Shown here: positions 1-64,000 of the stretch, one piece after another | Layout of the letters: each line of letters opens with the position of its first letter | Position numbering within the stretch: position 1 is the stretch's first letter | Assembly: GCA_002863125.1 (NCBI GenBank) | Contig: PKEB01000014.1 | Span: forward strand, 1-64,000 | Reading direction: 5' to 3' | DNA: 64,000 bases | DNA from: Flavobacteriales bacterium | GTDB taxonomy: Bacteria; Bacteroidota; Bacteroidia; Flavobacteriales_D; Sanyastnellaceae | Made by a program: the position numbers and the translations under genes | Notes under the pieces: model-generated | The model's database searches: none | Seen by the model: only the letters and a program-made list of their open reading frames with translations | What the model was told of the DNA's origin: nothing

Positions 1-234
1 AAAGAAGGGTTGTCTCGACGCAAGGAAACGCAAATCTTCATGGAACCGCCTTACCGCAACGACCAGGCCTTCAAAGAATGCTTGAACAACCTCCCCGGAG
101 ACCAACAACTTTGCGTGGCAGTGGACCTTACACTCGAGACCGAATGGATCGGCTCGTTCGCCGTTTCGGATTGGAAGCGACAAAGCGCACCAGATCTGGA
201 CAAACGTCCATGCCTATTTCTCATTGGACACTGA
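1..234 (+). CDS. SAM-dependent methyltransferase, RsmI/tetrapyrrole methylase-like family (3' end only)
   Basis: Only the last 77 codons are inside the window; the reading frame is open at base 1. The visible C-terminus contains TQIFMEPPYRND, LCVAVDLTLETEWI and DKRPCLFLI. These match the end of the RsmI-type methyltransferases of Bacteroidota, where the PYRN segment and the KRP-hydrophobic tail are conserved. RsmI itself 2'-O-methylates 16S rRNA from S-adenosylmethionine. Bacteroidota often carry a second, shorter paralogue with this kind of tail, so I give no symbol. The stop codon lies 14 bases inside the 3' end of the convergent gldI-like gene. Family assignment is fairly sure; the exact substrate is not. 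Confidence 0.75.
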   Translation, partial: KEGLSRRKETQIFMEPPYRNDQAFKECLNNLPGDQQLCVAVDLTLETEWIGSFAVSDWKRQSAPDLDKRPCLFLIGH

Positions 235-1234
235 GCGGGACATCCACTGCCTGGAATTCCCATTGAAAGCCCAATACATCGGACGTGGTAACCCCGAGGG
301 CACGCATGCCCGGCTCGTCGATTACCACATCCGCAGGGCACCAACACGCCCATTTGCGCTTCAACGGATACAGCCGCTGTAGGTCCGCCAGTACGGGAAG
401 CAATTGGCCGCCATCCGAAGGGTCAAAATCCCACGATGAAGCACCCAAATCCTCAGGCACATCCGTGTCAATGGTCAAGCGAAACGTGCGCATTTCCACG
501 CTGACATGCTCGGCAGGTTCATCAAATTCAAAACCGTCGTCCGTTTCGTACCAAGCCATGCACGGTGAAGCGGCCAACCCGGGTGATTGAATCCAATCCG
601 CATCACCGGGCCAAACCCCTTCTTCCATGCCATCCAAAAGGGCATTCCACACGTGGCGGTACGTGTAACAGACCTCCAATCCAACCTGGCCTGAGCCAGG
701 CATTTGTTGCCGAATGTTCAGCAAAAGCACCGCTTCCTGAGGAACCAGCGGCGGATAACCGGTCAGCCCCCAAGCCCTGTGAGACGGCACGAGGCACGCA
801 GCGCGCTGACCATCTGCCAATAAAGCGGCCAACTCGTGAAAACCCGCGGGCCAGTCGCTCCGGTTCCAAAGAAAGCGCAAGGGTTCTTCCTCCGTCCACG
901 TAGACAAAACGGTGGAATCCGTCAACATCAACTCCCCGACCCACTGAACCGTATCGCCGAGTGCGAGTGGTGCTCCAGGTTGTTCAAACCGGTCAGAAGA
1001 CCAAACCCGCAAACCGGTCGCGGTCTCTGCAAAATGCGGCATCACGGGGCTGTGCATGGAAGCCACGAGGGAATCGATGAACAGCCGTTCGCGGACCGCT
1101 TTTTCTTGGTTGAAAGCCAACAGGTCCTCCCTCGTAACCACCTCTTTTACTGGCTCAGGTGTGCGATCATGGCCGCAGCCTGCACATGCCATCAACGCAG
1201 CGCACCCGATAAGGATAGTAAGCGTTTTCCCCAT
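221..1234 (-). CDS. GldI-like lipoprotein with two degenerate FKBP-type domains
   Basis: A 337-residue protein with a lipoprotein signal: hydrophobic N-terminus and a LMACAGC lipobox (Cys about residue 20). Residues about 65-175 resemble an FKBP peptidyl-prolyl isomerase fold (GLRVWSSD, then ALGDTVQWVGELMLTDSTVL, then ACLVPSHRAWGLTGYPPLVP). Residues about 240-330 look like a second, more eroded copy ending CPADVVIDEPGMRALGV...LGFQWEFQAVDV. In flavobacteria the gliding/T9SS lipoprotein GldI is an FKBP-type protein encoded beside an NrnA-type gene; here nrnA lies upstream with only 2 bases between, which supports that reading. The usual FKBP active-site aromatics are poorly kept, so isomerase activity is doubtful. 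It would sit in the periplasm on a membrane anchor. Confidence 0.65.
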   Translation of the reverse strand: MGKTLTILIGCAALMACAGCGHDRTPEPVKEVVTREDLLAFNQEKAVRERLFIDSLVASMHSPVMPHFAETATGLRVWSSDRFEQPGAPLALGDTVQWVGELMLTDSTVLSTWTEEEPLRFLWNRSDWPAGFHELAALLADGQRAACLVPSHRAWGLTGYPPLVPQEAVLLLNIRQQMPGSGQVGLEVCYTYRHVWNALLDGMEEGVWPGDADWIQSPGLAASPCMAWYETDDGFEFDEPAEHVSVEMRTFRLTIDTDVPEDLGASSWDFDPSDGGQLLPVLADLQRLYPLKRKWACWCPADVVIDEPGMRALGVTTSDVLGFQWEFQAVDVPLSVQ

Positions 1235-1236
1235 GT

Positions 1237-2292
1237 TCAGCTCACATCAATCCAATCCGACAGGCGGGTGTTGACAAACGCAATGAATTCAGGGATGGTC
1301 TTTCCTTTGACGATGCCACCGGCAGCGTTCTTGTGTCCTCCTCCATCAAATTCAGCCGCCGCTAAGTCGCGAACACTGAAATCTCCGACAGACCGCAAAC
1401 TCAACTTAATCAACCCGGGTTCTGCTTCACGTGCCATGATTGCCACGCGCACACCGGCCAGACCGAGCACCTTATTCACCAGTCCCTCGGTATCCCCCGA
1501 CTCATAGTGGAACCGGTCCAAATCTCCGCGTTCGATGGCAACCACCGCGAGGCCATATTCACTGAACACATGCAGCCGTTCACTCATGGCGAATCCCTGC
1601 AGTTGAACCCGGTTTAACGATTGCTCGTCAAACGTGTTTTGATGAATGGCCGCATGGCCCAATCCTCGGGAAAGGAAATGAGCCAAAACTGCATGCGTAT
1701 GTGCTGTCACGGAAGGAAACCGAAATGACCCGGTATCGGTCATGATTCCGACATACAAACAGGCCATGGCCTCGTTCGACAAGAAATCGGATTGGCCCCA
1801 TCCAGCAATCAAATCAACCAACAGCTCACACGTTGAGCCGCACGCAGGGTCTGACAGCAAACGGTCGGCGAAGGCATCCGGCATCTGGTGGTGGTCAACG
1901 ACCCATTTCTGACCTCGAGCGTTGCGCAGGGCATCTTCCATCTTTCCCACGCGATCCAGCCCATTGAAGTCCAGGCACCATATGATGTCGGCCGCATCCA
2001 GCAACTGCGCTGCGGCAGCCGTTTCTTCCTCGTAAAAGCAAATGCCGTCTGCCCCGGGCATCCAATCCAAAAAAGCCGGAAAACGGTCCGGGAGCACAAC
2101 ATTTGTCGCAATCCCCATTGCCTTGAGGTGGTGGTGCAATCCCAACGCGGCACCCACGGCGTCACCATCGGGGGAACGGTGCGCCACAATGACGATGGAT
2201 TGACCCGGCTGCATGTCTTCCCAGCACTGACGTGCCATTTCAGAGACCATGACCGGCGAAGCGGATTCCAACAAGTTTATGCCTTCCCTCAT
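1237..2292 (-). CDS. nrnA: DHH/DHHA1 phosphoesterase, NrnA-like oligoribonuclease / pAp phosphatase
   Basis: 351 residues. The N-terminal DHH domain has the metal-binding motif AHRSPDGDAVG (residues about 37-47), an Asp in WCLDFNGLD, and the DHH box WVVDHHQ (about 135). The C-terminal DHHA1 domain carries GGGHKNAAGG near residue 320, the usual substrate-binding signature. NrnA enzymes degrade 2-5 nt RNA oligomers and dephosphorylate 3'-phosphoadenosine 5'-phosphate in the cytoplasm. I chose the ATG at 2292 because a longer start would run into the divergent gene at 2326 and adds low-complexity sequence not seen in the family. It is co-transcribed with the gldI-like gene 2 bases downstream. 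Confidence 0.85.
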   Translation of the reverse strand: MREGINLLESASPVMVSEMARQCWEDMQPGQSIVIVAHRSPDGDAVGAALGLHHHLKAMGIATNVVLPDRFPAFLDWMPGADGICFYEEETAAAAQLLDAADIIWCLDFNGLDRVGKMEDALRNARGQKWVVDHHQMPDAFADRLLSDPACGSTCELLVDLIAGWGQSDFLSNEAMACLYVGIMTDTGSFRFPSVTAHTHAVLAHFLSRGLGHAAIHQNTFDEQSLNRVQLQGFAMSERLHVFSEYGLAVVAIERGDLDRFHYESGDTEGLVNKVLGLAGVRVAIMAREAEPGLIKLSLRSVGDFSVRDLAAAEFDGGGHKNAAGGIVKGKTIPEFIAFVNTRLSDWIDVS

Positions 2293-2313
2293 GCTTCGCA
2301 AGTTACCACGTCC

Positions 2314-2321
2314 TAATTTTG
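2314..2321 (+). promoter_or_regulatory. -7 promoter element TAATTTTG, leaderless-type
   Basis: Exact match to the Bacteroidota -7 consensus TANNTTTG, followed by four bases (TTCC) and the ATG at 2326. Transcription starting 6-7 bases after the element would begin at the start codon. No clear -33 TTG is present at the usual distance. Confidence 0.5.
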
Positions 2322-2325
2322 TTCC

Positions 2326-2862
2326 ATGCAACGACTGGCCATGTTTGTTGGATTTATTTTGTCCGCCACGCTGTGCGTAAGGGCCACCGGTGATGCGGTC
2401 GCCCACGATTTCCACTACAGCCGCTTCGGACTGCAGTGGAATGCGGAAACAGGAACGTGGCAAGGCATTTTACGCGTCTTCACCGACGACCTCGAAGCGG
2501 CGTTGGGCCAAGGACAATCCGAACCCGCGGTGTGGCGGTTAGGGGACGAACGGGAGCATCCACAAGCGGATGACGCCATCGCGGCCTACGCCACCACCAA
2601 CTGGCTACTGACGGATTCGGCAGGACAAGCCCTTGAATGGCTTTTCGTGGGAAAAGAAATCGATTACGACATCACCTTCATTTACCTCGAATCCGAACCC
2701 ACCACAACCGATCACGCCCGGTATGCGAGCAGCGGCGGGTTTTTTGAATTATTCGAGGACCAAGTCAACGAGTTCACCTTAAACCGTGCCGACGCGTCGC
2801 TTCGACTGTGGCTCACTTCCGAAGATCCGACACGCCCCATCCTACCTCATTCCCATGAATAA
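2326..2862 (+). CDS. DUF6702 family exported protein
   Basis: 178 residues with a cleavable-looking signal peptide (hydrophobic run in the first 20 residues, predicted cut near ATGDAVA). The mature part has the layout of the Bacteroidota DUF6702 family: an early HDFHYSRF segment, WQGILRVFTDDLEAAL (residues about 45-60), and a C-terminal stretch that predicts beta strands. The molecular function of the family is not known; members are small periplasmic or surface proteins. The stop overlaps the start of nth by 8 bases, so the two genes are translationally linked. A -7 promoter element lies directly before the ATG. Confidence 0.75.
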   Translation: MQRLAMFVGFILSATLCVRATGDAVAHDFHYSRFGLQWNAETGTWQGILRVFTDDLEAALGQGQSEPAVWRLGDEREHPQADDAIAAYATTNWLLTDSAGQALEWLFVGKEIDYDITFIYLESEPTTTDHARYASSGGFFELFEDQVNEFTLNRADASLRLWLTSEDPTRPILPHSHE

Positions 2863-3514
2863 AGCAGAGAAGGTCGCTTACATCATGGATGAACTTCAAC
2901 GGCTGTACCCCAAGCCGCCCGTGCCGTTGGATCACACCGACCCCTATACGCTGCTCATCGCCGTCCTGTTGTCGGCCCAGTGCACCGACGAGCGCGTCAA
3001 CCAAGTGACCCCGGAGCTGTTTGACCTCGCGTGCACCCCACAGCAAATGGTTCAATTGAGCGTGGATCAAATCAAGGCCATCATCCGTCCATGCGGACTT
3101 TCCCCTGCCAAATCAAAGAACATCTACCGGCTGAGCGAGATTTTGCTCGAACGCCACGCCGGTGAAGTGCCGGTCGATTTTGAAGCCCTTGAAGACCTTC
3201 CGGGGGTTGGCCACAAAACGGCGTCGGTTGTCATGTCTCAAGCATTTGGGGTTCCATCCTTCCCTGTGGATACCCACATCCACCGCCTGATGTACCGCTG
3301 GGGGCTTTCCAACGGAAAAAACGTGGAGCAAACGGAACGAGACGCCAAACGCCTCTTCCCTCGAGAGCGTTGGAATGACCTGCACCTGCAAATCATCTTC
3401 TACGCTCGGGAATACAGCCCGGCGCGTGGGTTAAAATGGGAACGGGACTTCTTGCTGCAGCGCTGCGGACGAGCGACGGAAATCAAAAAGTGGAAACCAC
3501 TTCCATCGGATTAA
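2855..3514 (+). CDS. nth: Endonuclease III-like DNA glycosylase/AP lyase lacking the Fe-S cysteines
   Basis: 219 residues, close to the usual 211. The HhH-GPD fold is clear: LLSAQCTDERVN near residue 40, the helix-hairpin-helix LPGVGHKTASVV with the catalytic Lys near residue 117, and the catalytic Asp in FPVDTHIHRL. It would remove oxidised pyrimidines and nick the abasic site in base excision repair. Where E. coli Nth has C-X6-C-X2-C-X5-C, this protein has YSPARGLKWERDFLLQRC, so three of the four [4Fe-4S] ligands are absent. The start at 2855 was chosen by homology (MNKAEK) and overlaps the preceding gene by 8 bases; the ATP-grasp gene follows after 3 bases. Confidence 0.9.
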   Translation: MNKAEKVAYIMDELQRLYPKPPVPLDHTDPYTLLIAVLLSAQCTDERVNQVTPELFDLACTPQQMVQLSVDQIKAIIRPCGLSPAKSKNIYRLSEILLERHAGEVPVDFEALEDLPGVGHKTASVVMSQAFGVPSFPVDTHIHRLMYRWGLSNGKNVEQTERDAKRLFPRERWNDLHLQIIFYAREYSPARGLKWERDFLLQRCGRATEIKKWKPLPSD

Positions 3515-3517
3515 GCC

Positions 3518-4381
3518 ATGTGGGCAAACTATCCCTCATCCCTGCCCTTTCTGGAACGCGTGTGGAAGCAATGCCGACACGGATGGTGGTGGCTATCGCA
3601 ATGCATTCGTCAAGGCCAGCAGCCCCCGGTCGTTTTGGTTTGGCCGGATATGCCCTCACGGCGCACGGCGTTGCATAAAATGACGCGCAACCTCGGTTGG
3701 GAACTCGCCAACAAACCGCGTTCCGCACCCCTGCTCGGCATCTATTTTCAAGATGCGACGCACAAAGCCATTGCAAGACTCCCCGGAGCGATGAACAACG
3801 CATCAACCTGGTGGAATGCCCACTGTCACGACATCAGCAAAGGCAACTTGGAACATCACCACCAAGCTGCATTCGGATACGGCATGGGCATTGACCCCAC
3901 CCTTCATCAGGGGCCACTGGTCGTAAAAAGCGACGAAAACGCCAAGCACGATGGCGCATTGGTTCAAGGGCCCATTGCACCGAATGAAGTACAGGAACAT
4001 GTGGTCTACCAGCGTGAAATTGACAACCGGGACCCCAATGGCCGTCATTTTGATTACCGGGTCGTCTACATCCGTGGTTCGCTGCCGGTGGTCTACATCA
4101 AATACAAGGCATCCGACTCCCGCTTCACCAACGAAACGAGCCAGGTTGATCTCCTTGCAGCTTCACCGTTCACCCCTGAAGAAGAGGCCTGCATGGACCG
4201 ATTGGCCCGTAGCATGCGCGTCGATTATGCCGAATTCGACGCCTTGCGCGACCGAAATTCAAACCAACTCTACGTTGTGGATGTCAACCCCACCCCGTGG
4301 GGACCGCCTGCACAGCTCGCTCCGGAGTTGCAGGAAGAAGCCGTCAACCGCATGGCACAGTGCTTGAAGGCCAGCCTTTAA
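3518..4381 (+). CDS. ATP-grasp domain protein of unknown substrate
   Basis: 287 residues. The C-terminal two thirds look like an ATP-grasp ligase/kinase: a Lys in PLVVKSDENAKHDG (about residues 128-141) for ATP contact, the acidic hinge EHVVYQREI, the strand FDYRVVYIRG, and a metal-binding end YAEFDALRDRN...LYVVDVNPTPWGP (Asp and Asn ligands). The N-terminus is rich in Trp and basic residues and has no signal peptide. Such proteins couple ATP to form an amide, thioester or phosphoester bond, but nothing here fixes the substrate. It follows nth by 3 bases, probably the same transcript, and overlaps the 3' end of thrC by 4 bases. Confidence 0.6.
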   Translation: MWANYPSSLPFLERVWKQCRHGWWWLSQCIRQGQQPPVVLVWPDMPSRRTALHKMTRNLGWELANKPRSAPLLGIYFQDATHKAIARLPGAMNNASTWWNAHCHDISKGNLEHHHQAAFGYGMGIDPTLHQGPLVVKSDENAKHDGALVQGPIAPNEVQEHVVYQREIDNRDPNGRHFDYRVVYIRGSLPVVYIKYKASDSRFTNETSQVDLLAASPFTPEEEACMDRLARSMRVDYAEFDALRDRNSNQLYVVDVNPTPWGPPAQLAPELQEEAVNRMAQCLKASL

Positions 4382-5640
4382 GCTTGGAGCAAATACGAGC
4401 GGAAGGCGGCGTAGTTTGCCGGCATCACTGTACTCTCCTTCGGTTGATCCAAGCAGCCCAGCAAAGCGTTCGGAATGGTTGGGGATTGACCGGTCGCGTC
4501 TTCCACCACCCCACCAAATTTTGCGGCATGTGCGGTCGCCAACACGACTTTATGCCCGCTCGACGAAGCCTTGGAAGCCGCTTCAAACCCAATGGCGGTG
4601 TGCGGACAGGCCAAGAAGTTCGCATCTTCCCATAGCTGACGCATGCGTTGGCGTGTGGATGCTTCCGACACCGAACTCACCTCAAATTCGCGCTGCATGC
4701 GCTTCACATCGGAACCATACAACCACTCGAGTCGCGGACGGTTGCTCGGATCACCGACATCCATGGCGTTGGAAATGGTCGCTTGCGACTCACTTGGGTG
4801 GTACGCGCCCGTGCTCATGTACCGCTCCATCACATCGTTGGCGTTGACAGCTGCATGAAATCCGGTAGCCGGCATGCCCATGCGATGCGCCAACAACCCG
4901 GCGGCAATGTTTCCAAAATTCCCGCTGGGCACGATGAACTCGACGGGTTCGCCGGCCTGCATTGTCGCCCAGGCATAGTAAATGGATTGTGGGATCCAGC
5001 GACCGATGTTGATGGAGTTGGCACTGGTCAAGGGTCGGCTCGACTGCACTTCCCGGTCCAAAAACGCCTCCTTCACCAAGCGCTGGCAATCGTCAAAAGC
5101 CCCTTGGACTTCGACCGCCCGAACATTCGCGCCGACCGTGGTGAGTTGCTGCTCTTGGATGTGGCTAATGCGTCCGCTGGGATACAAAATGACCACGTCA
5201 ATCCCCGGAACGTTGTAGAACCCTTGAGCAACAGCCGAACCCGTATCACCCGAAGTGGCCACCAATACCGTCAAGCGCTCCGTAGACGTTGCCCCGAGCA
5301 AGCGCGACATCACCCGGGCACCGACATCCTTGAATGCGGCTGTCGGCCCGTGAAACAATTCCAGTTGGCTCACGTTTTCATGCACCTGAACCAAGGGGAT
5401 TTCAAAGTCCAACGCATCTTCCATCAAATCGAAAAAGCGGGACTCCGTTATGGCTTCCCCTACGTAAGGAAGGAGCATCCGGGTGGCCAATTCAGGCAAG
5501 GCACACCCAACAAGGCTGGACCACTCTAGCTGGGGAATGCGCTCGGGTACGTACAGCCCTCGATCTGGCGCCAAACCCTCCCGCAATGCGGAGGCGAAAT
5601 CGCGTCGTATGGAAGGCGAAGTAAGGCTGAAATAATTCAT
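4378..5640 (-). CDS. thrC: Threonine synthase
   Basis: 420 residues. A PLP-dependent enzyme that converts O-phospho-L-homoserine to L-threonine. The N-terminal MNYFSLTSPS and GLAPDRGLYVPE are typical of threonine synthase; the PLP lysine is in LFHGPTAAFKDVGARVM (about residues 103-119), followed by TSGDTGSAVAQGF for phosphate binding and PSGNFGNIAAGLLA. The ATG at 5640 was chosen because it overlaps the thrB stop as ATGA and begins with the family N-terminus; a longer frame upstream is thrB in another frame. It is last in thrA-thrB-thrC, and its 3' end meets the convergent ATP-grasp gene with a 4-base overlap and no terminator. Confidence 0.95.
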   Translation of the reverse strand: MNYFSLTSPSIRRDFASALREGLAPDRGLYVPERIPQLEWSSLVGCALPELATRMLLPYVGEAITESRFFDLMEDALDFEIPLVQVHENVSQLELFHGPTAAFKDVGARVMSRLLGATSTERLTVLVATSGDTGSAVAQGFYNVPGIDVVILYPSGRISHIQEQQLTTVGANVRAVEVQGAFDDCQRLVKEAFLDREVQSSRPLTSANSINIGRWIPQSIYYAWATMQAGEPVEFIVPSGNFGNIAAGLLAHRMGMPATGFHAAVNANDVMERYMSTGAYHPSESQATISNAMDVGDPSNRPRLEWLYGSDVKRMQREFEVSSVSEASTRQRMRQLWEDANFLACPHTAIGFEAASKASSSGHKVVLATAHAAKFGGVVEDATGQSPTIPNALLGCLDQPKESTVMPANYAAFRSYLLQA

Positions 5641-6560
5641 GAAATGCAATGGGCTCCGCGGCCTGAAATGGCCGAAATGTGAATCGAAAAGGGCACCGCA
5701 TGCCGCTGCATCAGCCCTGACAGGGCCTCTTTGATGTTCTCTGCCGCCGCTGAATCCAGGGCAACCCAAAACGTCGAGGGCCCGCTTCCTGAAATGCCAC
5801 CGGCCCGCGCGCCGCAGTCAAAGGCCAGGGTGCGTACCTCATCGAAATGAGGAATCAGTTTTGAACGATGGGGTCCTACCAATAGATCTTCCAGCGCATA
5901 CGCCGCTGCAGTGCCGTCGCCCCGGTGACACGCCGCCACAAAGGTTCCAAACCATGCAGCTTGTGCTGCTGCATCCTTCAAGGGCACTTGTCCAGGCAAA
6001 ACCGCGCGTGCATCCGCTGTTTTAATGGGAATCTGGGGATGAAGCACGACCATGGACCAATCCTCGAGGGCCGGAATGGCGATGGGCGGACCTTCAGGCG
6101 GGCAAATGACCAAACCACCCAGCAACGCAGGCGCTACATTGTCCGCATGCCGCGCGCCGCTGGCAAAGGACTCGCCATCCAATGCGAAAGGAATCAATTC
6201 GTCCGGGCGCAAACCAGCGTCGAGCAATTCGTTCACGCCCACGACCGCAGCCGCTGCGCTGGCGGCGCTGGAACCGATGCCACTCCCGGGCAGAATCGAC
6301 TTGAAAATTTCCATTTCCAACCCACAGGGATTGCCGAGGGATTGGAGCAAACTCTTCGCCGCTATGGAGGCAACATTACGCTCGGGATGCATGTCCAGCG
6401 CTGCGCCGTGAATGGCCCGTATGCGCACAACACCGGGTTCAGACGTTCGATGCACGATCATCCGTTCTCCGGGGGCAGAAAGCGCACATCCCAAGGCATC
6501 AAAACCCACGTTGATGTTGGCAACCGTTGCCGGAGCCCATACCTCTACCCGCTCCTTCAT
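5637..6560 (-). CDS. thrB: Homoserine kinase
   Basis: 307 residues, the usual length. A GHMP-superfamily kinase that phosphorylates L-homoserine before threonine synthase. Visible motifs: N-terminal VWAPATVANINVGFDALG, the glycine-rich ATP loop LPGSGIGSSAASAAAA (about residues 92-107), and the C-terminal GISGSGPSTFW loop. The start at 6560 overlaps the thrA stop in an ATGA junction, and its own stop overlaps thrC the same way, so the three genes are translationally coupled. No leader peptide or attenuator could be seen in front of the operon. Confidence 0.95.
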   Translation of the reverse strand: MKERVEVWAPATVANINVGFDALGCALSAPGERMIVHRTSEPGVVRIRAIHGAALDMHPERNVASIAAKSLLQSLGNPCGLEMEIFKSILPGSGIGSSAASAAAAVVGVNELLDAGLRPDELIPFALDGESFASGARHADNVAPALLGGLVICPPEGPPIAIPALEDWSMVVLHPQIPIKTADARAVLPGQVPLKDAAAQAAWFGTFVAACHRGDGTAAAYALEDLLVGPHRSKLIPHFDEVRTLAFDCGARAGGISGSGPSTFWVALDSAAAENIKEALSGLMQRHAVPFSIHISAISGRGAHCIS

Positions 6561-9034
6561 GATAATGATTCGTTTTGAGTGAACATCCACCGTGCGACTG
6601 CGTATACATCGGATAAAACACCGCTGGCCGTGAGGGCACCACCGGCACCTGCGCCTTGGATGACAAGGGGCTTATCGGTGTAACGCTCCGAATGGATTGA
6701 AACCGCATTATCCGTGCCTTCGAGTGCGTAGAATGGATGGGACGGCTTCAGGGCCATCAACTCGCATTCGCAGCCAGTTTCCGGACTATACGAAGCGACA
6801 AAACGCAGCCGTTTTCCTGCTGCTGTCGCCTCTGCGGCTTGTGCATCCATTGCTGTGCCGAGTGCATCGAGCTGCGCCACAAATCCGTTGAGATCGCCTG
6901 CAAAAGCGGCCTCAGGCAGAAAGCCCTTCACCTGTACGTCCTCCATGGTTACCTCGGCTCCGCACATGCGGGCCAAAATCAAGATCTTTCGAGCCACGTC
7001 CATCCCGCTCAAATCGATGCGGGCATCGGGCTCCGTGTATCCCTTCTGTCCAGCAGACCGAACGGCATTGCTGAAGTTTTGCCCGCCATCCATGGAGCTG
7101 AAGATGTAATTGACAGAGCCGCTGAGCACCGCTTCGATGCGCTTGATGCGATCGCCGGTTTCCAGCATGGAGCGCAGGCCGTGAAGGATGGGAAGCGCAG
7201 CTCCGACGTTCGTCTCGTTCTTGAACCGAGCGCCACTTTCTTGCAGTACGTTCCAATCCGCAAGCGAACGGGTCGCCGATATCTTATTGGAGCAGACATA
7301 CCCCATGCCCAGTTTCAACGCTTCGATACCGGCATCTGCCACGGCATCTGCCGCGGAATTATCTACCCAAATCTTCCGGCGGCCCGGGAGCGCATGAAAG
7401 GCGTGAAGCACCTCGGTCGCGTCAGATGCAGAACGTGCACGGCCGGAATCGAGAAGGGCGTTTGCGTCGGGTTCAAGGCCATTGGCATCCATTACGTAAG
7501 ACGTACTGTTGGCCAAACCGACGAGTTTGATTTCACCTCCCAATTCCGCTTCGAATGTTGACTTGGTTTTCATCCATTGCCCCAGGAATTCACGGCCCAC
7601 TTGGCCAACCCCAGCGCAAAAAACCTGAATGCACCGGTCAATCGGCCGGTCAAAGAAGGCGCGATGCAGGGCACGCAAGGCCTCGGGCACATCACTCGTA
7701 TCAACGACAATGCTGATGTTGCGCTCCGTGCTTCCTTGTGCGATGGCTCGGATGTTCACTTCTGCGTCAGCGAGCGCTTTGAACGCCCGTCCGCTTACAC
7801 CGATTGCCCGTTCCATTCCACTCCCCACCAACGCCACAATGCTCAATGCCTCATCCACCCGAATCGGCGCAATCCGATTGAGGGTTATGTCCGAGGCCAA
7901 ATCCTGTTGCAGTGCGGCGACACCGGCATCGAGGTCACTAGCTGCGATGCCAACAGTCAAGCTGTTCTCCGACGAACTTTGGGTGATCAACGTAACGTTG
8001 ACTCCAGCTTGAGCCAAGGCAGAAAAGATGCGACTCGAAAATCCAGGACGTCCGATCAATGATCCTCCTTCCAACGTCATCAGCGCAATTCCATCCACGC
8101 TGGATAGGCCCCGGACTGTAACTGCCTCTGCAGGTCTGGCTACAATGCGGGTCCCAGGAGTTTCAGAATTGAAGGTGCTCCGGACAATCAAGGGAATTCC
8201 CTTTTCCCGGAGCGGTGCGATGGTTGGGTGGTAAATCACCTTGGCACCAAAATGGCACAACTCCATCGCTTCCTCGTAACTCATTTCAGCAATGACTTGA
8301 GCTTCGGGGACCATGCGCGGGTCGGCCGTTAACATGCCCGGCACGTCGGTTGATTTTTCCAAACATGCGGCATCAATTGCACTTGCAATCAGTGAGGCAG
8401 TGTAATCGGAACCGCCGCGTCCAAGGGTTGTGGTGTCTCCTGCTTCCGTTTTTCCGATGAACCCTTCCGTGATGAGTACTTCAAAGGAATCATCTGCTTG
8501 CACGCCCTCACGAATGTTATGGGATGAAGCCTCACGATCCACTTCGGCAGCGCCAAATTGGTCATCCGTGGCAATCCAATCGCGTGCATCGACGCGCCGC
8601 GTAATCAAACCCGCTTTGTCCAACCACGCGTGGACCATCGGAACCGCCAGTCGTTCGCCGAATGAAACCAATTGGTCCATGCTCTTCGCACTTAATTCCT
8701 CCAGCAAACAGATGCCGGCACAGAACGAGCGCAATCGGTCGAATTTGCCATTCAATTCAGCGCGAACGTCCGCATCTGCCGTCATCCCCAAATCGTCCAA
8801 CGTCTTGCGGTGCCTTTCAATCAACGCATCCAATAAATCCGTGTAGCCGGCATCGCCTTGAGCCGCTTTGAGCCCAATTTGAATCAGGGCATTGGTCACG
8901 CCTCCCATGGCCGAGCACACCACGATGCGCTGGGTACCACGACGTGCAACCAGCACATCACGCACGCGCTGCATGGCGTCCGCAGACACCAGCGATGAGC
9001 CGCCAAATTTCAGTACTTCCATTCCGTTCTTCAT
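6557..9034 (-). CDS. thrA: Bifunctional aspartokinase I / homoserine dehydrogenase I
   Basis: 825 residues, the length of the fused enzyme. Aspartokinase domain first (VLKFGGSSLVS at residues about 7-17; TLGRGGSDYTASL near 205), then two ACT regulatory domains (about 305-465, including LITQSSSENSLTVGI and AIAQGSTERNISIVV), then homoserine dehydrogenase (Rossmann motif FCAGVGQVGREFLG near 470; GSVNYIFSSMDGG further on). It catalyses the first and third committed steps from aspartate to homoserine; ACT domains imply feedback control by threonine. A start 4 codons later (MEVLKFGG) is also possible. The 92-base gap to fabI upstream shows no clear hairpin or leader. Confidence 0.95.
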   Translation of the reverse strand: MKNGMEVLKFGGSSLVSADAMQRVRDVLVARRGTQRIVVCSAMGGVTNALIQIGLKAAQGDAGYTDLLDALIERHRKTLDDLGMTADADVRAELNGKFDRLRSFCAGICLLEELSAKSMDQLVSFGERLAVPMVHAWLDKAGLITRRVDARDWIATDDQFGAAEVDREASSHNIREGVQADDSFEVLITEGFIGKTEAGDTTTLGRGGSDYTASLIASAIDAACLEKSTDVPGMLTADPRMVPEAQVIAEMSYEEAMELCHFGAKVIYHPTIAPLREKGIPLIVRSTFNSETPGTRIVARPAEAVTVRGLSSVDGIALMTLEGGSLIGRPGFSSRIFSALAQAGVNVTLITQSSSENSLTVGIAASDLDAGVAALQQDLASDITLNRIAPIRVDEALSIVALVGSGMERAIGVSGRAFKALADAEVNIRAIAQGSTERNISIVVDTSDVPEALRALHRAFFDRPIDRCIQVFCAGVGQVGREFLGQWMKTKSTFEAELGGEIKLVGLANSTSYVMDANGLEPDANALLDSGRARSASDATEVLHAFHALPGRRKIWVDNSAADAVADAGIEALKLGMGYVCSNKISATRSLADWNVLQESGARFKNETNVGAALPILHGLRSMLETGDRIKRIEAVLSGSVNYIFSSMDGGQNFSNAVRSAGQKGYTEPDARIDLSGMDVARKILILARMCGAEVTMEDVQVKGFLPEAAFAGDLNGFVAQLDALGTAMDAQAAEATAAGKRLRFVASYSPETGCECELMALKPSHPFYALEGTDNAVSIHSERYTDKPLVIQGAGAGGALTASGVLSDVYAVARWMFTQNESLS

Positions 9035-9126
9035 CTGTGGACAGTCTCCCCGGAAATTGTCGGGTAGCGTCCACGCATGTTCCTACGCAGCAGGAAGCCT
9101 TCAGGTTACACGAAACCTCAATAAAT

Positions 9127-9948
9127 TCAGGCGTCCGGCCCGAATTTCCCAATGACCTCTTGGCTAACTCCGGTGTTGGAAAAGCCACCGTCGTGGAACA
9201 GATTTTGCATCGTCACAAAACGCGTGAGGTCACTGAACAATGAAATGCAGTAATCGGCACAGGCCTCACCGTCCGCATTGCCCAATGGGCTCATGGACTC
9301 GCTGTACGCGATGAACTCGTCAAATCCCTTGACGCCGCTGCCGGCCGTTGTGACCGTTGGGCTCTGGCTCACCGTATTGATGCGGACCTTTTTCTCAACG
9401 CCGTAGTGGTAGCCGAAGCTGCGGGTGATACTTTCCAGCAAGCTCTTGGCATCCGCCATATCTCCGTAATCAGGGAAAATGCGCTGTGCCGCGATATAGG
9501 TCAATGCAACGACGCTACCCCACTGACTAATTGCGTCGAGCTTTTTGGCAACCGCCAAGGTCTTGTGCAAACTGATCGCTGAGACATCGAGGGTCGTTTG
9601 AAGCCAATTGTAGTTGATATCGGTGTAGTGCTTGCCCTTGCGGACATTGGGGCTCATCCCAATGGAGTGCAACACAAAGTCCACTTGGCCGCCGAAATGT
9701 TCCATGGCCTGCTCGAACAGGTTGGTCAAATCCTCGACACTCGTCGCGTCCGCCGGCACCACAGGGGCGCCACCTACTTGCTTTGCGAGTTCGTGAATTT
9801 CGCCCATGCGCATGGCCACCGGTGCATTGGTCAACACCAACTCAGCTCCCTGGGCGTGCGCTTGAATCGCTGTTTTCCAAGCAATGGACTGGTCGTTCAA
9901 AGCACCGAAAATGATGCCCTTTTTCCCTTTCAATAGATTCTCTGCCAT
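9127..9948 (-). CDS. fabI: Enoyl-[acyl-carrier-protein] reductase (NADH)
   Basis: 273 residues, an SDR-family reductase that performs the last step of each fatty-acid elongation cycle. Visible signatures: modified nucleotide loop GIIFGALNDQSIAWKTA (about residues 10-26), VLHSIGMSP, and the FabI active site in which Tyr and Lys are separated by six residues (PDYGDMADAKSLLESI, near 155). The end SNTGVSQEVI is like other Bacteroidota FabI. A consensus -7 element lies 20 bases before the ATG, so it probably has its own short 5' leader. It points towards thrA, 92 bases downstream, and could supply read-through transcription. Confidence 0.95.
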   Translation of the reverse strand: MAENLLKGKKGIIFGALNDQSIAWKTAIQAHAQGAELVLTNAPVAMRMGEIHELAKQVGGAPVVPADATSVEDLTNLFEQAMEHFGGQVDFVLHSIGMSPNVRKGKHYTDINYNWLQTTLDVSAISLHKTLAVAKKLDAISQWGSVVALTYIAAQRIFPDYGDMADAKSLLESITRSFGYHYGVEKKVRINTVSQSPTVTTAGSGVKGFDEFIAYSESMSPLGNADGEACADYCISLFSDLTRFVTMQNLFHDGGFSNTGVSQEVIGKFGPDA

Positions 9949-9968
9949 AATCGTCGTGAATAGTGCCG

Positions 9969-9976
9969 CAAACGTA
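9969..9976 (-). promoter_or_regulatory. -7 promoter element of fabI (TACGTTTG)
   Basis: Read on the minus strand the sequence is TACGTTTG, an exact TANNTTTG. The fabI ATG is 20 bases downstream, giving a leader of roughly 14 bases. The element lies just past the 3' end of the upstream dehydrogenase gene. No obvious TTG at -33. Confidence 0.45.
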
Positions 9977-9978
9977 CT

Positions 9979-11400
9979 TCAGATTTTTGAGACCTCCATC
10001 GGCCATATCTTACCAGGATTCAACAATCCTTTGGGGTCAAACTGAGCTTTGATGGCACGCTGGAGGTGCAATTCGGTCGAACCGAAGGCCAGGTCCATGT
10101 AGGGACGCTGCACCCACCCGATGCCGTGCTCCCCACTGATGGTGCCGCCCAAGGCGACCACTTTTTCAAAAATTGATCGGATGGCTACGGGCAACTCCGC
10201 CTCCCATGCCGCCTCTGAAACGCCGCGCTTCAGGATGTTGACATGCAGATTTCCGTCCCCGGCATGGCCGTAACAGATGCTTTCAAATCCGTGTTTAGCT
10301 CCCACCGCTTTGACAGCAGCCAGCAGTTCAGGCAACGTACCCCGAGGCACGACTGTATCTTCTTCTTTGTAAACACTGGCCGCTTTGACGGCTTCACCCA
10401 CGACACGTCGAAGCCTCCACAATTGGTTTTTGGCCGCTTCGTCTTCAGCGAGCAACGGTTCACCAGCACCACACGCATTGACCGCCGGATAAATCCGCTC
10501 CAATTGCGGCATCAATTCAGCCGGGTCAAACCCATCCACCTCAATCAGCAAATGCGCTTGCGTTGATGCGTCCATGGCAGGCGGAGCCATGCCGGCGTAT
10601 TCCGCGGCCAATTCGATGGCCGAACGCTCCATGAACTCCAAGGCCGAAGGTTGGTTGCCCTGCTGAAAAATTTCAGCCACCGCCCGGCAGGCGGAATGAG
10701 CATCAGCAAAAGGCACCAGCATCAAGGCCGTGTAACGTGGCCACGGCAGCAGTTTGAGCGTGGCACGTGTAATGACACCGAGGGTTCCTTCGCTGCCCAC
10801 CATCAATGCTGTCAAATTGTAGCCGGTGCTGTTTTTCAAGGTGTTGGCTCCAGTTTCAATCACCGAACCGTCCATCAGCACGACCTCCAGGTTGAGCACC
10901 CAATCCTTGGTGACACCGTATTTTACTGCCCGAGGACCACCGCTGTTCTCGGCGAGGTTTCCGCCGATGGTGCAACTGCCGCGCGACGCCGGATCCACAG
11001 CGTAAAACAACCCCCGTGCCTGCACCGCTTCTTGCATTTCTTGCACAATGACGCCCGGTTCAACCACTACTTGGTGGTTGCGTTCGTCGATGGTTACGAT
11101 GCGGTTGAGCCGCCGCGTGGACATGGAAATACCGCCCTCCACAGGAAGAGCACCACCACTCAGTCCCGTCATTGCGCCGGCCGGCGTCACCGGTACGTCA
11201 TTCGCATGGGCCCATTTCATTACTTGCTGGACTTCGTGTGCAGTAGATGGCTCGACGACCATTCCGGGCATGAACACAAGGTCCTCCGTATGGTCTGAGG
11301 CCATTCTCCGCCGCATTTCCTCTGAATCCGTAAAGCACAGCTTCCCTTCAAATTCCTTTTGGAATGATTTTTTCCACAAATCCGGCATGCCATCAAACAT
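9979..11400 (-). CDS. FAD-linked D-2-hydroxyacid dehydrogenase (D-lactate dehydrogenase/GlcD family)
   Basis: 473 residues. Domain order is FAD_binding_4 (about residues 30-220) followed by FAD-oxidase_C. Motifs: PVTPAGAMTGLSGGALP and RGSCTIGGNLAENSGGPRAV for FAD pyrophosphate contact, GSEGTLGVITRATLKLLPWP, YGHAGDGNLHVNI with substrate or metal-binding His residues, and TISGEHGIGWVQ near the end. It oxidises a D-2-hydroxyacid such as D-lactate or glycolate and passes electrons on from FAD. No Fe-S domain is fused, so it is the single-subunit type. The start at 11400 was chosen by family N-terminus (MFDGMPDLW); an upstream in-frame extension overlaps the divergent peptidase gene and is not protein-like. 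Confidence 0.85.
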   Translation of the reverse strand: MFDGMPDLWKKSFQKEFEGKLCFTDSEEMRRRMASDHTEDLVFMPGMVVEPSTAHEVQQVMKWAHANDVPVTPAGAMTGLSGGALPVEGGISMSTRRLNRIVTIDERNHQVVVEPGVIVQEMQEAVQARGLFYAVDPASRGSCTIGGNLAENSGGPRAVKYGVTKDWVLNLEVVLMDGSVIETGANTLKNSTGYNLTALMVGSEGTLGVITRATLKLLPWPRYTALMLVPFADAHSACRAVAEIFQQGNQPSALEFMERSAIELAAEYAGMAPPAMDASTQAHLLIEVDGFDPAELMPQLERIYPAVNACGAGEPLLAEDEAAKNQLWRLRRVVGEAVKAASVYKEEDTVVPRGTLPELLAAVKAVGAKHGFESICYGHAGDGNLHVNILKRGVSEAAWEAELPVAIRSIFEKVVALGGTISGEHGIGWVQRPYMDLAFGSTELHLQRAIKAQFDPKGLLNPGKIWPMEVSKI

Positions 11401-11478
11401 AACTCTGTGCGCTGAATAAACCTGCGGCGGGATGGACTTCTTATCTTGCTCATCGCAAAAAGAAACCACCGAAAAGAC

Positions 11479-13692
11479 ATGCAACACATTTTTCATCGCA
11501 CGTGGGCATTGGGATGCTACTTCGTCCTGTTCGCAGCGGCGCCATTGAGTGCACAAGACTTCCCATATGAGTTGTTGAGCAACGAGCTCATCTGGTACAG
11601 CGGAGAATTCCGTGAAGAGCGCGTGGGGGGCATCCGCTCGATGAACGACGGCAAGCACTACACGAGCCTGGAGCGCACCGATGCTGGGAGCGCCATAGTC
11701 AAGTACGCGTACAAAACAGGTGAAGCCGTTGATACCATTGCCACAAGCGTTCGGGCTTTCGGCAGTGCCGAGCAAGGATTCAGCGGGTATTCGTTTTCAG
11801 CAGATGAGCGTCACATCCTCCTGACCACCGATGTGCAGCCCATTTACCGGCACTCGTTTGCTGCCAATTTCCACGTCTATGAAATGGGGACGCAAACGTG
11901 CACCCCTTTGACAGATTTCGAGCGAGGTGGACAGCGATTGGCAGCGTTCTCACCCAATGCAGCGCACGTTGCATTCATGCGAGACAACAATGTGTTCATC
12001 GTCGAGCTGGCGACCATGAAGGAAACCCAGGTCACCGACGACGGTGAAGTCAACGCCATCATCAACGGTGCGACGGATTGGGTATACGAGGAAGAATTCG
12101 GTGATGACAACGGCATGTTCTGGTCGCCCGATGGCCGCTACCTCGCTTTCATGCGCTTCGACGAGCGCAATGTTCGCGAGTTTGGCATGCCCATGTACGG
12201 TGAGTTGTACCCAGATCCCTATGAGTTCAAATACCCAAAGGCCGGCGAGGAAAATGCCAAGGTCGAGGTCAAGGTATTTGATTTGGAACGCAAAAAAACA
12301 GGCACGGTGATGCACCCGGAAACGGAATACATCCCCCGTGTTAAATGGGGCGTTTCGAGCAAACAACTGCTCGTGTTCACTATGAACCGCCACCAGAGCA
12401 TCTTGAACATCCATATGGGAAACTGCACCCGCGGGGTGGAGCAGCTGATCACCCGAAAAATTTGGTCCGAACAAGCCAACACCTACATCGACATCACCGA
12501 CGACATTACGTTTCTACCGGACGGCAATTCGTTCATCATGACCAGCAAGCGCAACGAATTCAATCACCTCTATCAGTTTTTCCTGAACCGTGACCTCGAG
12601 CCTGTGCAATTGACTTCAGGCAATTGGGATGTCTTATCCGTACAGGGATTCGATGAGAAGCGCAAACAGGTTTACTTCGCGTGCTCTCAAAAAGGCGCCA
12701 CGCAAACCCACCTTGCGCGTGTCGGACTGAACGGCAATATGTCCATTTTGCATGATCAGGCCGGAACACACCGGGCTGCGTATTCCAACTCGTTTGATTA
12801 CTACATCCACACGCACCACACGGCCAACACCCCACCGGTATACACGTTGAAGGGCCGCAGTGGTCGTACCGTTCGGGCGTTGAAGGACAACGCCGATTTG
12901 AACACAACCCTCGCGAAGTACAACCTCCAGCCCAAGGAGTTTTTCACCTTCACGAACGATGCCGGCGTCGACCTCAACGCTTGGATGATCAAGCCGCCCG
13001 GTTTTGACCCGAGCCAATCCTACCCCGTTTACGTCGCCATCTACGGAGGACCTGGCGTGAACACCGTAACCGACAGTTGGGGCGGTGCCAACTACTACTG
13101 GCATCAACTCCTCGCCCAACAAGGCTACATCGTTGCCAGCGTCGACCCCCACGGCACCCCGAAGCGCGGCCGCGTGTTTGAGCACAGCACGTATAAGGAA
13201 TTGGGCAAGCTCGAGACCGAGGACTTCATCGACTTCGGGGAGTACCTCGGGGCCCAATCCTTTGTCGACGCAGAACGCATCGGCATTCAAGGATGGTCAT
13301 ACGGAGGATTCATGACGTTGCTGTGCATGACCAAAGGAGCCGACGTCTACACTGCCGGTATTTCGGTCGCGCCGGTGACGAATTGGCGGTACTACGACAC
13401 CATCTACACCGAGCGGTTCATGCAGACGCCGGCCGAAAACGCCAGCGGCTACGACGACAACAGTCCGGTCAACCACGCCGATAAACTCGAAGGCGCCTTG
13501 CTGCTGGTGCACGGTTCGGCCGACGACAACGTACATTTCCAAAACTCCATGGAAATGGTCGACGCCCTCGTGGCTGAAGGCAAAGACTTCGACTTTTTCG
13601 CTTACCCCAACCGCAATCACGGCATCTACGGAGGCAATACACGGCTTCATTTGTTCAACATGATGCTCGACTTTGTGCGCGAAAACCTCTAA
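11479..13692 (+). CDS. Secreted S9 peptidase, dipeptidyl-peptidase IV type
   Basis: 737 residues with a signal peptide (cut after about residue 26, APLSAQ). N-terminal DPPIV beta-propeller, with the double-Glu substrate clamp in DWVYEEEFGDDNGMFWSPDG (about residues 203-222), then a C-terminal alpha/beta hydrolase. The catalytic Ser is in IGIQGWSYGGFMTLL, the Asp in LVHGSADDNVHF, and the His in YPNRNHGIYGG, in the right order and spacing. It removes Xaa-Pro-type dipeptides from the N-terminus of peptides, in the periplasm or outside the cell. The next gene, 31 bases on, is a di/tripeptide transporter, so the pair probably forms a peptide digestion and uptake unit. Confidence 0.92.
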   Translation: MQHIFHRTWALGCYFVLFAAAPLSAQDFPYELLSNELIWYSGEFREERVGGIRSMNDGKHYTSLERTDAGSAIVKYAYKTGEAVDTIATSVRAFGSAEQGFSGYSFSADERHILLTTDVQPIYRHSFAANFHVYEMGTQTCTPLTDFERGGQRLAAFSPNAAHVAFMRDNNVFIVELATMKETQVTDDGEVNAIINGATDWVYEEEFGDDNGMFWSPDGRYLAFMRFDERNVREFGMPMYGELYPDPYEFKYPKAGEENAKVEVKVFDLERKKTGTVMHPETEYIPRVKWGVSSKQLLVFTMNRHQSILNIHMGNCTRGVEQLITRKIWSEQANTYIDITDDITFLPDGNSFIMTSKRNEFNHLYQFFLNRDLEPVQLTSGNWDVLSVQGFDEKRKQVYFACSQKGATQTHLARVGLNGNMSILHDQAGTHRAAYSNSFDYYIHTHHTANTPPVYTLKGRSGRTVRALKDNADLNTTLAKYNLQPKEFFTFTNDAGVDLNAWMIKPPGFDPSQSYPVYVAIYGGPGVNTVTDSWGGANYYWHQLLAQQGYIVASVDPHGTPKRGRVFEHSTYKELGKLETEDFIDFGEYLGAQSFVDAERIGIQGWSYGGFMTLLCMTKGADVYTAGISVAPVTNWRYYDTIYTERFMQTPAENASGYDDNSPVNHADKLEGALLLVHGSADDNVHFQNSMEMVDALVAEGKDFDFFAYPNRNHGIYGGNTRLHLFNMMLDFVRENL

Positions 13693-13723
13693 TGCATTAG
13701 ATTCACCTGAAAATTCTAACCCT

Positions 13724-15217
13724 ATGACTGATTCAACCACTGTGCCTTCGGGCCATCCCAAAGGGCTATATACCCTATTTTTCTCCGAAATGTGGGAGCG
13801 CTTCTGTTACTACGGAATGCGCGTTCTCTTGACCTTGTTCCTGGTCAAATCCCTGCTCAAGGGAGATGCTGAGGCCAGCCTCATCTACGGCGCTTATACT
13901 GCACTGATCTACGCTGCACCCGTTTTGGGTGGCCGCATGGCGGATAAGTACCTCGGGTATCGGTACGCCATCATCTTGGGCGCCGTGCTGATGGCCATTG
14001 GTGAATTCCTGATTCTTGGAGCCACCGAGGTATTTGGAGGCAACGAAGCCTTTATGCTGCTGGGCATGGGCGCCCTCATCGTTGGCAACGGCTACTTCAA
14101 AGCCAACATCTCCACCATCGTAGGTAAACTCTACGAAGACGGCGATCCGCGCCGCGATTCAGGCTTTACCATCTTCTACATCGGCATCAACATCGGTGCT
14201 TTGATGGCAACCACCATCGTCGCATTCGTAGGTGAAACGTACGGATTTGAATATGGCTTCGGTCTTGCCGGTATCGGCATGTTGGCCGGACTGGCCATCT
14301 TCTGGATTGGCCGCGATAACTACAGTGCTGCTGCCGGATTGGACATCACCGAGGACGGCATGAAGCCCGTTGGCCCATTGAAAATGTACCAAGCCATTTC
14401 CATTGGTTCCCTCGCGTTGATTCCCCTGTGTTACTTCCTCATCAGCCAGAATGAGTGGATGACGTACTTGCTCACGGGCCTGTTTGTCTACATCGCATTT
14501 TCGTTGGTACAAGCGGGGATCAAAGAAGGCGCCATGTGGAGGGACCGCATGATTGCCCTCATCATCTTCATGATCATCAACACGGTGTTCTGGGCGTGCT
14601 TCGAGCAGGCTGGAACGTCGCTGACGCTCTTCGCTGACCGCAACGTCAGCCGAGAAATCTTGGGGTGGACGATGCCCGCGTCGATGACCCAATTCTTCAA
14701 TCCGGCCTTCATCATCATCTTCGGCTCCATCTTCTCTGTGATGTGGGTCAAGTTGGATCAAATTGGTAAGAATCCCAGCATTCCGATGAAATTCGCATTG
14801 GGCATCCTGCAGTTGGGAGCCGGCTTCTTGGTAACCTTGGTTGGATTGCAATTCGCAGACGAGCAGGCGATGGTTCCACTTTTGACGTTGGTGTTCTTGT
14901 ACATGCTGCACACCACAGGAGAACTGTTCCTCTCGCCCATTGGTCTGTCGATGGTAACGAAACTTTCTCCGAAAAGCATGGCCGGAACAGCGATGGGGGC
15001 TTGGTTCTTGAGCTTCGCCATGGCCAACTACCTCGGCGGCATCATCGCTTCCTTGACCGGAGGCCATGGTGGCGGCGGAGATGCTTTGATGCCTGCGGAA
15101 GGACTCGCACAATACACCGACGTCTTCTCAACAATCGGACTTGTGCTGGTGGCCTTTGCTGTACTCATCGCAGTGTGCAACAAGCCCCTGAACAAACTGA
15201 TGCACGGGGTTCGATAA
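13724..15217 (+). CDS. POT family proton-dependent oligopeptide transporter
   Basis: 497 residues and about 12-14 hydrophobic segments. POT/PTR2 signatures are clear: the ExxER-type motif in FFSEMWERFCYYGMRVLL (residues about 17-34), then GGRMADKYLGYRYAI, GNGYFKANISTIVG and FTIFYIGINIGALMA. It imports di- and tripeptides with protons across the inner membrane. The ATG at 13724 gives the normal family N-terminus. It lies 31 bases after the DPP IV gene on the same strand; a strong hairpin terminator follows its stop, so the two genes probably form one operon. Confidence 0.93.
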   Translation: MTDSTTVPSGHPKGLYTLFFSEMWERFCYYGMRVLLTLFLVKSLLKGDAEASLIYGAYTALIYAAPVLGGRMADKYLGYRYAIILGAVLMAIGEFLILGATEVFGGNEAFMLLGMGALIVGNGYFKANISTIVGKLYEDGDPRRDSGFTIFYIGINIGALMATTIVAFVGETYGFEYGFGLAGIGMLAGLAIFWIGRDNYSAAAGLDITEDGMKPVGPLKMYQAISIGSLALIPLCYFLISQNEWMTYLLTGLFVYIAFSLVQAGIKEGAMWRDRMIALIIFMIINTVFWACFEQAGTSLTLFADRNVSREILGWTMPASMTQFFNPAFIIIFGSIFSVMWVKLDQIGKNPSIPMKFALGILQLGAGFLVTLVGLQFADEQAMVPLLTLVFLYMLHTTGELFLSPIGLSMVTKLSPKSMAGTAMGAWFLSFAMANYLGGIIASLTGGHGGGGDALMPAEGLAQYTDVFSTIGLVLVAFAVLIAVCNKPLNKLMHGVR

Positions 15218-15265
15218 AACCGCAAATCAACGTCGTCGCGGATGCCGCGACTTCACAACCTTTTC

Positions 15266-15293
15266 GAAAAGCGCCTCCGGGCGCTTTTCTTTT
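15266..15293 (+). terminator. Rho-independent terminator after the peptide transporter
   Basis: A perfect 10-bp stem (GAAAAGCGCC / GGCGCTTTTC) with a TCCG loop, followed by TTTT. It sits 48 bases after the stop of the transporter gene. Confidence 0.85.
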
Positions 15294-15321
15294 GCGATAT
15301 TGCAGAAAATTGAACGCACCG

Positions 15322-15882
15322 ATGACTGCCCGACGCATTTCCCCTGCTCTTCTCGTGATTTTTGCACTGATTGCCTTGCCTTGGACGGCGATGGCTCAGC
15401 AAACGTCCATCAATTGGATGTCCCTCGAGGAGGCCGTTGTTGCGCAGCAAGACGAACCGCGCAAAATCATGATGGACGTCTACACGCAATGGTGCGGTCC
15501 CTGCAAAATGATGATGCGCAACACGTTCACCAACGCTGACGTCATCTCGTACATCAATGCCAATTACTACGCAGTCAAATTCGACGCTGAATCACCAGAC
15601 CCGGTGGCGTACCAAGACCGGACTTTCGAGAACCCCGGTTGGCATCCGAACGCTCGCGGACGGAACAGCACCCACCAACTTTCCCGAGCACTAGGCGTGA
15701 ATGCCTACCCAACGCTCGTCTACTTTGATGAAAACGCTGCCGTAATCACACCGATTCCCGGTTACAAGTCACCGCAGCAATTGGAATTGTACCTGCGTTT
15801 CTTCGCTGAAGCGTACACCCCTGGGGTGCAGCAAGATCAGTGGGAAAAATTCCGCGACACCTTCTCACCCAGCTTCCAGTAG
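15322..15882 (+). CDS. Exported thioredoxin-like protein
   Basis: 186 residues with a signal peptide (hydrophobic core VIFALIALPWTAMA, cut after AMAQ). The thioredoxin fold shows IMMDVYTQWCGPCKMMM with a CGPC redox pair (about residues 54-57), a cis-Pro region NAYPTLVYFDE, and a closing helix. An insert of about 25 residues (DRTFENPGWHPNARGRNS) sits between the active site and the cis-Pro. It would act on disulfides or as a folding aid outside the inner membrane. It is isolated: a terminator lies upstream and the promoter of citrate synthase downstream. Start at 15322 fits the signal peptide. Confidence 0.85.
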   Translation: MTARRISPALLVIFALIALPWTAMAQQTSINWMSLEEAVVAQQDEPRKIMMDVYTQWCGPCKMMMRNTFTNADVISYINANYYAVKFDAESPDPVAYQDRTFENPGWHPNARGRNSTHQLSRALGVNAYPTLVYFDENAAVITPIPGYKSPQQLELYLRFFAEAYTPGVQQDQWEKFRDTFSPSFQ

Positions 15883-15923
15883 GTAGTTGAATTTGCCGCC
15901 GTGCAGAACCATCTGCTGTGGCT

Positions 15924-15931
15924 TATATTTG
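15924..15931 (+). promoter_or_regulatory. -7 promoter element of citrate synthase (TATATTTG)
   Basis: Exact TANNTTTG lying 66 bases before the gltA ATG, predicting a leader of about 60 bases. The -33 region has no good TTG at normal spacing. Confidence 0.45.
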
Positions 15932-15997
15932 CAGCCGAAAGCAGGTCCTCTGTGGGCGCTGAACTGCCAGAATTTTTAACCCAAATCGCGTCACATT

Positions 15998-17287
15998 ATG
16001 AGTGAGACAGCACAACTAATTCTGAATGGGGAAACGTACGAATTTCCCATAATCGAAGGTTCCGAACAGGAAAAAGCCATCGATATATCGAAGTTGCGCA
16101 TGCAGACGGGTTACATCACGTTGGACTATGGATTCAAAAACACGGGGTCCACACAAAGCGCCATCACCTACCTCGACGGGGAAAACGGAATCCTTCGGTA
16201 CCGCGGTTACTCCATCGAAGAATTGGCCGAAAACGCTTCATTTATTGAAGTCGCATACCTGTTGATTTACGGAGACCTTCCGAACGCGGAGCAACTCAAG
16301 TACTTCCAAGAAGGCATCACACACCACACCCTGGTGCACGAGAACATGAAGCGGTTCTTCGAAGCGTTTCCTCCCGGTGCACACCCGATGGGCATGCTCA
16401 GCTCAATGATTTCAAGCTTGAGCACGTTCTATCCGGAATCGCAGAACCCCAACCGCTCCGTGGTCGATATCGAATTGACCATCCACCGGTTGATTGCCAA
16501 GTTGCCTACCCTCGCTGCACAGGCGTACAAGCACAACATGGGCCATCCCACGGTCTACCCGTCAAACAAGCTGAGCTACTGCGGGAACTTCCTCCAGATG
16601 ATGTTTGCGCTGCCCTCAGAAGAATACACGGTTGACCCCATCGTCGAAAGCGCCATCAACAAATTATTGATCCTGCACGCTGACCACGAGCAAAACTGCT
16701 CAACGTCGACGGTTCGTGTTGTGGGCTCTTCCCAAGCCAACTTGTACAGCAGCGTCTCTGCCGGGATTGCCGCGCTTTGGGGCCCGCTTCACGGAGGTGC
16801 CAACCAAGCGGTAATCGAAATGCTTGAAGCCATCCGCGGAGACGGCGGCGACTTGCAGAAGTGGATTGACAAAGCCAAAGACAAAAACGACTCGTTCCGC
16901 CTCATGGGCTTCGGACACCGCGTTTACAAAAACTTCGATCCCCGTGCCCGCATCATCAAGAAGGCCGCGGACGAAGTCTTGGGACAGCTCGGCATCGACG
17001 ATCCCGTTTTGGACATTGCAAAGCAATTGGAGCAAGTGGCGTTGAATGACGAATACTTCGTCCAGCGTGGCTTGTACCCGAACGTGGACTTTTACTCCGG
17101 CATCATCTACCGTGCCTTGAACATTCCGACGGACATGTTCACGGTGATGTTTGCCTTGGGACGTTTGCCCGGCTGGATTGCGCAATGGAAGGAAATGGTT
17201 GAAAACCGAGAACCGATAGGCCGCCCCCGTCAGGTATTCACCGGCTCGAAAGCACGCAGCTTCGTGCCGTTGGCTAATCGCAAGTAA
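15998..17287 (+). CDS. gltA: Citrate synthase
   Basis: 429 residues, the size of the hexameric bacterial enzyme. It condenses oxaloacetate and acetyl-CoA at the entry of the TCA cycle. Active-site regions are intact: ILHADHEQNCSTSTVR (first His, about residue 228), WGPLHGGANQAVIEML (second His), MGFGHRVYKNFDPRA (third His and Arg), and the Asp in YPNVDFYSGIIYRAL. The beginning LILNGETYEFPIIEGSEQ is the type I N-terminal domain. A crotonase-family gene begins one base after the stop, so both are very likely on one transcript. Confidence 0.96.
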   Translation: MSETAQLILNGETYEFPIIEGSEQEKAIDISKLRMQTGYITLDYGFKNTGSTQSAITYLDGENGILRYRGYSIEELAENASFIEVAYLLIYGDLPNAEQLKYFQEGITHHTLVHENMKRFFEAFPPGAHPMGMLSSMISSLSTFYPESQNPNRSVVDIELTIHRLIAKLPTLAAQAYKHNMGHPTVYPSNKLSYCGNFLQMMFALPSEEYTVDPIVESAINKLLILHADHEQNCSTSTVRVVGSSQANLYSSVSAGIAALWGPLHGGANQAVIEMLEAIRGDGGDLQKWIDKAKDKNDSFRLMGFGHRVYKNFDPRARIIKKAADEVLGQLGIDDPVLDIAKQLEQVALNDEYFVQRGLYPNVDFYSGIIYRALNIPTDMFTVMFALGRLPGWIAQWKEMVENREPIGRPRQVFTGSKARSFVPLANRK

Positions 17288-17288
17288 G

Positions 17289-18062
17289 ATGAGCGCCGAC
17301 TTGAAAGGCGGCGGGGTTGAACTGACCATCGACAGCCACGGTGTAGGCACCATCGCGTTCGGACATCCCGCAAGTAATTCCTTGCCAGGCGCCGTGCTCA
17401 ATGCATTGGCTCAGACCATTGATGAAGCTTCGAGCCTCGCCGATTGCAACGTCATCGTGCTCAAATCGTGGGGAGACCGCGCATTTTGTGCGGGAGCAAG
17501 TTTTGACGAACTGATCGCCATTCAAAACGAAGACGAGGGCCTCGCGTTTTTTAGTGGATTCGGCAAGGTCATTCTGGCCATGCGTCGGAGCCGAAAATTC
17601 ATCATTTGTCGGGTGCAAGGCAAAACAGTAGGTGGCGGTGTTGGCATCGCGGCTGCAGCCGACTACGCCCTAGCAACCTCCTTCTCAAGCGTCAAGCTAT
17701 CCGAACTCGCTATTGGCATCGGTCCCTTCGTCGTTGGTCCTGCCGTTGAACGTAAGATGGGCACCGCAGCTTTCACCGCCCTGGCCATCGACGCGGCAAC
17801 CTGGTACGACGCCCAATGGGCGAAAGAACAAGGACTTTATGCACAGGTATTCGATGACGCTGCGTCCATGGACGGAGCCATTGATGCGTTGGCGAAACGA
17901 CTGGCAGCTTCCAACCCGGAAGCCATGGCGGAATTGAAGCGCGTGTTCTGGGCTGGGACCGACCACTGGGAATCTCTGCTGCCCGAGCGAGCGGCAATTT
18001 CAGGCCGTCTTGTCCTCAGCGATTTTACGCGGAAATCCATCAATCGATTCAAGGGAAAGTAA
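17289..18062 (+). CDS. Enoyl-CoA hydratase/isomerase (crotonase) family protein
   Basis: 257 residues. Crotonase fold: oxyanion-hole segments AFCAGASFDELIAI (about residues 65-78) and KTVGGGVGIAAAADYALA (about 113-130). Of the two catalytic glutamates of classical enoyl-CoA hydratase, the first is replaced (Gly in GGGVGIAAAAD instead of Glu in GG-ELA), while the second is kept in KLSELAIGIGP. That pattern suits an isomerase or another crotonase reaction as well as a hydratase, so I do not name a substrate. It starts one base after gltA and ends before a strong bidirectional terminator, so it should be expressed with citrate synthase. Confidence 0.85.
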   Translation: MSADLKGGGVELTIDSHGVGTIAFGHPASNSLPGAVLNALAQTIDEASSLADCNVIVLKSWGDRAFCAGASFDELIAIQNEDEGLAFFSGFGKVILAMRRSRKFIICRVQGKTVGGGVGIAAAADYALATSFSSVKLSELAIGIGPFVVGPAVERKMGTAAFTALAIDAATWYDAQWAKEQGLYAQVFDDAASMDGAIDALAKRLAASNPEAMAELKRVFWAGTDHWESLLPERAAISGRLVLSDFTRKSINRFKGK

Positions 18063-18083
18063 TCCCGCCTGCGTATTGACACG

Positions 18084-18114
18084 AAAAAGGGCGCCCTTGA
18101 GAGGCGCCCTTTTT
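18084..18114. terminator. Bidirectional terminator between convergent genes
   Basis: A perfect 12-bp stem (AAAAAGGGCGCC / GGCGCCCTTTTT) with a 7-base loop. The A run on one side and the T run on the other let it serve both the crotonase gene and the convergent surface-protein gene that stops at 18137. Confidence 0.9.
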
Positions 18115-18136
18115 GATTGAGGTCCAGTTGCAATGC

Positions 18137-20587
18137 TTAGTGGATCATCAAGCGCTTGGTGCCCTGCTGCTGCCCATTACGCAGCACCACGTGGTAGAAT
18201 CCGGTTTCTACACCGCTCAACTCAAACTGAACGGGTTGACCATTCAGGGTGCGCTCGAAGCGGTTAATCAATCGACCGGAGGCATCGAGCAGCTCCACAA
18301 CAGTCTTGCCATTTAAGCCTGTGCCGTTGATCCAGAACGCTCCGTTCGTTGGGTTTGGGTATACTTCGAAATCCACAGCGTGCAGCTCGGCAATGCCCGT
18401 GACGTTGTTGACGATTACTTCAATGGTCTCCGTGCAACCGTTTGCATCGGTAACCGTCAGGATGTACGTACCTGCGGAAATGTTATTCAGAGCTGGCTCG
18501 GTACTCGTGAAGTTGTCCGGACCCGTCCAAGCGAATTCAAACGGGAAAGTACCTCCAGTAACAATCATGTTAATTGAGCCATTTGAACCACCTTCTACTT
18601 CATCCGTTGCATCAGCGATGAGTTCAATATCACAGTAGTAGCAGCTGCCATCGTCATCCGTTGCGTCTTCGTTATAGTTCTCTGCATCAGGATCGGTGCA
18701 ACCTGCAACCTCCAATTCATCGCAGACACCATCACCGTCAGCGTCGTTGAGGCAGTTGCCGTCGCAATCGTAGTATTCCTCAGCATACTCGCACATACCG
18801 TCGTCGTCCGTGGCTGCGGCGTCGTAGTTGCAGGCCATTTCATCGGTGCAGCCAGCAATCTCCAATTCGTCGCAGACACCATCGCTGTCGGCGTCGTTGA
18901 GGCAGTTACCGTCGCAATCGTAGTACTCTTCTGCGTACTCGCACATTCCGTCGTCATCCGTCGCTGTGGCGTCGTAGTTACAGGCCATTTCGTCCGTGCA
19001 ACCGGCAATCTCAAATGGATCGCAGATGCCATCTCCATCGGTATCGGCCAAGCAATTGCCATCGCAATCATAACCAGCTGCTGGGAAATCACAGGATCCG
19101 TCGTTGTTGGTTGCATCCACATCGTAGTTGCATGCCGCTTCGTCGGTGCACCCCTCTACCTCCAATTCGTCACATACGCCGTCGCCGTCCATGTCCATCA
19201 AGCAATTCCCATCGCAGTCGTAGTACGTTTCGGCATAGGTGCATGAACCGTCTTCGTCGGTGGCATTCATGTCGTAATTACAGGCAGCTTCATCCATGCA
19301 TCCAGAAACCTCCAATTCGTCGCAAACACCATCACTGTCAGCGTCGTTTAGGCAGTTACCATCGCAGTCGTAGTAGGTTTCTGCGTATGTGCAAGATCCG
19401 TCATCGCCTGTAGCTGAGGCATCGTAATTACATGCCGCATCGTCGGTGCAGCCCAAGCAGCTGTAATCACATGAACCATTGTCCACCGTGAAAAGCGGGT
19501 CGTAATTGCACGCCCCTTCATCGGTGCATCCAACACATGAGGTGTAGTCGCATGAACCATCGTCTTCCAGGACGTCTGGATCGTAGTTACAAGCAGATGG
19601 GTTCGTACATCCAGCATTGCAGCTGAAATCACATGAACCATCCTCATACAAGGCATTGGGATCGTAGTTGCAGGCGTCTGCATCCGTGCAACCTATGCAC
19701 GCGAGGTAATCGCAAGATCCATCATCGTCCGTGGCGTCCATGTTGTAGTTACAAGCGAATGCATCCGTACAACCGGCAACCTCTAACTCATCGCAAATGC
19801 CATCAGCGTCCGCATCATTCAAGCAGTTGTCGTCGCAATCGTAGTAGGTTTCGGCATAGGTGCACGAGCCGTCATCCTCCGTGGCCTCCGCATTATAGTT
19901 GCAGGCCGTTTCATCAGTACAACCACCATCATTGGTAGAAGGACTGTACGTTCCTGTACCGCAGAATTCATACGTGAATTCCGCATTAGTGAAGCCGTTG
20001 CCATTGAAGAAAACCTGAACGTTGATAGTTCCGCAGATCTCACCGGCTGTTGTCATCTGCAAAAACAATACGCGCAAGTCTGCATCGGGTAATCCGTTTG
20101 GTGTGCCATTCAAAACAAACCACGCACCACCAACAGAAGAGTCAACCACTACGTTTTGTCCATCGAGCGCTGAGCCCGCCGCAAAACAATCCACGAACGG
20201 CTGGTCTGGGTCCTCCAATGTTGAAATGGCGACCTCATCACCCGTTTCGGTCTGATCGATGCCAATGGTTACCCAACTGTCAGCAGATAAATCAGGAAAA
20301 AACGGGAGAAACGCCGGATTGATTGCACTGGCCGTGGTTCCACCAAATTCACTGTTGAAAAATGAATTGTTCGAAGTCGATATGGACAAGGGCGCATCGT
20401 CTCCTCCGAAAACGGACGACAGGAAATCATCCGCATTGACCATGTCGATGTACATCCGGTAGGTCGTGAGGCCAGGCACAATGTCTGTCGCGTGTTCCTC
20501 AACGGTTAACGTGTATTCCTGTGCTGATACTGTTGCAAAAAATCCAAACAGGACCGGCACAAGCATTGCGCGTAGCAGTTGGTTCAT
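18137..20587 (-). CDS. T9SS surface protein: N-terminal repeat domain, 11 ACNYD/DDGSC modules, SprB-like repeat, type A sorting domain
   Basis: 816 residues. Signal peptide (residues 1-22), then one copy of a domain of about 185 residues shared with neighbouring surface proteins (24-207; TTYRMY, DSWVTIG, GGAWFVLNG). Next come 11 Cys/Asp-rich modules (222-650) of the form GCTDxxACNYDxxATxDDGSC, several continued by YYDCDGNCLNDADGDGVCDE, which resembles calcium-binding thrombospondin-3 loops. The last five have an exact 50-residue period. Then an SprB-like Ig repeat (about 652-727) and a T9SS type A sorting domain (739-816; YPNPTNGAFWI, LLDASGRLI, GFYHVVLRNG). Expected on the cell surface or released; the role (adhesion, structure) is inference. 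First of four such genes in series. Confidence 0.85.
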   Translation of the reverse strand: MNQLLRAMLVPVLFGFFATVSAQEYTLTVEEHATDIVPGLTTYRMYIDMVNADDFLSSVFGGDDAPLSISTSNNSFFNSEFGGTTASAINPAFLPFFPDLSADSWVTIGIDQTETGDEVAISTLEDPDQPFVDCFAAGSALDGQNVVVDSSVGGAWFVLNGTPNGLPDADLRVLFLQMTTAGEICGTINVQVFFNGNGFTNAEFTYEFCGTGTYSPSTNDGGCTDETACNYNAEATEDDGSCTYAETYYDCDDNCLNDADADGICDELEVAGCTDAFACNYNMDATDDDGSCDYLACIGCTDADACNYDPNALYEDGSCDFSCNAGCTNPSACNYDPDVLEDDGSCDYTSCVGCTDEGACNYDPLFTVDNGSCDYSCLGCTDDAACNYDASATGDDGSCTYAETYYDCDGNCLNDADSDGVCDELEVSGCMDEAACNYDMNATDEDGSCTYAETYYDCDGNCLMDMDGDGVCDELEVEGCTDEAACNYDVDATNNDGSCDFPAAGYDCDGNCLADTDGDGICDPFEIAGCTDEMACNYDATATDDDGMCEYAEEYYDCDGNCLNDADSDGVCDELEIAGCTDEMACNYDAAATDDDGMCEYAEEYYDCDGNCLNDADGDGVCDELEVAGCTDPDAENYNEDATDDDGSCYYCDIELIADATDEVEGGSNGSINMIVTGGTFPFEFAWTGPDNFTSTEPALNNISAGTYILTVTDANGCTETIEVIVNNVTGIAELHAVDFEVYPNPTNGAFWINGTGLNGKTVVELLDASGRLINRFERTLNGQPVQFELSGVETGFYHVVLRNGQQQGTKRLMIH
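18704..19453 (-). repeat. Five tandem 150-bp repeat units inside the 816-residue surface protein
   Basis: Residues 379-628 divide into five units of exactly 50 codons, each running from GCTD to the next GCTD and containing DCDGNCL and DGVCDE. The units are similar in DNA as well as protein; the two that end at residues 578 and 628 are nearly identical. The length is kept in whole codons and the units are not separated by unique spacers. Confidence 0.85.
19967..20518 (-). repeat. Copy 1 of the shared ~190-residue surface domain
   Basis: Residues about 24-207 of the 816-residue protein. Hallmarks are TTYR-x-Y, DDF-x-S-x-V, DSWVTIG, GGAWFVLNG and RVLFLQMTTAG. I do not recognise it as a named family. 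Confidence 0.7.
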
Positions 20588-20630
20588 TCTTCTTGGAGGT
20601 TTAGTGTGGAGTGCAATTTAATTCCAAAAT

Positions 20631-20658
20631 AGAAAAAGTCGGACGTTGCCGCCCGACT
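20631..20658 (-). terminator. Terminator after the 1542-residue surface-protein gene
   Basis: On the minus strand AGTCGG pairs with CCGACT across a 10-base loop and is followed by TTTTT. It lies just downstream of the stop at 20686. Confidence 0.7.
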
Positions 20659-20685
20659 CTCTCTCAATTTTGTCAACCTTTCAGA

Positions 20686-23600
20686 TTATGGGTTGACCAA
20701 TAATTTTTCGTTGCGCACCAAAGTTCCATCCGAAACGCGGATCACATAATGACCTGCAGCACAATTCCCGACAGGAATCATCTGGGATAGTCCGCTGGAG
20801 GCTGCTGTTTGTTGCCAAATCAAACGCCCCGTTGCATCGTACAATTCCACGGTCAATACGGCATTTACCACAGGAAGCTCAACAGTCACCCAATCCACCG
20901 CGGGGTTCGGATAAACCAGTATGCTCCACTCGTCACCAAATTCTGTGACACCTACGATGGTTTCCACCACAATATCAATCAGTTGAATGCTGCATCCGTT
21001 GGCATCAGTCACTTCAACCTGGTAGGTTCCCGGATTCAATCCATCAACGTCTTCTTGGTCGGAGGCGAATGCACCTTCCAGCCCCGTCCACGCGAATGCA
21101 TACGGCTCGCTGCCGCCACTTACCGAAACATGAATGCTTCCCGCTTCTTCGTTTTCTGGTGACCCTACAACTTGGTCCACCACCACAACCAGCGGCTCGG
21201 GTTCTGAGATTTCAAAAGACAGGGTATCAACACACCCCATTTCATCGGACACTACCACATCGTACAAGCCTCCGGAGAGACCCGTGAAAATGGAATCTGG
21301 CTGTTGAATATCCAATGGGAGCAACGTGTACACCAATGCACTTGAATCCGGCAAAGCACCCGACGCAAGTACGGTGACCGAACCGTCATCGGCACCCGCA
21401 CAACTCACATCACCAACGGCAACCGAAGCACTGAGGGTACAATACATGCACGAGCCATCGTCATCCGTCGCCTCAGCGCTGTAGTTCAAGGCCATTGGGT
21501 CGGTGCACCCCCCTATTTCAATTTCATCACACACCCCATCGCCATCGGCGTCGTTCAAGCATATGCCATCGCAATCGTAATAAAGCACAGCATACGTGCA
21601 ATCGCCGCTGTCGGTGTTGGCCTGCGGATCGTAATTGCAGGCCACTTCATCGGTGCATCCCAACGCAATGGCTACGCACGAGCCGTCTTCGTATTCAGCT
21701 GAAGCGTCGTAATTGTACGCTTCCACATCCGTGCAACCGCAGGCATTTTGGAACACGGGGGCATTGGTCCACACCGTGCCTTCAAACGTAAACGTGTGCA
21801 ACGAGGCGTTATCGTTGTCTCCGCCTTCGAACACTTGGACATTCAATTGGCCATCCAAGGTCCCAGCCGTTGTTACCTGAGCAACCAAGACACGCATCTC
21901 AGCTCCGGCAATGCCATTCGCTCCTCCGTTCAAAATGAACCACGAACCGCCGACTGCATCATCCATCACAATCGCCTCACCCGATTCAAATTCCGCTACC
22001 CAGCCCTCAGCGCCTGGCGCTCCAACGGCGTTGACAAGGTTCTCCCCAGCAACCGTAGGACCATCCACGCCAATGGTGACCCAGCTGTCGTAGGCCAATT
22101 CCGGGAACGTTTCAAAAAACGCTGGATCGTTGTTTTGGGCCAAGTGCGAGCCAAACGGATGCTGGTACCAACCGGAATCAGCTGCCAGGGTCAGTGTGTC
22201 CAGGTCGTTGCCGTAGACTGCAGAGACGAAGTCATCTTCTGCTACGGTGGTCACATAGAATCGGTACGTCGTCATGCCCGCCAAGTCTCCTTCCTCGTGA
22301 ACAGCAACCGTGTCAATCTCCAAGCCATAGGCAATGATTTCGTCGTTCGCGCACGAACAGAAGTCGCAGCTTCCGTCTTCGTCGGTCGCGAGGGGGTCGT
22401 AGTTGCAAGCATTCGATGCCGTGCATCCTGACATTTCCAATTCGTCACAAACGCCATCGGCATCCGCATCGTTCAAGCACTCCCCTGCACAATCCACATA
22501 GTCCTCAGGGTAAACACACGAACCATCGTCGTTGGTGGCCTCGGGGCTGTAGTTGCACGCCAAGGCATCCATGCAACCCTCCGTCGCCACGATGACAACC
22601 AGGGTCTGTTCAAAATGCGCTGCATTCCCGCATGCATCCGTGGCCGTGTAGGTTCGCACATACGTGGCTGTATCACCGACCGTTTCAAGGAGCATGTCTT
22701 CTGACGACCACTGCGCATTGCCATCGCACGCATCTTGGATGGCTACGAACGGCTCGGGGATTTCCTCCCCCTCTTGTTCGTTTACCTCAATCACGTCGTC
22801 AGGTTGATTCAAGAACACCGGAGCCAGTGTATCTGCCACCGTAATCATTTGGATGGCCTCAGCCGTGTTGCCTGCATCGTCCGTCGCGTAGAACGTTCGC
22901 GTGCAGAGGTAGTTATACGGTGGGCAATCGAATACAAATTCGATGGGACCGTCGATGAACATGACCTGCACCGATTCATCGCACGCGTCTTCTGCCATGG
23001 CCATCACTGTAGGCATGGGTTGGTCGCACTGCACGGTGGAATCGGCCGGCACAAACGTGAAGTACGGCGCGATGGTGTCCTCAATGCACGGATCAACGTT
23101 ATAATCGCACGTACCGTCGTCATCCGTCGCCAACGGATCGAAATTGTTCGCATCCATGTCGGTGCATCCCGTGATCTCCAGTGGATCACATACACCATCC
23201 GCATCGGCATCCTCCAAACAGATCCCGTCACAATCGTAATTTTCTTGAGCGTATTCACAGACATCGTACGTCGGCTGGCCACACGCATCGTGCAACCCAA
23301 CCAATTTGTTGAATCCGCCATTGATTCCGTCTCCATTCTCAAAAAACTGGATGTACAGCTGCCCGTCCATGTTTCCGTCCGTTGTGAACTGGCCGAGCAA
23401 TACCCGCTTATCCTCGCCCGCGATGCCATTGGCAGCGCCGTTTAAGATGTACCATACACCGCCAAGTGCATCCGCGATGTTCAGCGAACCACCGGCTTCA
23501 AACGGTTCAACCCATGGCTCGAGGCCTTCAAGAATGCTGACCCCCGATTCACCATTGGTACCTTCAGCCGCCTCATCCAACCCAATGGTTACCCATGAAT

Positions 23601-25314
23601 CGTACGCTGCTTCAGGAATAAAAGGGAATATCAGAGGATTCGAACTCTCACCCAATACACCGCCCGCTTCGTGCTGGAAGAAGGTAGTCGTCGTGTGAAT
23701 GAAGGTTGAGAATTCATCGTCACCCGCAACAGCACTCACGAAATCGTCCTCGTTTCCGCACAAAGCATAAATCCGGTACGTGGTAAAACCTGCCAAGTCC
23801 GTGGTACCCACCACCCCATCGTGTTCAGCATAAGCTTCAATTTCAATGCAGTAAGCTTCATATGGGACATAGTTACACGCCGATTCGTCGTTGCAAACGG
23901 CAGGATAAGTGCATGAACCATCTTGATCCGTTGCACTCGATTGAAAGTTGAGCGCCAGCGCATCGGTACATCCCGGAATTTCGAGTTCATTGCACACGCC
24001 ATCGCCGTCGTTATCACCCAAGCAGTCGCCCGCACAGGAATAGTACGCCTCGGCAAAAACGCAGGACGCATCGTCGGCAATGGTGAACGTCGGATCGTAG
24101 TTGCAAGCGCCCTCCAGGGTGCATCCAACGCAAGAATCGAAGTCGCAACTCCCATCAGACGTCGTAGCATCCGGATTGAAATTGCACGCAAAAGGATCCA
24201 AGCACCCGGTGCAACTGGTAAATTCGCAGGTACCATCGTCTTCGTTGGCAGTGGGATCGAAATTGCACGCTAGTGGATTCTGGCACCCAAGGAAGATGCA
24301 ATTGCCGTCGTCAAGGGTAGCCGTTGGATCGTAGTTATCGGCATCCAAATCCGTGCATCCTGCGCACGAAGTGAACTCACAAGAGCCATCGTCAGCCGTT
24401 GCCCAAGCATCAAAATTACAAGCCTCAAGATCGGTACAACCTGCGCAAGCGAGGAAGTCGCACGAACCATCATCATATAAAGCATTGGGATTGTAGTTAC
24501 ACGCCGAAACGTCCGTGCACCCACCACACCCATACTCACAACTACCGTCATCTTCAGTTGCATCTGCGTCATAGTTACATGCCAAGGGGTCGGTACATCC
24601 GGGAAAAACAACAGGTGGCAATAGGTCCCAAACTTCGGTTCCTTCAAATCCTTGTTGTACTTGTAGAGCATCCGAATCTCCAGAAGCAGGGATGACTTGA
24701 GCATTCAATTTGCCTGAGGGCACACCGGCTGTTGTCACCTGCATTACGAGGACCTTCAAATCATCACCGGCATAACCGTTAGATGCTCCAGCAAGCAAGT
24801 ACCACGCGCCGCCCAACTCGTCATCGACCACAAAACCCTCGCCGTCAAGAGGCGACCCTGCTACAAAATTCTGCAGGAAAGGCTGCGCATCGCTTTGCAA
24901 GGAAGAGACGTCCACTTCTCCACCCCCGTTTGGTGCGTATTCCAATCCAATGGTCACCCAACTGTCGTAGGCGACTTCTGGGAAATAGCTCTCAACCAAC
25001 GGAATGATTCCGCCAGCCGTTGGGCCGGTGGCAAAGACGGAATTGAACATCGGCGCGTCCAAACTCAACTCAAGTGGCGCTTGATTCCCCCCGTAAATAG
25101 CCGATACAAAATCATCCGGATCATTGAGCTGGAGGTAAAACCGGTAGGTCGTTTGCCCCGCCAGTTCCGCAACACCATTTACGCCATCGTGCACCATGTA
25201 TTCTTCAATGAGAAACGTGGTGCCTTGCGAGAAAGCCGCGGAAAGGCCTGCGAAGAAATAGATCAATAAAGCGTGAATCACGCCTAAAAGTCGGTAAGAA
25301 AGACCCATAATCAA
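20686..25314 (-). CDS. Giant T9SS surface protein with three shared domains, about 15 ACNYD modules, HYR repeats, SprB-like repeats and a sorting domain
   Basis: 1542 residues. Signal peptide (1-30); shared domain copies at about 34-225, 488-675 and 994-1178; ACNYD/DDGSC modules at about 239-480, 716-735, 913-985 and 1193-1290; two HYR-type Ig repeats at about 741-910 (CTRTFYATDDAGNTAEA, YVRTYTATDACGNAAHF); two SprB-like repeats (1291-1450); T9SS type A sorting domain (1464-1542; YPNPAVDWVTV, LYDATGRLI, ends NEKLLVNP). Two initiating ATGs two codons apart are possible. Expected to be exported by the Sec system and then the T9SS. Its modular make-up matches the flanking surface-protein genes, so the group probably arose by duplication and domain shuffling. 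Confidence 0.85.
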   Translation of the reverse strand: MIMGLSYRLLGVIHALLIYFFAGLSAAFSQGTTFLIEEYMVHDGVNGVAELAGQTTYRFYLQLNDPDDFVSAIYGGNQAPLELSLDAPMFNSVFATGPTAGGIIPLVESYFPEVAYDSWVTIGLEYAPNGGGEVDVSSLQSDAQPFLQNFVAGSPLDGEGFVVDDELGGAWYLLAGASNGYAGDDLKVLVMQVTTAGVPSGKLNAQVIPASGDSDALQVQQGFEGTEVWDLLPPVVFPGCTDPLACNYDADATEDDGSCEYGCGGCTDVSACNYNPNALYDDGSCDFLACAGCTDLEACNFDAWATADDGSCEFTSCAGCTDLDADNYDPTATLDDGNCIFLGCQNPLACNFDPTANEDDGTCEFTSCTGCLDPFACNFNPDATTSDGSCDFDSCVGCTLEGACNYDPTFTIADDASCVFAEAYYSCAGDCLGDNDGDGVCNELEIPGCTDALALNFQSSATDQDGSCTYPAVCNDESACNYVPYEAYCIEIEAYAEHDGVVGTTDLAGFTTYRIYALCGNEDDFVSAVAGDDEFSTFIHTTTTFFQHEAGGVLGESSNPLIFPFIPEAAYDSWVTIGLDEAAEGTNGESGVSILEGLEPWVEPFEAGGSLNIADALGGVWYILNGAANGIAGEDKRVLLGQFTTDGNMDGQLYIQFFENGDGINGGFNKLVGLHDACGQPTYDVCEYAQENYDCDGICLEDADADGVCDPLEITGCTDMDANNFDPLATDDDGTCDYNVDPCIEDTIAPYFTFVPADSTVQCDQPMPTVMAMAEDACDESVQVMFIDGPIEFVFDCPPYNYLCTRTFYATDDAGNTAEAIQMITVADTLAPVFLNQPDDVIEVNEQEGEEIPEPFVAIQDACDGNAQWSSEDMLLETVGDTATYVRTYTATDACGNAAHFEQTLVVIVATEGCMDALACNYSPEATNDDGSCVYPEDYVDCAGECLNDADADGVCDELEMSGCTASNACNYDPLATDEDGSCDFCSCANDEIIAYGLEIDTVAVHEEGDLAGMTTYRFYVTTVAEDDFVSAVYGNDLDTLTLAADSGWYQHPFGSHLAQNNDPAFFETFPELAYDSWVTIGVDGPTVAGENLVNAVGAPGAEGWVAEFESGEAIVMDDAVGGSWFILNGGANGIAGAEMRVLVAQVTTAGTLDGQLNVQVFEGGDNDNASLHTFTFEGTVWTNAPVFQNACGCTDVEAYNYDASAEYEDGSCVAIALGCTDEVACNYDPQANTDSGDCTYAVLYYDCDGICLNDADGDGVCDEIEIGGCTDPMALNYSAEATDDDGSCMYCTLSASVAVGDVSCAGADDGSVTVLASGALPDSSALVYTLLPLDIQQPDSIFTGLSGGLYDVVVSDEMGCVDTLSFEISEPEPLVVVVDQVVGSPENEEAGSIHVSVSGGSEPYAFAWTGLEGAFASDQEDVDGLNPGTYQVEVTDANGCSIQLIDIVVETIVGVTEFGDEWSILVYPNPAVDWVTVELPVVNAVLTVELYDATGRLIWQQTAASSGLSQMIPVGNCAAGHYVIRVSDGTLVRNEKLLVNP
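21781..22335 (-). repeat. Copy 2 of the shared ~190-residue surface domain
   Basis: Residues about 994-1178 of the 1542-residue protein: MTTYRFY, EDDFVSAVYG, YDSWVTIG, GGSWFILNGGANG, MRVLVAQVTTAG, GQLNVQVF. Confidence 0.7.
23290..23853 (-). repeat. Copy 3 of the shared ~190-residue surface domain
   Basis: Residues about 488-675 of the 1542-residue protein: FTTYRIY, EDDFVSAVAG, YDSWVTIG, GGVWYILNGAANG, KRVLLGQFTTDG. Confidence 0.7.
24640..25215 (-). repeat. Copy 4 of the shared ~190-residue surface domain
   Basis: Residues about 34-225 of the 1542-residue protein: TTYRFY, DDFVSAIYG, YDSWVTIG, GGAWYLLAGASNG, LKVLVMQVTTAG. Confidence 0.7.
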
Positions 25315-25385
25315 ACTGGAAAATTGAGAGATATAAGGTCATACGCGATTCCTTGGCGTTCGGTTACGTACGGGAGGCCATAAAT

Positions 25386-25413
25386 AAAAAAAGGGAGCCG
25401 AAGCTCCCTTTTT
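25386..25413 (-). terminator. Terminator after the 802-residue SprB-repeat protein gene
   Basis: An 11-bp perfect stem (AAAAAGGGAGC / GCTCCCTTTTT) with a CGAA loop, 19 bases beyond the stop at 25433. The A run on the far side gives the U tract on the minus-strand transcript. Confidence 0.85.
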
Positions 25414-25432
25414 CAAATCAGTTGCGGTGCAA

Positions 25433-27841
25433 TTATTGCTTCATCAGCTGAACCGTTTGGCGGCTACCATTCGCGACCAACTCCAGTTGATAAACGCCAG
25501 TTGCCATGCCGCTCAAATCAATGGTTGACCGAACCGATCCCCAAGCTTGGCTCAAGGTGTTGGTCCATACCAAACGAGCTTGGGCGTCGTATACGCTCAA
25601 TACTACGTCTTCGCCGGCAGCTCCTTCCAAGTTCAAGTTGAACAGCCCCATGCTGGGGTTCGGGCTCACCGCGATGGATTGTAGGAACGTGTACTCTCCA
25701 ATTCCAACGGGAACCCCGAACGTTTCTGTCACTGAACATCCGTTCGCATCGGTCACTGTTACGGTGTATTGACCGGCTACAATGCCTGTCAAGTCTTCAT
25801 CCGCACTGGTGTAGTTGTCAGGACCACTCCAAGCAAAGGAGTATCCACCGTTTCCACCGGCTACTGTGATGTCAAGGGCACCGTCGCCAATGCCACTGTC
25901 ATTCGTGATGACTCCGGTCACGCTGAGTGCGTCAGGTTCTTCCACCGTGGCCTCGGCAGTCGCGGCACAACCGTTCGAGTCCTGCACGTAGTAGGTGTAC
26001 GTTCCAGCTGACAAACCGTCGTAGAACGACGTCGCGTCAAAGTCAACGCCGTCAGCGCTGTACTCGAACACGCCTGTTCCACCTGTAGCGGCCAATTCAA
26101 CCGAACCATCTGTTTCACCGTTGCACGAAATGGCAGACGCTGTAGCTGTTGCAGCAACTGCTTCAATGTCAGCCACAGTGAACGTTGCCTCAGCCATGCA
26201 GCCTTCAACATCGGTCGCAGCGACTACGTAGTCACCTGGGGCCAAATCTCCAAAGGAAGTCACGTCGCCGTTCTCACCTCCATTGAAAGAGAAAACGAGG
26301 CCTCCATTGCCTCCCTCACCACTGAATGAGACTGCACCATTGGAATCGCCGTTGCAGAGAATTCCGCTTGCCGTTCCTGTGATGACAATGGGGTCGGGAG
26401 CACCGACCGTGTATTCATTCGCCGTAGCACCGACACAACCGTTCACATCCATTGCGTAGAAGGTATACGTGCCACCACCAAGGTTGAGGATGTTGCCAGC
26501 TGCAAAGTTCTCGCCATCGGTGCTGAACACCATGCCTGCGGCAGTGCCTGAACCACCAATCGTGATCAAGACGACCACGCCGTCTTCACTATCCGCGCAC
26601 GTAGCATCCAAGATACCGTTCTGTCCATTGGAGACTGAAACCGACAATGCAGGTGGATTGGCTACGGAAATGGCACCCGAAGCTGCCGTGCAACCGTTTT
26701 CATCCATCGCATAAATTGTGTACAAGCCTGGCGACAAATCTGTGAAGTTCAAGTCAGCGCTGCTCTCGTCAAACGACTCAGAGAGGCTGTAGCTCAACGC
26801 GCCTGTTCCTCCCGATGAAGAACCTGAAATCACGGCATCCGAACCGCCGTTACAGCTTACGGACTCCGTCATGCTCGCAGAGATGACGATGGGGTCCGGT
26901 GCAACAATTTCCACATCAATGCTGGCAGCGCAACCTGCGCCGTCGACAGCAGACACTGTGTAGGTACCACCTGCCAAGCCATCGAAGATGCCAACAGCGA
27001 GGGCGGGATCTTCGCCATCGAGGCCGAACAGAACGCCCAACTGGCCACCGGAAGCCGTCACGGTGACTCCACCATCGGCAACACCGGGGCATGAGTTTGA
27101 CGTGACATCTGAAATTGCCAATTCCAACGCGCATGCATAGACACAGGGCTCACCTGACTCGGTTGCATCTGGATTGTAGTTCGTTGCATCGGGGTCCATG
27201 CACCCGAAAATGGCACCTTCCTGGGAGCTGAACGGAACACCGTCATATTGCTCACTGTTTGCTTGCAATCCATTTACAAACAGTTGAACGCTGAAGTTTC
27301 CAGTGATAACCGCATCGTTGGTGACGGTTAATTGCGCGAGGAGCACTTTCAAGTCGTCGCCCGCTTGTGCCTGGGCATCACCAGCAAGCGTAAACCATGA
27401 GCCGCCAAATTCGCTGTCAACGACAAAGTCGCCTCCTGCATTGAATGAAGCAAAGGCATCCTCAAGTCCAACGGTATTGGGTTGACCGGTGACCTCGTCC
27501 TGATTCATGGCCCCAATTGTGATCCATGAATCGTATTCCATGGCTGGGAATGTCCCGAAAAATGCTGGGTTGATGGTCCAACCTGTGTTCGAACCAAGGG
27601 CGTTTTGGTAAAACCCGTCTGTGGAGGTCAACGTCAATGGAGATGCCTGATCTCCGCTAACGGCCGAAACCTCATCCTCAGGGTTGGTACATACCGCATA
27701 AACGTGGTACGTTGTCATGCCGTCGAGTTCCGCAATGCTTCCGTCGTGTTCGGCGTACGACTCCACAGCGATCTCCACCAATTGCCCGTAACTGCTTCCG
27801 ATGAGCAGGAAACAGGCGGAAAGGAGTGAAAAGTGTTTCAT
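25433..27841 (-). CDS. T9SS surface protein with one shared domain and six SprB-like repeats
   Basis: 802 residues. Signal peptide (1-20), one copy of the shared surface domain (about 21-195; MTTYHVY, YDSWITIG, GGSWFTLAG), a single partial ACNYD-like module (213-234), then six SprB-type repeats of about 75-85 residues (about 238-722). Each repeat has the pattern SCNGxxDGxVxVxxxGGxGxxxYS...L.xGxYTxxxxDxNGC. A T9SS type A sorting domain ends the protein (about 725-802; VSPNPSMGLFNLNLEG, VYDAQARLVW, GVYQLELVANG). SprB repeats are known from the mobile gliding adhesin of flavobacteria, so attachment or gliding is a reasonable inference. TATATTTA, close to the -7 consensus, lies about 28 bases before the start. 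Confidence 0.88.
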   Translation of the reverse strand: MKHFSLLSACFLLIGSSYGQLVEIAVESYAEHDGSIAELDGMTTYHVYAVCTNPEDEVSAVSGDQASPLTLTSTDGFYQNALGSNTGWTINPAFFGTFPAMEYDSWITIGAMNQDEVTGQPNTVGLEDAFASFNAGGDFVVDSEFGGSWFTLAGDAQAQAGDDLKVLLAQLTVTNDAVITGNFSVQLFVNGLQANSEQYDGVPFSSQEGAIFGCMDPDATNYNPDATESGEPCVYACALELAISDVTSNSCPGVADGGVTVTASGGQLGVLFGLDGEDPALAVGIFDGLAGGTYTVSAVDGAGCAASIDVEIVAPDPIVISASMTESVSCNGGSDAVISGSSSGGTGALSYSLSESFDESSADLNFTDLSPGLYTIYAMDENGCTAASGAISVANPPALSVSVSNGQNGILDATCADSEDGVVVLITIGGSGTAAGMVFSTDGENFAAGNILNLGGGTYTFYAMDVNGCVGATANEYTVGAPDPIVITGTASGILCNGDSNGAVSFSGEGGNGGLVFSFNGGENGDVTSFGDLAPGDYVVAATDVEGCMAEATFTVADIEAVAATATASAISCNGETDGSVELAATGGTGVFEYSADGVDFDATSFYDGLSAGTYTYYVQDSNGCAATAEATVEEPDALSVTGVITNDSGIGDGALDITVAGGNGGYSFAWSGPDNYTSADEDLTGIVAGQYTVTVTDANGCSVTETFGVPVGIGEYTFLQSIAVSPNPSMGLFNLNLEGAAGEDVVLSVYDAQARLVWTNTLSQAWGSVRSTIDLSGMATGVYQLELVANGSRQTVQLMKQ
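27257..27781 (-). repeat. Copy 5 of the shared ~190-residue surface domain
   Basis: Residues about 21-195 of the 802-residue protein. This is a more divergent copy: MTTYHVY, EDEVSAVSG, YDSWITIG, GGSWFTLAG, LKVLLAQLTVT. Confidence 0.65.
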
Positions 27842-27950
27842 AAGAGTTTAGTTAGTGAATCTTGTTGGTAAATATAGGCGGGTGAACCATTCCATATTTG
27901 AAGAGGATGTGAAAAATACGAGGAGTTTTCATCTCAAAATGTTGACAATG

Positions 27951-27980
27951 AAAAAAGGGAGGTCGCCCTCCCTTTCTTTT
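27951..27980 (-). terminator. Terminator after the CBM-repeat surface-protein gene
   Basis: A 9-bp stem (AAAGGGAGG / CCTCCCTTT), loop TCGC, with an A run that becomes a U tract on the minus-strand transcript. It is 18 bases past the stop at 27998. Confidence 0.8.
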
Positions 27981-27997
27981 CACATAGTTGTAGAAAC

Positions 27998-29776
27998 TCA
28001 GTGCTTCACAAAGACGCTCGAATGAGCGACACCTTGATTCAACCACTGTACAATGTACGAGCCGGCCTTCAGGCTTTCGGTATTCAACACAACGCGCTCT
28101 GTGCCGGCAACGACGTTCTGCTCGAGTACAACGCGTCCGCTGAGGTCAGCGATGAAGAGCTGCGTATTGTTGACCTGAGGAACCATGTCCAATGTCAATG
28201 TCGCATTGAATGGGTTCGGGTATGCATTGAATTGAGCAGCGGCGATTTCATCAACGGACACTACACACGTGCTGCACTTGTTGAAACAAACTGCATCGAG
28301 GATCTCAGGCTCACCGCTCCGCTCGTGGATGCGGTTGTACGCCCCAAATCCATTCGGCAAGCCGCAGCCGTCCGCTTCAAAATTGGCCAGTTCATTGCCT
28401 TCTTCGTCCAACAAAATGCCCGACTCTTCCACGAAATCAACGCCGTTGTCTCCGGTAGTAGGATCGCCGTTGGTGAACTTGTACAAGATGGTCGCTGAAC
28501 CGCTGATGTTGACCGTGACTTCGTAGACACCGTCCATGTCGTCGTCGGTCATCTGAAGCCCTCCAGCTTGCCAGTTGGGGTTGGTAAAGTTGCCAATGAC
28601 CCAAACACCGGTCGCGCTGACTTCTTCTTCGGTCATGTCTACGCGGAAGGTCACGTCGGCTGGATCGGGGTTCTCCACACATCCTGCCTCGCAGGAGTTG
28701 TAGCACACCTCATACACGATGTCTTCTGACCCCACCGTCAATGCGCGGTTGTCACTGCCTTCAGCAGCACAGTCGCCGACAATCAATTCGTTGTCAACGT
28801 TGCCGTCGCCGTTGCCGCTCCAATCGTTGCCGTTGACGAACTTGAACTGAATGTCACCCGGTGCAATACCGATGGTCGCTTCCCAGATGCCGTCACCGTC
28901 ATCGTCGCTCAAGGGGTTGGCCGAAGGCGACCATCCTTGGAAAGAACCGGCGATGTGCACACCGTTCACCGAAACGGTTTCTTGCGTCGTCATGTCCACG
29001 CGGAACGTGACTTGGGTTGGGCTCACGCAGGTGCCACACGCATTGAAACAAGGTGCAGCCAATGTCGAAGAGTCTCCAACCAAAACCATGTTTTCACTGG
29101 TCACTTCCAACACGCGGTTTCCGAAGTCGTCCGCGCAATCTTCACCAGCAAGGGCTTCATTGGGGTTGGACCAGCTGTTGCCATTGATGTACTTGAAGAC
29201 AAGCGTGCCATCTTCAAGGGAATCGGGGTAAAAAGATGCCCACGTTTCCCAAACGCCGTCTCCGTTGGCGTCTGTCATCGGGGTTCCAGCAGGATCCCAG
29301 CCCTGGAAGTTTCCTGCTACGTGCACACCATTTGGAGATACTGCGCTCTCAACGCTCATATCAACACGCAAACGAACGGTCGTCATCCCGCATGCGGCAC
29401 AGCTTCCGTAGCACACGTGGTAGGACGCTTCCGTAGCGTCAGCACCAATGGTCAAGAAGCGGTTGTCATTGCCTGCCAATTCTACTTGGCACGTTGGCGG
29501 AACGTCTTCGACAAAATCCCATGCCATGCCGTTGATGAATTTGAATTCATACGTACTGTTGGCGGGCAAGTCGACGGTTACCTCGTAAACACCATCCATG
29601 TCGTCATCCGACATCATTGTAGCAGCCGGGTCCCATCCTTGGAATCCACCGGCGATGTGAACACCGTCTGCTGAGACGGTTTCATTGTTCATGTCTACTT
29701 GAAACGTAACTGGAACTTGGGCCATGCCCGCAACAGCTACCAACAAGCAAACCGTAAAAGCGTAAAAGTTTTTCAT
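27998..29776 (-). CDS. T9SS protein with four starch-binding/AMPK-glycogen-binding-like modules
   Basis: 592 residues. Signal peptide (1-19, ending AGMAQ). Four modules of about 105-140 residues follow (about 22-128, 129-248, 249-365, 366-505). Each has the pattern VTFxVDM...V...GVHIAGxFQGWDP...M.DxDxDGVYEVTV...FKFxNG, which looks like a CBM20/CBM48-type glycan-binding Ig fold, and each ends with a Cys-rich CYxSCxxC tail. A T9SS type A sorting domain ends it (506-592; YPNPFNATLTLDM, IADLSGRVVL, GSYIVQWLNQG). No catalytic domain is present. Binding of alpha-glucan is a family-based guess. The ATG at 29776 was chosen because it begins the signal peptide. Confidence 0.85.
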   Translation of the reverse strand: MKNFYAFTVCLLVAVAGMAQVPVTFQVDMNNETVSADGVHIAGGFQGWDPAATMMSDDDMDGVYEVTVDLPANSTYEFKFINGMAWDFVEDVPPTCQVELAGNDNRFLTIGADATEASYHVCYGSCAACGMTTVRLRVDMSVESAVSPNGVHVAGNFQGWDPAGTPMTDANGDGVWETWASFYPDSLEDGTLVFKYINGNSWSNPNEALAGEDCADDFGNRVLEVTSENMVLVGDSSTLAAPCFNACGTCVSPTQVTFRVDMTTQETVSVNGVHIAGSFQGWSPSANPLSDDDGDGIWEATIGIAPGDIQFKFVNGNDWSGNGDGNVDNELIVGDCAAEGSDNRALTVGSEDIVYEVCYNSCEAGCVENPDPADVTFRVDMTEEEVSATGVWVIGNFTNPNWQAGGLQMTDDDMDGVYEVTVNISGSATILYKFTNGDPTTGDNGVDFVEESGILLDEEGNELANFEADGCGLPNGFGAYNRIHERSGEPEILDAVCFNKCSTCVVSVDEIAAAQFNAYPNPFNATLTLDMVPQVNNTQLFIADLSGRVVLEQNVVAGTERVVLNTESLKAGSYIVQWLNQGVAHSSVFVKH

Positions 29777-29821
29777 GCGATTAAAGCAGTTTTGGTTAGT
29801 AGTGTGAAAAGTACACGAAGG

Positions 29822-29829
29822 CAAAAGTA
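29822..29829 (-). promoter_or_regulatory. -7 promoter element of the CBM-repeat gene (TACTTTTG)
   Basis: Exact TANNTTTG on the minus strand, 45 bases before the ATG. A TTG lies 15 bases further upstream, slightly closer than usual for the -33 box. Confidence 0.5.
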
Positions 29830-29901
29830 GATGAAATACCACGTCAACGACGCATTTGCTTGCCGGTTTTTTTCAACGGGCCCGTCGTCGGGAACCGGAG
29901 A

Positions 29902-30345
29902 TCAAAAATCAGGCCGCTCGAATCCGAAACCCTTCGCCGCTTCCACCACTTCTTCAGACCATGGCGCCGGCCTTCCCTCCTTGTGGTTGTACGACACCAA
30001 GACGGTCTTCGCTTGGGCAACCAACACCCGCTCCCCTTGCCAATGCTTATACACTTCATAAGCGGCCGTCATGCTCTTTGTCCCAATGTGCTCAATCCAG
30101 GTGACAATGCGCACATCGTCGTTGAAGAGAATGGGCGCGCGGTAATCAATTTCATGCCGAGCTACCACCATCCCTGCGGCGTTCCAATCCCATTTTTTGC
30201 CGAGAAGCGGCTCGAAAAAGGCAATTCGGCTCTGCTCGAAGTAATTGAAGTAGGCAGCATTGTTCACGATGCCAGCAGCATCAATGTCAACGAACCGGAT
30301 CTCTGGGGTATACACTTGCGACGTAGGGAGGTCAAATTCTTGCAT
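29902..30345 (-). CDS. Acyl-CoA thioesterase, 4HBT/YbgC-like hotdog family
   Basis: 147 residues, a single hotdog domain. The catalytic region is VDIDAAGIVNNAAYFNYFEQSR (split here as VDIDAAGIVNNA and AYFNYFEQSR), with the acidic residue and Asn placed as in 4-hydroxybenzoyl-CoA thioesterase and YbgC. Such enzymes hydrolyse acyl-CoA thioesters in the cytoplasm; in other bacteria YbgC is linked to the Tol system, but no tol gene is near. The ATG at 30345 has an exact TACTTTTG element four bases upstream. It is divergent from a small membrane-protein gene, and the two share a near-palindromic promoter. Confidence 0.85.
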   Translation of the reverse strand: MQEFDLPTSQVYTPEIRFVDIDAAGIVNNAAYFNYFEQSRIAFFEPLLGKKWDWNAAGMVVARHEIDYRAPILFNDDVRIVTWIEHIGTKSMTAAYEVYKHWQGERVLVAQAKTVLVSYNHKEGRPAPWSEEVVEAAKGFGFERPDF

Positions 30346-30383
30346 GGTGCAAAAGTACCGGCTCGTACCTTTGGTTCATGCAA
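30340..30383. promoter_or_regulatory. 44-bp near-palindromic divergent promoter
   Basis: Sixteen of 22 base pairs across the centre (between 30361 and 30362) are complementary. Each half carries TTGCATG and a -7 element: TACTTTTG on the minus strand at 30357-30350 and TACCTTTG on the plus strand at 30366-30373. The start codons at 30345 and 30378 are mirror images, and each -33-like TTG lies 23 bases from its -7 element, next to the other gene's start codon. Confidence 0.6.
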
Positions 30384-30713
30384 AAAAACCATTGGGTCCC
30401 CCAAGCCGGCTGGAGCGCTGCTTTGGCCGTTGCATGCTTTGGATTTTACCAATCCCCGGGGGCCGTGGCCTGGTTACTGGCAATGGTTGCTTGCCTCACT
30501 CCGCTCGTGATCAGCCTCTTCCTGAACGGACAACAGTGGGACCGTTCATTTTTTGGCATCGCCGTGATCAGCCTCAACGTCGTCGCCATTGCGGTCGGAT
30601 TGGGACAATGGGCAGTCCTTGCCGCATCTCCTGTCTGGGTCCCACTCCTTCCGTTCGCATCCCTCATCTTGTGGATTGTACACGAACGCAAACCCACCAC
30701 CAAAAGGCAGTAA
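30378..30713 (+). CDS. Small inner-membrane protein, unknown function
   Basis: 111 residues with three hydrophobic segments (about 12-27, 31-48 and 58-76) and a fourth weaker one (about 82-100); the C-terminus is basic (HERKPTTKRQ) and so probably cytoplasmic. I do not recognise a family. Protein-like features support it: start next to an exact -7 element, Trp and Leu patterning of helices, and no overlap with another gene. It ends 163 bases before HU, which has its own promoter. Confidence 0.6.
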   Translation: MQKNHWVPQAGWSAALAVACFGFYQSPGAVAWLLAMVACLTPLVISLFLNGQQWDRSFFGIAVISLNVVAIAVGLGQWAVLAASPVWVPLLPFASLILWIVHERKPTTKRQ

Positions 30714-30810
30714 AACAGGCTAATTCCCGGAAATCGAGCGTAAAACGGCGGTATTTTCTTGTGCTTATCAACAATTTGCACCGCTTTATTCACGAAATGA
30801 CCGGAAGCCC

Positions 30811-30842
30811 TTGTCAGCGTTGAAATCCCGCCTATATATTTG
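30811..30842 (+). promoter_or_regulatory. Promoter of the HU gene (TTG - 21 bases - TATATTTG)
   Basis: TTG at 30811-30813 and an exact -7 element TATATTTG at 30835-30842, separated by 21 bases. The predicted start of transcription is near 30849, leaving a leader of about 28 bases before the HU ATG. This is the best two-box Bacteroidota promoter in the window. Confidence 0.6.
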
Positions 30843-30876
30843 GCCGAGTTGAACATTCATTCTTAATCTCTATACC

Positions 30877-31146
30877 ATGAACAAAGCAGAATTGGTAGAT
30901 GCAATGGCCGAAGGTGCTGGCATCTCAAAAGCAGACGCAAAGCGTGCATTGGACGCATTCGTAGACGCAACAGCTGGTGCGTTGGGCAAAGGAGACCGCG
31001 TTTCCCTCGTTGGATTCGGTTCTTTCTCTGTTTCTCACCGCGCTGAGCGCCAAGGTCGCAACCCACAGACGGGTAAGACTATCACCATCGCAGCTAAGAA
31101 CGTAATCAAGTTCAAGGCGGGTGCTGATTTGAGCTCTAAGGTATAA
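30877..31146 (+). CDS. hup: HU family DNA-binding protein
   Basis: 89 residues, the standard length of an HU monomer. N-terminal dimerisation helices MNKAELVDAMAEGAGISKAD, the conserved GFGSFSVSHRAERQGRNP (residues about 47-64) leading into the beta arm, and the DNA-contacting QGRNPQTGKTI followed by the KFKAGADL end. It bends and compacts DNA as a dimer. It has its own promoter and terminator, so it is a single-gene transcript, as expected for an abundant nucleoid protein. Confidence 0.96.
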   Translation: MNKAELVDAMAEGAGISKADAKRALDAFVDATAGALGKGDRVSLVGFGSFSVSHRAERQGRNPQTGKTITIAAKNVIKFKAGADLSSKV

Positions 31147-31170
31147 GGCACTTGGCCCTTACCGAACAAG

Positions 31171-31199
31171 GCCTCGAGCACCGTGCTCGGGGCTTTTTT
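31171..31199 (+). terminator. Rho-independent terminator of the HU gene
   Basis: Ten-pair stem (GCCTCGAGCA with TGCTCGGGGC, one G-T pair), loop CCG, followed by six T. It begins 25 bases after the HU stop. Confidence 0.85.
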
Positions 31200-31219
31200 G
31201 TTTCGCCCCAATCTCAACC

Positions 31220-31882
31220 ATGCAAAACCCCAAGCTGCGCGCCCTCCTTCCCTACATCAGCGAAGAGCGACTCACCAAGTTTGACGATGCCCTGCAGCAA
31301 CGTACGCGACGGCTGTGCATGGTTCTGGAGAACGTATACCAAAGCCGAAACGCCAGTGCGGTCATGCGATCCTGCGACGGCATGGGCGTGCAAGATGTCC
31401 ACCTGATTGAAGACATCAACCCCTGGGTCTACAACCGCGGCGTATCCAAGGGAACGCCTTCCTGGTTAACTCTGCACCGGTACACAGAGACCGAAGACCC
31501 AACAGAGGCATGCATACAGGCCCTGCGGTCCAGCGGGTACAAAATCGCTGTCACCTCCCCCCACGTAAATGGGTATGAAGCACACAGCCTGCCCATTGAC
31601 CAGCCCGTGGCGGTGGTGATGGGCACGGAATTCAAGGGCGCCTCAGAACGCATGCTGGAGGCCGCCGATTACCACGTATTCATTCCCATGCTCGGCATGG
31701 CGGAATCCCTCAACATCAGTGTAGCCGGCGGCATGATCATGCACCGCATCATGGAAAACATCCGCGCATTGCCCCCGGAGACGTGGCAACTCAACGCCGC
31801 TGAAAAGGAGGCATTGCTGCTGGTTTGGGCATTGAAATCTGTCAAAAAATCAGACGCCATTTTGAAGCACCTCGGGCTGTGA
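31220..31882 (+). CDS. trmH: tRNA (guanosine-2'-O-)-methyltransferase, TrmH/SpoU family
   Basis: 220 residues. The SPOUT trefoil-knot motifs are intact: motif 1 VLENVYQSRNASAVMRSCDG with the catalytic Arg (about residues 34-53), motif 2 VAVVMGTEFKGAS (about 131-143), motif 3 IPMLGMAESLNISVAGGMI (about 155-173). The C-terminal extension after the knot is typical of TrmH. It uses S-adenosylmethionine to methylate the ribose of a guanosine in tRNA, G18 in known TrmH; the exact site here is inferred. It is read from downstream of the HU terminator, with the MATE gene 31 bases further on. Confidence 0.88.
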   Translation: MQNPKLRALLPYISEERLTKFDDALQQRTRRLCMVLENVYQSRNASAVMRSCDGMGVQDVHLIEDINPWVYNRGVSKGTPSWLTLHRYTETEDPTEACIQALRSSGYKIAVTSPHVNGYEAHSLPIDQPVAVVMGTEFKGASERMLEAADYHVFIPMLGMAESLNISVAGGMIMHRIMENIRALPPETWQLNAAEKEALLLVWALKSVKKSDAILKHLGL

Positions 31883-31913
31883 TTTCGGCTCAAGAATACA
31901 GACTTTTGCGGCC

Positions 31914-33254
31914 ATGAATGCTGCAGGCGAATTGAAAACGGGCTATGCCGACTTGTTGCGCATGGCCATCCCCATTTCGGTGGGAACCATGCTGCAATTT
32001 TTCGTCCTGCTCACGGACAATTTTTTCTTAGCGCGGTTGAGCGAACAAGCCATCAACGGTGCCGGCAATGCCGGCCTCGTTTACATGACGTTGGAAATGA
32101 TTGCCGTAGGCAGTGCAGCAGCCCTGCAAATCGTCATCGCGCGGCGCATCGGTGAAGGACGTCGGGACGCGGCGCTGCAAACGTTTCGGACGGGATTGCT
32201 TCTGCACGGCTTCATGGGACTCAGCCTCATGGGCATCGGCATGCTGCTGAACAGCGGCCCGGTCAATTCGGCCATTGCAGACCCGGGCATCCGCACGGTG
32301 TTCACCGAGTTCTTTGCCATCCGCCTGCTCGGGTTCATCCCATTTACAGCGTTGCTCGCCTTCAACGCGCTGTACACCGGCACAGCAAAAACCTGGCCCA
32401 TCCTCGCCATTGGTGCCTGCAGCGCCACCGTGAACATCGTACTGGATGCCGCCTGGGTGGAAGGATGGTGGGGCGTGGAGGCCATCGGAGCAACCGGTGC
32501 AGCGTGGGCGTCTTTCTGCGCGGAGTCAACGGGATTCCTGATTGCCCTGGCATTGACATTGCGAGTGATGCCCGAAGCATTGCGTCCCTGGAGCCTGCTT
32601 TCGTGGGAAGACCTGCGCGCGTGGTGGAAGCTGGCGTATCCGTTGATTGAGCAATTCCTCACCACCGTCTCCACGTGGACGGCATTTTTCTTCTTTGTCG
32701 AAAAAGTCGGAAGCCTCGAATTGAAGGTATCCCACGTCACCCGGAACTTTTTCATGCTGGCGTTTATCGTCACACAGGGGATGCAACAAACCACACGAAC
32801 CTACGTCAGCGGCCTGCTTGGAGCGGGGCGACTCGAGGAGCTGGATCAAACGCTGCGCCGGCTGTTCACGTTGACATTCATCGGGGTTTTGCTGCTTTGC
32901 CACGGTTACATCCTCTACCCCGATCGTTTGGCAGCCGTGTTTTTTACCGATGCAGCAGGACAAGAGGCGATGGTCAAAACCTTGCATCTGCTCTTCATCG
33001 CCGTATGCACGTATGCCTTCACTGGCATTATGCTGTCCACCATACAGGGCAGTGGAGCAACGAACGTGGCGTTTCGCGTTGAATTGGCCGCGGTTACCAT
33101 CTACATGGTTGTCGCTGCTGCACTTACATTGATTTGGCCACAGCCCATTTGGATCATCTGGCGTGTCGAATTGGTCTACTTCTCCTCCATTGGATTGGGG
33201 AGTTGGCTGTACCTTCGGAAAGGCACTTGGCGCCACGCCACCCAACCTTCATAG
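31914..33254 (+). CDS. MATE family efflux transporter
   Basis: 446 residues with 12 predicted membrane segments in two homologous halves. The first half begins LLRMAIPISVGTMLQFFVLLTD (split: LLRMAIPISVG, TMLQFFVLLTD), typical of MATE Na+/H+-coupled drug exporters; the second half begins around KLAYPLIEQFLTTVSTWTAFFF. Substrate is not predictable from sequence. GACTTTTG, one mismatch from the -7 consensus, lies five bases before the ATG, so it may start its own transcript. The fmt gene follows after 9 bases. Confidence 0.85.
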   Translation: MNAAGELKTGYADLLRMAIPISVGTMLQFFVLLTDNFFLARLSEQAINGAGNAGLVYMTLEMIAVGSAAALQIVIARRIGEGRRDAALQTFRTGLLLHGFMGLSLMGIGMLLNSGPVNSAIADPGIRTVFTEFFAIRLLGFIPFTALLAFNALYTGTAKTWPILAIGACSATVNIVLDAAWVEGWWGVEAIGATGAAWASFCAESTGFLIALALTLRVMPEALRPWSLLSWEDLRAWWKLAYPLIEQFLTTVSTWTAFFFFVEKVGSLELKVSHVTRNFFMLAFIVTQGMQQTTRTYVSGLLGAGRLEELDQTLRRLFTLTFIGVLLLCHGYILYPDRLAAVFFTDAAGQEAMVKTLHLLFIAVCTYAFTGIMLSTIQGSGATNVAFRVELAAVTIYMVVAAALTLIWPQPIWIIWRVELVYFSSIGLGSWLYLRKGTWRHATQPS

Positions 33255-33263
33255 TACCGAATA

Positions 33264-34238
33264 ATGGCTGTTTTCCCCACATCTGCATTGAACCGTACGC
33301 TCCGTGTTGCTTTCTTCGGAACGCCAGAATTTGCGGCTGTGTGCCTCGATTCGTTGGTCGCATCTCCCCACGATGTAGTCGGTGTAGTCACGGCTCCTGA
33401 TCGGCGGTCCGGGCGGGGCCAGAAAATCCAGCCTTCGGCCGTCAAAACCGCTGCGGAAGCACACAGCCTCCCTCTGTTGCAGCCTTCCAACTTGAAAGAT
33501 CCCGAATTCAATGAAGCACTTGCCGCCTGGGAAGCGGATGTGTTCATTGTGGTTGCGTTTCGCATGCTGCCCGAGGTGGTGTGGAATGCGCCCGAGTTTG
33601 GCACCATCAACCTGCACGCTTCATTGCTGCCGCAGCTGCGCGGTGCGGCGCCTATTCAATGGGCGATCATCCACGGCCTAGATGCGTCAGGCGTATCCAC
33701 CTTCTCGCTCCAGCACGCCATCGATACCGGGGATGTTTTGCTGCAAGAGCGCGTGGCCATCGTCGAGGCTGACGACGCGGGCGCCTTGTACGAAAAACTG
33801 GTGCACAACGGAAAAACGTTGATCGTAGAAACCCTGAATCGCCTGGTCGCCGGTGAACTGATTCCCCGGCCCCAATCCACGGACCAACCGCTGCTTGAAG
33901 CGCCCAAATTAAACCGAGAAAACACATCAATCAATTGGTCTGAAACCACTGATAATGTGATTAATAAGATAAGAGGCCTTCATCCTTTTCCGAAAGCCTG
34001 GACTCCGTCCATTTTGGGGGATATCAAGGTGCTCAAAGCTCACGCCTTGGATGCAGCCGACGCACTGCGGTCCGAAGGACAGCCCGGGGATGTGGCCTTG
34101 ACCAAAAATGTGTTGGCGGTTCGCTGCAGCGACGGCTGGATCGGAATCGATGAGTTGATTCCTCCTGGCAAGGGCCGCATGTCCGGATTCGCTTGGTCCA
34201 ATGGACTTCAGACTCCGTTGTTGCGCTTGGGAATTTAG
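33264..34238 (+). CDS. fmt: Methionyl-tRNA formyltransferase
   Basis: 324 residues. The formyltransferase domain has [16 protein letters not shown] near the start, the signature [20 protein letters not shown] (about residues 113-132) with the Asn/His pair, and the Asp in [11 protein letters not shown]. The C-terminal OB-type domain (about 215-324) contacts the initiator tRNA. It uses 10-formyl-tetrahydrofolate to formylate Met-tRNA. About 12 residues precede the usual MRVAFFGTP start; an internal start is possible but I see no better ATG. The stop overlaps the convergent mutase gene by four bases. Confidence 0.95.
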
Positions 34239-36274
34239 GCGTAAGCCTCGAGCAGCAAATCGAGGATATTCTTCGCAGACTCGGTGATGGGCGTGCCCGG
34301 GCCGAAAACCCCGACTGCTCCACTGGCGTAGAGGGCTTCGTGGTCGCCGGGCGGTATGACCCCTCCGACCACCACCAAAATGTCAGAGCGGCCGCTGCTT
34401 CGCAGCCCCTCAATCAATTCCGGCACAAGGGTTTTGTGACCTGCGGCCAACGTACTGATTCCCACCACGTGAACGTCGTTGTCGATGGCCTGTTGCACCA
34501 CTTCTGTTGGTGTCTGGAACAAAGGACCGAGGTCCACATCAAACCCCATATCAGCAAACGACGAAGCGATGACCTTTGCCCCACGATCGTGTCCATCCTG
34601 TCCCATCTTGGCCACGAGAATGCGCGGCTGTCGCCCCACTCGGTGGTTGAATGTTCGGGTCAATTCAATGACCTCTTGGTATGCAGCTTGGCCTTCCATC
34701 GCCCTCGAAAAGATACCACTCACTTTGCGAACGGCCGGTTCGTACCGGCCAAAAGCCGCCTCCAGCGCGTTACTGATTTCGCCCAGCGTCGCCCGTTTCC
34801 TGGCGGCTTGAACGGCCAAGTCCAACAAATTTGCATCGCCCTTGGCACCATTCGTCAGGGCCAGCAACGCCGATTCAACGGCTGCGTCATCACGTTGCGC
34901 GCGCACTTCTTCGAGGCGTGCGACCTGACCAGCACGCACGGTTTTCTGGTCAATCTCGAGCACCTCCAGCTCTTCTTCTTCGTCCAATGGGAACAAATTG
35001 ACGCCAATGATGCGGTCTTCTCCGCGATCGATGCGCGCTTGCTTTTCCGAGGCTGCGGCTTCAATGCGCAACTTGGGAATGCCCTTCTCGATGGCGCTGG
35101 CCATTCCACCCTCCTCTTCGACCTCGTGCATCAACGCCAATGCCTCTGTGGCCATCTGGTCGGTAAGGTCCTCCATCATGCGGGAGCCGTGCCACGGATC
35201 AATGGCCTCCGTCACGCCGGCTTCTCTCTGAAGGAAGAGCTGGGTATTGCGCGCTACCCGTGCAGACGCCTCCGTGGGCAAAGCGATGGCTTCGTCCATG
35301 GAATTGGTGTGCAACGACTGCGTGCCACCAAAGGCCGCTGCGATGGCTTCCAATGCGGTTCGAGCCACATTGTTCCACGGGTCTTGCGCGGTGAGGGACC
35401 ATCCGCTTGTTTGCGTGTGGGTCCGGAGCATCATGGATTTGGGATGTTTGGCGCCCAGCTCCTTCATCTTTTGCGCCCAAATCAAACGGGCCGCGCGCAT
35501 TTTGGCGATTTCCTCGAAATGGTTCATCCCGCTCGCCCAGAAAAAACTTAAGCGCGGGGCAAAAGCGTCAATATCAAGTCCTGCTGCGATGCCAGTGCGC
35601 ACGTATTCCAGCCCGTCAGCCAACGTATACGCAAGCTCCAGCGTCGGCGTCGCGCCGGCTTCTTGCATGTGGTAGCCGGAGATTGAGATGGAATTGAATT
35701 TTGGCATGTGCTCCGACGTATACCGGAAGATGTCGGCGATGATGCGCATGGAAGGCGATGGCGGGTAGATGTACGTATTCCGCACCATGAACTCCTTGAG
35801 AATGTCGTTTTGAATGGTACCCGCCAATTGTGCAGGTTGGAGGCCTTGTTCTTCTGCCGCAATGATGTAAAACGCCAAAATGGGCAGCACCGCTCCGTTC
35901 ATCGTCATGCTCACGGACATGCGATCCAGCGGAATCCCTTCGAACAAGCGCTTCATATCCTCTACCGAATCAATCGCAACCCCCGCCATGCCAACGTCTC
36001 CGGAAACCCGGGGATGATCGCTGTCGTAGCCACGGTGCGTTGCCAAGTCAAACGCCACGCTCAAGCCCTTTTGGCCCGCAGCCAAATTGGCGCGGTAGAA
36101 CGCATTCGAAGCTTCCGCAGTTGAGAATCCCGCATACTGCCGAATGGTCCACGGACGCGAGGTGTACATCGTAGCGTACGGACCCCCGAGGAACGGGGCC
36201 TGACCCGGGCCGAACTGCTCGTGGTCGCGTGGCACGGCGCCAGCTGCAGGGTAATGCGGTGAGAGCTCCATCAT
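34235..36274 (-). CDS. Methylmalonyl-CoA mutase, catalytic (large) subunit
   Basis: 679 residues. N-terminal TIM-barrel mutase domain ([20 protein letters not shown] near residue 42; [20 protein letters not shown]; the active-site His in [12 protein letters not shown]) and a C-terminal cobalamin-binding domain (about 545-679) with the base-off B12 motif [21 protein letters not shown] and [10 protein letters not shown]. It interconverts (R)-methylmalonyl-CoA and succinyl-CoA using adenosylcobalamin, linking propionyl-CoA to the TCA cycle. Its ATG overlaps the stop of the small subunit gene as ATGA, so the two are coupled. An alternative ATG is the next codon. Confidence 0.95.
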
Positions 36275-37305
36275 GACTGCGCGCGTTTTTCAAAGGCATC
36301 CCAAGCCGCTTCGACCAAGGAGACGGTCCATGCCTCCACCACACGGCTCCCGCCCATGGGGTCAAAAACCCGGTGCAACCCCGCCTCCTCACGCATGAGG
36401 TGTTGGATGTTCCGCGCCCACCGTTTGCCCTCAGAAGAGGCCATTCCATCACCTGAATCGTGCGGAAGGACTTCCAAAGAATCCGGCCCTCCCAGCGCAC
36501 TGGCATAGGCCGCTGACGTCATTCCAATCAACCGGTCGGTTGACAACCCTTCACCCACATCAGGCCGGTAAGTCCGCACATCCAGCCAAATGCTGGCCGG
36601 AGCTTGACTTCGGCTCTTTAGCCAACGTTGCCAGAGAATGCGCATCGCACGCGTCATGGCGACTCCTTCGAGTACATGGGGGTGCATTTGATGCCTCCAA
36701 ACGAAGCTTTCCCGTTCCGCTGCTATTTCCAACCCAACCGCCTCAAAAGCATTCCATGCGTCGTGTGCCTGAACCAGCCCCGAGCACAAGGCCGCAACCG
36801 GATCGGCGGCATCGCACGTATCGATGGCCCATTTTCGGACTGAAGACAGTGCAACGAAAGCGTCGGCGTGATGGCGAAAGACTTCTGTGGTCATCGTGCT
36901 CAGGTTCCGGGTGCAGCTTCCCTTCCATCCCGCTTCGCACATTTGCTTAACAGGGAATCCAGCGAGTTCTACGCAATCGGCATCCAGATGCAAATGGATC
37001 ATTTCCAGGTGCACACCGTTCAACCATTCCCACGTACATCGTTCGTCTTGAAAGCGAATGCCATCTGCTCCACCCATGAGTGCCGGCATTACTTCCGAGG
37101 CCTGTTGAATGCTTTCCGTCAACGACCACCGATTGCCCTCTGCTTTCGTGGCCAAAGCCTTTGCTGGCAGTTCAACGGAACGTGCACTCGGCACCCAGTG
37201 GGGTTTGTACCACGCACTAGAGTCAGCTGATGGGGTGCGTGCTGCCTCGGCTTCCCACCGTGCAACATCAAATGCCGGAAAATCCAACCAGTCCTTGGTC
37301 GCCAT
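36271..37305 (-). CDS. Methylmalonyl-CoA mutase small (non-catalytic) subunit, short form
   Basis: 344 residues. Sequence blocks match the barrel of the mutase family ([64 protein letters not shown]), but catalytic and cobalamin residues are missing and there is no B12-binding domain. Known small subunits are usually well over 450 residues, so this is a trimmed form. It would pair with the large subunit encoded immediately downstream. Its start codon has an exact TACTTTTG element four bases upstream, so the operon is predicted to begin with a leaderless mRNA. Confidence 0.85.
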
Positions 37306-37309
37306 AGCT

Positions 37310-37317
37310 CAAAAGTA
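37310..37317 (-). promoter_or_regulatory. -7 promoter element TACTTTTG, leaderless-type, mutase operon
   Basis: Exact TANNTTTG on the minus strand, then AGCT, then the ATG of the mutase small subunit. A TTG occurs 25 bases upstream, a little far for a -33 box. Confidence 0.5.
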
Positions 37318-37375
37318 CAAAACCTCTGCCCGTCGTGCACCCCAAAAGGTCGCCCTTTGGCCGTACATTCATCGC

Positions 37376-37717
37376 ATGGAAAACCCGTTGACGTGGGACG
37401 AATTTGAACGCGTGGAAATGCGCGTTGGCTTGGTTGTTGAAGCTTCTGTTTTCGAAGCGGCACGCAAGCCAGCATACATCATTTGCATCGACTTTGGACC
37501 TGAAATCGGCACCTTGAAAACATCCGCACAGGTCACCGAACGGTACAGCCCTGAGCAGCTCATTGGGAAAATGATCGTGGCTGTCACCAACTTTCCTCCA
37601 AAACAAATCGGCCCCATCCGCTCGGAATTTCTGCTGCTCGGCGCTTTGGACACCTTGAACGGTACGGCCGTGCTTGAAGTCCCCTCCAATGTCGCTCCCG
37701 GCACCCGCATCGCCTGA
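37376..37717 (+). CDS. CsaA-like tRNA-binding domain protein
   Basis: 113 residues, a single OB-fold tRNA-binding domain like CsaA and the C-terminal domain of some methionyl-tRNA synthetases. Family motifs: FERVEMRVGLVVEASVFEAARKP (split: FERVEMRVGLVVEAS, FEAARKPAY), IDFGPEIGTLKTSAQVTERY, and VTNFPPKQIGPIRSEFLLLG. CsaA has been described as an export-related chaperone, but the RNA-binding fold is the firm part. The ATG at 37376 matches the family N-terminus; longer in-frame starts lie antisense to the mutase gene. TACATTCA sits four bases before the ATG, a weak match to the -7 consensus. Confidence 0.88.
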   Translation: MENPLTWDEFERVEMRVGLVVEASVFEAARKPAYIICIDFGPEIGTLKTSAQVTERYSPEQLIGKMIVAVTNFPPKQIGPIRSEFLLLGALDTLNGTAVLEVPSNVAPGTRIA

Positions 37718-37759
37718 GGCTTGTTTTCGACCGGCTTTCTGATGTAGCTTCGAATCACA

Positions 37760-38260
37760 ATGGAAGGGAACAAAGCCGTCTTCTTGGACCGGGACGGGGT
37801 CATCAACCACGACCCCGGCGATTACACCCGTTCACTCGATGAGTTTCACGTCTTGCCAACGGTGTTTGAAGCACTGAAAACGTTGCAAGATGCCGGCTAC
37901 ATGCTCATCTTGATCACCAACCAAGGCGGGATTGCCAAAGGACGGTATACGCACGAGGCCGTTCACGAAATTCATCGGCATTTCATTCAATCCTGCGCGG
38001 ATGAGGGCATCACCATCACCAACGTGTACTACAGTCCGCATCACCCGGATTTCGGAGAGAGTTTGAGTCGGAAACCCGGTGGATTGATGATTGAAAAAGC
38101 GTGTGCCCGGTACCGCATCGACCCGGGTGCTTCGTGGATGATCGGTGATAAGACACGGGACATCGAAGCCGGCGAAAAAGCGGGAGTCCGCGGCATTTTA
38201 ATGCCGGTGAATGGCGACCTCATCGATTGCGTTCCTCAAATGCTCGCCTCCCATGTTTGA
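37760..38260 (+). CDS. HAD-IIIA phosphatase, GmhB/histidinol-phosphatase-like, zinc ligands missing
   Basis: 166 residues. HAD motif I is VFLDRDGVINHDPGDYT (nucleophile Asp, about residues 8-24), motif II ILITNQGGIAKG (Thr), motif III Lys in SRKPGG, motif IV MIGDKTRDIEAGEKAG. The arrangement is that of D-glycero-D-manno-heptose-1,7-bisphosphate phosphatase or the HisB N-terminal phosphatase. The zinc-binding Cys residues of GmhB are replaced: YYSPHHPDF in place of YCPHHP and ESLSRKP in place of C-CRKP. The substrate is therefore left open. The stop overlaps the start of the aminotransferase gene by 8 bases. Confidence 0.82.
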   Translation: MEGNKAVFLDRDGVINHDPGDYTRSLDEFHVLPTVFEALKTLQDAGYMLILITNQGGIAKGRYTHEAVHEIHRHFIQSCADEGITITNVYYSPHHPDFGESLSRKPGGLMIEKACARYRIDPGASWMIGDKTRDIEAGEKAGVRGILMPVNGDLIDCVPQMLASHV

Positions 38261-39128
38261 CAGCATCGAATGGCAGCCAGAACGGCGTGAAAAGTACCTC
38301 GTCAATGGCGCCTTGTGCGATGCCAACGGCTTGCCACACGCCGCACACAACCGCGCCTTTCAATACGGCGATGGTTTCTTCGAGACCATCCGCGTGTGCA
38401 ACGGGGTTCCCCAGCATGTGGAACTGCATTGGAACCGAGTGGAGAAAAGCCTCGAAGCGCATCGCATTGAGAAGCCTGCAAATTGGGACATCCACAGCTG
38501 GAAAAGGGCCCTCGAATCGCTTTGCGAAGCCAACGGCGTCGATGCCGGAGGGCGATTGCGGGTCTCGTTTTTCCGGATGGCCGGCGGCCGGTACACTCCG
38601 CAAACCAACGCACTGGAATGGATTGCTGAAGTCGAGCCGCTGGATAGCAATGTTTACACCTTGAACGAAAACGGATTGGCCGTCGATGTCTATCCGGACA
38701 TGAAAAAACTCAATGGCCCGCTCGCAAATTTCAAGAACACCTCGGCCCTGTTGTATGTGCAGGCCAGTTTGTGGGCCCGAGAGAAGGAATTGGACGACGC
38801 ACTGATCACGAACACATCGCACAGCATCATTGAATCCACCCGGTCCAACCTTTTTTTGGTAAGCAACCGGGTACTGTACACGCCAGGACTTGAGAGTGGC
38901 CCGATCGGAGGCGTCATGCGCGCAGCCGTCATCAACCTCGCCCTCGAAGAAGGCTTCAAGGTCTACGAATGCAACATCTCACCAGGGGAAATGCTGCGGG
39001 CAGACGAGTTGTTCTTGACGAATGCCGTCCGGGGTATACAATGGGTCGCCAGTTACCGCACCAAGCGGTACTTCAACACGACTTCCAAGTCGTTGATTGA
39101 ATCGCTCAATTCGCGCTTGATAGCTTGA
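38253..39128 (+). CDS. Class IV aminotransferase / aminodeoxychorismate lyase-like protein
   Basis: 291 residues, fold type IV PLP enzyme. Signature regions: AFQYGDGFFETIRVCNG (about residues 32-48), the PLP lysine region ANFKNTSALLYVQA (Lys about 165), SIIESTRSNLFLVSNRVLYTP, and GPIGGVMRAAVINLA for phosphate binding. The family includes branched-chain aminotransferases, D-amino-acid aminotransferases and PabC; in Bacteroidota proteins of this size are often annotated as PabC-like. A folate gene (folP) lies 3 kb away but not in the same operon, so the role is not settled. Its 3' end overlaps the convergent ABC permease gene by 23 bases. Confidence 0.8.
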   Translation: MFDSIEWQPERREKYLVNGALCDANGLPHAAHNRAFQYGDGFFETIRVCNGVPQHVELHWNRVEKSLEAHRIEKPANWDIHSWKRALESLCEANGVDAGGRLRVSFFRMAGGRYTPQTNALEWIAEVEPLDSNVYTLNENGLAVDVYPDMKKLNGPLANFKNTSALLYVQASLWAREKELDDALITNTSHSIIESTRSNLFLVSNRVLYTPGLESGPIGGVMRAAVINLALEEGFKVYECNISPGEMLRADELFLTNAVRGIQWVASYRTKRYFNTTSKSLIESLNSRLIA

Positions 39129-40098
39129 CGCGTGGGTCGAGCCAACCGTAAGCGAGGTCGACAAGCATGTTGATGGCAACGAACGTGACTGCAACGACCG
39201 AAACACACCCGAGTACCACAGGTAGATCGCTCTGCTCCAGCGCTCGGAACATCAACAGTCCCATGCCACGCCAACCGAACACGTATTCAACAAATACGGC
39301 CCCAGCGAGCATACTGGCAAACCACCCTGAGGCGGCTGTAAGCACAGGATTGAGTGCATTGCGAACCACATGATGCGTTAGCAGGCGAAAAGACGAAATG
39401 CCCTTGGAACGGGCGGTGCGCACGTAGGACATGCCCAAGACATCGACTGCGCTGTTCCGCGTCAGCTGGATGACGACGGCCAAGGGACGGATGCCCAGGG
39501 TCAACGCCGGTAGAATCAGGTGGTTCCAAGCCAATTGAGGGCCATCAAAAGGATGGACTTCCCATAGGCCACCTGTCATGGGCAACCCAGTCCAATGGTG
39601 CCAGACCGAGCCGAACAGCCACGAGACCACAATGGCCATGACAAACGAAGGCGCACTCATCCCCAGCGCGGCAAATCCCAGCACCCAGCGATCCAAGGCG
39701 CTGCCCGGAATCATCGCGAGACCAAATCCAACGCACAGCCCCAAGGCCATCGCAAGGCCCATGGCCGTCAACGCGAGGAGCACCGTCGCGGGGAGCGCAT
39801 CCGCAATCGTATCCACAACAGGTCGGTCTGAGACGTACGATTTGCCCAAATCCAACCCCGACCAAGCCACCCGAGCGTTGTCCACCGACACAGGAACGAA
39901 ACCCATCAAGAAGTCCGCATACCGCACGTGCAATGGACGGTCCAAGCCCAGTTTTGTGCGGATTGCCGCAACGATTTCCTCGGATTCATTTTGCCCCGCC
40001 AGCTGACGTGCTGGGTCTGGGGCCATGGCAAACAACATGAACACGAGCGTCAGGGTTCCCCACAACACGCCCAAACCATGCAGCACCTTTCGCCCCAT
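39106..40098 (-). CDS. ABC transporter permease, DppB/OppB family, without visible partners
   Basis: 330 residues and six predicted membrane helices. N-terminal MGRKVLHGLGVLWGTLTLVF, the DppB-typical AMAPDPARQLAG and LGLDRPLHVRYADFL, and the cytoplasmic EAA loop SYVRTARSKGISSFRLLTHH that docks with the ATPase. It would form half of a peptide or nickel channel together with a DppC-like permease, ATPases and a binding protein, none of which are in this window. The ATG at 40098 overlaps the DoxX stop by one base (TAATG), so it is translated with the DoxX gene. Confidence 0.85.
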   Translation of the reverse strand: MGRKVLHGLGVLWGTLTLVFMLFAMAPDPARQLAGQNESEEIVAAIRTKLGLDRPLHVRYADFLMGFVPVSVDNARVAWSGLDLGKSYVSDRPVVDTIADALPATVLLALTAMGLAMALGLCVGFGLAMIPGSALDRWVLGFAALGMSAPSFVMAIVVSWLFGSVWHHWTGLPMTGGLWEVHPFDGPQLAWNHLILPALTLGIRPLAVVIQLTRNSAVDVLGMSYVRTARSKGISSFRLLTHHVVRNALNPVLTAASGWFASMLAGAVFVEYVFGWRGMGLLMFRALEQSDLPVVLGCVSVVAVTFVAINMLVDLAYGWLDPRVKLSSAN

Positions 40099-41465
40099 TA
40101 CTGTTGACCTAACTCCTCCCATGACGGAACATCGCGCCACGCCCATTTCTGTTGGACCACGCCATCCTTCAACCACACAATGCCGGGATTGGAGCGCACA
40201 ACAATCTTCAGTTCGGTTTGATCGCAGGTGAACATCCCGTACGTCACACCATGCGCCTCTTGGAAAGTGCGGTTCTCCTCCCACGGTGCGTTGGTCAGTC
40301 CAACGTTCAACCACCCGGCCTCGCCTGCTGCATTGGCCAATGCGTTCATCTCGGCTTGGTTCTGTGTATCTGCGTTCTCCAAATCCTTGGACACGTAAAG
40401 TAGCACGTTTCCGTCGTAATTCAGGAATTCATCGGCACGATCATCACCCAGGTGATCGAGGATCTGGAAATCGAGGATGCGCGGCTCGTAGCCATCGGAC
40501 ACTTTGACTTCCTTTCCATCGAAGGAAACCGTCTCATACGTGGATTTGAACCAGGGTTCGTTGTAAATCTTAAGCCAATCGCTGCTCAACACCACCGTAT
40601 CCCCGCCCGTATTGACATTGCGGAACGTGTACTCGGTGGCAAAAACAGGCCCCTGCAGCCCCAACTCCTCTGCTGACTTTCGGTTCTCGATGATGCTCTC
40701 TCCCACAGCGTAGGCGCGGTAATCTTTGAGCGGCAGGTGATTAAGGGTATGCACTTGAAATGCAACACAGACCACGGTCACTCCCGCCGCCATGATCCAT
40801 TCTTTGTGCTCACTGCTGATTCGGGTTTTCAGGCCCTCTGCTACAGCGTAAGAAATGGCCGCAAACAAAACGGGGAAATTCCAGTCCAACATGAGTTCAC
40901 CGAATAGGTAGATCAACACCAGGCTCCCCGAAATCATGAACATGCCTGTTCGCTTGTCGTTCAGCCCGATGCGGTCTGTGAATGCACCCAGCAAGATCGG
41001 TACCGTCAACACAGACAGCACCACGTCCTTAATGAAACTCTCGTAGGGCGTCAGCGGAATGGCGTTTCCAAAACATCCGCATGCCAACACGCATTGGTTA
41101 TCGATTTCAACTACTGCACCGAGCGCATCGGTGATCATCTTGGTGCCGAACGGGTCGCAGTTCGCCGTGTACCAAGTAAGCCACGTGAAAAACGCCATGA
41201 TCACACCCGTCAAAGTCGCCGTAAGCCGGGGCAACGCGCCGATGACCATGGCTACGCCGAGCAAAATTTCGCCTACGCAAATAAACACGGCCAGCGGCAA
41301 CGCCCATTCCGTCAATCCAGGAAGGTTCAAGGCCCCGGGTTCAAAGTACTCTTCGAGTTTGTACATGAAGCCCAAGGCATCGTTGGCCTTGATGAGTCCC
41401 GATACGATGAAGAGCGACCCAACCAAGAGGCGGCAAATCTTAATGATGGTATTCCACATGGACAT
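40098..41465 (-). CDS. BT_3928-like DoxX-family membrane protein
   Basis: 455 residues. The N-terminal half has several membrane helices and the DoxX-type start LLVGSLFIVSGLIKANDALG with GEILLGVAMVIGALPRL; a Cys-containing loop (NQCVLACGCFG, about 122-132) faces the periplasm. After about residue 250 comes a soluble region (about 200 residues) that resembles a thioredoxin-like fold without a CXXC pair. The architecture matches the Bacteroidota family known by locus BT_3928, function unknown. It lies between DUF1599 and the ABC permease, an arrangement that recurs in the phylum as far as I recall. Confidence 0.78.
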   Translation of the reverse strand: MSMWNTIIKICRLLVGSLFIVSGLIKANDALGFMYKLEEYFEPGALNLPGLTEWALPLAVFICVGEILLGVAMVIGALPRLTATLTGVIMAFFTWLTWYTANCDPFGTKMITDALGAVVEIDNQCVLACGCFGNAIPLTPYESFIKDVVLSVLTVPILLGAFTDRIGLNDKRTGMFMISGSLVLIYLFGELMLDWNFPVLFAAISYAVAEGLKTRISSEHKEWIMAAGVTVVCVAFQVHTLNHLPLKDYRAYAVGESIIENRKSAEELGLQGPVFATEYTFRNVNTGGDTVVLSSDWLKIYNEPWFKSTYETVSFDGKEVKVSDGYEPRILDFQILDHLGDDRADEFLNYDGNVLLYVSKDLENADTQNQAEMNALANAAGEAGWLNVGLTNAPWEENRTFQEAHGVTYGMFTCDQTELKIVVRSNPGIVWLKDGVVQQKWAWRDVPSWEELGQQ

Positions 41466-41509
41466 GAATTATTTCCATTCAAATTAACTCGAACCGCGAA
41501 GTTGACGCT

Positions 41510-42064
41510 CTATTCTCCCGTTAATTCGAGCAAAATCAGCGCAAAAAGGGCATAATTGGCCATGTCTTGGTAATTGGCTTCAACGCCTTCCGAAACCTTG
41601 GTCACGCCATCATGGTCCTCAATCTGTTTCACGCGCAGGACCTTCATCAAAATCAGGTCCGTCAACGAGCTCACGCGCATGTCCCGCCAGGCTTCGCCAT
41701 AATCGTGGTTCTTCGCAATCATCAACTCACGCGTCGATTGAAACGCTGTGTGGTAGCGTTCAACCGCCTCGGCCGCTGGCAATTCCATAGGATGCCCTTC
41801 CGGCAGACCGCACTGGATCATGGCCATCAAACTGTAATTCACAATGCCGATGAATTCGGAATCGATGCCCTCATCCACCATGGCCTGCTGGGATTCCTGT
41901 ATGGTTCGGATGCGGTTAGCTTTGATGAAAAGTTGGTCCGTCAGGGAGGAAGGTCGCAGAATGCGCCACGCCGTTCCATAGTCCGAGGTTTTCGCTTCGA
42001 AAAGTTCGGCACACCGCGCGAATGCACGGTCGTATTGCTTCAGCGTTTCTTCAATCGTACTCAC
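41510..42064 (-). CDS. DUF1599 (Nmad1-like) protein, internally duplicated
   Basis: 184 residues from a GTG start. Two homologous halves: SDYGTAWRILRPSSLTDQLFIKANRIRTIQ... and HDYGEAWRDMRVSSLTDLILMKVLRVKQIE..., each ending in an EG(I/V)xxxxxxxxNY motif. DUF1599 has been classed as a nucleotide-modification-associated domain; the biochemical role is not established. I chose the GTG at 42064 because the family begins a few residues before the QYDRAFARC segment; an ATG at 42124 would add 20 unrelated residues and nearly touch the folP start. It precedes the DoxX and permease genes. Confidence 0.75.
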   Translation of the reverse strand: MSTIEETLKQYDRAFARCAELFEAKTSDYGTAWRILRPSSLTDQLFIKANRIRTIQESQQAMVDEGIDSEFIGIVNYSLMAMIQCGLPEGHPMELPAAEAVERYHTAFQSTRELMIAKNHDYGEAWRDMRVSSLTDLILMKVLRVKQIEDHDGVTKVSEGVEANYQDMANYALFALILLELTGE

Positions 42065-42081
42065 AGCCTTCAATCTTAGAA

Positions 42082-42098
42082 TATCTTGCGCCAAGATA
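42082..42098. promoter_or_regulatory. Palindrome TATCTTG-CGC-CAAGATA between DUF1599 and folP
   Basis: Perfect 7-base arms around a 3-base spacer, lying between two divergent genes. Each arm reads outward as TATCTTG(C/G), similar to the -7 element TANNTTTG, so it may hold two back-to-back promoters or an operator. Confidence 0.4.
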
Positions 42099-42134
42099 CA
42101 ACGCACCCTGAAGCCTGAATCCACCGACGCAGCA

Positions 42135-42980
42135 ATGTCTTCATCGATTTATCAACTCCAAAACGGGTCCAGAATACTCGCCTTCAGTCAGCCCCGCATC
42201 ATGGGCGTTCTGAATTGCACGCCTGATTCATTCTTTGAAGGCAGCCGTTCTGCGTCTGCAAAAGCCGCAGTGGAAACCGGTCAACGCATGCTTGCCGCAG
42301 GTGCCGATTTACTTGATGTTGGGGGCCAGTCGTCCCGTCCGGGTGCCGTGGAAGTAGGTGCAAACGAGGAGTGGCAGCGCATCGAAGCCACCATCAAAGG
42401 CCTACTCGACGCCGCTCCAGAAGCGCTCATAAGCGTGGACACATTTCACCACGAGGTGGCGCTCAAAGCCCTCGAAGCAGGCGCCTTTATGGTCAATGAC
42501 ATCTTTGGCGGGTCCCGTGATGCCAACATGGCCCAAGTCATCGCGCAATTCAATGCCCCGTATGCCATCATGCACATGCAGGGCACGCCAGCGACCATGC
42601 AAGAGCGGCCCACTTATAAAGACATCACTACTGAGGTCCTTCACTGGCTTCAAGACCGAATGCGCAGCCTCGCTCAGCAAGGCGTCCAACAGCAAGTAGT
42701 GGACGTTGGTTTTGGTTTTGGGAAAACCGCGGCCCACAACTTCCAACTGCTGCGCGAACTTGACCATTTCCAGGCCTTGAATGCCCCTTTGCTCGTCGGT
42801 GTTAGCCGAAAATCAATGATTTACAAAACCCTTGACGGGCAACCCGAGTCTGCATTGAACGGGACTACCGCACTGCATGCGTGGGCATTGGAACGCGGAG
42901 CGCACATGCTGCGGGTACACGATGTGGCAGAGGCGCGCGAAGTGGTTGTGCTGCACCGCGCCCTTCGCGGCGAGGAGTAA
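42135..42980 (+). CDS. folP: Dihydropteroate synthase
   Basis: 281 residues, the usual size. Condenses 6-hydroxymethyl-7,8-dihydropterin pyrophosphate with p-aminobenzoate in folate synthesis; the sulfonamide target. Motifs: RIMGVLNCTPDSFFEGSRS (about residues 21-39), ADLLDVGGQSSRPGA, ISVDTFHHEVALKALEAGA, MHMQGTPATMQ, VDVGFGFGKTAAHNFQLL and VGVSRKSMIYKTL. All pterin and PABA contact segments are recognisable. Its 3' end abuts a convergent surface-protein gene with 5 bases between, and no terminator is visible there. Confidence 0.95.
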   Translation: MSSSIYQLQNGSRILAFSQPRIMGVLNCTPDSFFEGSRSASAKAAVETGQRMLAAGADLLDVGGQSSRPGAVEVGANEEWQRIEATIKGLLDAAPEALISVDTFHHEVALKALEAGAFMVNDIFGGSRDANMAQVIAQFNAPYAIMHMQGTPATMQERPTYKDITTEVLHWLQDRMRSLAQQGVQQQVVDVGFGFGKTAAHNFQLLRELDHFQALNAPLLVGVSRKSMIYKTLDGQPESALNGTTALHAWALERGAHMLRVHDVAEAREVVVLHRALRGEE

Positions 42981-42985
42981 GTGGA

Positions 42986-44884
42986 TTACTTCGCCACAAC
43001 GAAGCGGGCCGACTGTCCGGTCTCCATTCCTTTCAACACGTATACGCCTTCAGGCAAGTGCCCAACCGTGAGGTTCAGCCCCACTGTTCCTGGCAGTCCT
43101 TCCCAAGCTTTGATCAGTTGCCCGTCCATTCCAAATAGCGCGAGGTGGTGTTCACCAGTGAAGCCCTCGAGCTGAATGGTTGATTGCGCCGGGTTGGGAT
43201 AAACCGCCGCTTTCTCCTCGGCTGCCGGTTCGTCAATTGAAACCGGATTCGGCGCAATTGCATCGCTCGGGCGCAGCATGAAAAAGTGCGTGAACGTACT
43301 CACGCCGATGTTGCCACTTGGAAAGTACGGGTAATTACTCCATGTACCGGTCATTTGTGGTGCGTCAGATTCGGGATTCGTGTCAAAATAACCAACCAAT
43401 TCTAAATCGCCATTTGCAGCATTGGATACATCCAGAATTCGCAGCCCGCTCAAGTAATTCGATTGGTACATCTTATCGCCGATTATGTACATATTGTGAT
43501 CAACAGCAGTAGTCGTTGCTTCATAAAACCCAACAATCTCCGGATTATCTAAATCCGAAATATCCATAATATACGTTCGGGTGTTAATACCGAAGTTCTC
43601 CTCATCGAGCTCATCATTGAAAAAGCAATATGTATGGTTTTCTCCCACCCATCCCTGGTGAGTGTAACCTGATTGGTTATAAGTTAACTGCGAGATGAGT
43701 TCAACGTCAGTTTTATTTTCTGCATTTACTATTGCTAAACCGTTGTATCCGTTAAAACAAATAACGATTTCCTGACCAAAATAATCTTCATCAGGACCTT
43801 GGTAAACAATAGGATGAACATCGTGAGAATAGTACTCGTCAAATCCACCCACTAAGACAGGATTGATTGGGTTCTGTATGTCCAAAATATGCAGGCCTCC
43901 ATTTAAGGTATTCGAACCAACCACATATGCAAATCCCGTCTCCTCATTGATCATTATATTGTGTGCGTTGCCGAAATTATCGTAATATGACGTGGGAGAG
44001 ATTTCGGAGGTAACATTTGTCGGTAATGAAAGTAAATCCGCTAATCGAACTATTTGTAATCCATGACCACTCGCTTCTGAAACTATGAATGCATGATCAT
44101 TAAAAACTTTGATGTCCCTGTGTGTGGCAGAGCCCGTTGCTGATTCTAGTGATGCGAAATATTTGATGTTAGTTGGCTCTGTTACATCGATGAACGAAGT
44201 TCCATTGGATCTGCCATAAATCGCAATTTCCCTTCCACTTGCAGCATCATACCACCCCCATGTGTCATTACCATTATTACCTCCACCAAGGTTTGAAAGA
44301 GACTCGACGTCAAGCAGTTCAACCTCATCACATGGGTATCCCCCGGAATTTACAAATCCTGGACTCGGACCAAGAATTACATCGTAAAAAAAGTAATAAT
44401 AATTAAATTCATTTTCGCCCTGAATATTTGTTCCTGTGATTGCGCCATAATTACCGATTTCGTAAGGGTAATTGATATCACTGTTTAAATCATCGCGCCA
44501 CAATTGCGGGTTATTTGATAAGGTTGCAAGGCCATAGTTGCCAGGATTAAGTTGCCAATTAAATTCGACAGTGCTCCATCCATCAGGAACGTCAAATACC
44601 TCGGCGACTAAAACATCTTCGCCATCTTCAGAAAGAAGAGCAAAAGTCCGTGGCCCAGATTCGTTGGCATAAACCCTTGCTGATATTAGTGTCACATTTT
44701 GATATACCTCTAGAATATTAAAATAAGCCCCATTATCATGGTATTGTCCTATTTGAATGTCAGAAAGCCCTCCCATCGCGGGCTCACCTTCTCCGCCAGA
44801 CAGCTCGCAAGGAAAAGGGGATTGAGCATAGGCTCCAGACACTAGAGCTAAGGCGACAATTTGTTGTAGAAATCTTTTCATCAT
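42986..44884 (-). CDS. Choice-of-anchor-B T9SS protein with LVIVD-type repeats; AT-rich ectodomain
   Basis: 632 residues. Signal peptide (1-20), then a first region of about 150 residues with beta-sandwich character, then a propeller-like region built from repeats such as SFIDVTEPTNIKYFASLES, GLHILDIQNPINPVLVGGF, IMDISDLDNPEIVGFYEA and LRILDVSNAANGDLELVGYF (the LVIVD/choice-of-anchor-B type). A T9SS type A sorting domain ends it (about 555-632; YPNPAQSTIQLEGF, GVYVLKGMETG). Secretion is well supported; ligand and function are not. Bases encoding the N-terminal 500 or so residues are much more AT-rich than the surroundings, while the sorting domain has normal composition. Confidence 0.85.
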   Translation of the reverse strand: MMKRFLQQIVALALVSGAYAQSPFPCELSGGEGEPAMGGLSDIQIGQYHDNGAYFNILEVYQNVTLISARVYANESGPRTFALLSEDGEDVLVAEVFDVPDGWSTVEFNWQLNPGNYGLATLSNNPQLWRDDLNSDINYPYEIGNYGAITGTNIQGENEFNYYYFFYDVILGPSPGFVNSGGYPCDEVELLDVESLSNLGGGNNGNDTWGWYDAASGREIAIYGRSNGTSFIDVTEPTNIKYFASLESATGSATHRDIKVFNDHAFIVSEASGHGLQIVRLADLLSLPTNVTSEISPTSYYDNFGNAHNIMINEETGFAYVVGSNTLNGGLHILDIQNPINPVLVGGFDEYYSHDVHPIVYQGPDEDYFGQEIVICFNGYNGLAIVNAENKTDVELISQLTYNQSGYTHQGWVGENHTYCFFNDELDEENFGINTRTYIMDISDLDNPEIVGFYEATTTAVDHNMYIIGDKMYQSNYLSGLRILDVSNAANGDLELVGYFDTNPESDAPQMTGTWSNYPYFPSGNIGVSTFTHFFMLRPSDAIAPNPVSIDEPAAEEKAAVYPNPAQSTIQLEGFTGEHHLALFGMDGQLIKAWEGLPGTVGLNLTVGHLPEGVYVLKGMETGQSARFVVAK

Positions 44885-44936
44885 TAGTTACTTACATACA
44901 AACTTGAACAAGTTGCAAGTCGAGAGGATATTTCGT

Positions 44937-47045
44937 TCAATGTGTAACGAAATCATTGTTTAAAGGAAGAAACCCGTAACTGCGGCTATAGTTCAGCATT
45001 TGGGTCGCAAAGTCATCGGGGTAGACCAGTTTAACATCTCTAATCATGCCGTCTTCCACGTACATGGCTTGCATCTCAGGGTTGATGAATCCGCCGTATG
45101 GAGCGATGCCCAAAGCTTCCGAACGGGTCAGCACCTCTTCGTGGATGGCTTGGTCTACCTTGACGCCATACCCTTCCACCAAAGCCTTTGCCACTTCGTA
45201 ATCGCCTTGTGACTTGATGCGTTGCACCTCCCGCAACAATTCTCCAAACAAGCCGCGCAGCGCCTCGTAGTCCTTAATGTCAAGGAAGGTCTTGCCGTCG
45301 CGAACGACCTTGGCAATGGCGCCGCTCTCTTGCGCGCGCTCGAAGCACCAGTGGCTGATCCACGCCCTGTTTCGCATGTGCGCTTCTTCGATGTCCGCGC
45401 CTTGTTCCAAACGGCGCAATTGGAGCATCATCCCGTTTCGGATGTAGCTGTCGTACTCGGACTTACCAGTCTCAAGGGTCTTCATCAATCCGAGTTCAAC
45501 CATCTTCTCGTCCAGCATGAAGTACAAGGCCACCAAATCCGCACGGCCTTCCTCCAAGGTGGAGCTGTACTCTTTGATCGTTTGCTTTGGCTCACCCACG
45601 CCGTCTTCCAGCTTTCCAGAAGCGTGGCCGATGACTTCGTGCATCGCGGTGTGCAACTTTCCGGCCAATGCACCGTGGCTCTCGGAACGTGCGACCTCGA
45701 CGTCATCGTGTGCAAACTCCGATAGCAACCCGCCGCCGCTCGCCTTGTCGTAGGCACTTACGATGTTGCCCAAGCTCACGGACTTTGAACCGTGAACGAC
45801 CCGGATCCAATTCGAGTTCGGCAGGTTCACCCCGATGGGCGTGCTCGGTGATGCGTCACCGGCCTCGCCGGCCACGTTCACGACGTTGTACGTGATGCCG
45901 ACCACCTCTTTTTTCTTGTGCGCGTCCATGAACGGCATGTGGTCTTCGAACCATTGCGCATTGTCCATGAGGACCTTCATGCGCTCGCTGGCGTCGAAAT
46001 CCTTGATTTGAACAATGGTTTCGTAGCTGCCGGTGTACCCCAATGGGTCGTTGTACACCTCGACAAATCCGTTGATGTAGTCCACATCGCCCTCGGTGTC
46101 TTGGACCCAGTTGATGTTGTACAGCTGCCACTTCTCGAGGTCACCCGTTTCGTAGTAGGCGATGAGGTTGCGAAGCGCAGTGGCTTGCTTGTCGTTTTCA
46201 GCGTATTGCGCCGCTTGATTCAACCAGAACACCACTTGCTCCAAGGCTTCTCCGTACAGACCTCCAACGCGGTAAGCCTGCTCTTCGATTTCACCAGCTG
46301 CGTTCTTGACCAATCGGGAATTCAAGCTGTACTCCACAGGCGTTCGGCTGCCTTCTTCCACAATGCTCGCCAAGTAGGCTTGGGCCTCCTCAGTGCTCAC
46401 GTCAGGCGCGTAAAAGTTCACAGCAGAAGCCTCCACCAAACCCTTGGTGGCATCTTGTTCCACTTTCTTCGATTCCACTGCTGGATCGAAGATGACGGCC
46501 ATCAACTCATCCGATACCTCAGCGCCAACCGCTTCGACCAGCTCAGCAAAATACGCTTGAGAAAACTCGGGCATGATCTTGGTGTTGGCATAGTGGTGGT
46601 GAATGCCGTTGGAAAACCAAATGCGCTTGAGGTAGGTCTCAAAACGGTTCCAGCCATTGGTTGACTTGTCACCTTCGAAGCCCGTGTAGATGGATTCGAG
46701 CAAGTGACGGATGCGCAAGTTGTACCGGTTGTTCTGGTCGTACATCATGTCCCGACCGCTCAGTCCCGCTTGGTTCAAGCAGTACACCAACGCCCGTTGC
46801 TTCGGGGAAAGTTGGTCCCATCCGGGCACTTGGTACCGAATCATCTTGAGGTCCGCAAATTGTTCGGTTTGCCAAACGAATCCGCTGGCATCCGGCTCAC
46901 TCGCTCCCTTTTCGGTTGCGGCGCTGGGTGCCCAGTCGTCTGAAGTTGTGCCGTCCTTGGATCCGCTGCCGTCTCCACAGCCAATCAAAGCCAAGGATGC
47001 TGCAGCGAAAACAATCGCTGTATGGGTAAATAATTTTAAGGACAT
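44937..47045 (-). CDS. Dipeptidyl-peptidase III-like (M49) zinc metallopeptidase, lipoprotein
   Basis: 702 residues, the usual DPP III size. It begins with a lipoprotein signal (AAASLALIGCGDG, Cys about residue 23). The M49 zinc site is clear: HEVIGHASGKLEDGVGEPKQ carries the HExxGH motif, and LEEGRADLVALYFM supplies the third ligand Glu and the downstream acidic residues. DPP III releases dipeptides from the N-terminus of short peptides; here the anchor places it outside the cytoplasm, unlike the cytosolic eukaryotic enzyme. It may act with the DPP IV and POT genes in peptide use, though it lies 30 kb away. It is divergent from lptF with 52 bases between. Confidence 0.9.
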   Translation of the reverse strand: MSLKLFTHTAIVFAAASLALIGCGDGSGSKDGTTSDDWAPSAATEKGASEPDASGFVWQTEQFADLKMIRYQVPGWDQLSPKQRALVYCLNQAGLSGRDMMYDQNNRYNLRIRHLLESIYTGFEGDKSTNGWNRFETYLKRIWFSNGIHHHYANTKIMPEFSQAYFAELVEAVGAEVSDELMAVIFDPAVESKKVEQDATKGLVEASAVNFYAPDVSTEEAQAYLASIVEEGSRTPVEYSLNSRLVKNAAGEIEEQAYRVGGLYGEALEQVVFWLNQAAQYAENDKQATALRNLIAYYETGDLEKWQLYNINWVQDTEGDVDYINGFVEVYNDPLGYTGSYETIVQIKDFDASERMKVLMDNAQWFEDHMPFMDAHKKKEVVGITYNVVNVAGEAGDASPSTPIGVNLPNSNWIRVVHGSKSVSLGNIVSAYDKASGGGLLSEFAHDDVEVARSESHGALAGKLHTAMHEVIGHASGKLEDGVGEPKQTIKEYSSTLEEGRADLVALYFMLDEKMVELGLMKTLETGKSEYDSYIRNGMMLQLRRLEQGADIEEAHMRNRAWISHWCFERAQESGAIAKVVRDGKTFLDIKDYEALRGLFGELLREVQRIKSQGDYEVAKALVEGYGVKVDQAIHEEVLTRSEALGIAPYGGFINPEMQAMYVEDGMIRDVKLVYPDDFATQMLNYSRSYGFLPLNNDFVTH

Positions 47046-47085
47046 GGTTGCGTTGTCTGGTTAGCGACGGCAAGTTACAGCATCC

Positions 47086-47093
47086 TATCTTTG
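47086..47093 (+). promoter_or_regulatory. -7 promoter element TATCTTTG, leaderless-type
   Basis: Exact TANNTTTG, then AAAC, then the GTG start of the LptF-like gene. Transcription would start on or next to the GTG. Confidence 0.5.
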
Positions 47094-47097
47094 AAAC

Positions 47098-48495
47098 GTG
47101 AGACGATTCGCGAGCCTCTTGTTGCGGTCATTTTTGGCACCCTTTGCCGTCACCATGCCCGTGGCGTTGTTCATTTTGGACATGCAATTCTTGTGGGTGT
47201 ACGCCGATGACTTGATTGGCAAAGGACTGGCACCCTGGGTCATCGCAGAGCTGATGATTTACGCCTCAGCACGGCTGGTGAACCTCGCCCTTCCACTGGC
47301 CATCCTCGTTGCCTCCATCATGGCCTTTGGTTCGCTGGCCGAACGCAATGAACTCACGGCCCTCAAATCAGCGGGACTTTCCGTGTTCCGCATCTTTCGG
47401 CCATTGATTGTCACCATGCTTTTGATTTCAATGGGTGCCTTTTGGTTCTCCAACGCCGCATGGCCGGTGGCCAACCTCAAGTTCAGGGCCCTGCTCTTCT
47501 CGGTTACGCAAAAGAAGCCCACGTTGAACCTCATTCCGGGCGCATTTTACAACGGCATCGAAGGGTTTGCCATTCGCGTCGAGAGCAAAGAAGAGGATGG
47601 CACCTTGAACGATGTACTCATTCACGACCACCGCGAGGGTGAGACCGGGGTATCACGTGTTATTCGTGCCGAGCAAGGCACCATGGTGCAAGATGGAAAC
47701 CGGCTCACCATCGTCTTGTCCAATGGCTTCAGCTATGAAGAAGACCTGGAGCAATCCAAACGGCGAAAGGAACGCCTCCACCCCCACATTGCCTCTTCCT
47801 TCGAAAGGCAGGAATTTGAGATTGACCTCGCCTCGTTGGATTTCAGCAAGGCCGACGAAGGCCTTTTCAAACGCGCCCACGAGATGATGACCGTGGCGCA
47901 GCTCGGCCATGCGATGGATTCCCTGCAGGGGCTCGTTGACCAACGCCTGGAAGAAGTCGAACTGTATGGAGGCCGACAAACCGTGCTTTTGCGGGATACC
48001 GTATCCGCCGTCGGGACGGTGCATGCAGCAGGGCCACTTTGGACGGCCATGTCCCCCACAGAGAGGCGCATGGCATTCGATGGTGCGCGCAGCTTGGCCC
48101 GCAACACCCGACAAGGGATTGCCAACGGCATTGAAAATGCAGATACGCGGGTTCGAGCCATGAACAGGCATGCGATTGAATGGCACCGAAAGTTCTTCTT
48201 GGCACTCAGTTGCATCTTGTTGTTTTTCATTGGTGCACCGCTCGGCGCCATCATCCGCAAAGGCGGCCTGGGAATGCCCACCGTATTGGCCATTGGCATT
48301 TTTCTCGCCTTCTACATCATTTCCATGATCGGCGAACAAATGGTCAAAGCAGGAACGGTCACGCCGGCATTTGGCATGTGGATGAGCTCGCTCGCGCTGC
48401 TCCCCTTCGCAATCTACTTCACGCGGCAGGCCATGCGCGATGCACAAGCTTTCCAGATCAACTGGCCATTTCGTTTTTTCCGGAAAAAAAAATGA
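47098..48495 (+). CDS. LptF/LptG-family lipopolysaccharide export permease
   Basis: 465 residues from a GTG start. Architecture of the YjgP/YjgQ family: three N-terminal membrane helices (RRFASLLLRSFLAPFAVTMP, then IYASARLVNLALPLAILVAS, then FRPLIVTMLLISMGAFWFSN), a large periplasmic region (about 130-360), and three C-terminal helices starting HRKFFLALSCILLFFIGAPL. It would move LPS from the inner membrane to the Lpt bridge with an LptB ATPase. The periplasmic part is longer than in E. coli LptF. The family N-terminus supports GTG at 47098. It heads an operon with two glycosyltransferases and an oxygenase. Confidence 0.9.
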   Translation: MRRFASLLLRSFLAPFAVTMPVALFILDMQFLWVYADDLIGKGLAPWVIAELMIYASARLVNLALPLAILVASIMAFGSLAERNELTALKSAGLSVFRIFRPLIVTMLLISMGAFWFSNAAWPVANLKFRALLFSVTQKKPTLNLIPGAFYNGIEGFAIRVESKEEDGTLNDVLIHDHREGETGVSRVIRAEQGTMVQDGNRLTIVLSNGFSYEEDLEQSKRRKERLHPHIASSFERQEFEIDLASLDFSKADEGLFKRAHEMMTVAQLGHAMDSLQGLVDQRLEEVELYGGRQTVLLRDTVSAVGTVHAAGPLWTAMSPTERRMAFDGARSLARNTRQGIANGIENADTRVRAMNRHAIEWHRKFFLALSCILLFFIGAPLGAIIRKGGLGMPTVLAIGIFLAFYIISMIGEQMVKAGTVTPAFGMWMSSLALLPFAIYFTRQAMRDAQAFQINWPFRFFRKKK

Positions 48496-48498
48496 GGC

Positions 48499-49695
48499 AT
48501 GCGCATTCTTCAACTCTGCCATAAACCCCCGCGTCCGAGTCAGGACGGTGGATGCAGGGCGATGGATGCCTTGACTCGGGGGCTGTTGGCCGACGGCCAC
48601 GAGGTAAAATTGCTCTCCATTGCGACGGAAAAACACCCGTGGCGGGCAGCGGATGTGGATGCCGAGTATATCCAACAGACCGGAATCGAAACGGTGCACC
48701 TCGACACCCAGGTCAACCGGGTGGATGCTTTCGCCAATTTGTTGACCGGTGACAGCTACAATATCAGCCGATTTCACGCACCCGAATTCGAACAACTACT
48801 CGTGCACGTGCTCCGGCGGCAGGTGTTCGATTTGGTCATTTTCGAGAGCTTGTTCACCGCACCATACCTGCCCCTCGTGCGGCAATATTGCGACGGCCCC
48901 CTCGTGTTGCGGGCGCACAATGTGGAGCACCGAATTTGGGAATTGATGGCCGCTGAAACGGAAGCGTTCACAAAGCGTATGTATTTGCAGCATTTAGCGG
49001 AACGCCTGAAGGCCTATGAGGTGAATGCGCTCCATGATTTTGATGCCATTGCGGCCATCTCGGCGAAGGACCGCGAAGACTTCAAGGCTTTGGGGTGCAC
49101 CTGTCCGGTGTTCACCTTGCCATTTGGCCTCGACGATTCCGAGTTGCCACCGGCCGCACCGGGTCCCATTGATCACGTTTTTCACATCGGTGCCATGGAT
49201 TGGGATCCAAATGTGCAGGGAGTTCAGTGGTTCTTGGACCAGGTGTGGCCCACCGTGCTGCGCGAGCTTCCAGAAGCACAATTGAAGCTTGCGGGACGAA
49301 AATTCAACGACCAGCTCGATGTGCAACGGACGAACACAACGGTGCTGGGCGAAGTACCGGACGCGTGGGATGTGCTCTGCGATTCGGGCATCATGGTCAT
49401 CCCTTTGCGCTCCGGAAGTGGTATGCGCATCAAAGCGATTGAAGCCATGGCGGCTGGACGTCCCGTGGTCTCCACCTCCCTGGGGATGGAGGGCATTCGC
49501 GGTCAGCACGGTACGCACTTTTTCATCGCAGACGACGCCAATTCGTTTGCCCAGCGCATCATCGACTTGCACAATAACCCCCGACAAGCACAGGAAATCG
49601 GCGAAGCAGCACGCGCTTTCATCAAAACCGAATTTTCCAATCAAGCCCTGACGCAGTCACTCATCCGCTCCATCCAACGCATCTTTGACCTGTGA
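48499..49695 (+). CDS. Glycosyltransferase, GT4-like
   Basis: 398 residues, GT-B fold. N-terminal MRILQLCHKPPRPSQDGGC is the first beta-alpha unit with the glycine-rich turn; the C-terminal nucleotide-sugar domain begins DHVFHIGAMDWDPNVQGVQW, and MVIPLRSGSGMRIKAIEAMAAGRPVVS (split: MVIPLRSGSGMRIK, AIEAMAAGRPVVS) is the donor-binding GxGxxxKxxEAMAxGxPVV pattern of family 4. It transfers a sugar from a nucleotide donor onto a surface polysaccharide or lipid; donor and acceptor are unknown. It starts 3 bases after the LptF-like gene and overlaps the next glycosyltransferase in a GTGA junction. Confidence 0.88.
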   Translation: MRILQLCHKPPRPSQDGGCRAMDALTRGLLADGHEVKLLSIATEKHPWRAADVDAEYIQQTGIETVHLDTQVNRVDAFANLLTGDSYNISRFHAPEFEQLLVHVLRRQVFDLVIFESLFTAPYLPLVRQYCDGPLVLRAHNVEHRIWELMAAETEAFTKRMYLQHLAERLKAYEVNALHDFDAIAAISAKDREDFKALGCTCPVFTLPFGLDDSELPPAAPGPIDHVFHIGAMDWDPNVQGVQWFLDQVWPTVLRELPEAQLKLAGRKFNDQLDVQRTNTTVLGEVPDAWDVLCDSGIMVIPLRSGSGMRIKAIEAMAAGRPVVSTSLGMEGIRGQHGTHFFIADDANSFAQRIIDLHNNPRQAQEIGEAARAFIKTEFSNQALTQSLIRSIQRIFDL

Positions 49696-50924
49696 AAATT
49701 CTCGTGCTCACGTCGAGGCTTCCGTGGCCACTTGACAAGGGGGATAAGCTGCGTGCTTACCACCAGATAAGGGAATTGTCCAAAACCCATGAGGTCTATT
49801 TGTTCTGCTTGACGTCTGGAAAGACAGCGCACATGCAGGCCGAATCCACACCGCTGGCCAGCATCGTCCGTGGCCTCAAAATTCACCGAATGAGCGCCGT
49901 TAAGCGTTTCAGCCGGCTTGCATTGGCGCCGCTGAGTTCTCGGCCATTCCAAGTGCACTGGTTCTACCAACGCGCAGCCCAGCGCAGCCTCAATGCGTGG
50001 GTCAACGAAATTCAGCCGGACCTCATCTACTGCCAACTGGTACGCATGGCAACCTATGTGCAGCACATGCATCACATACCCAAGGTCATTGATTACATGG
50101 ATGCGCTGAGCGCAGGCATCGCTCGCCAGTCCCGCTTGGCTCCGAGGCTCATGCGTTGGTTGTACCGGATCGAATACCGCCGACTAAGAGGCTTCGAAGC
50201 CACCGTGTTCGACTATTTTGATGGAAAGACCATCATCAGCGGGGCCGATCGAAAACTCATTCAGCACGCTGAACACCACCTCATTGAAGTGGTACCCAAC
50301 GGCATCGACACGGAATTTTTCAGCCGCAGGAGCTTGCCTGAGCACCATCGGGAAGACCGGGTTGTGTTGTTTTCCGGGAACATGAGCTATCCGCCAAACG
50401 TAGATGCCGCGAAGCAACTTGTCCAAGAAGTCCTTCCCCGCATCAAGACCCCGGGTGTGCGGGTGCTGATTGCCGGTACCGATCCGACTCCCGACGTGCG
50501 GGCCCTCGCAGGTGAGCATGTCGAAGTCACCGGTTGGATGGAGGACATCCGCAGCGCTTACGCTCGAGCGGCGTTGTTTGTCGCGCCGCTCCGAATCGGA
50601 ACCGGTCAGCAGAACAAAATCCTCGAAGCGATGGCGATGGAATTGCCGTGCATCACGACCCAGCACGTAGCCAGCGGTTTTCCGAAGATGGACTCAGCCG
50701 CACCGCTGCATGTGGCCAATTCACCCGAAGGATTGGCGCGGCATGTAGACCGATTGCTCAGCGATGAGAACGCGTCCCAGACCGTGCGGAGTTTGTCACG
50801 TCAGTGGGTTGAAAAACACTGCGACTGGAGTGCTTCGACGGAAAAACTTACCGATACATTCGTACATTCAATGTCCAACGTAACGGATTCTTCGGTATGG
50901 CCCAATCAGACCCCAGCCTCTTAG
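49692..50924 (+). CDS. Glycosyltransferase, GT4-like (second)
   Basis: 410 residues from a GTG start that overlaps the preceding stop (GTGA). N-terminal KILVLTSRLPWPLDKGDKLR and RAYHQIRELSKTHEV match the sugar transferases often found with exopolysaccharide genes; the donor domain carries VVLFSGNMSYPPNVDAA and FVAPLRIGTGQQNKILEAMA, followed by MELPCITTQ. It is similar in layout but not close in sequence to the preceding glycosyltransferase. It most likely acts on the same glycan. The 3' end overlaps the next gene by 28 bases. Confidence 0.86.
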   Translation: MKILVLTSRLPWPLDKGDKLRAYHQIRELSKTHEVYLFCLTSGKTAHMQAESTPLASIVRGLKIHRMSAVKRFSRLALAPLSSRPFQVHWFYQRAAQRSLNAWVNEIQPDLIYCQLVRMATYVQHMHHIPKVIDYMDALSAGIARQSRLAPRLMRWLYRIEYRRLRGFEATVFDYFDGKTIISGADRKLIQHAEHHLIEVVPNGIDTEFFSRRSLPEHHREDRVVLFSGNMSYPPNVDAAKQLVQEVLPRIKTPGVRVLIAGTDPTPDVRALAGEHVEVTGWMEDIRSAYARAALFVAPLRIGTGQQNKILEAMAMELPCITTQHVASGFPKMDSAAPLHVANSPEGLARHVDRLLSDENASQTVRSLSRQWVEKHCDWSASTEKLTDTFVHSMSNVTDSSVWPNQTPAS

Positions 50925-51868
50925 CAGGCATCCCCACCCTCGACATTCGTGCCTTCATCAACGGCAGCGAAGCTGAGAAAGCAGCCTTCGCCGCAGCACT
51001 CGGTGAGGCTTACGAAACCATCGGATTCGCGGCGATTCACGGCCATGGCATTTCCGACGAATTGATTGCACGGCTCTACAGCGAGTCCGAGGCGTTTTTT
51101 GCCCTGCCTGCGGAAACCAAGCGTCAATATGCCCGCCCCGAGACGAACAACCAGCGCGGATTTGTCTCCATGGGCATTGAACACGCAAAGGACAGCGAGG
51201 CAGCAGACTTGAAAGAATTCTGGCAGGTGGGACAACCCCATCCTCCGGCCAACCACGATCCTTTGCACTTTCCCAGCAACGACGATGTCAAAGAGCGCCC
51301 TGCGTTTCAGCAGACCGCCGTGGCAACGTTCGAGGCGCTCGAAGCGCTCGGACAAACCGTGCTGCGCGCCATTGCCATTCACCTCGGCGTGGATGAATTC
51401 TACTTCGATGACTGGGTTCGAGGAGGAAACTCCATCCTGCGTGCCATTCATTACCCACCCATCACGACTGAACCGGATTCGGCCGTCCGAGCCGGTCAGC
51501 ATGAGGACATCAACTTGATCACGTTGCTCGTGGGTGCATCGGCATCCGGCTTGGAAGTCCTTCGCAACGACAACACATGGATTCCCATCACGGCTCTGCC
51601 TGAACACATCGTCGTCAATGTGGGCGACATGCTCCAGCGTCTCACCAACCACCGATTGAAGTCCACCACCCACCGGGTTGTAAATCCGCCTCGCGCCGAA
51701 TGGGGTAAACCCCGGTTCTCCATGCCGTTCTTCTGCCATCCACAGCCAGACATGCGGTTGGATGCCATGGCGCACTTGGTTGAAGCGGGTGCTCGACCGG
51801 TCGATCCTCCCATCAGTGCGGGTGAGTACCTCGAACAACGGTTGCGCGAGATTGGATTGGCCAAGTAG
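50897..51868 (+). CDS. 2-oxoglutarate/Fe(II)-dependent oxygenase, isopenicillin-N-synthase-like family
   Basis: 323 residues. N-terminal DIOX_N-type region (GIPTLDIRAF, GFAAIHGHGISDELIARLY) and a C-terminal 2OG-Fe(II) domain with the iron triad: HxD in RAGQHEDINLITLLVG (about residues 200-215), distal His in KSTTHRVVNPP, and Arg in KPRFSMPFFCHP. Family members hydroxylate or cyclise small molecules; the substrate is unknown. The gene overlaps the second glycosyltransferase by 28 bases, so it is the last gene of the lptF operon and may modify a sugar or a lipid precursor, which is inference from context only. Confidence 0.85.
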   Translation: MAQSDPSLLAGIPTLDIRAFINGSEAEKAAFAAALGEAYETIGFAAIHGHGISDELIARLYSESEAFFALPAETKRQYARPETNNQRGFVSMGIEHAKDSEAADLKEFWQVGQPHPPANHDPLHFPSNDDVKERPAFQQTAVATFEALEALGQTVLRAIAIHLGVDEFYFDDWVRGGNSILRAIHYPPITTEPDSAVRAGQHEDINLITLLVGASASGLEVLRNDNTWIPITALPEHIVVNVGDMLQRLTNHRLKSTTHRVVNPPRAEWGKPRFSMPFFCHPQPDMRLDAMAHLVEAGARPVDPPISAGEYLEQRLREIGLAK

Positions 51869-51977
51869 CGCGTTTAACGCGCGTTGTGAAACCAGTTAAA
51901 GTTTCTTTAGAAAATCGCGGTGCGATTTCATCCGAGGGTCGTGTTGTTTTGGTCCTATTACCCGCAACAACCTCACG

Positions 51978-53450
51978 ATGAAAACCCCATTGATTTCTGC
52001 CATCCTTGGCCTTGGCACCGGATGCATCGGTGCATTCTTGACCTTGCAATCCCACACTCCCCCCGCACCGCCCATTCAAGCGCCATCAGGCCCCAACTAT
52101 GCCCTGACCACGGCCCGTGTTACCGATGCGGGGACCCTCGCGGCACCTTCTTTTGCTGAAGCGGCAGCGCGCACCGTTGATGCGGTTGTCCACGTCAAAA
52201 CACTGCAGCGCCAAGGGGCGGCATCGAATCCATGGTTAGAGTTGTTTGGGTATGGAACGCCGGAGCGCATGGCTCAGGGTTCAGGTTCGGGTGTCATCAT
52301 CGACGACCGGGGCTACATTGTCACCAACAACCACGTCATTGACCAAGCGGATGAAATCGTGGTCTCCTTGAATGACAACCGTTCCTATCCTGCTGTCCTT
52401 GTTGGAACGGATCCTTCGACCGACCTGGCTGTACTTAAAATCGAACCTGCTAAAGCTGTACCAACCGTGCCTTTTGGCGCTTCCCACGACGTTCAAATCG
52501 GCGAATGGGTTCTTGCTGTGGGCAATCCATTTGACTTGACCTCAACGGTCACAGCGGGAATTGTCTCTGCCAAATCCCGCGACATCAACATCCTCCGCGG
52601 CGACCCGCGCACCATGGAATACCCCATCGAATCGTTCATCCAAACCGATGCGGCTGTCAATCCGGGCAACAGTGGCGGCGCATTGGTGAATGCCCGTGGG
52701 GAATTGATCGGCATCAACACCGCGATTGCTTCCCACACCGGCAGCTACAGCGGATATTCATTCGCTGTTCCATCCACCATCGTCGAGAAGGTCGTTGGAG
52801 ATCTGTTGAATTTTGGTGAGGTACGCAGGGCCTACCTCGGCATTCAAATCACCCCGGTAACCGAAGCAATCGCTGAAGAACTCGATTTGGAATCTGTTAC
52901 CGGATGCGCCATCACGGGCATCGTGCCGGCGAGTGGAGCGGCCGAATCCACCCTCCGTCAAGGTGATGTCGTACTGGCCATCGACGGAACCCCCGTCGGC
53001 AATTTCCCAGAACTTCAAGAATGCATCGCACGCTACCACCCTGGGGATGTTGTTCATATGCTTTTTGCGCGTGATGGATCGACTTCGGAGGCCGATGTGC
53101 AACTGAAGTCCAGAGCGGGTCAAATCGCATTTTCGGACGATGCTTCATCCGATGACCGTGCGCGTGACTTGTGGCTCAAAGCGGCCAAAGCCGGCTTGTC
53201 CCCTGTCGCACCATCAGTCGCATCTGAACTCGGCACGGAAGGCGGGGCACAAGTCACGTCCTTGGCAGCTGGAAAATTCACGGACGCCGGAATCCGCAAA
53301 GGATTCATCATCACCAAGATCAATTCGGACGCAATCAATGGACCCGCTGACGTAGAAGCAGCCTTTGAGCGTTTCGAAGGAGGCCTACTCGTTGAAGGTG
53401 TATATCCGAACGGTGAAAAAGCCTATTATGGAATGGCTGTGAATCCCTGA
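51978..53450 (+). CDS. DegP/HtrA-type serine protease with two PDZ domains
   Basis: 490 residues. N-terminal hydrophobic export/anchor sequence (1-25). The trypsin-like domain has His in IVTNNHVIDQADEIV (about residue 117), Asp in DPSTDLAVLKI (about 147) and Ser in NPGNSGGALVNARGELIGIN (about 233). PDZ1 (about 285-375) starts RRAYLGIQITPVTE; PDZ2 (about 400-490) contains GGAQVTSLAAGKFTDAGIRK. It degrades or refolds damaged envelope proteins in the periplasm. It stands alone; the 109 bases upstream contain an inverted repeat just after the previous stop but no clear promoter. Confidence 0.93.
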   Translation: MKTPLISAILGLGTGCIGAFLTLQSHTPPAPPIQAPSGPNYALTTARVTDAGTLAAPSFAEAAARTVDAVVHVKTLQRQGAASNPWLELFGYGTPERMAQGSGSGVIIDDRGYIVTNNHVIDQADEIVVSLNDNRSYPAVLVGTDPSTDLAVLKIEPAKAVPTVPFGASHDVQIGEWVLAVGNPFDLTSTVTAGIVSAKSRDINILRGDPRTMEYPIESFIQTDAAVNPGNSGGALVNARGELIGINTAIASHTGSYSGYSFAVPSTIVEKVVGDLLNFGEVRRAYLGIQITPVTEAIAEELDLESVTGCAITGIVPASGAAESTLRQGDVVLAIDGTPVGNFPELQECIARYHPGDVVHMLFARDGSTSEADVQLKSRAGQIAFSDDASSDDRARDLWLKAAKAGLSPVAPSVASELGTEGGAQVTSLAAGKFTDAGIRKGFIITKINSDAINGPADVEAAFERFEGGLLVEGVYPNGEKAYYGMAVNP

Positions 53451-53501
53451 GCCACAGGGGGTGATATGAGGTGAACAAACGCAGGAACCTCTTGGGAATG
53501 A

Positions 53502-54152
53502 ATGTGTTCCTTTATTACCGTGCAATTACCCCTTACTTCCATCCCGCTTTTTCCGCTGGGCTTGCTGCCCTTGCCTGGAGAACGCTTAGCACTCCACATC
53601 TTCGAACCGAGGTACCAGCGTCTCTTTCACGCGTTGGAACACAACGAAGTTGAAGAAATTGGAATCGCCTACCACACCCCATCCAACCCCCACTCATTCG
53701 ATGCACCCATCTACGGTGGGATTGTTCGATTGGTTTTTGCCACGGAGCCCGGTCGGACTGGAGAACGGGACGCGGTAGTCCAATGCGTGAACCTGTTTAC
53801 AACGACGGAGATTCACTCGAGCAATCCAAACAATGAGCCGCCGTATCCCATGGGGCATGTTGAGCGCGTTCAAGCCTGGAAAAATTGGGGCGTCCCGAAC
53901 GGAGCAATCCCCCACATAGAAACACTGGCGGAATACTGGAAATCGCAGGGGAGTAAAGCCGAAGTCGAAGGACCTGTGAAGACGCTTACCGAAGCCATGG
54001 TACGGTACGATTTCAATCCCATCGAACGGCATGAAGTCCTGCGGTGCAAAAGCGAAGAAAAACGCCACGCACGCTTCATTGAGACGGTTCAGTTCAAGGC
54101 GCTCATCGTCCAACAAATGCAATTGAAGTCGAAAGGCCAGTTTCCCAATTAA
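53502..54152 (+). CDS. Lon N-terminal (substrate-binding) domain protein
   Basis: 216 residues. Matches the free-standing LON substrate-binding/PUA-like family: IPLFPLGLLPLPGERLALHI (residues about 14-33), FEPRYQRLFHALE and GIAYHTP. It has no ATPase or protease domain. The role of such proteins is not well defined; they may recognise proteins for degradation. The start is uncertain: ATG at 53502 is used, while a GTG at 53520 would place the start nearer the conserved core. It is preceded by htrA (51 bases) and followed by the lipoprotein gene. Confidence 0.8.
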   Translation: MCSFITVQLPLTSIPLFPLGLLPLPGERLALHIFEPRYQRLFHALEHNEVEEIGIAYHTPSNPHSFDAPIYGGIVRLVFATEPGRTGERDAVVQCVNLFTTTEIHSSNPNNEPPYPMGHVERVQAWKNWGVPNGAIPHIETLAEYWKSQGSKAEVEGPVKTLTEAMVRYDFNPIERHEVLRCKSEEKRHARFIETVQFKALIVQQMQLKSKGQFPN

Positions 54153-54157
54153 GGAGC

Positions 54158-54165
54158 TATTTTTG
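54158..54165 (+). promoter_or_regulatory. -7 promoter element TATTTTTG, leaderless-type
   Basis: Exact TANNTTTG, then CTCC, then the ATG at 54170. It lies in the loop region of a GGAGC/GCTCC inverted repeat (54153-54169). Confidence 0.5.
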
Positions 54166-54169
54166 CTCC

Positions 54170-54925
54170 ATGGCTTGTCGAACACCCTTTTTCCCCTTCG
54201 CAGGGTTCTGCCTCCTCGGAGTGCTATTGCTATCCTGTGCATCGCCGTCTTCACCTGTTTCCCGCGCTCAAGACGTACCCGATTTGGGCAACGACATGAT
54301 CGACCGAGTGACCCTATCGGAAGAGGCTTTGCACTCCTTTGTGTCGGCTGATACACTGGAGGTCATCGCACGGGACTTGACCGAATATTTTGCGGCAACA
54401 AATGAAGGCCGCTGGGATGATTTGATGCACCACTTCCCGATGCACAAAAAACAAGGCGACACCACGTTCATCAAAAGCAGCAAGGAGGCGTTGGAACATT
54501 GGACCGAGCGTGGGGTCAAAAACCGAACCGCCTCGGCAGAGATTGTCTACGCCAGCCCTTCGTTCACCGACGGAGATCAGGATGTGGTGTTGCTCAACAT
54601 GCAGTTGAGCCACTTTGTCGAATTCCACCCCAACTATGACGGCCCACGGCCCGACGGATTGAAAGGCATGGTGGAATCCAACTACGGGAAAGGCAATGCC
54701 GTTTACAAAGAAGCGCCACTGGCTCCCGGTGATTCCCTGCCCCTGCGGTATTGGGAAGTTTCCGGGTTGAATCGGATTTGGGCCGTGAGCCATGTGGACT
54801 CAACGCATTGGTGCTTTCTCCCTCCCAACTTCAATGAATCAGGAGCAGCGGGTATGATGGGGGCCAATGCCATGGTTGAAGCCCTTCGCCACCGCCGCGC
54901 GAATGACCCTACCTCAGAGCGATAA
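54170..54925 (+). CDS. Lipoprotein of unknown function, possibly NTF2-like
   Basis: 251 residues with a lipoprotein signal (FCLLGVLLLSCASPS, Cys about 23). The mature part has a helix IARDLTEYFAATNEGRWDDLMHHFP and strands rich in aromatic residues that recall the NTF2/SnoaL cone fold, but I cannot confirm the family. There is no catalytic motif. It starts four bases after an exact -7 element and ends 12 bases before the amidinotransferase gene, so it may head the arginine-related transcript. Confidence 0.65.
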   Translation: MACRTPFFPFAGFCLLGVLLLSCASPSSPVSRAQDVPDLGNDMIDRVTLSEEALHSFVSADTLEVIARDLTEYFAATNEGRWDDLMHHFPMHKKQGDTTFIKSSKEALEHWTERGVKNRTASAEIVYASPSFTDGDQDVVLLNMQLSHFVEFHPNYDGPRPDGLKGMVESNYGKGNAVYKEAPLAPGDSLPLRYWEVSGLNRIWAVSHVDSTHWCFLPPNFNESGAAGMMGANAMVEALRHRRANDPTSER

Positions 54926-54937
54926 GCAAGGCCATTC

Positions 54938-55861
54938 ATGAAGTCCGTTGTGTGGAACATTCAAGACGAATGGCAGCCCCTGGAGGCCGTTATGGTGGGC
55001 ACCGGTGTCGGTATGGGCCCTGCCCCACGACTCGCTGACACCTACGACCCCCAGTCCAGAAAACACGTTCAACAAGGCACGTATCCGCACGAATCGGATG
55101 TGACCCGTGAGTTGGATGCGCTGGCTGCTGCCCTTGTTGCGCACGGTGTGCAAGTCAAACGTCCAGAATCACTGGGATTCAACCAGGTTTTTGCGCGGGA
55201 TATAGGCGTCGTCATTGATGGTGCCTTTGTCATGACGAGCATGGTCGAAGACCGCGCGCAAGAGCAAGCCGGCATCGACCGGATGCTCGAAGGCAATCCG
55301 GGCATAGTGCATCGCCCCCCAAATGACGTGCGATTGGAAGGCGGAGACATCATGCCCATGCCGGGAGAAATCTGGGTAGGATGTGCAGACGACGATGACT
55401 TCAGCACCTACACAACGGCACGCACCAACCTCCAAGCAGCGCAATGGCTCGGTTCTTTGTTCCCGCACCGTAAAACCCGAACGTTTGAGCTGCAGAAATC
55501 CGACCGTGACCCCCAACGCAACGCCTTGCACCTCGACTGCTGCGTTGCTCCATTGGGCATGGGCCACCTGTTGGTGCACCCCGCGGGATTCAAGCGTGAA
55601 GAACAACTCCGTTCCCTGCTCAACGGGTACGATCGTTCGAACGTGTGTGAGGTAACTGCCGAGGAAATGGAGCACATGCAGTGCAATGTGTTCAGCATCG
55701 CTCCGGATACCGTCACCTCCGACAAACGATTTGCCCGAACGAACGCCATCCTCAAGAATTGGGGATACCATGTTATCGAAGTCGACCTGCGTGAAACCTC
55801 CAAAATGGGCGGGCTGCTTCGGTGCACGACCCTGCCGCTTCGAAGAACCCCGCTCACATGA
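54938..55861 (+). CDS. Amidinotransferase/arginine-deiminase superfamily protein
   Basis: 307 residues, pentein (guanidine-modifying enzyme) fold. Recognisable positions: acidic FARDIGVVIDGAFVM (about residues 87-101), DVRLEGGDIMPMPGEIWVG (the Glu/Gly-Gly-Asp loop), catalytic His in NALHLDCCVAPLG, and catalytic Cys in GGLLRCTTLPLRR near the end. Enzymes of this fold act on arginine or methylated arginines, or transfer an amidino group. Bacteroidota copies are commonly labelled glycine amidinotransferase, but I cannot tell hydrolase from transferase. It overlaps ctlX as ATGA and is part of the run that ends with argS. Confidence 0.82.
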   Translation: MKSVVWNIQDEWQPLEAVMVGTGVGMGPAPRLADTYDPQSRKHVQQGTYPHESDVTRELDALAAALVAHGVQVKRPESLGFNQVFARDIGVVIDGAFVMTSMVEDRAQEQAGIDRMLEGNPGIVHRPPNDVRLEGGDIMPMPGEIWVGCADDDDFSTYTTARTNLQAAQWLGSLFPHRKTRTFELQKSDRDPQRNALHLDCCVAPLGMGHLLVHPAGFKREEQLRSLLNGYDRSNVCEVTAEEMEHMQCNVFSIAPDTVTSDKRFARTNAILKNWGYHVIEVDLRETSKMGGLLRCTTLPLRRTPLT

Positions 55862-56799
55862 ATCAATCCACATCATCCGTCTTCATGGTTCGGCCGCACT
55901 CCTTTCGCAAAAACGAGGAGACGGCCACCAACAACCATTACCAACGGGACATTGCACAAGCGTCCCCGGAGGAAATCATAGAACGGGCACAAGAAGAGTT
56001 CGACGGTTTGGTGGACCAGCTGAAAGCGGCTGGAGTTGAGGTCGTCGTGTTCGACGAAGCCGAACCCCATGAGACACCCGACGCCTTGTTTCCCAACAAT
56101 TGGGTCTCAACGCACGCTGATGGAACCGTCGCCTTGTACCCCATGTTCGCTCCCAACCGGAGGACTGAGCGTCGAGAAGACATTCCTTTGGTGCTCGAGC
56201 ATCAATTTGGTTTCGACGTGCGGCAAATCATCGATTTCACCGAATTCGAATCCCACAACAAATTCTTGGAGGGGACGGGAAGCATTGTGCTCGACCGAGT
56301 CAACCGAAAGGCGTACGCCGCTTTGAGTGACCGCACGGACGCACGGGCGCTTGAACACTTCTGCGACCAGTTGGATTTCGAACCTGTGGCCTTTCAAGCG
56401 TTCCAGACCGTTGATAATCAACGCCTTCCCATCTACCACACCAACGTCATGATGAGCATTGGAAGCGGATATGCCGTGGTTTGCCTCAATTGCATTGACT
56501 CCGACGATGAGCGGAAACAAGTGGTAGATGCCATCGCTCAAGACGGACTCGAACTCATCGCAATCACCGAAGAGCAGGTGAACCAATTCGCCGGAAACAT
56601 GCTCGAGCTGACGGGGGACGATGGTCCCGTTCTGGTTATGAGCGCAAGTGCATATCAATCACTTGTGCCCGAACAGATTGAAAAACTCCAGCAGCACACC
56701 ACATTGCTTCATGCCCCCCTGCCTACCATCGAAACGTGCGGTGGAGGAAGTGCCCGGTGCATGATTGCAGAAATCCATTTACCCAAGCAAAACGCCTAA
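55858..56799 (+). CDS. ctlX: CtlX-like citrulline-utilization hydrolase (arginine-deiminase-related)
   Basis: 313 residues. Matches the CtlX branch of the arginine-deiminase fold: MVRPHSFRKNEETATNNHYQ near the start, DALFPNNWVSTHADGTVALY (about residues 70-89), LEGTGSIVLDRVNRKAYAAL with the Gly-Thr-Gly loop, catalytic His in PIYHTNVMMSIG, and catalytic Cys in TCGGGSARCMIAEIHLP near the C-terminus. CtlX is reported to act on citrulline; the reaction in this organism is inferred. The ATG at 55858 overlaps the preceding stop as ATGA. argS begins 3 bases after its stop. Confidence 0.85.
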   Translation: MNQSTSSVFMVRPHSFRKNEETATNNHYQRDIAQASPEEIIERAQEEFDGLVDQLKAAGVEVVVFDEAEPHETPDALFPNNWVSTHADGTVALYPMFAPNRRTERREDIPLVLEHQFGFDVRQIIDFTEFESHNKFLEGTGSIVLDRVNRKAYAALSDRTDARALEHFCDQLDFEPVAFQAFQTVDNQRLPIYHTNVMMSIGSGYAVVCLNCIDSDDERKQVVDAIAQDGLELIAITEEQVNQFAGNMLELTGDDGPVLVMSASAYQSLVPEQIEKLQQHTTLLHAPLPTIETCGGGSARCMIAEIHLPKQNA

Positions 56800-56802
56800 A
56801 CC

Positions 56803-58599
56803 ATGGATGCATTGGACCAGCGCCTCGCGCAATCGGCTGTAACCGCATGCGAAGCTTGTTTCGGAGAGGAGATCACGCCGGAACAGATTCAGCTTCAGCA
56901 GACCCGCAAAGAATTTGACGGCGACCGCACCGTGGTGGTGTTCCCACTAACCCGCCATTCCAAATCCTCACCCGAAGCAACCGGCACAGCGCTCGGCGAA
57001 TGGTTGGTGGCCAACGATGAACTCGTCGCGGCGTACCAAGTCGTCAAGGGTTTCTTGAACCTCACCATCGTTCCGGCTTACTGGACAGAACAGTTGTTGC
57101 AGATCCACACGGTCGACGCGTATGGCATCCAAGCCAAAGGCAGCAAATCCAAAGTGATGGTGGAGTATTCCTCCCCCAATACCAACAAGCCATTGCACTT
57201 GGGGCACTTGCGCAACAATTTCCTCGGGTACAGCGTCTCACGCATCCTGGAAGCAGCGGGTCACGAGGTCATCAAGGTCCAAATCATCAACGACCGAGGC
57301 ATCCACATCTGCAAATCCATGGTCGCCTGGCAAAAATTCGGCAACGGAGAAACCCCCGACTCTTCCGGGTTGAAGGGCGATAAGCTGGTGGGGAAATACT
57401 ACGTGGCCTTCGACCGCGCTTTCAAAGAAGAGGTAGCAGAACTCGTGGCCGGAGGCATGGCCGAGGATGAGGCGAAAAAGCAAGCGCCAATCCTGCTCGA
57501 AGCGCAAGCCATGCTCCACCGCTGGGAACAAGGCGAGGCCGAAGTGGTCGAACTGTGGAGTACCATGAACAACTGGGTCTACGACGGCTTTGGTAAAACG
57601 TACACCGAGATGGGCGTCGATTTTGACAAACTCTATTATGAATCGAACACCTACTTGCTCGGAAAAGACCAAGTGGCTGCAGGTTTGGAGGCTGGTGTGT
57701 TTTTCAAAAAGGACGACGGCAGCATTTGGATCGACCTCAGCGACGAGGGTTTGGACGAAAAACTGCTCCTGCGCAAGGACGGAACCGCTGTCTACATGAC
57801 GCAAGACATCGGAACCGCCATCCTCCGGTACAGCGACTTCCCCGGCTTGGAACGCCAAGTCTACACGGTAGGAAACGAACAGGAGTACCATTTCAAGGTC
57901 CTCTTTACCATTTTGAAGAAGCTCGGCGTGGATGGTGCCGAAAAAAACCACCACCTCAGCTATGGAATGGTTGAACTTCCGGAAGGCAAAATGAAATCCC
58001 GCGAAGGGACCGTTGTGGATGCCGACGACCTGCTGGAGGAGATGGCAGGAACAGCCCGCGACATGGCTACTGAATTGGGCAAAATCGATGACTTAAGCGA
58101 GGCTGAAAAGCACACCTTGTTTAAGCAAGTGGGCTACGGAGCCCTGAAGTATTTCTTGCTCAAGGTCTCCCCTTCCAAGTCGATGATGTTTGATCCCAAG
58201 GCTTCAGTCGATTTCATTGGAAACACGGCGCCCTTTATCCAATTCAACTACGTACGAGCGGCGAGTATGCTGGCCAAATGTGCCGATGCCGGCCACAACA
58301 CGGACATCTCGAACATCGATGCAGCTGTATGGGATGGAGACGAATTGCGCCTGATTCAACAGGCGTTGATGTGGCCTGCAACGGTGGAATTAGCCGCAGC
58401 GCACTACGACCCGAGTCTGGTGGCCAATCACGCGTACGATTTGACCAAGGCGTTCTCGCGTTGGTACCAAGACCACCCGGTACTCGGGGAGGAAAATGCT
58501 TCGGTACGCGACGCCCGAATTGCACTGACGCAATGCGTTGCACACCAAATCAAAACCGCAATGGGACTGCTCGGCATTGAAATGCCGAAGCGCATGTAA
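56803..58599 (+). CDS. argS: Arginyl-tRNA synthetase
   Basis: 598 residues. Class I synthetase with the N-terminal additional domain (about 1-110), the HIGH motif as NKPLHLGHLRNNFLG (about residues 124-138), VKVQIINDRGIHICKS, the KMSKS equivalent as GKMKSREGTVVDADDLLEE (about 390-408), and the anticodon-binding DALR domain at the C-terminus ending MGLLGIEMPKRM. It charges tRNA-Arg. It starts 3 bases after ctlX in the same direction, so synthetase and arginine/citrulline-processing genes are likely co-expressed. Its stop is 2 bases from the end of a convergent gene. Confidence 0.95.
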   Translation: MDALDQRLAQSAVTACEACFGEEITPEQIQLQQTRKEFDGDRTVVVFPLTRHSKSSPEATGTALGEWLVANDELVAAYQVVKGFLNLTIVPAYWTEQLLQIHTVDAYGIQAKGSKSKVMVEYSSPNTNKPLHLGHLRNNFLGYSVSRILEAAGHEVIKVQIINDRGIHICKSMVAWQKFGNGETPDSSGLKGDKLVGKYYVAFDRAFKEEVAELVAGGMAEDEAKKQAPILLEAQAMLHRWEQGEAEVVELWSTMNNWVYDGFGKTYTEMGVDFDKLYYESNTYLLGKDQVAAGLEAGVFFKKDDGSIWIDLSDEGLDEKLLLRKDGTAVYMTQDIGTAILRYSDFPGLERQVYTVGNEQEYHFKVLFTILKKLGVDGAEKNHHLSYGMVELPEGKMKSREGTVVDADDLLEEMAGTARDMATELGKIDDLSEAEKHTLFKQVGYGALKYFLLKVSPSKSMMFDPKASVDFIGNTAPFIQFNYVRAASMLAKCADAGHNTDISNIDAAVWDGDELRLIQQALMWPATVELAAAHYDPSLVANHAYDLTKAFSRWYQDHPVLGEENASVRDARIALTQCVAHQIKTAMGLLGIEMPKRM

Positions 58600-58601
58600 G
58601 T

Positions 58602-58997
58602 TCAGCTACGAGACGGAAGCGGACGGAACAATTTTTCAGCAGGTGCCTCAACAATGAGGGCTTGGGCTTGGTCCGGCACATCGACGGACACATCAATTGT
58701 GGTGGCAGCGTCGTTCGCTTCGTGAACGGGTGGTCCGACCTGACCTTCCTTGAATTCAAAGGAAAGCACGAGCCGTCCAGCCATGCCGTTAGGGAGTTCA
58801 ATGCGGATGTGCAGCCGTCCATCACCCATCCAATTCATGGTCACCGCATCGATGGCCTGGCGCGTGGCCAAGTCCACCCCTTTGCGCATCTGTCGCGCCA
58901 AGCGTTTCAAGATGACATAGGCGGCAACCAAGGCCAAAGTGACCAGCAAGGCCGTTGCACCAGTCTCCAACATCGAAAGGACGCGTTCACCATTCAT
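58602..58997 (-). CDS. Single-pass membrane protein, unknown function
   Basis: 131 residues: short N-terminus, one membrane helix (ALLVTLALVAAYVILKRLA, about residues 15-33), then a basic linker and a soluble region of beta character (MNWMGDGRLHIRIELPNG, GRLVLSFEFKEG). I do not recognise a family. It starts 10 bases after the stop of the DUF493 gene and is probably co-transcribed with it. Confidence 0.55.
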   Translation of the reverse strand: MNGERVLSMLETGATALLVTLALVAAYVILKRLARQMRKGVDLATRQAIDAVTMNWMGDGRLHIRIELPNGMAGRLVLSFEFKEGQVGPPVHEANDAATTIDVSVDVPDQAQALIVEAPAEKLFRPLPSRS

Positions 58998-59007
58998 GCC
59001 GACGGAA

Positions 59008-59295
59008 TTAAAGCGAGATGATGCCCGGAATCTTCGCAGCGGCTTCGTAGCGAATGAAGACCTCCTCGGCTGAATTCACCTGATCGGCGATGGTGAACGC
59101 CGTATACCGCCCATTGCGTGAAGCACGGGAACTGAACGTTGCCGCATCCGAGAAAATCGACTTCAATGCCGCCTCACCCTCCTCATCCGAAGCGACAATG
59201 AATTTGAACGAGAATTCGCAGGGCCAGGTGTGGGTATCATCCAATTGCTTGCGCAATCGCTCGCGCTTGGCGGCTTCCGTTTCGATTTGACTCAT
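59008..59295 (-). CDS. DUF493 family protein (YbeD-like)
   Basis: 95 residues. The core WPCEFSFKFIV (about residues 23-33), followed by a helix EGEAALKSIFSD, FSSRASRNGRYTAFTI and a final helix EEVFIRYEAAAKIPGI, is the ferredoxin-like fold of DUF493/YbeD. E. coli YbeD lies between dacA and lipB; its role is not established. The ATG at 59295 fits the family start. An exact -7 element lies 24 bases upstream. Confidence 0.82.
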   Translation of the reverse strand: MSQIETEAAKRERLRKQLDDTHTWPCEFSFKFIVASDEEGEAALKSIFSDAATFSSRASRNGRYTAFTIADQVNSAEEVFIRYEAAAKIPGIISL

Positions 59296-59319
59296 ATCAA
59301 TCTCGTGCTTCGTAGGCCA

Positions 59320-59327
59320 CAAAAATA
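59320..59327 (-). promoter_or_regulatory. -7 promoter element of DUF493 gene (TATTTTTG)
   Basis: Exact TANNTTTG on the minus strand, 24 bases before the ATG, giving a leader of about 18 bases. No clear -33 TTG. Confidence 0.45.
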
Positions 59328-59465
59328 CAGCACACCGGTCTCTCCTTTGCTCCGTGCACACAACCTTAAAAAACGACAAGAAGGGACCGCATCGGAATGC
59401 AGCCCCCTCCCTAGGAATCAGTCTTGCCAGACTCGAATTCGCTATTTAGTCGTTTTAGGCCGTGA

Positions 59466-62400
59466 TTACTCGCATACCTGTCCGTAGTACTGGAAGAACT
59501 CCAGCAAGTCACCAACGTTGACGAGGCCGTCGTCGTTGATGTCACCCGGACAAGGATCTGGGTAATCGCAACCACCTGGGTAGTTTGCATTCGGGTCGTA
59601 GTCGTATCCTTCTGGATCCATACAACCTACAATTACACACGATCCATCATCAATGGTCGCTATCGGGTTGTAGTTGGCTGAAGCCATGTCCGTACAACCG
59701 GTGTATTCACATGAACCATCGTCGATGATGGCTGCTGGATCGTAGTTCTCAGCATCCATGTAAGTACATCCTGTAGCGTATACCGCCGTGATGTTTTGTT
59801 CAATTGTTGTTGAATTGCCACACGCGTCCGTGAAGACCATGGTGCGGTTCAATTCGTATCCTGTCAAGCTATTGCCGACCCATACGTCGGTCGAAGTGTA
59901 CGTCCAGTCGCTGCATGCATCCGAGACTTCAACGCCTTCGAAATCATCCAATTCACTGGTAGCGACGTTGTCGAGAACAACGTTTGCTTCGAAGGTCACC
60001 ACCGGAGCAGTGGTGTCTTCCAGCGTGATGGTCTGCGTCGCAGAACTTGCGTTTCCGCAACCGTCAGTCACCGTCCACGTACGTGTGATCACATTGTCAG
60101 CGAGGCAAGACGCTTCACCTGAACCACATGTGTTGATATCTTCTCCATTCAGATCCAACTCTGTAAATTCTACATCACCACTAGTAAACTGGAACTTCAC
60201 CGAACGCGCGAAGGACACCACAGAAACTGTCTTCACGTTGAGACCTATACTCAATGGCTCCGCAGGTCCGAAGAACCAGTTACCATTGGCTGTGGTTTTT
60301 GCAACACGGAAGTTCGCTCCGCCCTCAGGCAATGACGTCACGTTTATCGACAACGTCTGCGCCTGGTTGCTGTTAGGATCATCCGGTGTAGTAGCGGTCA
60401 AAACATATTGCCAAGTGGCGTTTGGTCCATCGGCAAATACATCGCAAGTTCCAATCACACCAGGCTCAATTCCGGATGTGCTGATTGCATCAACGAAGTC
60501 GATTGAGATATCCGCGCTGCAGACATCCATGGCGTCCATAACATCACCTGTCAAGGTCAAATCATTGACGTCGCTATCGCATTCAACCGTTACATCCATT
60601 GGAGCGGTGAAGGTTGGAGCGATCTGATCGTTGAAGGTCACATCAACAGAAACAGATGATGTGTTGCCGCATGCATCGGTAGCCGTGTACGTTCGGGTGA
60701 ATGATTCTTCACCTGAGCAGCTCACGCCCGTCACTTCATCAACGAAGATGACCTCAACACTTGAGCAGTTATCCGTCGCCGTAGGAGCAGCTGGCATTTC
60801 ATCGCCGCACTGCAATTCAACAGCCGCAGCAACTTCACTCAGCACAGGCGCTACATCGTCGAAGACCGAGATGGTCTGCGTCGCTGTTGCGCTGTTTCCG
60901 CAACCGTCTGTGAAGGTGTACTCGCGCACCACTTCGAAACATCCGGACATGCCGTCTGCCGTGCTCGATGTTTCAGTCCAAGAAACAGCCACCGCTGCGC
61001 TGCAGTTGTCGCTGAACTCGACTGCGCCATATTCCATGGATTCATCGTAGTCGGCGCAAGCAACCGTTGCATCTTCGACGCTACCCATTGGTGCTTCATC
61101 ATCTGCAAATGTGATGACTTGCGTCGCAAACGCTGTGTTGCCACACGCATCCGTTGCTGTGAACGTTCGAACGATTTCATTCAGTCCCGTGCACGTGATG
61201 TCGCCTTCCACATCTTCAAACGTCACCGTTACCGCAGAACATGCATCGGCCGCTGTGGCTTCTGCAACCGGCAGGGCATCGCCGCACGCCAACGTCACAC
61301 CATCGGGTACGCTCGTGAAGTACGGAGCATTCTGGTCAACCGACGTGATGAGCTGATCCTTCGATGTCGTGTTGCCACACGCATCAGTAGCCGTCCACGT
61401 ACGAATGATCAGGTCATTTTCGAAGCACGCATTGTCGGAAGTCGCAAGTGCGTCAGTGTAAGCCACTGTCACTTCGTTGCTGCACGCATCCGCTGCGTCC
61501 GTTACGTTTCCAGTCAATGCCAAGTCCAGCGCGTCATCAGTGCACGCGATTGTCGCGTCCGCTGGCGTGGTAAACTCAGGGCCTGTCGTATCGACGACAT
61601 TCACCGTCTGAACTACAGATAAGGTGTTGCCGTTGTTATCGAGCGCCGTCCATGTGCGCGTGATGGTCCAAGAACCTTCGCAGTCACCGGCCTCCATTTC
61701 GTCTGTGTAAGAGACATCGAGCACGTCGTCACAGTTGTCACTGAACACCGGCTCTCGGATGTCTGTATCGGCTTCCTCACACGTCGTGATGTAGTCTTCC
61801 TCCATGGCTATGAGTTCAGGAGCAAACACATCGTACAAGCACGTAGACTCGCACAATTCGCCTTCTGCTGCGTAGTAGCATGAACCGTCATCCTGGAAAT
61901 TATCCTCGTCGTAATTGCATGCCATTGGATCGGTACATCCGCAGTGCTCGCTACCAAACGAAAGCGTCAAGTATAACGTGTTGCCCGCGGACATTCCCTC
62001 CGGGAATACCTGAACGTACAACTGACCGTGGATGGTTCCAGGTGTGGTCAGTTGAGCAACCATAACCCGGTTGTCGTCACCAGCTACACCGTATTGACCC
62101 ATCACCTCAGCATTCATATACCAGCCGCTACCGACCGCGTCGTCAATCACAATATCACCACCGTTTTCGAAGGCTGAAACCCAATCGGGGTCATTGCCAT
62201 CAGCTGTTGGAGGGAAGCTCATCGCTTCGGCAGGTGTGCCTGCTCCCAACGTCACGTACGAGTCGTACTGCAAGTCGGGGAAGAAAGCGAACATCTCAGA
62301 TGGCGAAGGAAGTGCCGCACCACCAACATTCTGGTACATCTGGCTTGAAGATGCCAAAACAATGGGGTTTATCTCGTTGCCCAAGATTGCATTTACCACG

Positions 62401-64000
62401 TCCGTAGCACTTGGTGTCGTTACGAATACTTGGTAAGTCGTAGCACCTTCGATGCCGCTGTCCATAGTTTCTACTTCAATGCCGTAACCCTCAGCACTGC
62501 TGACCACATTTGCACAGCTACAGAAGTCACAGAAATCAACCGATGGGTACTCAACACCCTCTTCGTAGTTGCAAGCATCCGGGTGGCCGCAGCCTTGGAG
62601 GATGTCGCAAATTAAGTCGCCGTTGACGTCCAAACAATCCCCATCGCAATCGAATCCTTCTTCAGGGTATTCGCAAGAACCATCATTAAAGTTCGGCTCT
62701 GGATTTACGTTAGGGTTGTAGTTACAAGCAGCAGCATCATTACAACCAATGCAGAATGGTGAAGTCTGGCACATGGATTCATCATGCTCAGTTGCATTGG
62801 GATCGTACAAGCAATTGCCCTCGGTCGTACAACCGAAAATCTCCAATTCATCGCATACGCCATCTCCATCGGTGTCATTCAGGCAGTTGCCGTCGCAATC
62901 GTATGCGAATTCTGGGTAGTCACATCCATTGTTATAAACAGCGTCCGCATCATAATTACACGCAGATTCGTCTGTACATCCACACGGATTGGACAAGAAT
63001 CCAAGAGTGAGATAAGTATCCTGAGAAGAATCACCGTTCGGGAAAATTTGGACATACAATTGTCCCTCCACTTGGCCAGTAGTTGTCAGTTGAGCCACGA
63101 GAACTCGTTGGTCATCGCCGGCGATACCATTACTGGCATTGCTCAATGTGAACCACGAGCCACCGAAGAAACTATCAATAATTAGGTCTTCACCAGATTC
63201 AAATTCGCTCATCCAATTGTCACTAGGAGCCTGTACAAACGTAATTGCACTCTCTGAACCTTGAGGAGCCTCTTCGATGCCAATGGTCAACCAGCTGTCG
63301 TACTCTAGGCTCGGCACTACTGAATAGAATAGCGAGTTGATTGCATCTGGAGAAATCGCACCAAACTCACTTTGGAAAAATCCTGTAGTTGACGTAAGCG
63401 TAGTGGCAATTTGTGCATCGCCTGATATTGCGCTCACAAAATCAGTTGGGCTCGCTGTTGTTACGTAAACGCGGTATGTAGCCATTCCAGCTTCCAATCC
63501 GTCGATTGAGCCGTCATGTGCGGTGACTAACTCTAATTCCAGGCCAAAGCCATCTTGTCCGCCTGTTCCACAAGAACAGTAATCACAAGTACCATCATCG
63601 TAAGATGCACTTTCATCGAAATTACAAGCGACACTATCCATACAACCCAACACCTCATTAACTGTGATGATTTGATCTGCGGATACACTATTGCCGCAAG
63701 CATCTGTTGCCGTCCAAGTCCGTGTGATGACCGTTATTTCAACATTGCTGTTATCTTGACTATCGCTGTAAGAAATCGTAACGTCATTGCAGTCGTCTTC
63801 CGCAGTCGGCTCCATGACCTCCATCTCATCGCCAGCCGTATACGTCACGTCAGCTGGGAATGAAGTGAAAACTGGAGCTTCATTATCCGTGACCATGATG
63901 GTCTGCGTGAACGTCGAAGCATTGCCACAATCATCAGTTGCAGTCCATGTGCGGAAGATGGTGTACGAGGTACCGCATGATCCCTCTTGGATTTCGTCCG
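59466..64000 (-). CDS. Giant secreted HYR-repeat protein with dockerin-like C-terminus (5' end outside the window)
   Basis: The frame stays open to base 64000, so about 1510 residues are visible and the start is missing. Order N to C: HYR-type Ig repeats (RTWTATDDCGNAST, RTWTATDACGNSVSA), an ACNFD module, shared surface domain, ACNYD/DDGSC and NCLNDTDGDGVCDE modules, a second shared domain, then about seven HYR repeats (each with R-T-[WF]-T-A-T-D-A-C-G-N), one of which carries an insert of about 90 residues, then three DDGSC-like modules. The end is CPGDINDDGLVNVGDLLEFF, a dockerin-type calcium loop, in place of the T9SS type A sorting domain seen in the sister proteins. Extracellular location is inferred from content. 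Confidence 0.82.
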   Translation of the reverse strand, partial: DEIQEGSCGTSYTIFRTWTATDDCGNASTFTQTIMVTDNEAPVFTSFPADVTYTAGDEMEVMEPTAEDDCNDVTISYSDSQDNSNVEITVITRTWTATDACGNSVSADQIITVNEVLGCMDSVACNFDESASYDDGTCDYCSCGTGGQDGFGLELELVTAHDGSIDGLEAGMATYRVYVTTASPTDFVSAISGDAQIATTLTSTTGFFQSEFGAISPDAINSLFYSVVPSLEYDSWLTIGIEEAPQGSESAITFVQAPSDNWMSEFESGEDLIIDSFFGGSWFTLSNASNGIAGDDQRVLVAQLTTTGQVEGQLYVQIFPNGDSSQDTYLTLGFLSNPCGCTDESACNYDADAVYNNGCDYPEFAYDCDGNCLNDTDGDGVCDELEIFGCTTEGNCLYDPNATEHDESMCQTSPFCIGCNDAAACNYNPNVNPEPNFNDGSCEYPEEGFDCDGDCLDVNGDLICDILQGCGHPDACNYEEGVEYPSVDFCDFCSCANVVSSAEGYGIEVETMDSGIEGATTYQVFVTTPSATDVVNAILGNEINPIVLASSSQMYQNVGGAALPSPSEMFAFFPDLQYDSYVTLGAGTPAEAMSFPPTADGNDPDWVSAFENGGDIVIDDAVGSGWYMNAEVMGQYGVAGDDNRVMVAQLTTPGTIHGQLYVQVFPEGMSAGNTLYLTLSFGSEHCGCTDPMACNYDEDNFQDDGSCYYAAEGELCESTCLYDVFAPELIAMEEDYITTCEEADTDIREPVFSDNCDDVLDVSYTDEMEAGDCEGSWTITRTWTALDNNGNTLSVVQTVNVVDTTGPEFTTPADATIACTDDALDLALTGNVTDAADACSNEVTVAYTDALATSDNACFENDLIIRTWTATDACGNTTSKDQLITSVDQNAPYFTSVPDGVTLACGDALPVAEATAADACSAVTVTFEDVEGDITCTGLNEIVRTFTATDACGNTAFATQVITFADDEAPMGSVEDATVACADYDESMEYGAVEFSDNCSAAVAVSWTETSSTADGMSGCFEVVREYTFTDGCGNSATATQTISVFDDVAPVLSEVAAAVELQCGDEMPAAPTATDNCSSVEVIFVDEVTGVSCSGEESFTRTYTATDACGNTSSVSVDVTFNDQIAPTFTAPMDVTVECDSDVNDLTLTGDVMDAMDVCSADISIDFVDAISTSGIEPGVIGTCDVFADGPNATWQYVLTATTPDDPNSNQAQTLSINVTSLPEGGANFRVAKTTANGNWFFGPAEPLSIGLNVKTVSVVSFARSVKFQFTSGDVEFTELDLNGEDINTCGSGEASCLADNVITRTWTVTDGCGNASSATQTITLEDTTAPVVTFEANVVLDNVATSELDDFEGVEVSDACSDWTYTSTDVWVGNSLTGYELNRTMVFTDACGNSTTIEQNITAVYATGCTYMDAENYDPAAIIDDGSCEYTGCTDMASANYNPIATIDDGSCVIVGCMDPEGYDYDPNANYPGGCDYPDPCPGDINDDGLVNVGDLLEFFQYYGQVCE
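61940..62490 (-). repeat. Copy 6 of the shared ~190-residue surface domain
   Basis: In the giant HYR protein: begins YGIEVET, contains TTYQVFV, YDSYVTLG, GSGWYMNAEV, RVMVAQLTTPG and GQLYVQVF. Divergent from the others. Boundaries are approximate. Confidence 0.65.
62985..63548 (-). repeat. Copy 7 of the shared ~190-residue surface domain
   Basis: In the giant HYR protein: begins FGLELEL, contains MATYRVYV, TDFVSAISG, YDSWLTIG, GGSWFTLSNASNG, RVLVAQLTTTG and GQLYVQIF. Boundaries are approximate. Confidence 0.7.

Follow-up and report, generated by a model that had tools for sequence, protein, structure and literature searches.

In the window, a stretch of 64,000 nucleotides from contig PKEB01000014.1 of a marine Flavobacteriales bacterium (genome of 2.27 Mb in 35 contigs), a gene for a 4HBT-fold acyl-CoA thioesterase-like protein and a gene for a small protein diverge from an intergenic gap of 32 bases (coordinates in Table 1). 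The thioesterase matches PF13279 (E 1.2e-22) and, under that family's curated cut-off, TIGR00051 (E 6e-16), and the small protein, hydrophobic by eye, has no family match in Pfam or NCBIfam. On the plus strand the gap reads TACCTTTG, then GTTC, then the ATG of the small-protein gene, and on the minus strand TACTTTTG, then CACC, then the ATG of the thioesterase gene. Both octamers are perfect copies of TAnnTTTG, which is described as the -7 element used by the primary sigma factor of Bacteroidota (PMC6847099), and a sigma-A -7 box is found on both strands; the two boxes are separate, lie 8 nt apart and flank the inner octamer CCGGCTCG. On both sides the box is positioned for a start at the start codon, with 4 nt between box and ATG, and transcription in F. 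johnsoniae is reported to start 4-5 nt past the -7 box (PMC6847099); transcription of both genes is thus predicted to begin on the A of the ATG, at starts 33 bp apart, which would leave no space for untranslated leaders. An alternative leadered promoter was rejected because the 250 nt upstream of each gene in the window contain no further TAnnTT[TC]G.

Table 1. Genes and promoter features of the divergent locus (positions in the window).
Feature	Position	Strand	Remark
4HBT-fold acyl-CoA thioesterase-like gene, 147 aa	29902..30345	-	Predicted leaderless
TTG, claimed -33 of plus promoter	30340..30342	+	At -38 to -36; complement of thioesterase CAA second codon
Thioesterase ATG	30343..30345	-	4 nt past G of -7 box; predicted transcription start at A (30345)
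-7 box TACTTTTG of thioesterase promoter	30350..30357 (read 30357 down to 30350)	-	Perfect TAnnTTTG
Inner spacer CCGGCTCG	30358..30365		-20 to -13 region common to both promoters
-7 box TACCTTTG of membrane-protein promoter	30366..30373	+	Perfect TAnnTTTG
Small-protein ATG	30378..30380	+	4 nt past -7 box; predicted transcription start at A (30378)
Small-protein gene, 111 aa	30378..30713	+	Predicted leaderless
TTG, claimed -33 of minus promoter	30381..30383	-	At -38 to -36; complement of small-protein CAA second codon

Leaderless mRNAs are a minority in the Bacteroidota that have been studied, which counts against a leaderless reading here: F. psychrophilum is given a share of 5.5% (PMC9723704), in B. 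thetaiotaomicron 5' UTRs shorter than 10 nt make up about 3.7% (PMC7366714), and in F. johnsoniae leaders longer than 10 nt are carried by 87% of the predicted transcripts (PMC6847099). Leaderless-type promoters were counted in 422 kb of the window's genome, made up of the window and 20 further stretches, several of them picked for holding opposite-box pattern matches, in which a simple script based on coding scores called 332 genes. An in-frame ATG close to a gene start is preceded by TAnnTTTG at a distance of exactly 4 nt in 21 cases; each of the other distances between 0 and 12 gives 0-3 cases, and a scrambled box at 4 nt yields 0. At the first ATG of a gene, TAnnTTTG is found 4 nt upstream in 18 genes and TAnnTTCG in 2, with 6 more genes having TAnnTTCG at 6-8 nt (4 of these at 7 nt). 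Genome-wide, TANNTTTGNNNNATG has 68 matches, versus 12 for the reversed pattern. The base preceding the ATG is C in 18 of the 21 leaderless promoters; G occupies -16 in 13 of them and, with this C, may form an extended element of the lineage.

Conservation was assessed in the 22 best thioesterase loci, 20 from the genus, counting that of the window, and 2 from another genus of the family. Two of the 22 genus genomes (G008 and G016) have no thioesterase match, and one locus (L008), where the contig breaks off at the start codon, was excluded, leaving 21 assessable loci. Thioesterase identity is 96%, 93%, 89% and 85% in four relatives (all MAGs), and a tblastn match to the small protein adjoins the thioesterase at 20 of the 21 loci (weakest E 0.005, in a small database). 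Both boxes and both ATGs are present at 21/21 loci with a gap of 29-33 nt, the thioesterase start codon and its -7 box occurring together at every one, which agrees with the proposal in the initial annotation that one compact element holds a pair of divergent promoters, each with a predicted leaderless start. Both boxes are perfect at 12 loci, and at the other 9 one or both of them depart from the consensus by a single base; with a search expression in which TA was obligatory and one-base departures were permitted elsewhere in the box, each side retains at least 5 of 6 box bases at 21/21 loci. The distance from box to ATG is 4 nt on 39 of the 42 sides and 3-5 nt overall. The relaxed expression has 1 match on the plus strand and 2 on the minus strand of the 422 kb, against 0.2 expected per strand from mononucleotide shuffles.

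The imperfect boxes bear on the alternative that one side alone is leaderless or active and that the box facing it matches by chance or has decayed. At 9 of the 21 loci (L010-L013, L015, L016 and L018-L020) TTCG replaces TTTG on the small-protein side, a one-base departure that also counts against a model of two working promoters; L011 and L012 have TTTA on the thioesterase side as well, and the ratio of 2 to 18 genes given above for TAnnTTCG and TAnnTTTG at 4 nt fits a one-sided element. Against this stand at least 5 of 6 box bases and the 3-5 nt spacing, which are kept on both sides throughout, and the two perfect boxes of the window's genome, and a single working side is very unlikely; two functional promoters remain the preferred reading. 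TAnnTTCG may be an accepted variant of the box or reflect another sigma-factor specificity. Among eight more distant thioesterase loci (L023-L030), inspected by eye and kept outside the counts, the arrangement was seen in L023 alone, and in L025 and L029 a box was seen only on the thioesterase side.

Among close relatives, silent sites have diverged much faster than the gap: in L004, L005 and L007, 30-31 of its 32 positions are identical, versus 38-40% of four-fold sites, and the non-box positions are identical at 18-19 of 20. The octamer CCGGCTCG, which lies outside the known -7 box, is unchanged in these three loci and matches at 7/8 positions in L009. Such conservation beyond the boxes is not demanded by a simple two-promoter model and speaks against it; the octamer is perhaps kept because both promoters use it as their upstream region, or because it binds a protein. 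Six more distant 32-nt gaps (L009, L010, L015, L016, L017 and L019) retain 11-12 of 12 box positions and 7-12 of the 20 others.

The 44-mer at positions 30340-30383, which comprises the gap and six bases on either side, had been described as a near-palindrome with 16 of 22 mirrored positions paired and with TTGCATG in each half. Both features can be read directly from the sequence, and the 44-mer is the only one among the 63,957 of the window to reach 16 pairs, for which 20 first-order Markov simulations gave a mean of 0.15 per window. By count, the 16 pairs comprise 6 invariant -7 bases, 3 from the ATGs, 3 from the CAA second codons, 2 usual leaderless-promoter bases (C at -10 and C at -1) and 2 central pairs, and the inner octamer is itself a poor palindrome (4/8 positions). 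For comparison, 19 further leaderless promoters from the window's genome supplied equivalent 22-nt halves (171 pairs), giving a mean identity of 13.7/22 (sd 1.8) and at least 16 in 27 pairs. The symmetry is thus above chance because there are two promoters, whose halves follow one consensus, TAnnTTTG-N3-C-ATG; a near-palindrome is what two back-to-back copies of one promoter give, and the symmetry is not a feature of its own. The initial annotation had proposed comparing related genomes for conserved mirror symmetry, and this is found at 17 of the 21 loci (12-17 pairs) and is weaker at L006, L010, L020 and L022, which drop to 8-11 pairs with boxes and starts retained, owing to indels in L006, L020 and L022 and to substitutions in L010. 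Symmetry as a selected feature was rejected on the promoter-pair comparison and on this drop. Both outer arms (TTG and CAA) occur at 6/21 loci, and the TTGCATG arms are a trait shared by close relatives whose two genes both open with ATG CAA.

A palindrome between divergent genes could also be an operator that overlaps the promoters and binds a dimeric regulator of both genes, since divergent genes around a central inverted repeat are the classic layout for one, as described for lysG/lysE (PMC5648196), and the near-identity of the non-box positions in L004, L005 and L007 is consistent with it. We consider an operator unlikely given that both symmetric outer arms persist at so few loci, that indels break the register in L006, L020 and L022 while the boxes are retained, that the symmetry falls inside the range of other promoter pairs, and that the four window genes scanned against Pfam include one HU-type DNA-binding protein and no specific regulator.

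For the reading as two overlapping promoters, the initial annotation had also taken the outer TTGs as -33 elements, each 23 nt from the TA of its box. The two distances are indeed both 23 nt, as read directly from the sequence. The role is not clearly supported, with the TTGs at -38 to -36 and retained at that exact place at 6/21 loci on the plus side and 5/21 on the minus side. A TTG anywhere from -40 to -29 is present at 8/21 and 7/21 loci, respectively, and TTTG within the same interval at 0/21 and 6/21; in the window, the minus-side TTG sits within a longer stretch of T that closes with TTTG. The 21 leaderless promoters of the window's genome lack a visible -33 motif, and RNA-seq in F. johnsoniae is reported to show the -33 element far less evidently (PMC6847099). 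A result described for F. columnare, where TTTG at -33 is non-essential yet required for full activity (PMC2483708), counts in favour of a -33 role. On balance, both outer TTGs are more likely incidental.

Back-to-back boxes recur beyond this locus. The pattern CAAANNTA-N0-30-TANNTTTG-NNNN-ATG is found in 22/22 genus genomes with 171 matches (two-sided sites counted twice), compared with 2 matches for the reversed pattern and 9 matches in 8/22 genomes for a scrambled box. Among the 68 leaderless-type sites of the window's genome, 11 sites at 8 places, 3 of these places being two-sided, face an opposite box no more than 30 nt away; equal base frequencies would predict about 0.5 (68 x 31 / 4096). 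Apart from the thioesterase locus, the two-sided sites in this genome are one at a peptide deformylase gene (L084:215-270), whose partner side would run off the contig, and one between the genes for SmpB and adenosine deaminase (L085:2552-2604). Across the family, with inner gaps of 0-12, the pattern occurs in 62/114 genomes and 14/21 genera, with control matches in 13/114 genomes. In the phylum 40/118 genomes match versus 19/118 with control matches, which leaves a modest excess outside the family. Eighty-two of the family matches, selected by hand, covering gaps 0-12 and clustered by same length and 80% identity of short cores, a procedure that may merge unrelated sites, gave 48 clusters in which all inner gaps from 0 to 12 are used with no sharp preference, and a preferred inner spacing was rejected.

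The fixed 8-nt geometry, allowing at most 1 mismatch, is found in 16/114 family genomes and was rejected as a separate class. Fourteen of these genomes belong to the genus: 12 have the match at the thioesterase locus by coordinates, G004 has it there by its match letters, on a separate contig from the G004 thioesterase match, and the remaining match is in G008, one of the genomes without a thioesterase match. The two outside the genus (G134 and G137) both belong to one other genus, with one mismatch each. Boxes that share one TA, with both starts leaderless, occur in 2/299 genomes sampled from the order, making shared-box bidirectional promoters of a Bacteroidota type rare. In L023, from another genus of the family, the boxes seemingly share one TA (CGAAGATACCTTTG) between two ATGs when inspected by eye; with 5 nt on one side this site is missed by the shared-TA pattern, and its neighbouring gene matches the small protein weakly (E 0.94).

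From the boxes, their spacing, their conservation and their recurrence, we consider it quite probable that the gap is made of two complete, fully overlapping, opposite-facing Bacteroidota sigma-A promoters that give rise to two leaderless mRNAs. Polymerase would recognize TAnnTTTG in either direction and begin transcription on the A of either ATG (30345 or 30378), and both predicted mRNAs would be translated without a leader. The overlap of the two polymerase sites follows from geometry, and each promoter's upstream contact region would be the start region of the other; a polymerase bound at one site should therefore block the other, and mutual exclusion between the two directions, putative as it is, is plausible. 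A further step would be a mutually exclusive switch, in which the overlap was selected so that the two genes alternate and the symmetry and 23-nt spacings were selected for that purpose. The complete overlap and the compact gap at all 21 assessable loci are compatible with a switch, but comparable pairs in the family use every inner gap within the searched range of 0 to 12 nt with no marked preference, the outer TTGs are not kept, and no functional opposition between the thioesterase and this small protein is apparent. Moreover, five bidirectional promoters described in E. coli did not compete at basal activity, which was too low, and competition arose once one direction was activated (PMC12825309). 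Selection for a switch thus seems quite unlikely, and two overlapping promoters with leaderless starts remain the preferred account.

Several known systems resemble this element in part. Bidirectional promoters of E. coli and other bacteria likewise have pseudo-symmetric DNA on which polymerase binds either way to make two divergent RNAs, and are described as having a common -10 element with starts separated by 7-25 bp, most often 18 (PMC12825309, PMC10268837). Here, in contrast, each promoter has its own -7 box and the RNAs are predicted to begin at the ATG. Under the definition given for E. coli and Salmonella (PMC10268837), the 33-bp start spacing lies outside 7-25 bp and two boxes stand in place of one shared near-symmetric -10 element; the element resembles bidirectional promoters in expected effect, fails their definition and is best classed as a form of overlapping divergent promoters. 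Bacteroidota sigma-ABfr promoters, described with TAnnTTTG at -7 and TTTG at -33 (PMC6847099, PMC9723704, PMC2483708, PMC7366714), share the perfect -7 boxes and the 4 nt to the predicted start, whereas here two of them face opposite ways in one footprint and no convincing -33 is found. The EcoRV restriction-modification system also has two divergent promoters with overlapping polymerase sites, but its C transcript is not leaderless and the C protein regulates (PMC5333194). The lysG/lysE pair of Mycobacterium tuberculosis has overlapping divergent promoters, an inverted repeat and one leaderless transcript, but differs in its 108 bp gap, its LysR-type regulator and the origin of the leaderless transcript from a second lysE promoter (PMC5648196). 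An open-access literature search with limited terms gave, among the entries listed and judged by titles and abstract openings, no recognisable paper on overlapping leaderless divergent promoters in Bacteroidota.

The locus illustrates how compact the control region of two divergent genes can become if both are leaderless, and its mirror symmetry, which adds nothing past two promoters, calls for caution with palindromes between divergent genes. TAnnTTTG-N4-ATG on both strands provides a sequence-only handle for finding such pairs in Bacteroidota, and the pairs would be natural tests for competition between two polymerases that share one footprint. It is possible, though somewhat doubtful, that back-to-back leaderless sigma-A promoters are a standing class in this Flavobacteriales family, perhaps more widely in the phylum, whose footprint couples initiation without a regulator. 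If so, intergenic regions in these bacteria would be reduced to a pair of overlapping promoters with inner gaps of differing size and, as seen by eye in L023, even a shared TA; one polymerase footprint over both genes would couple their initiation, and hence their expression noise, with no regulator involved.
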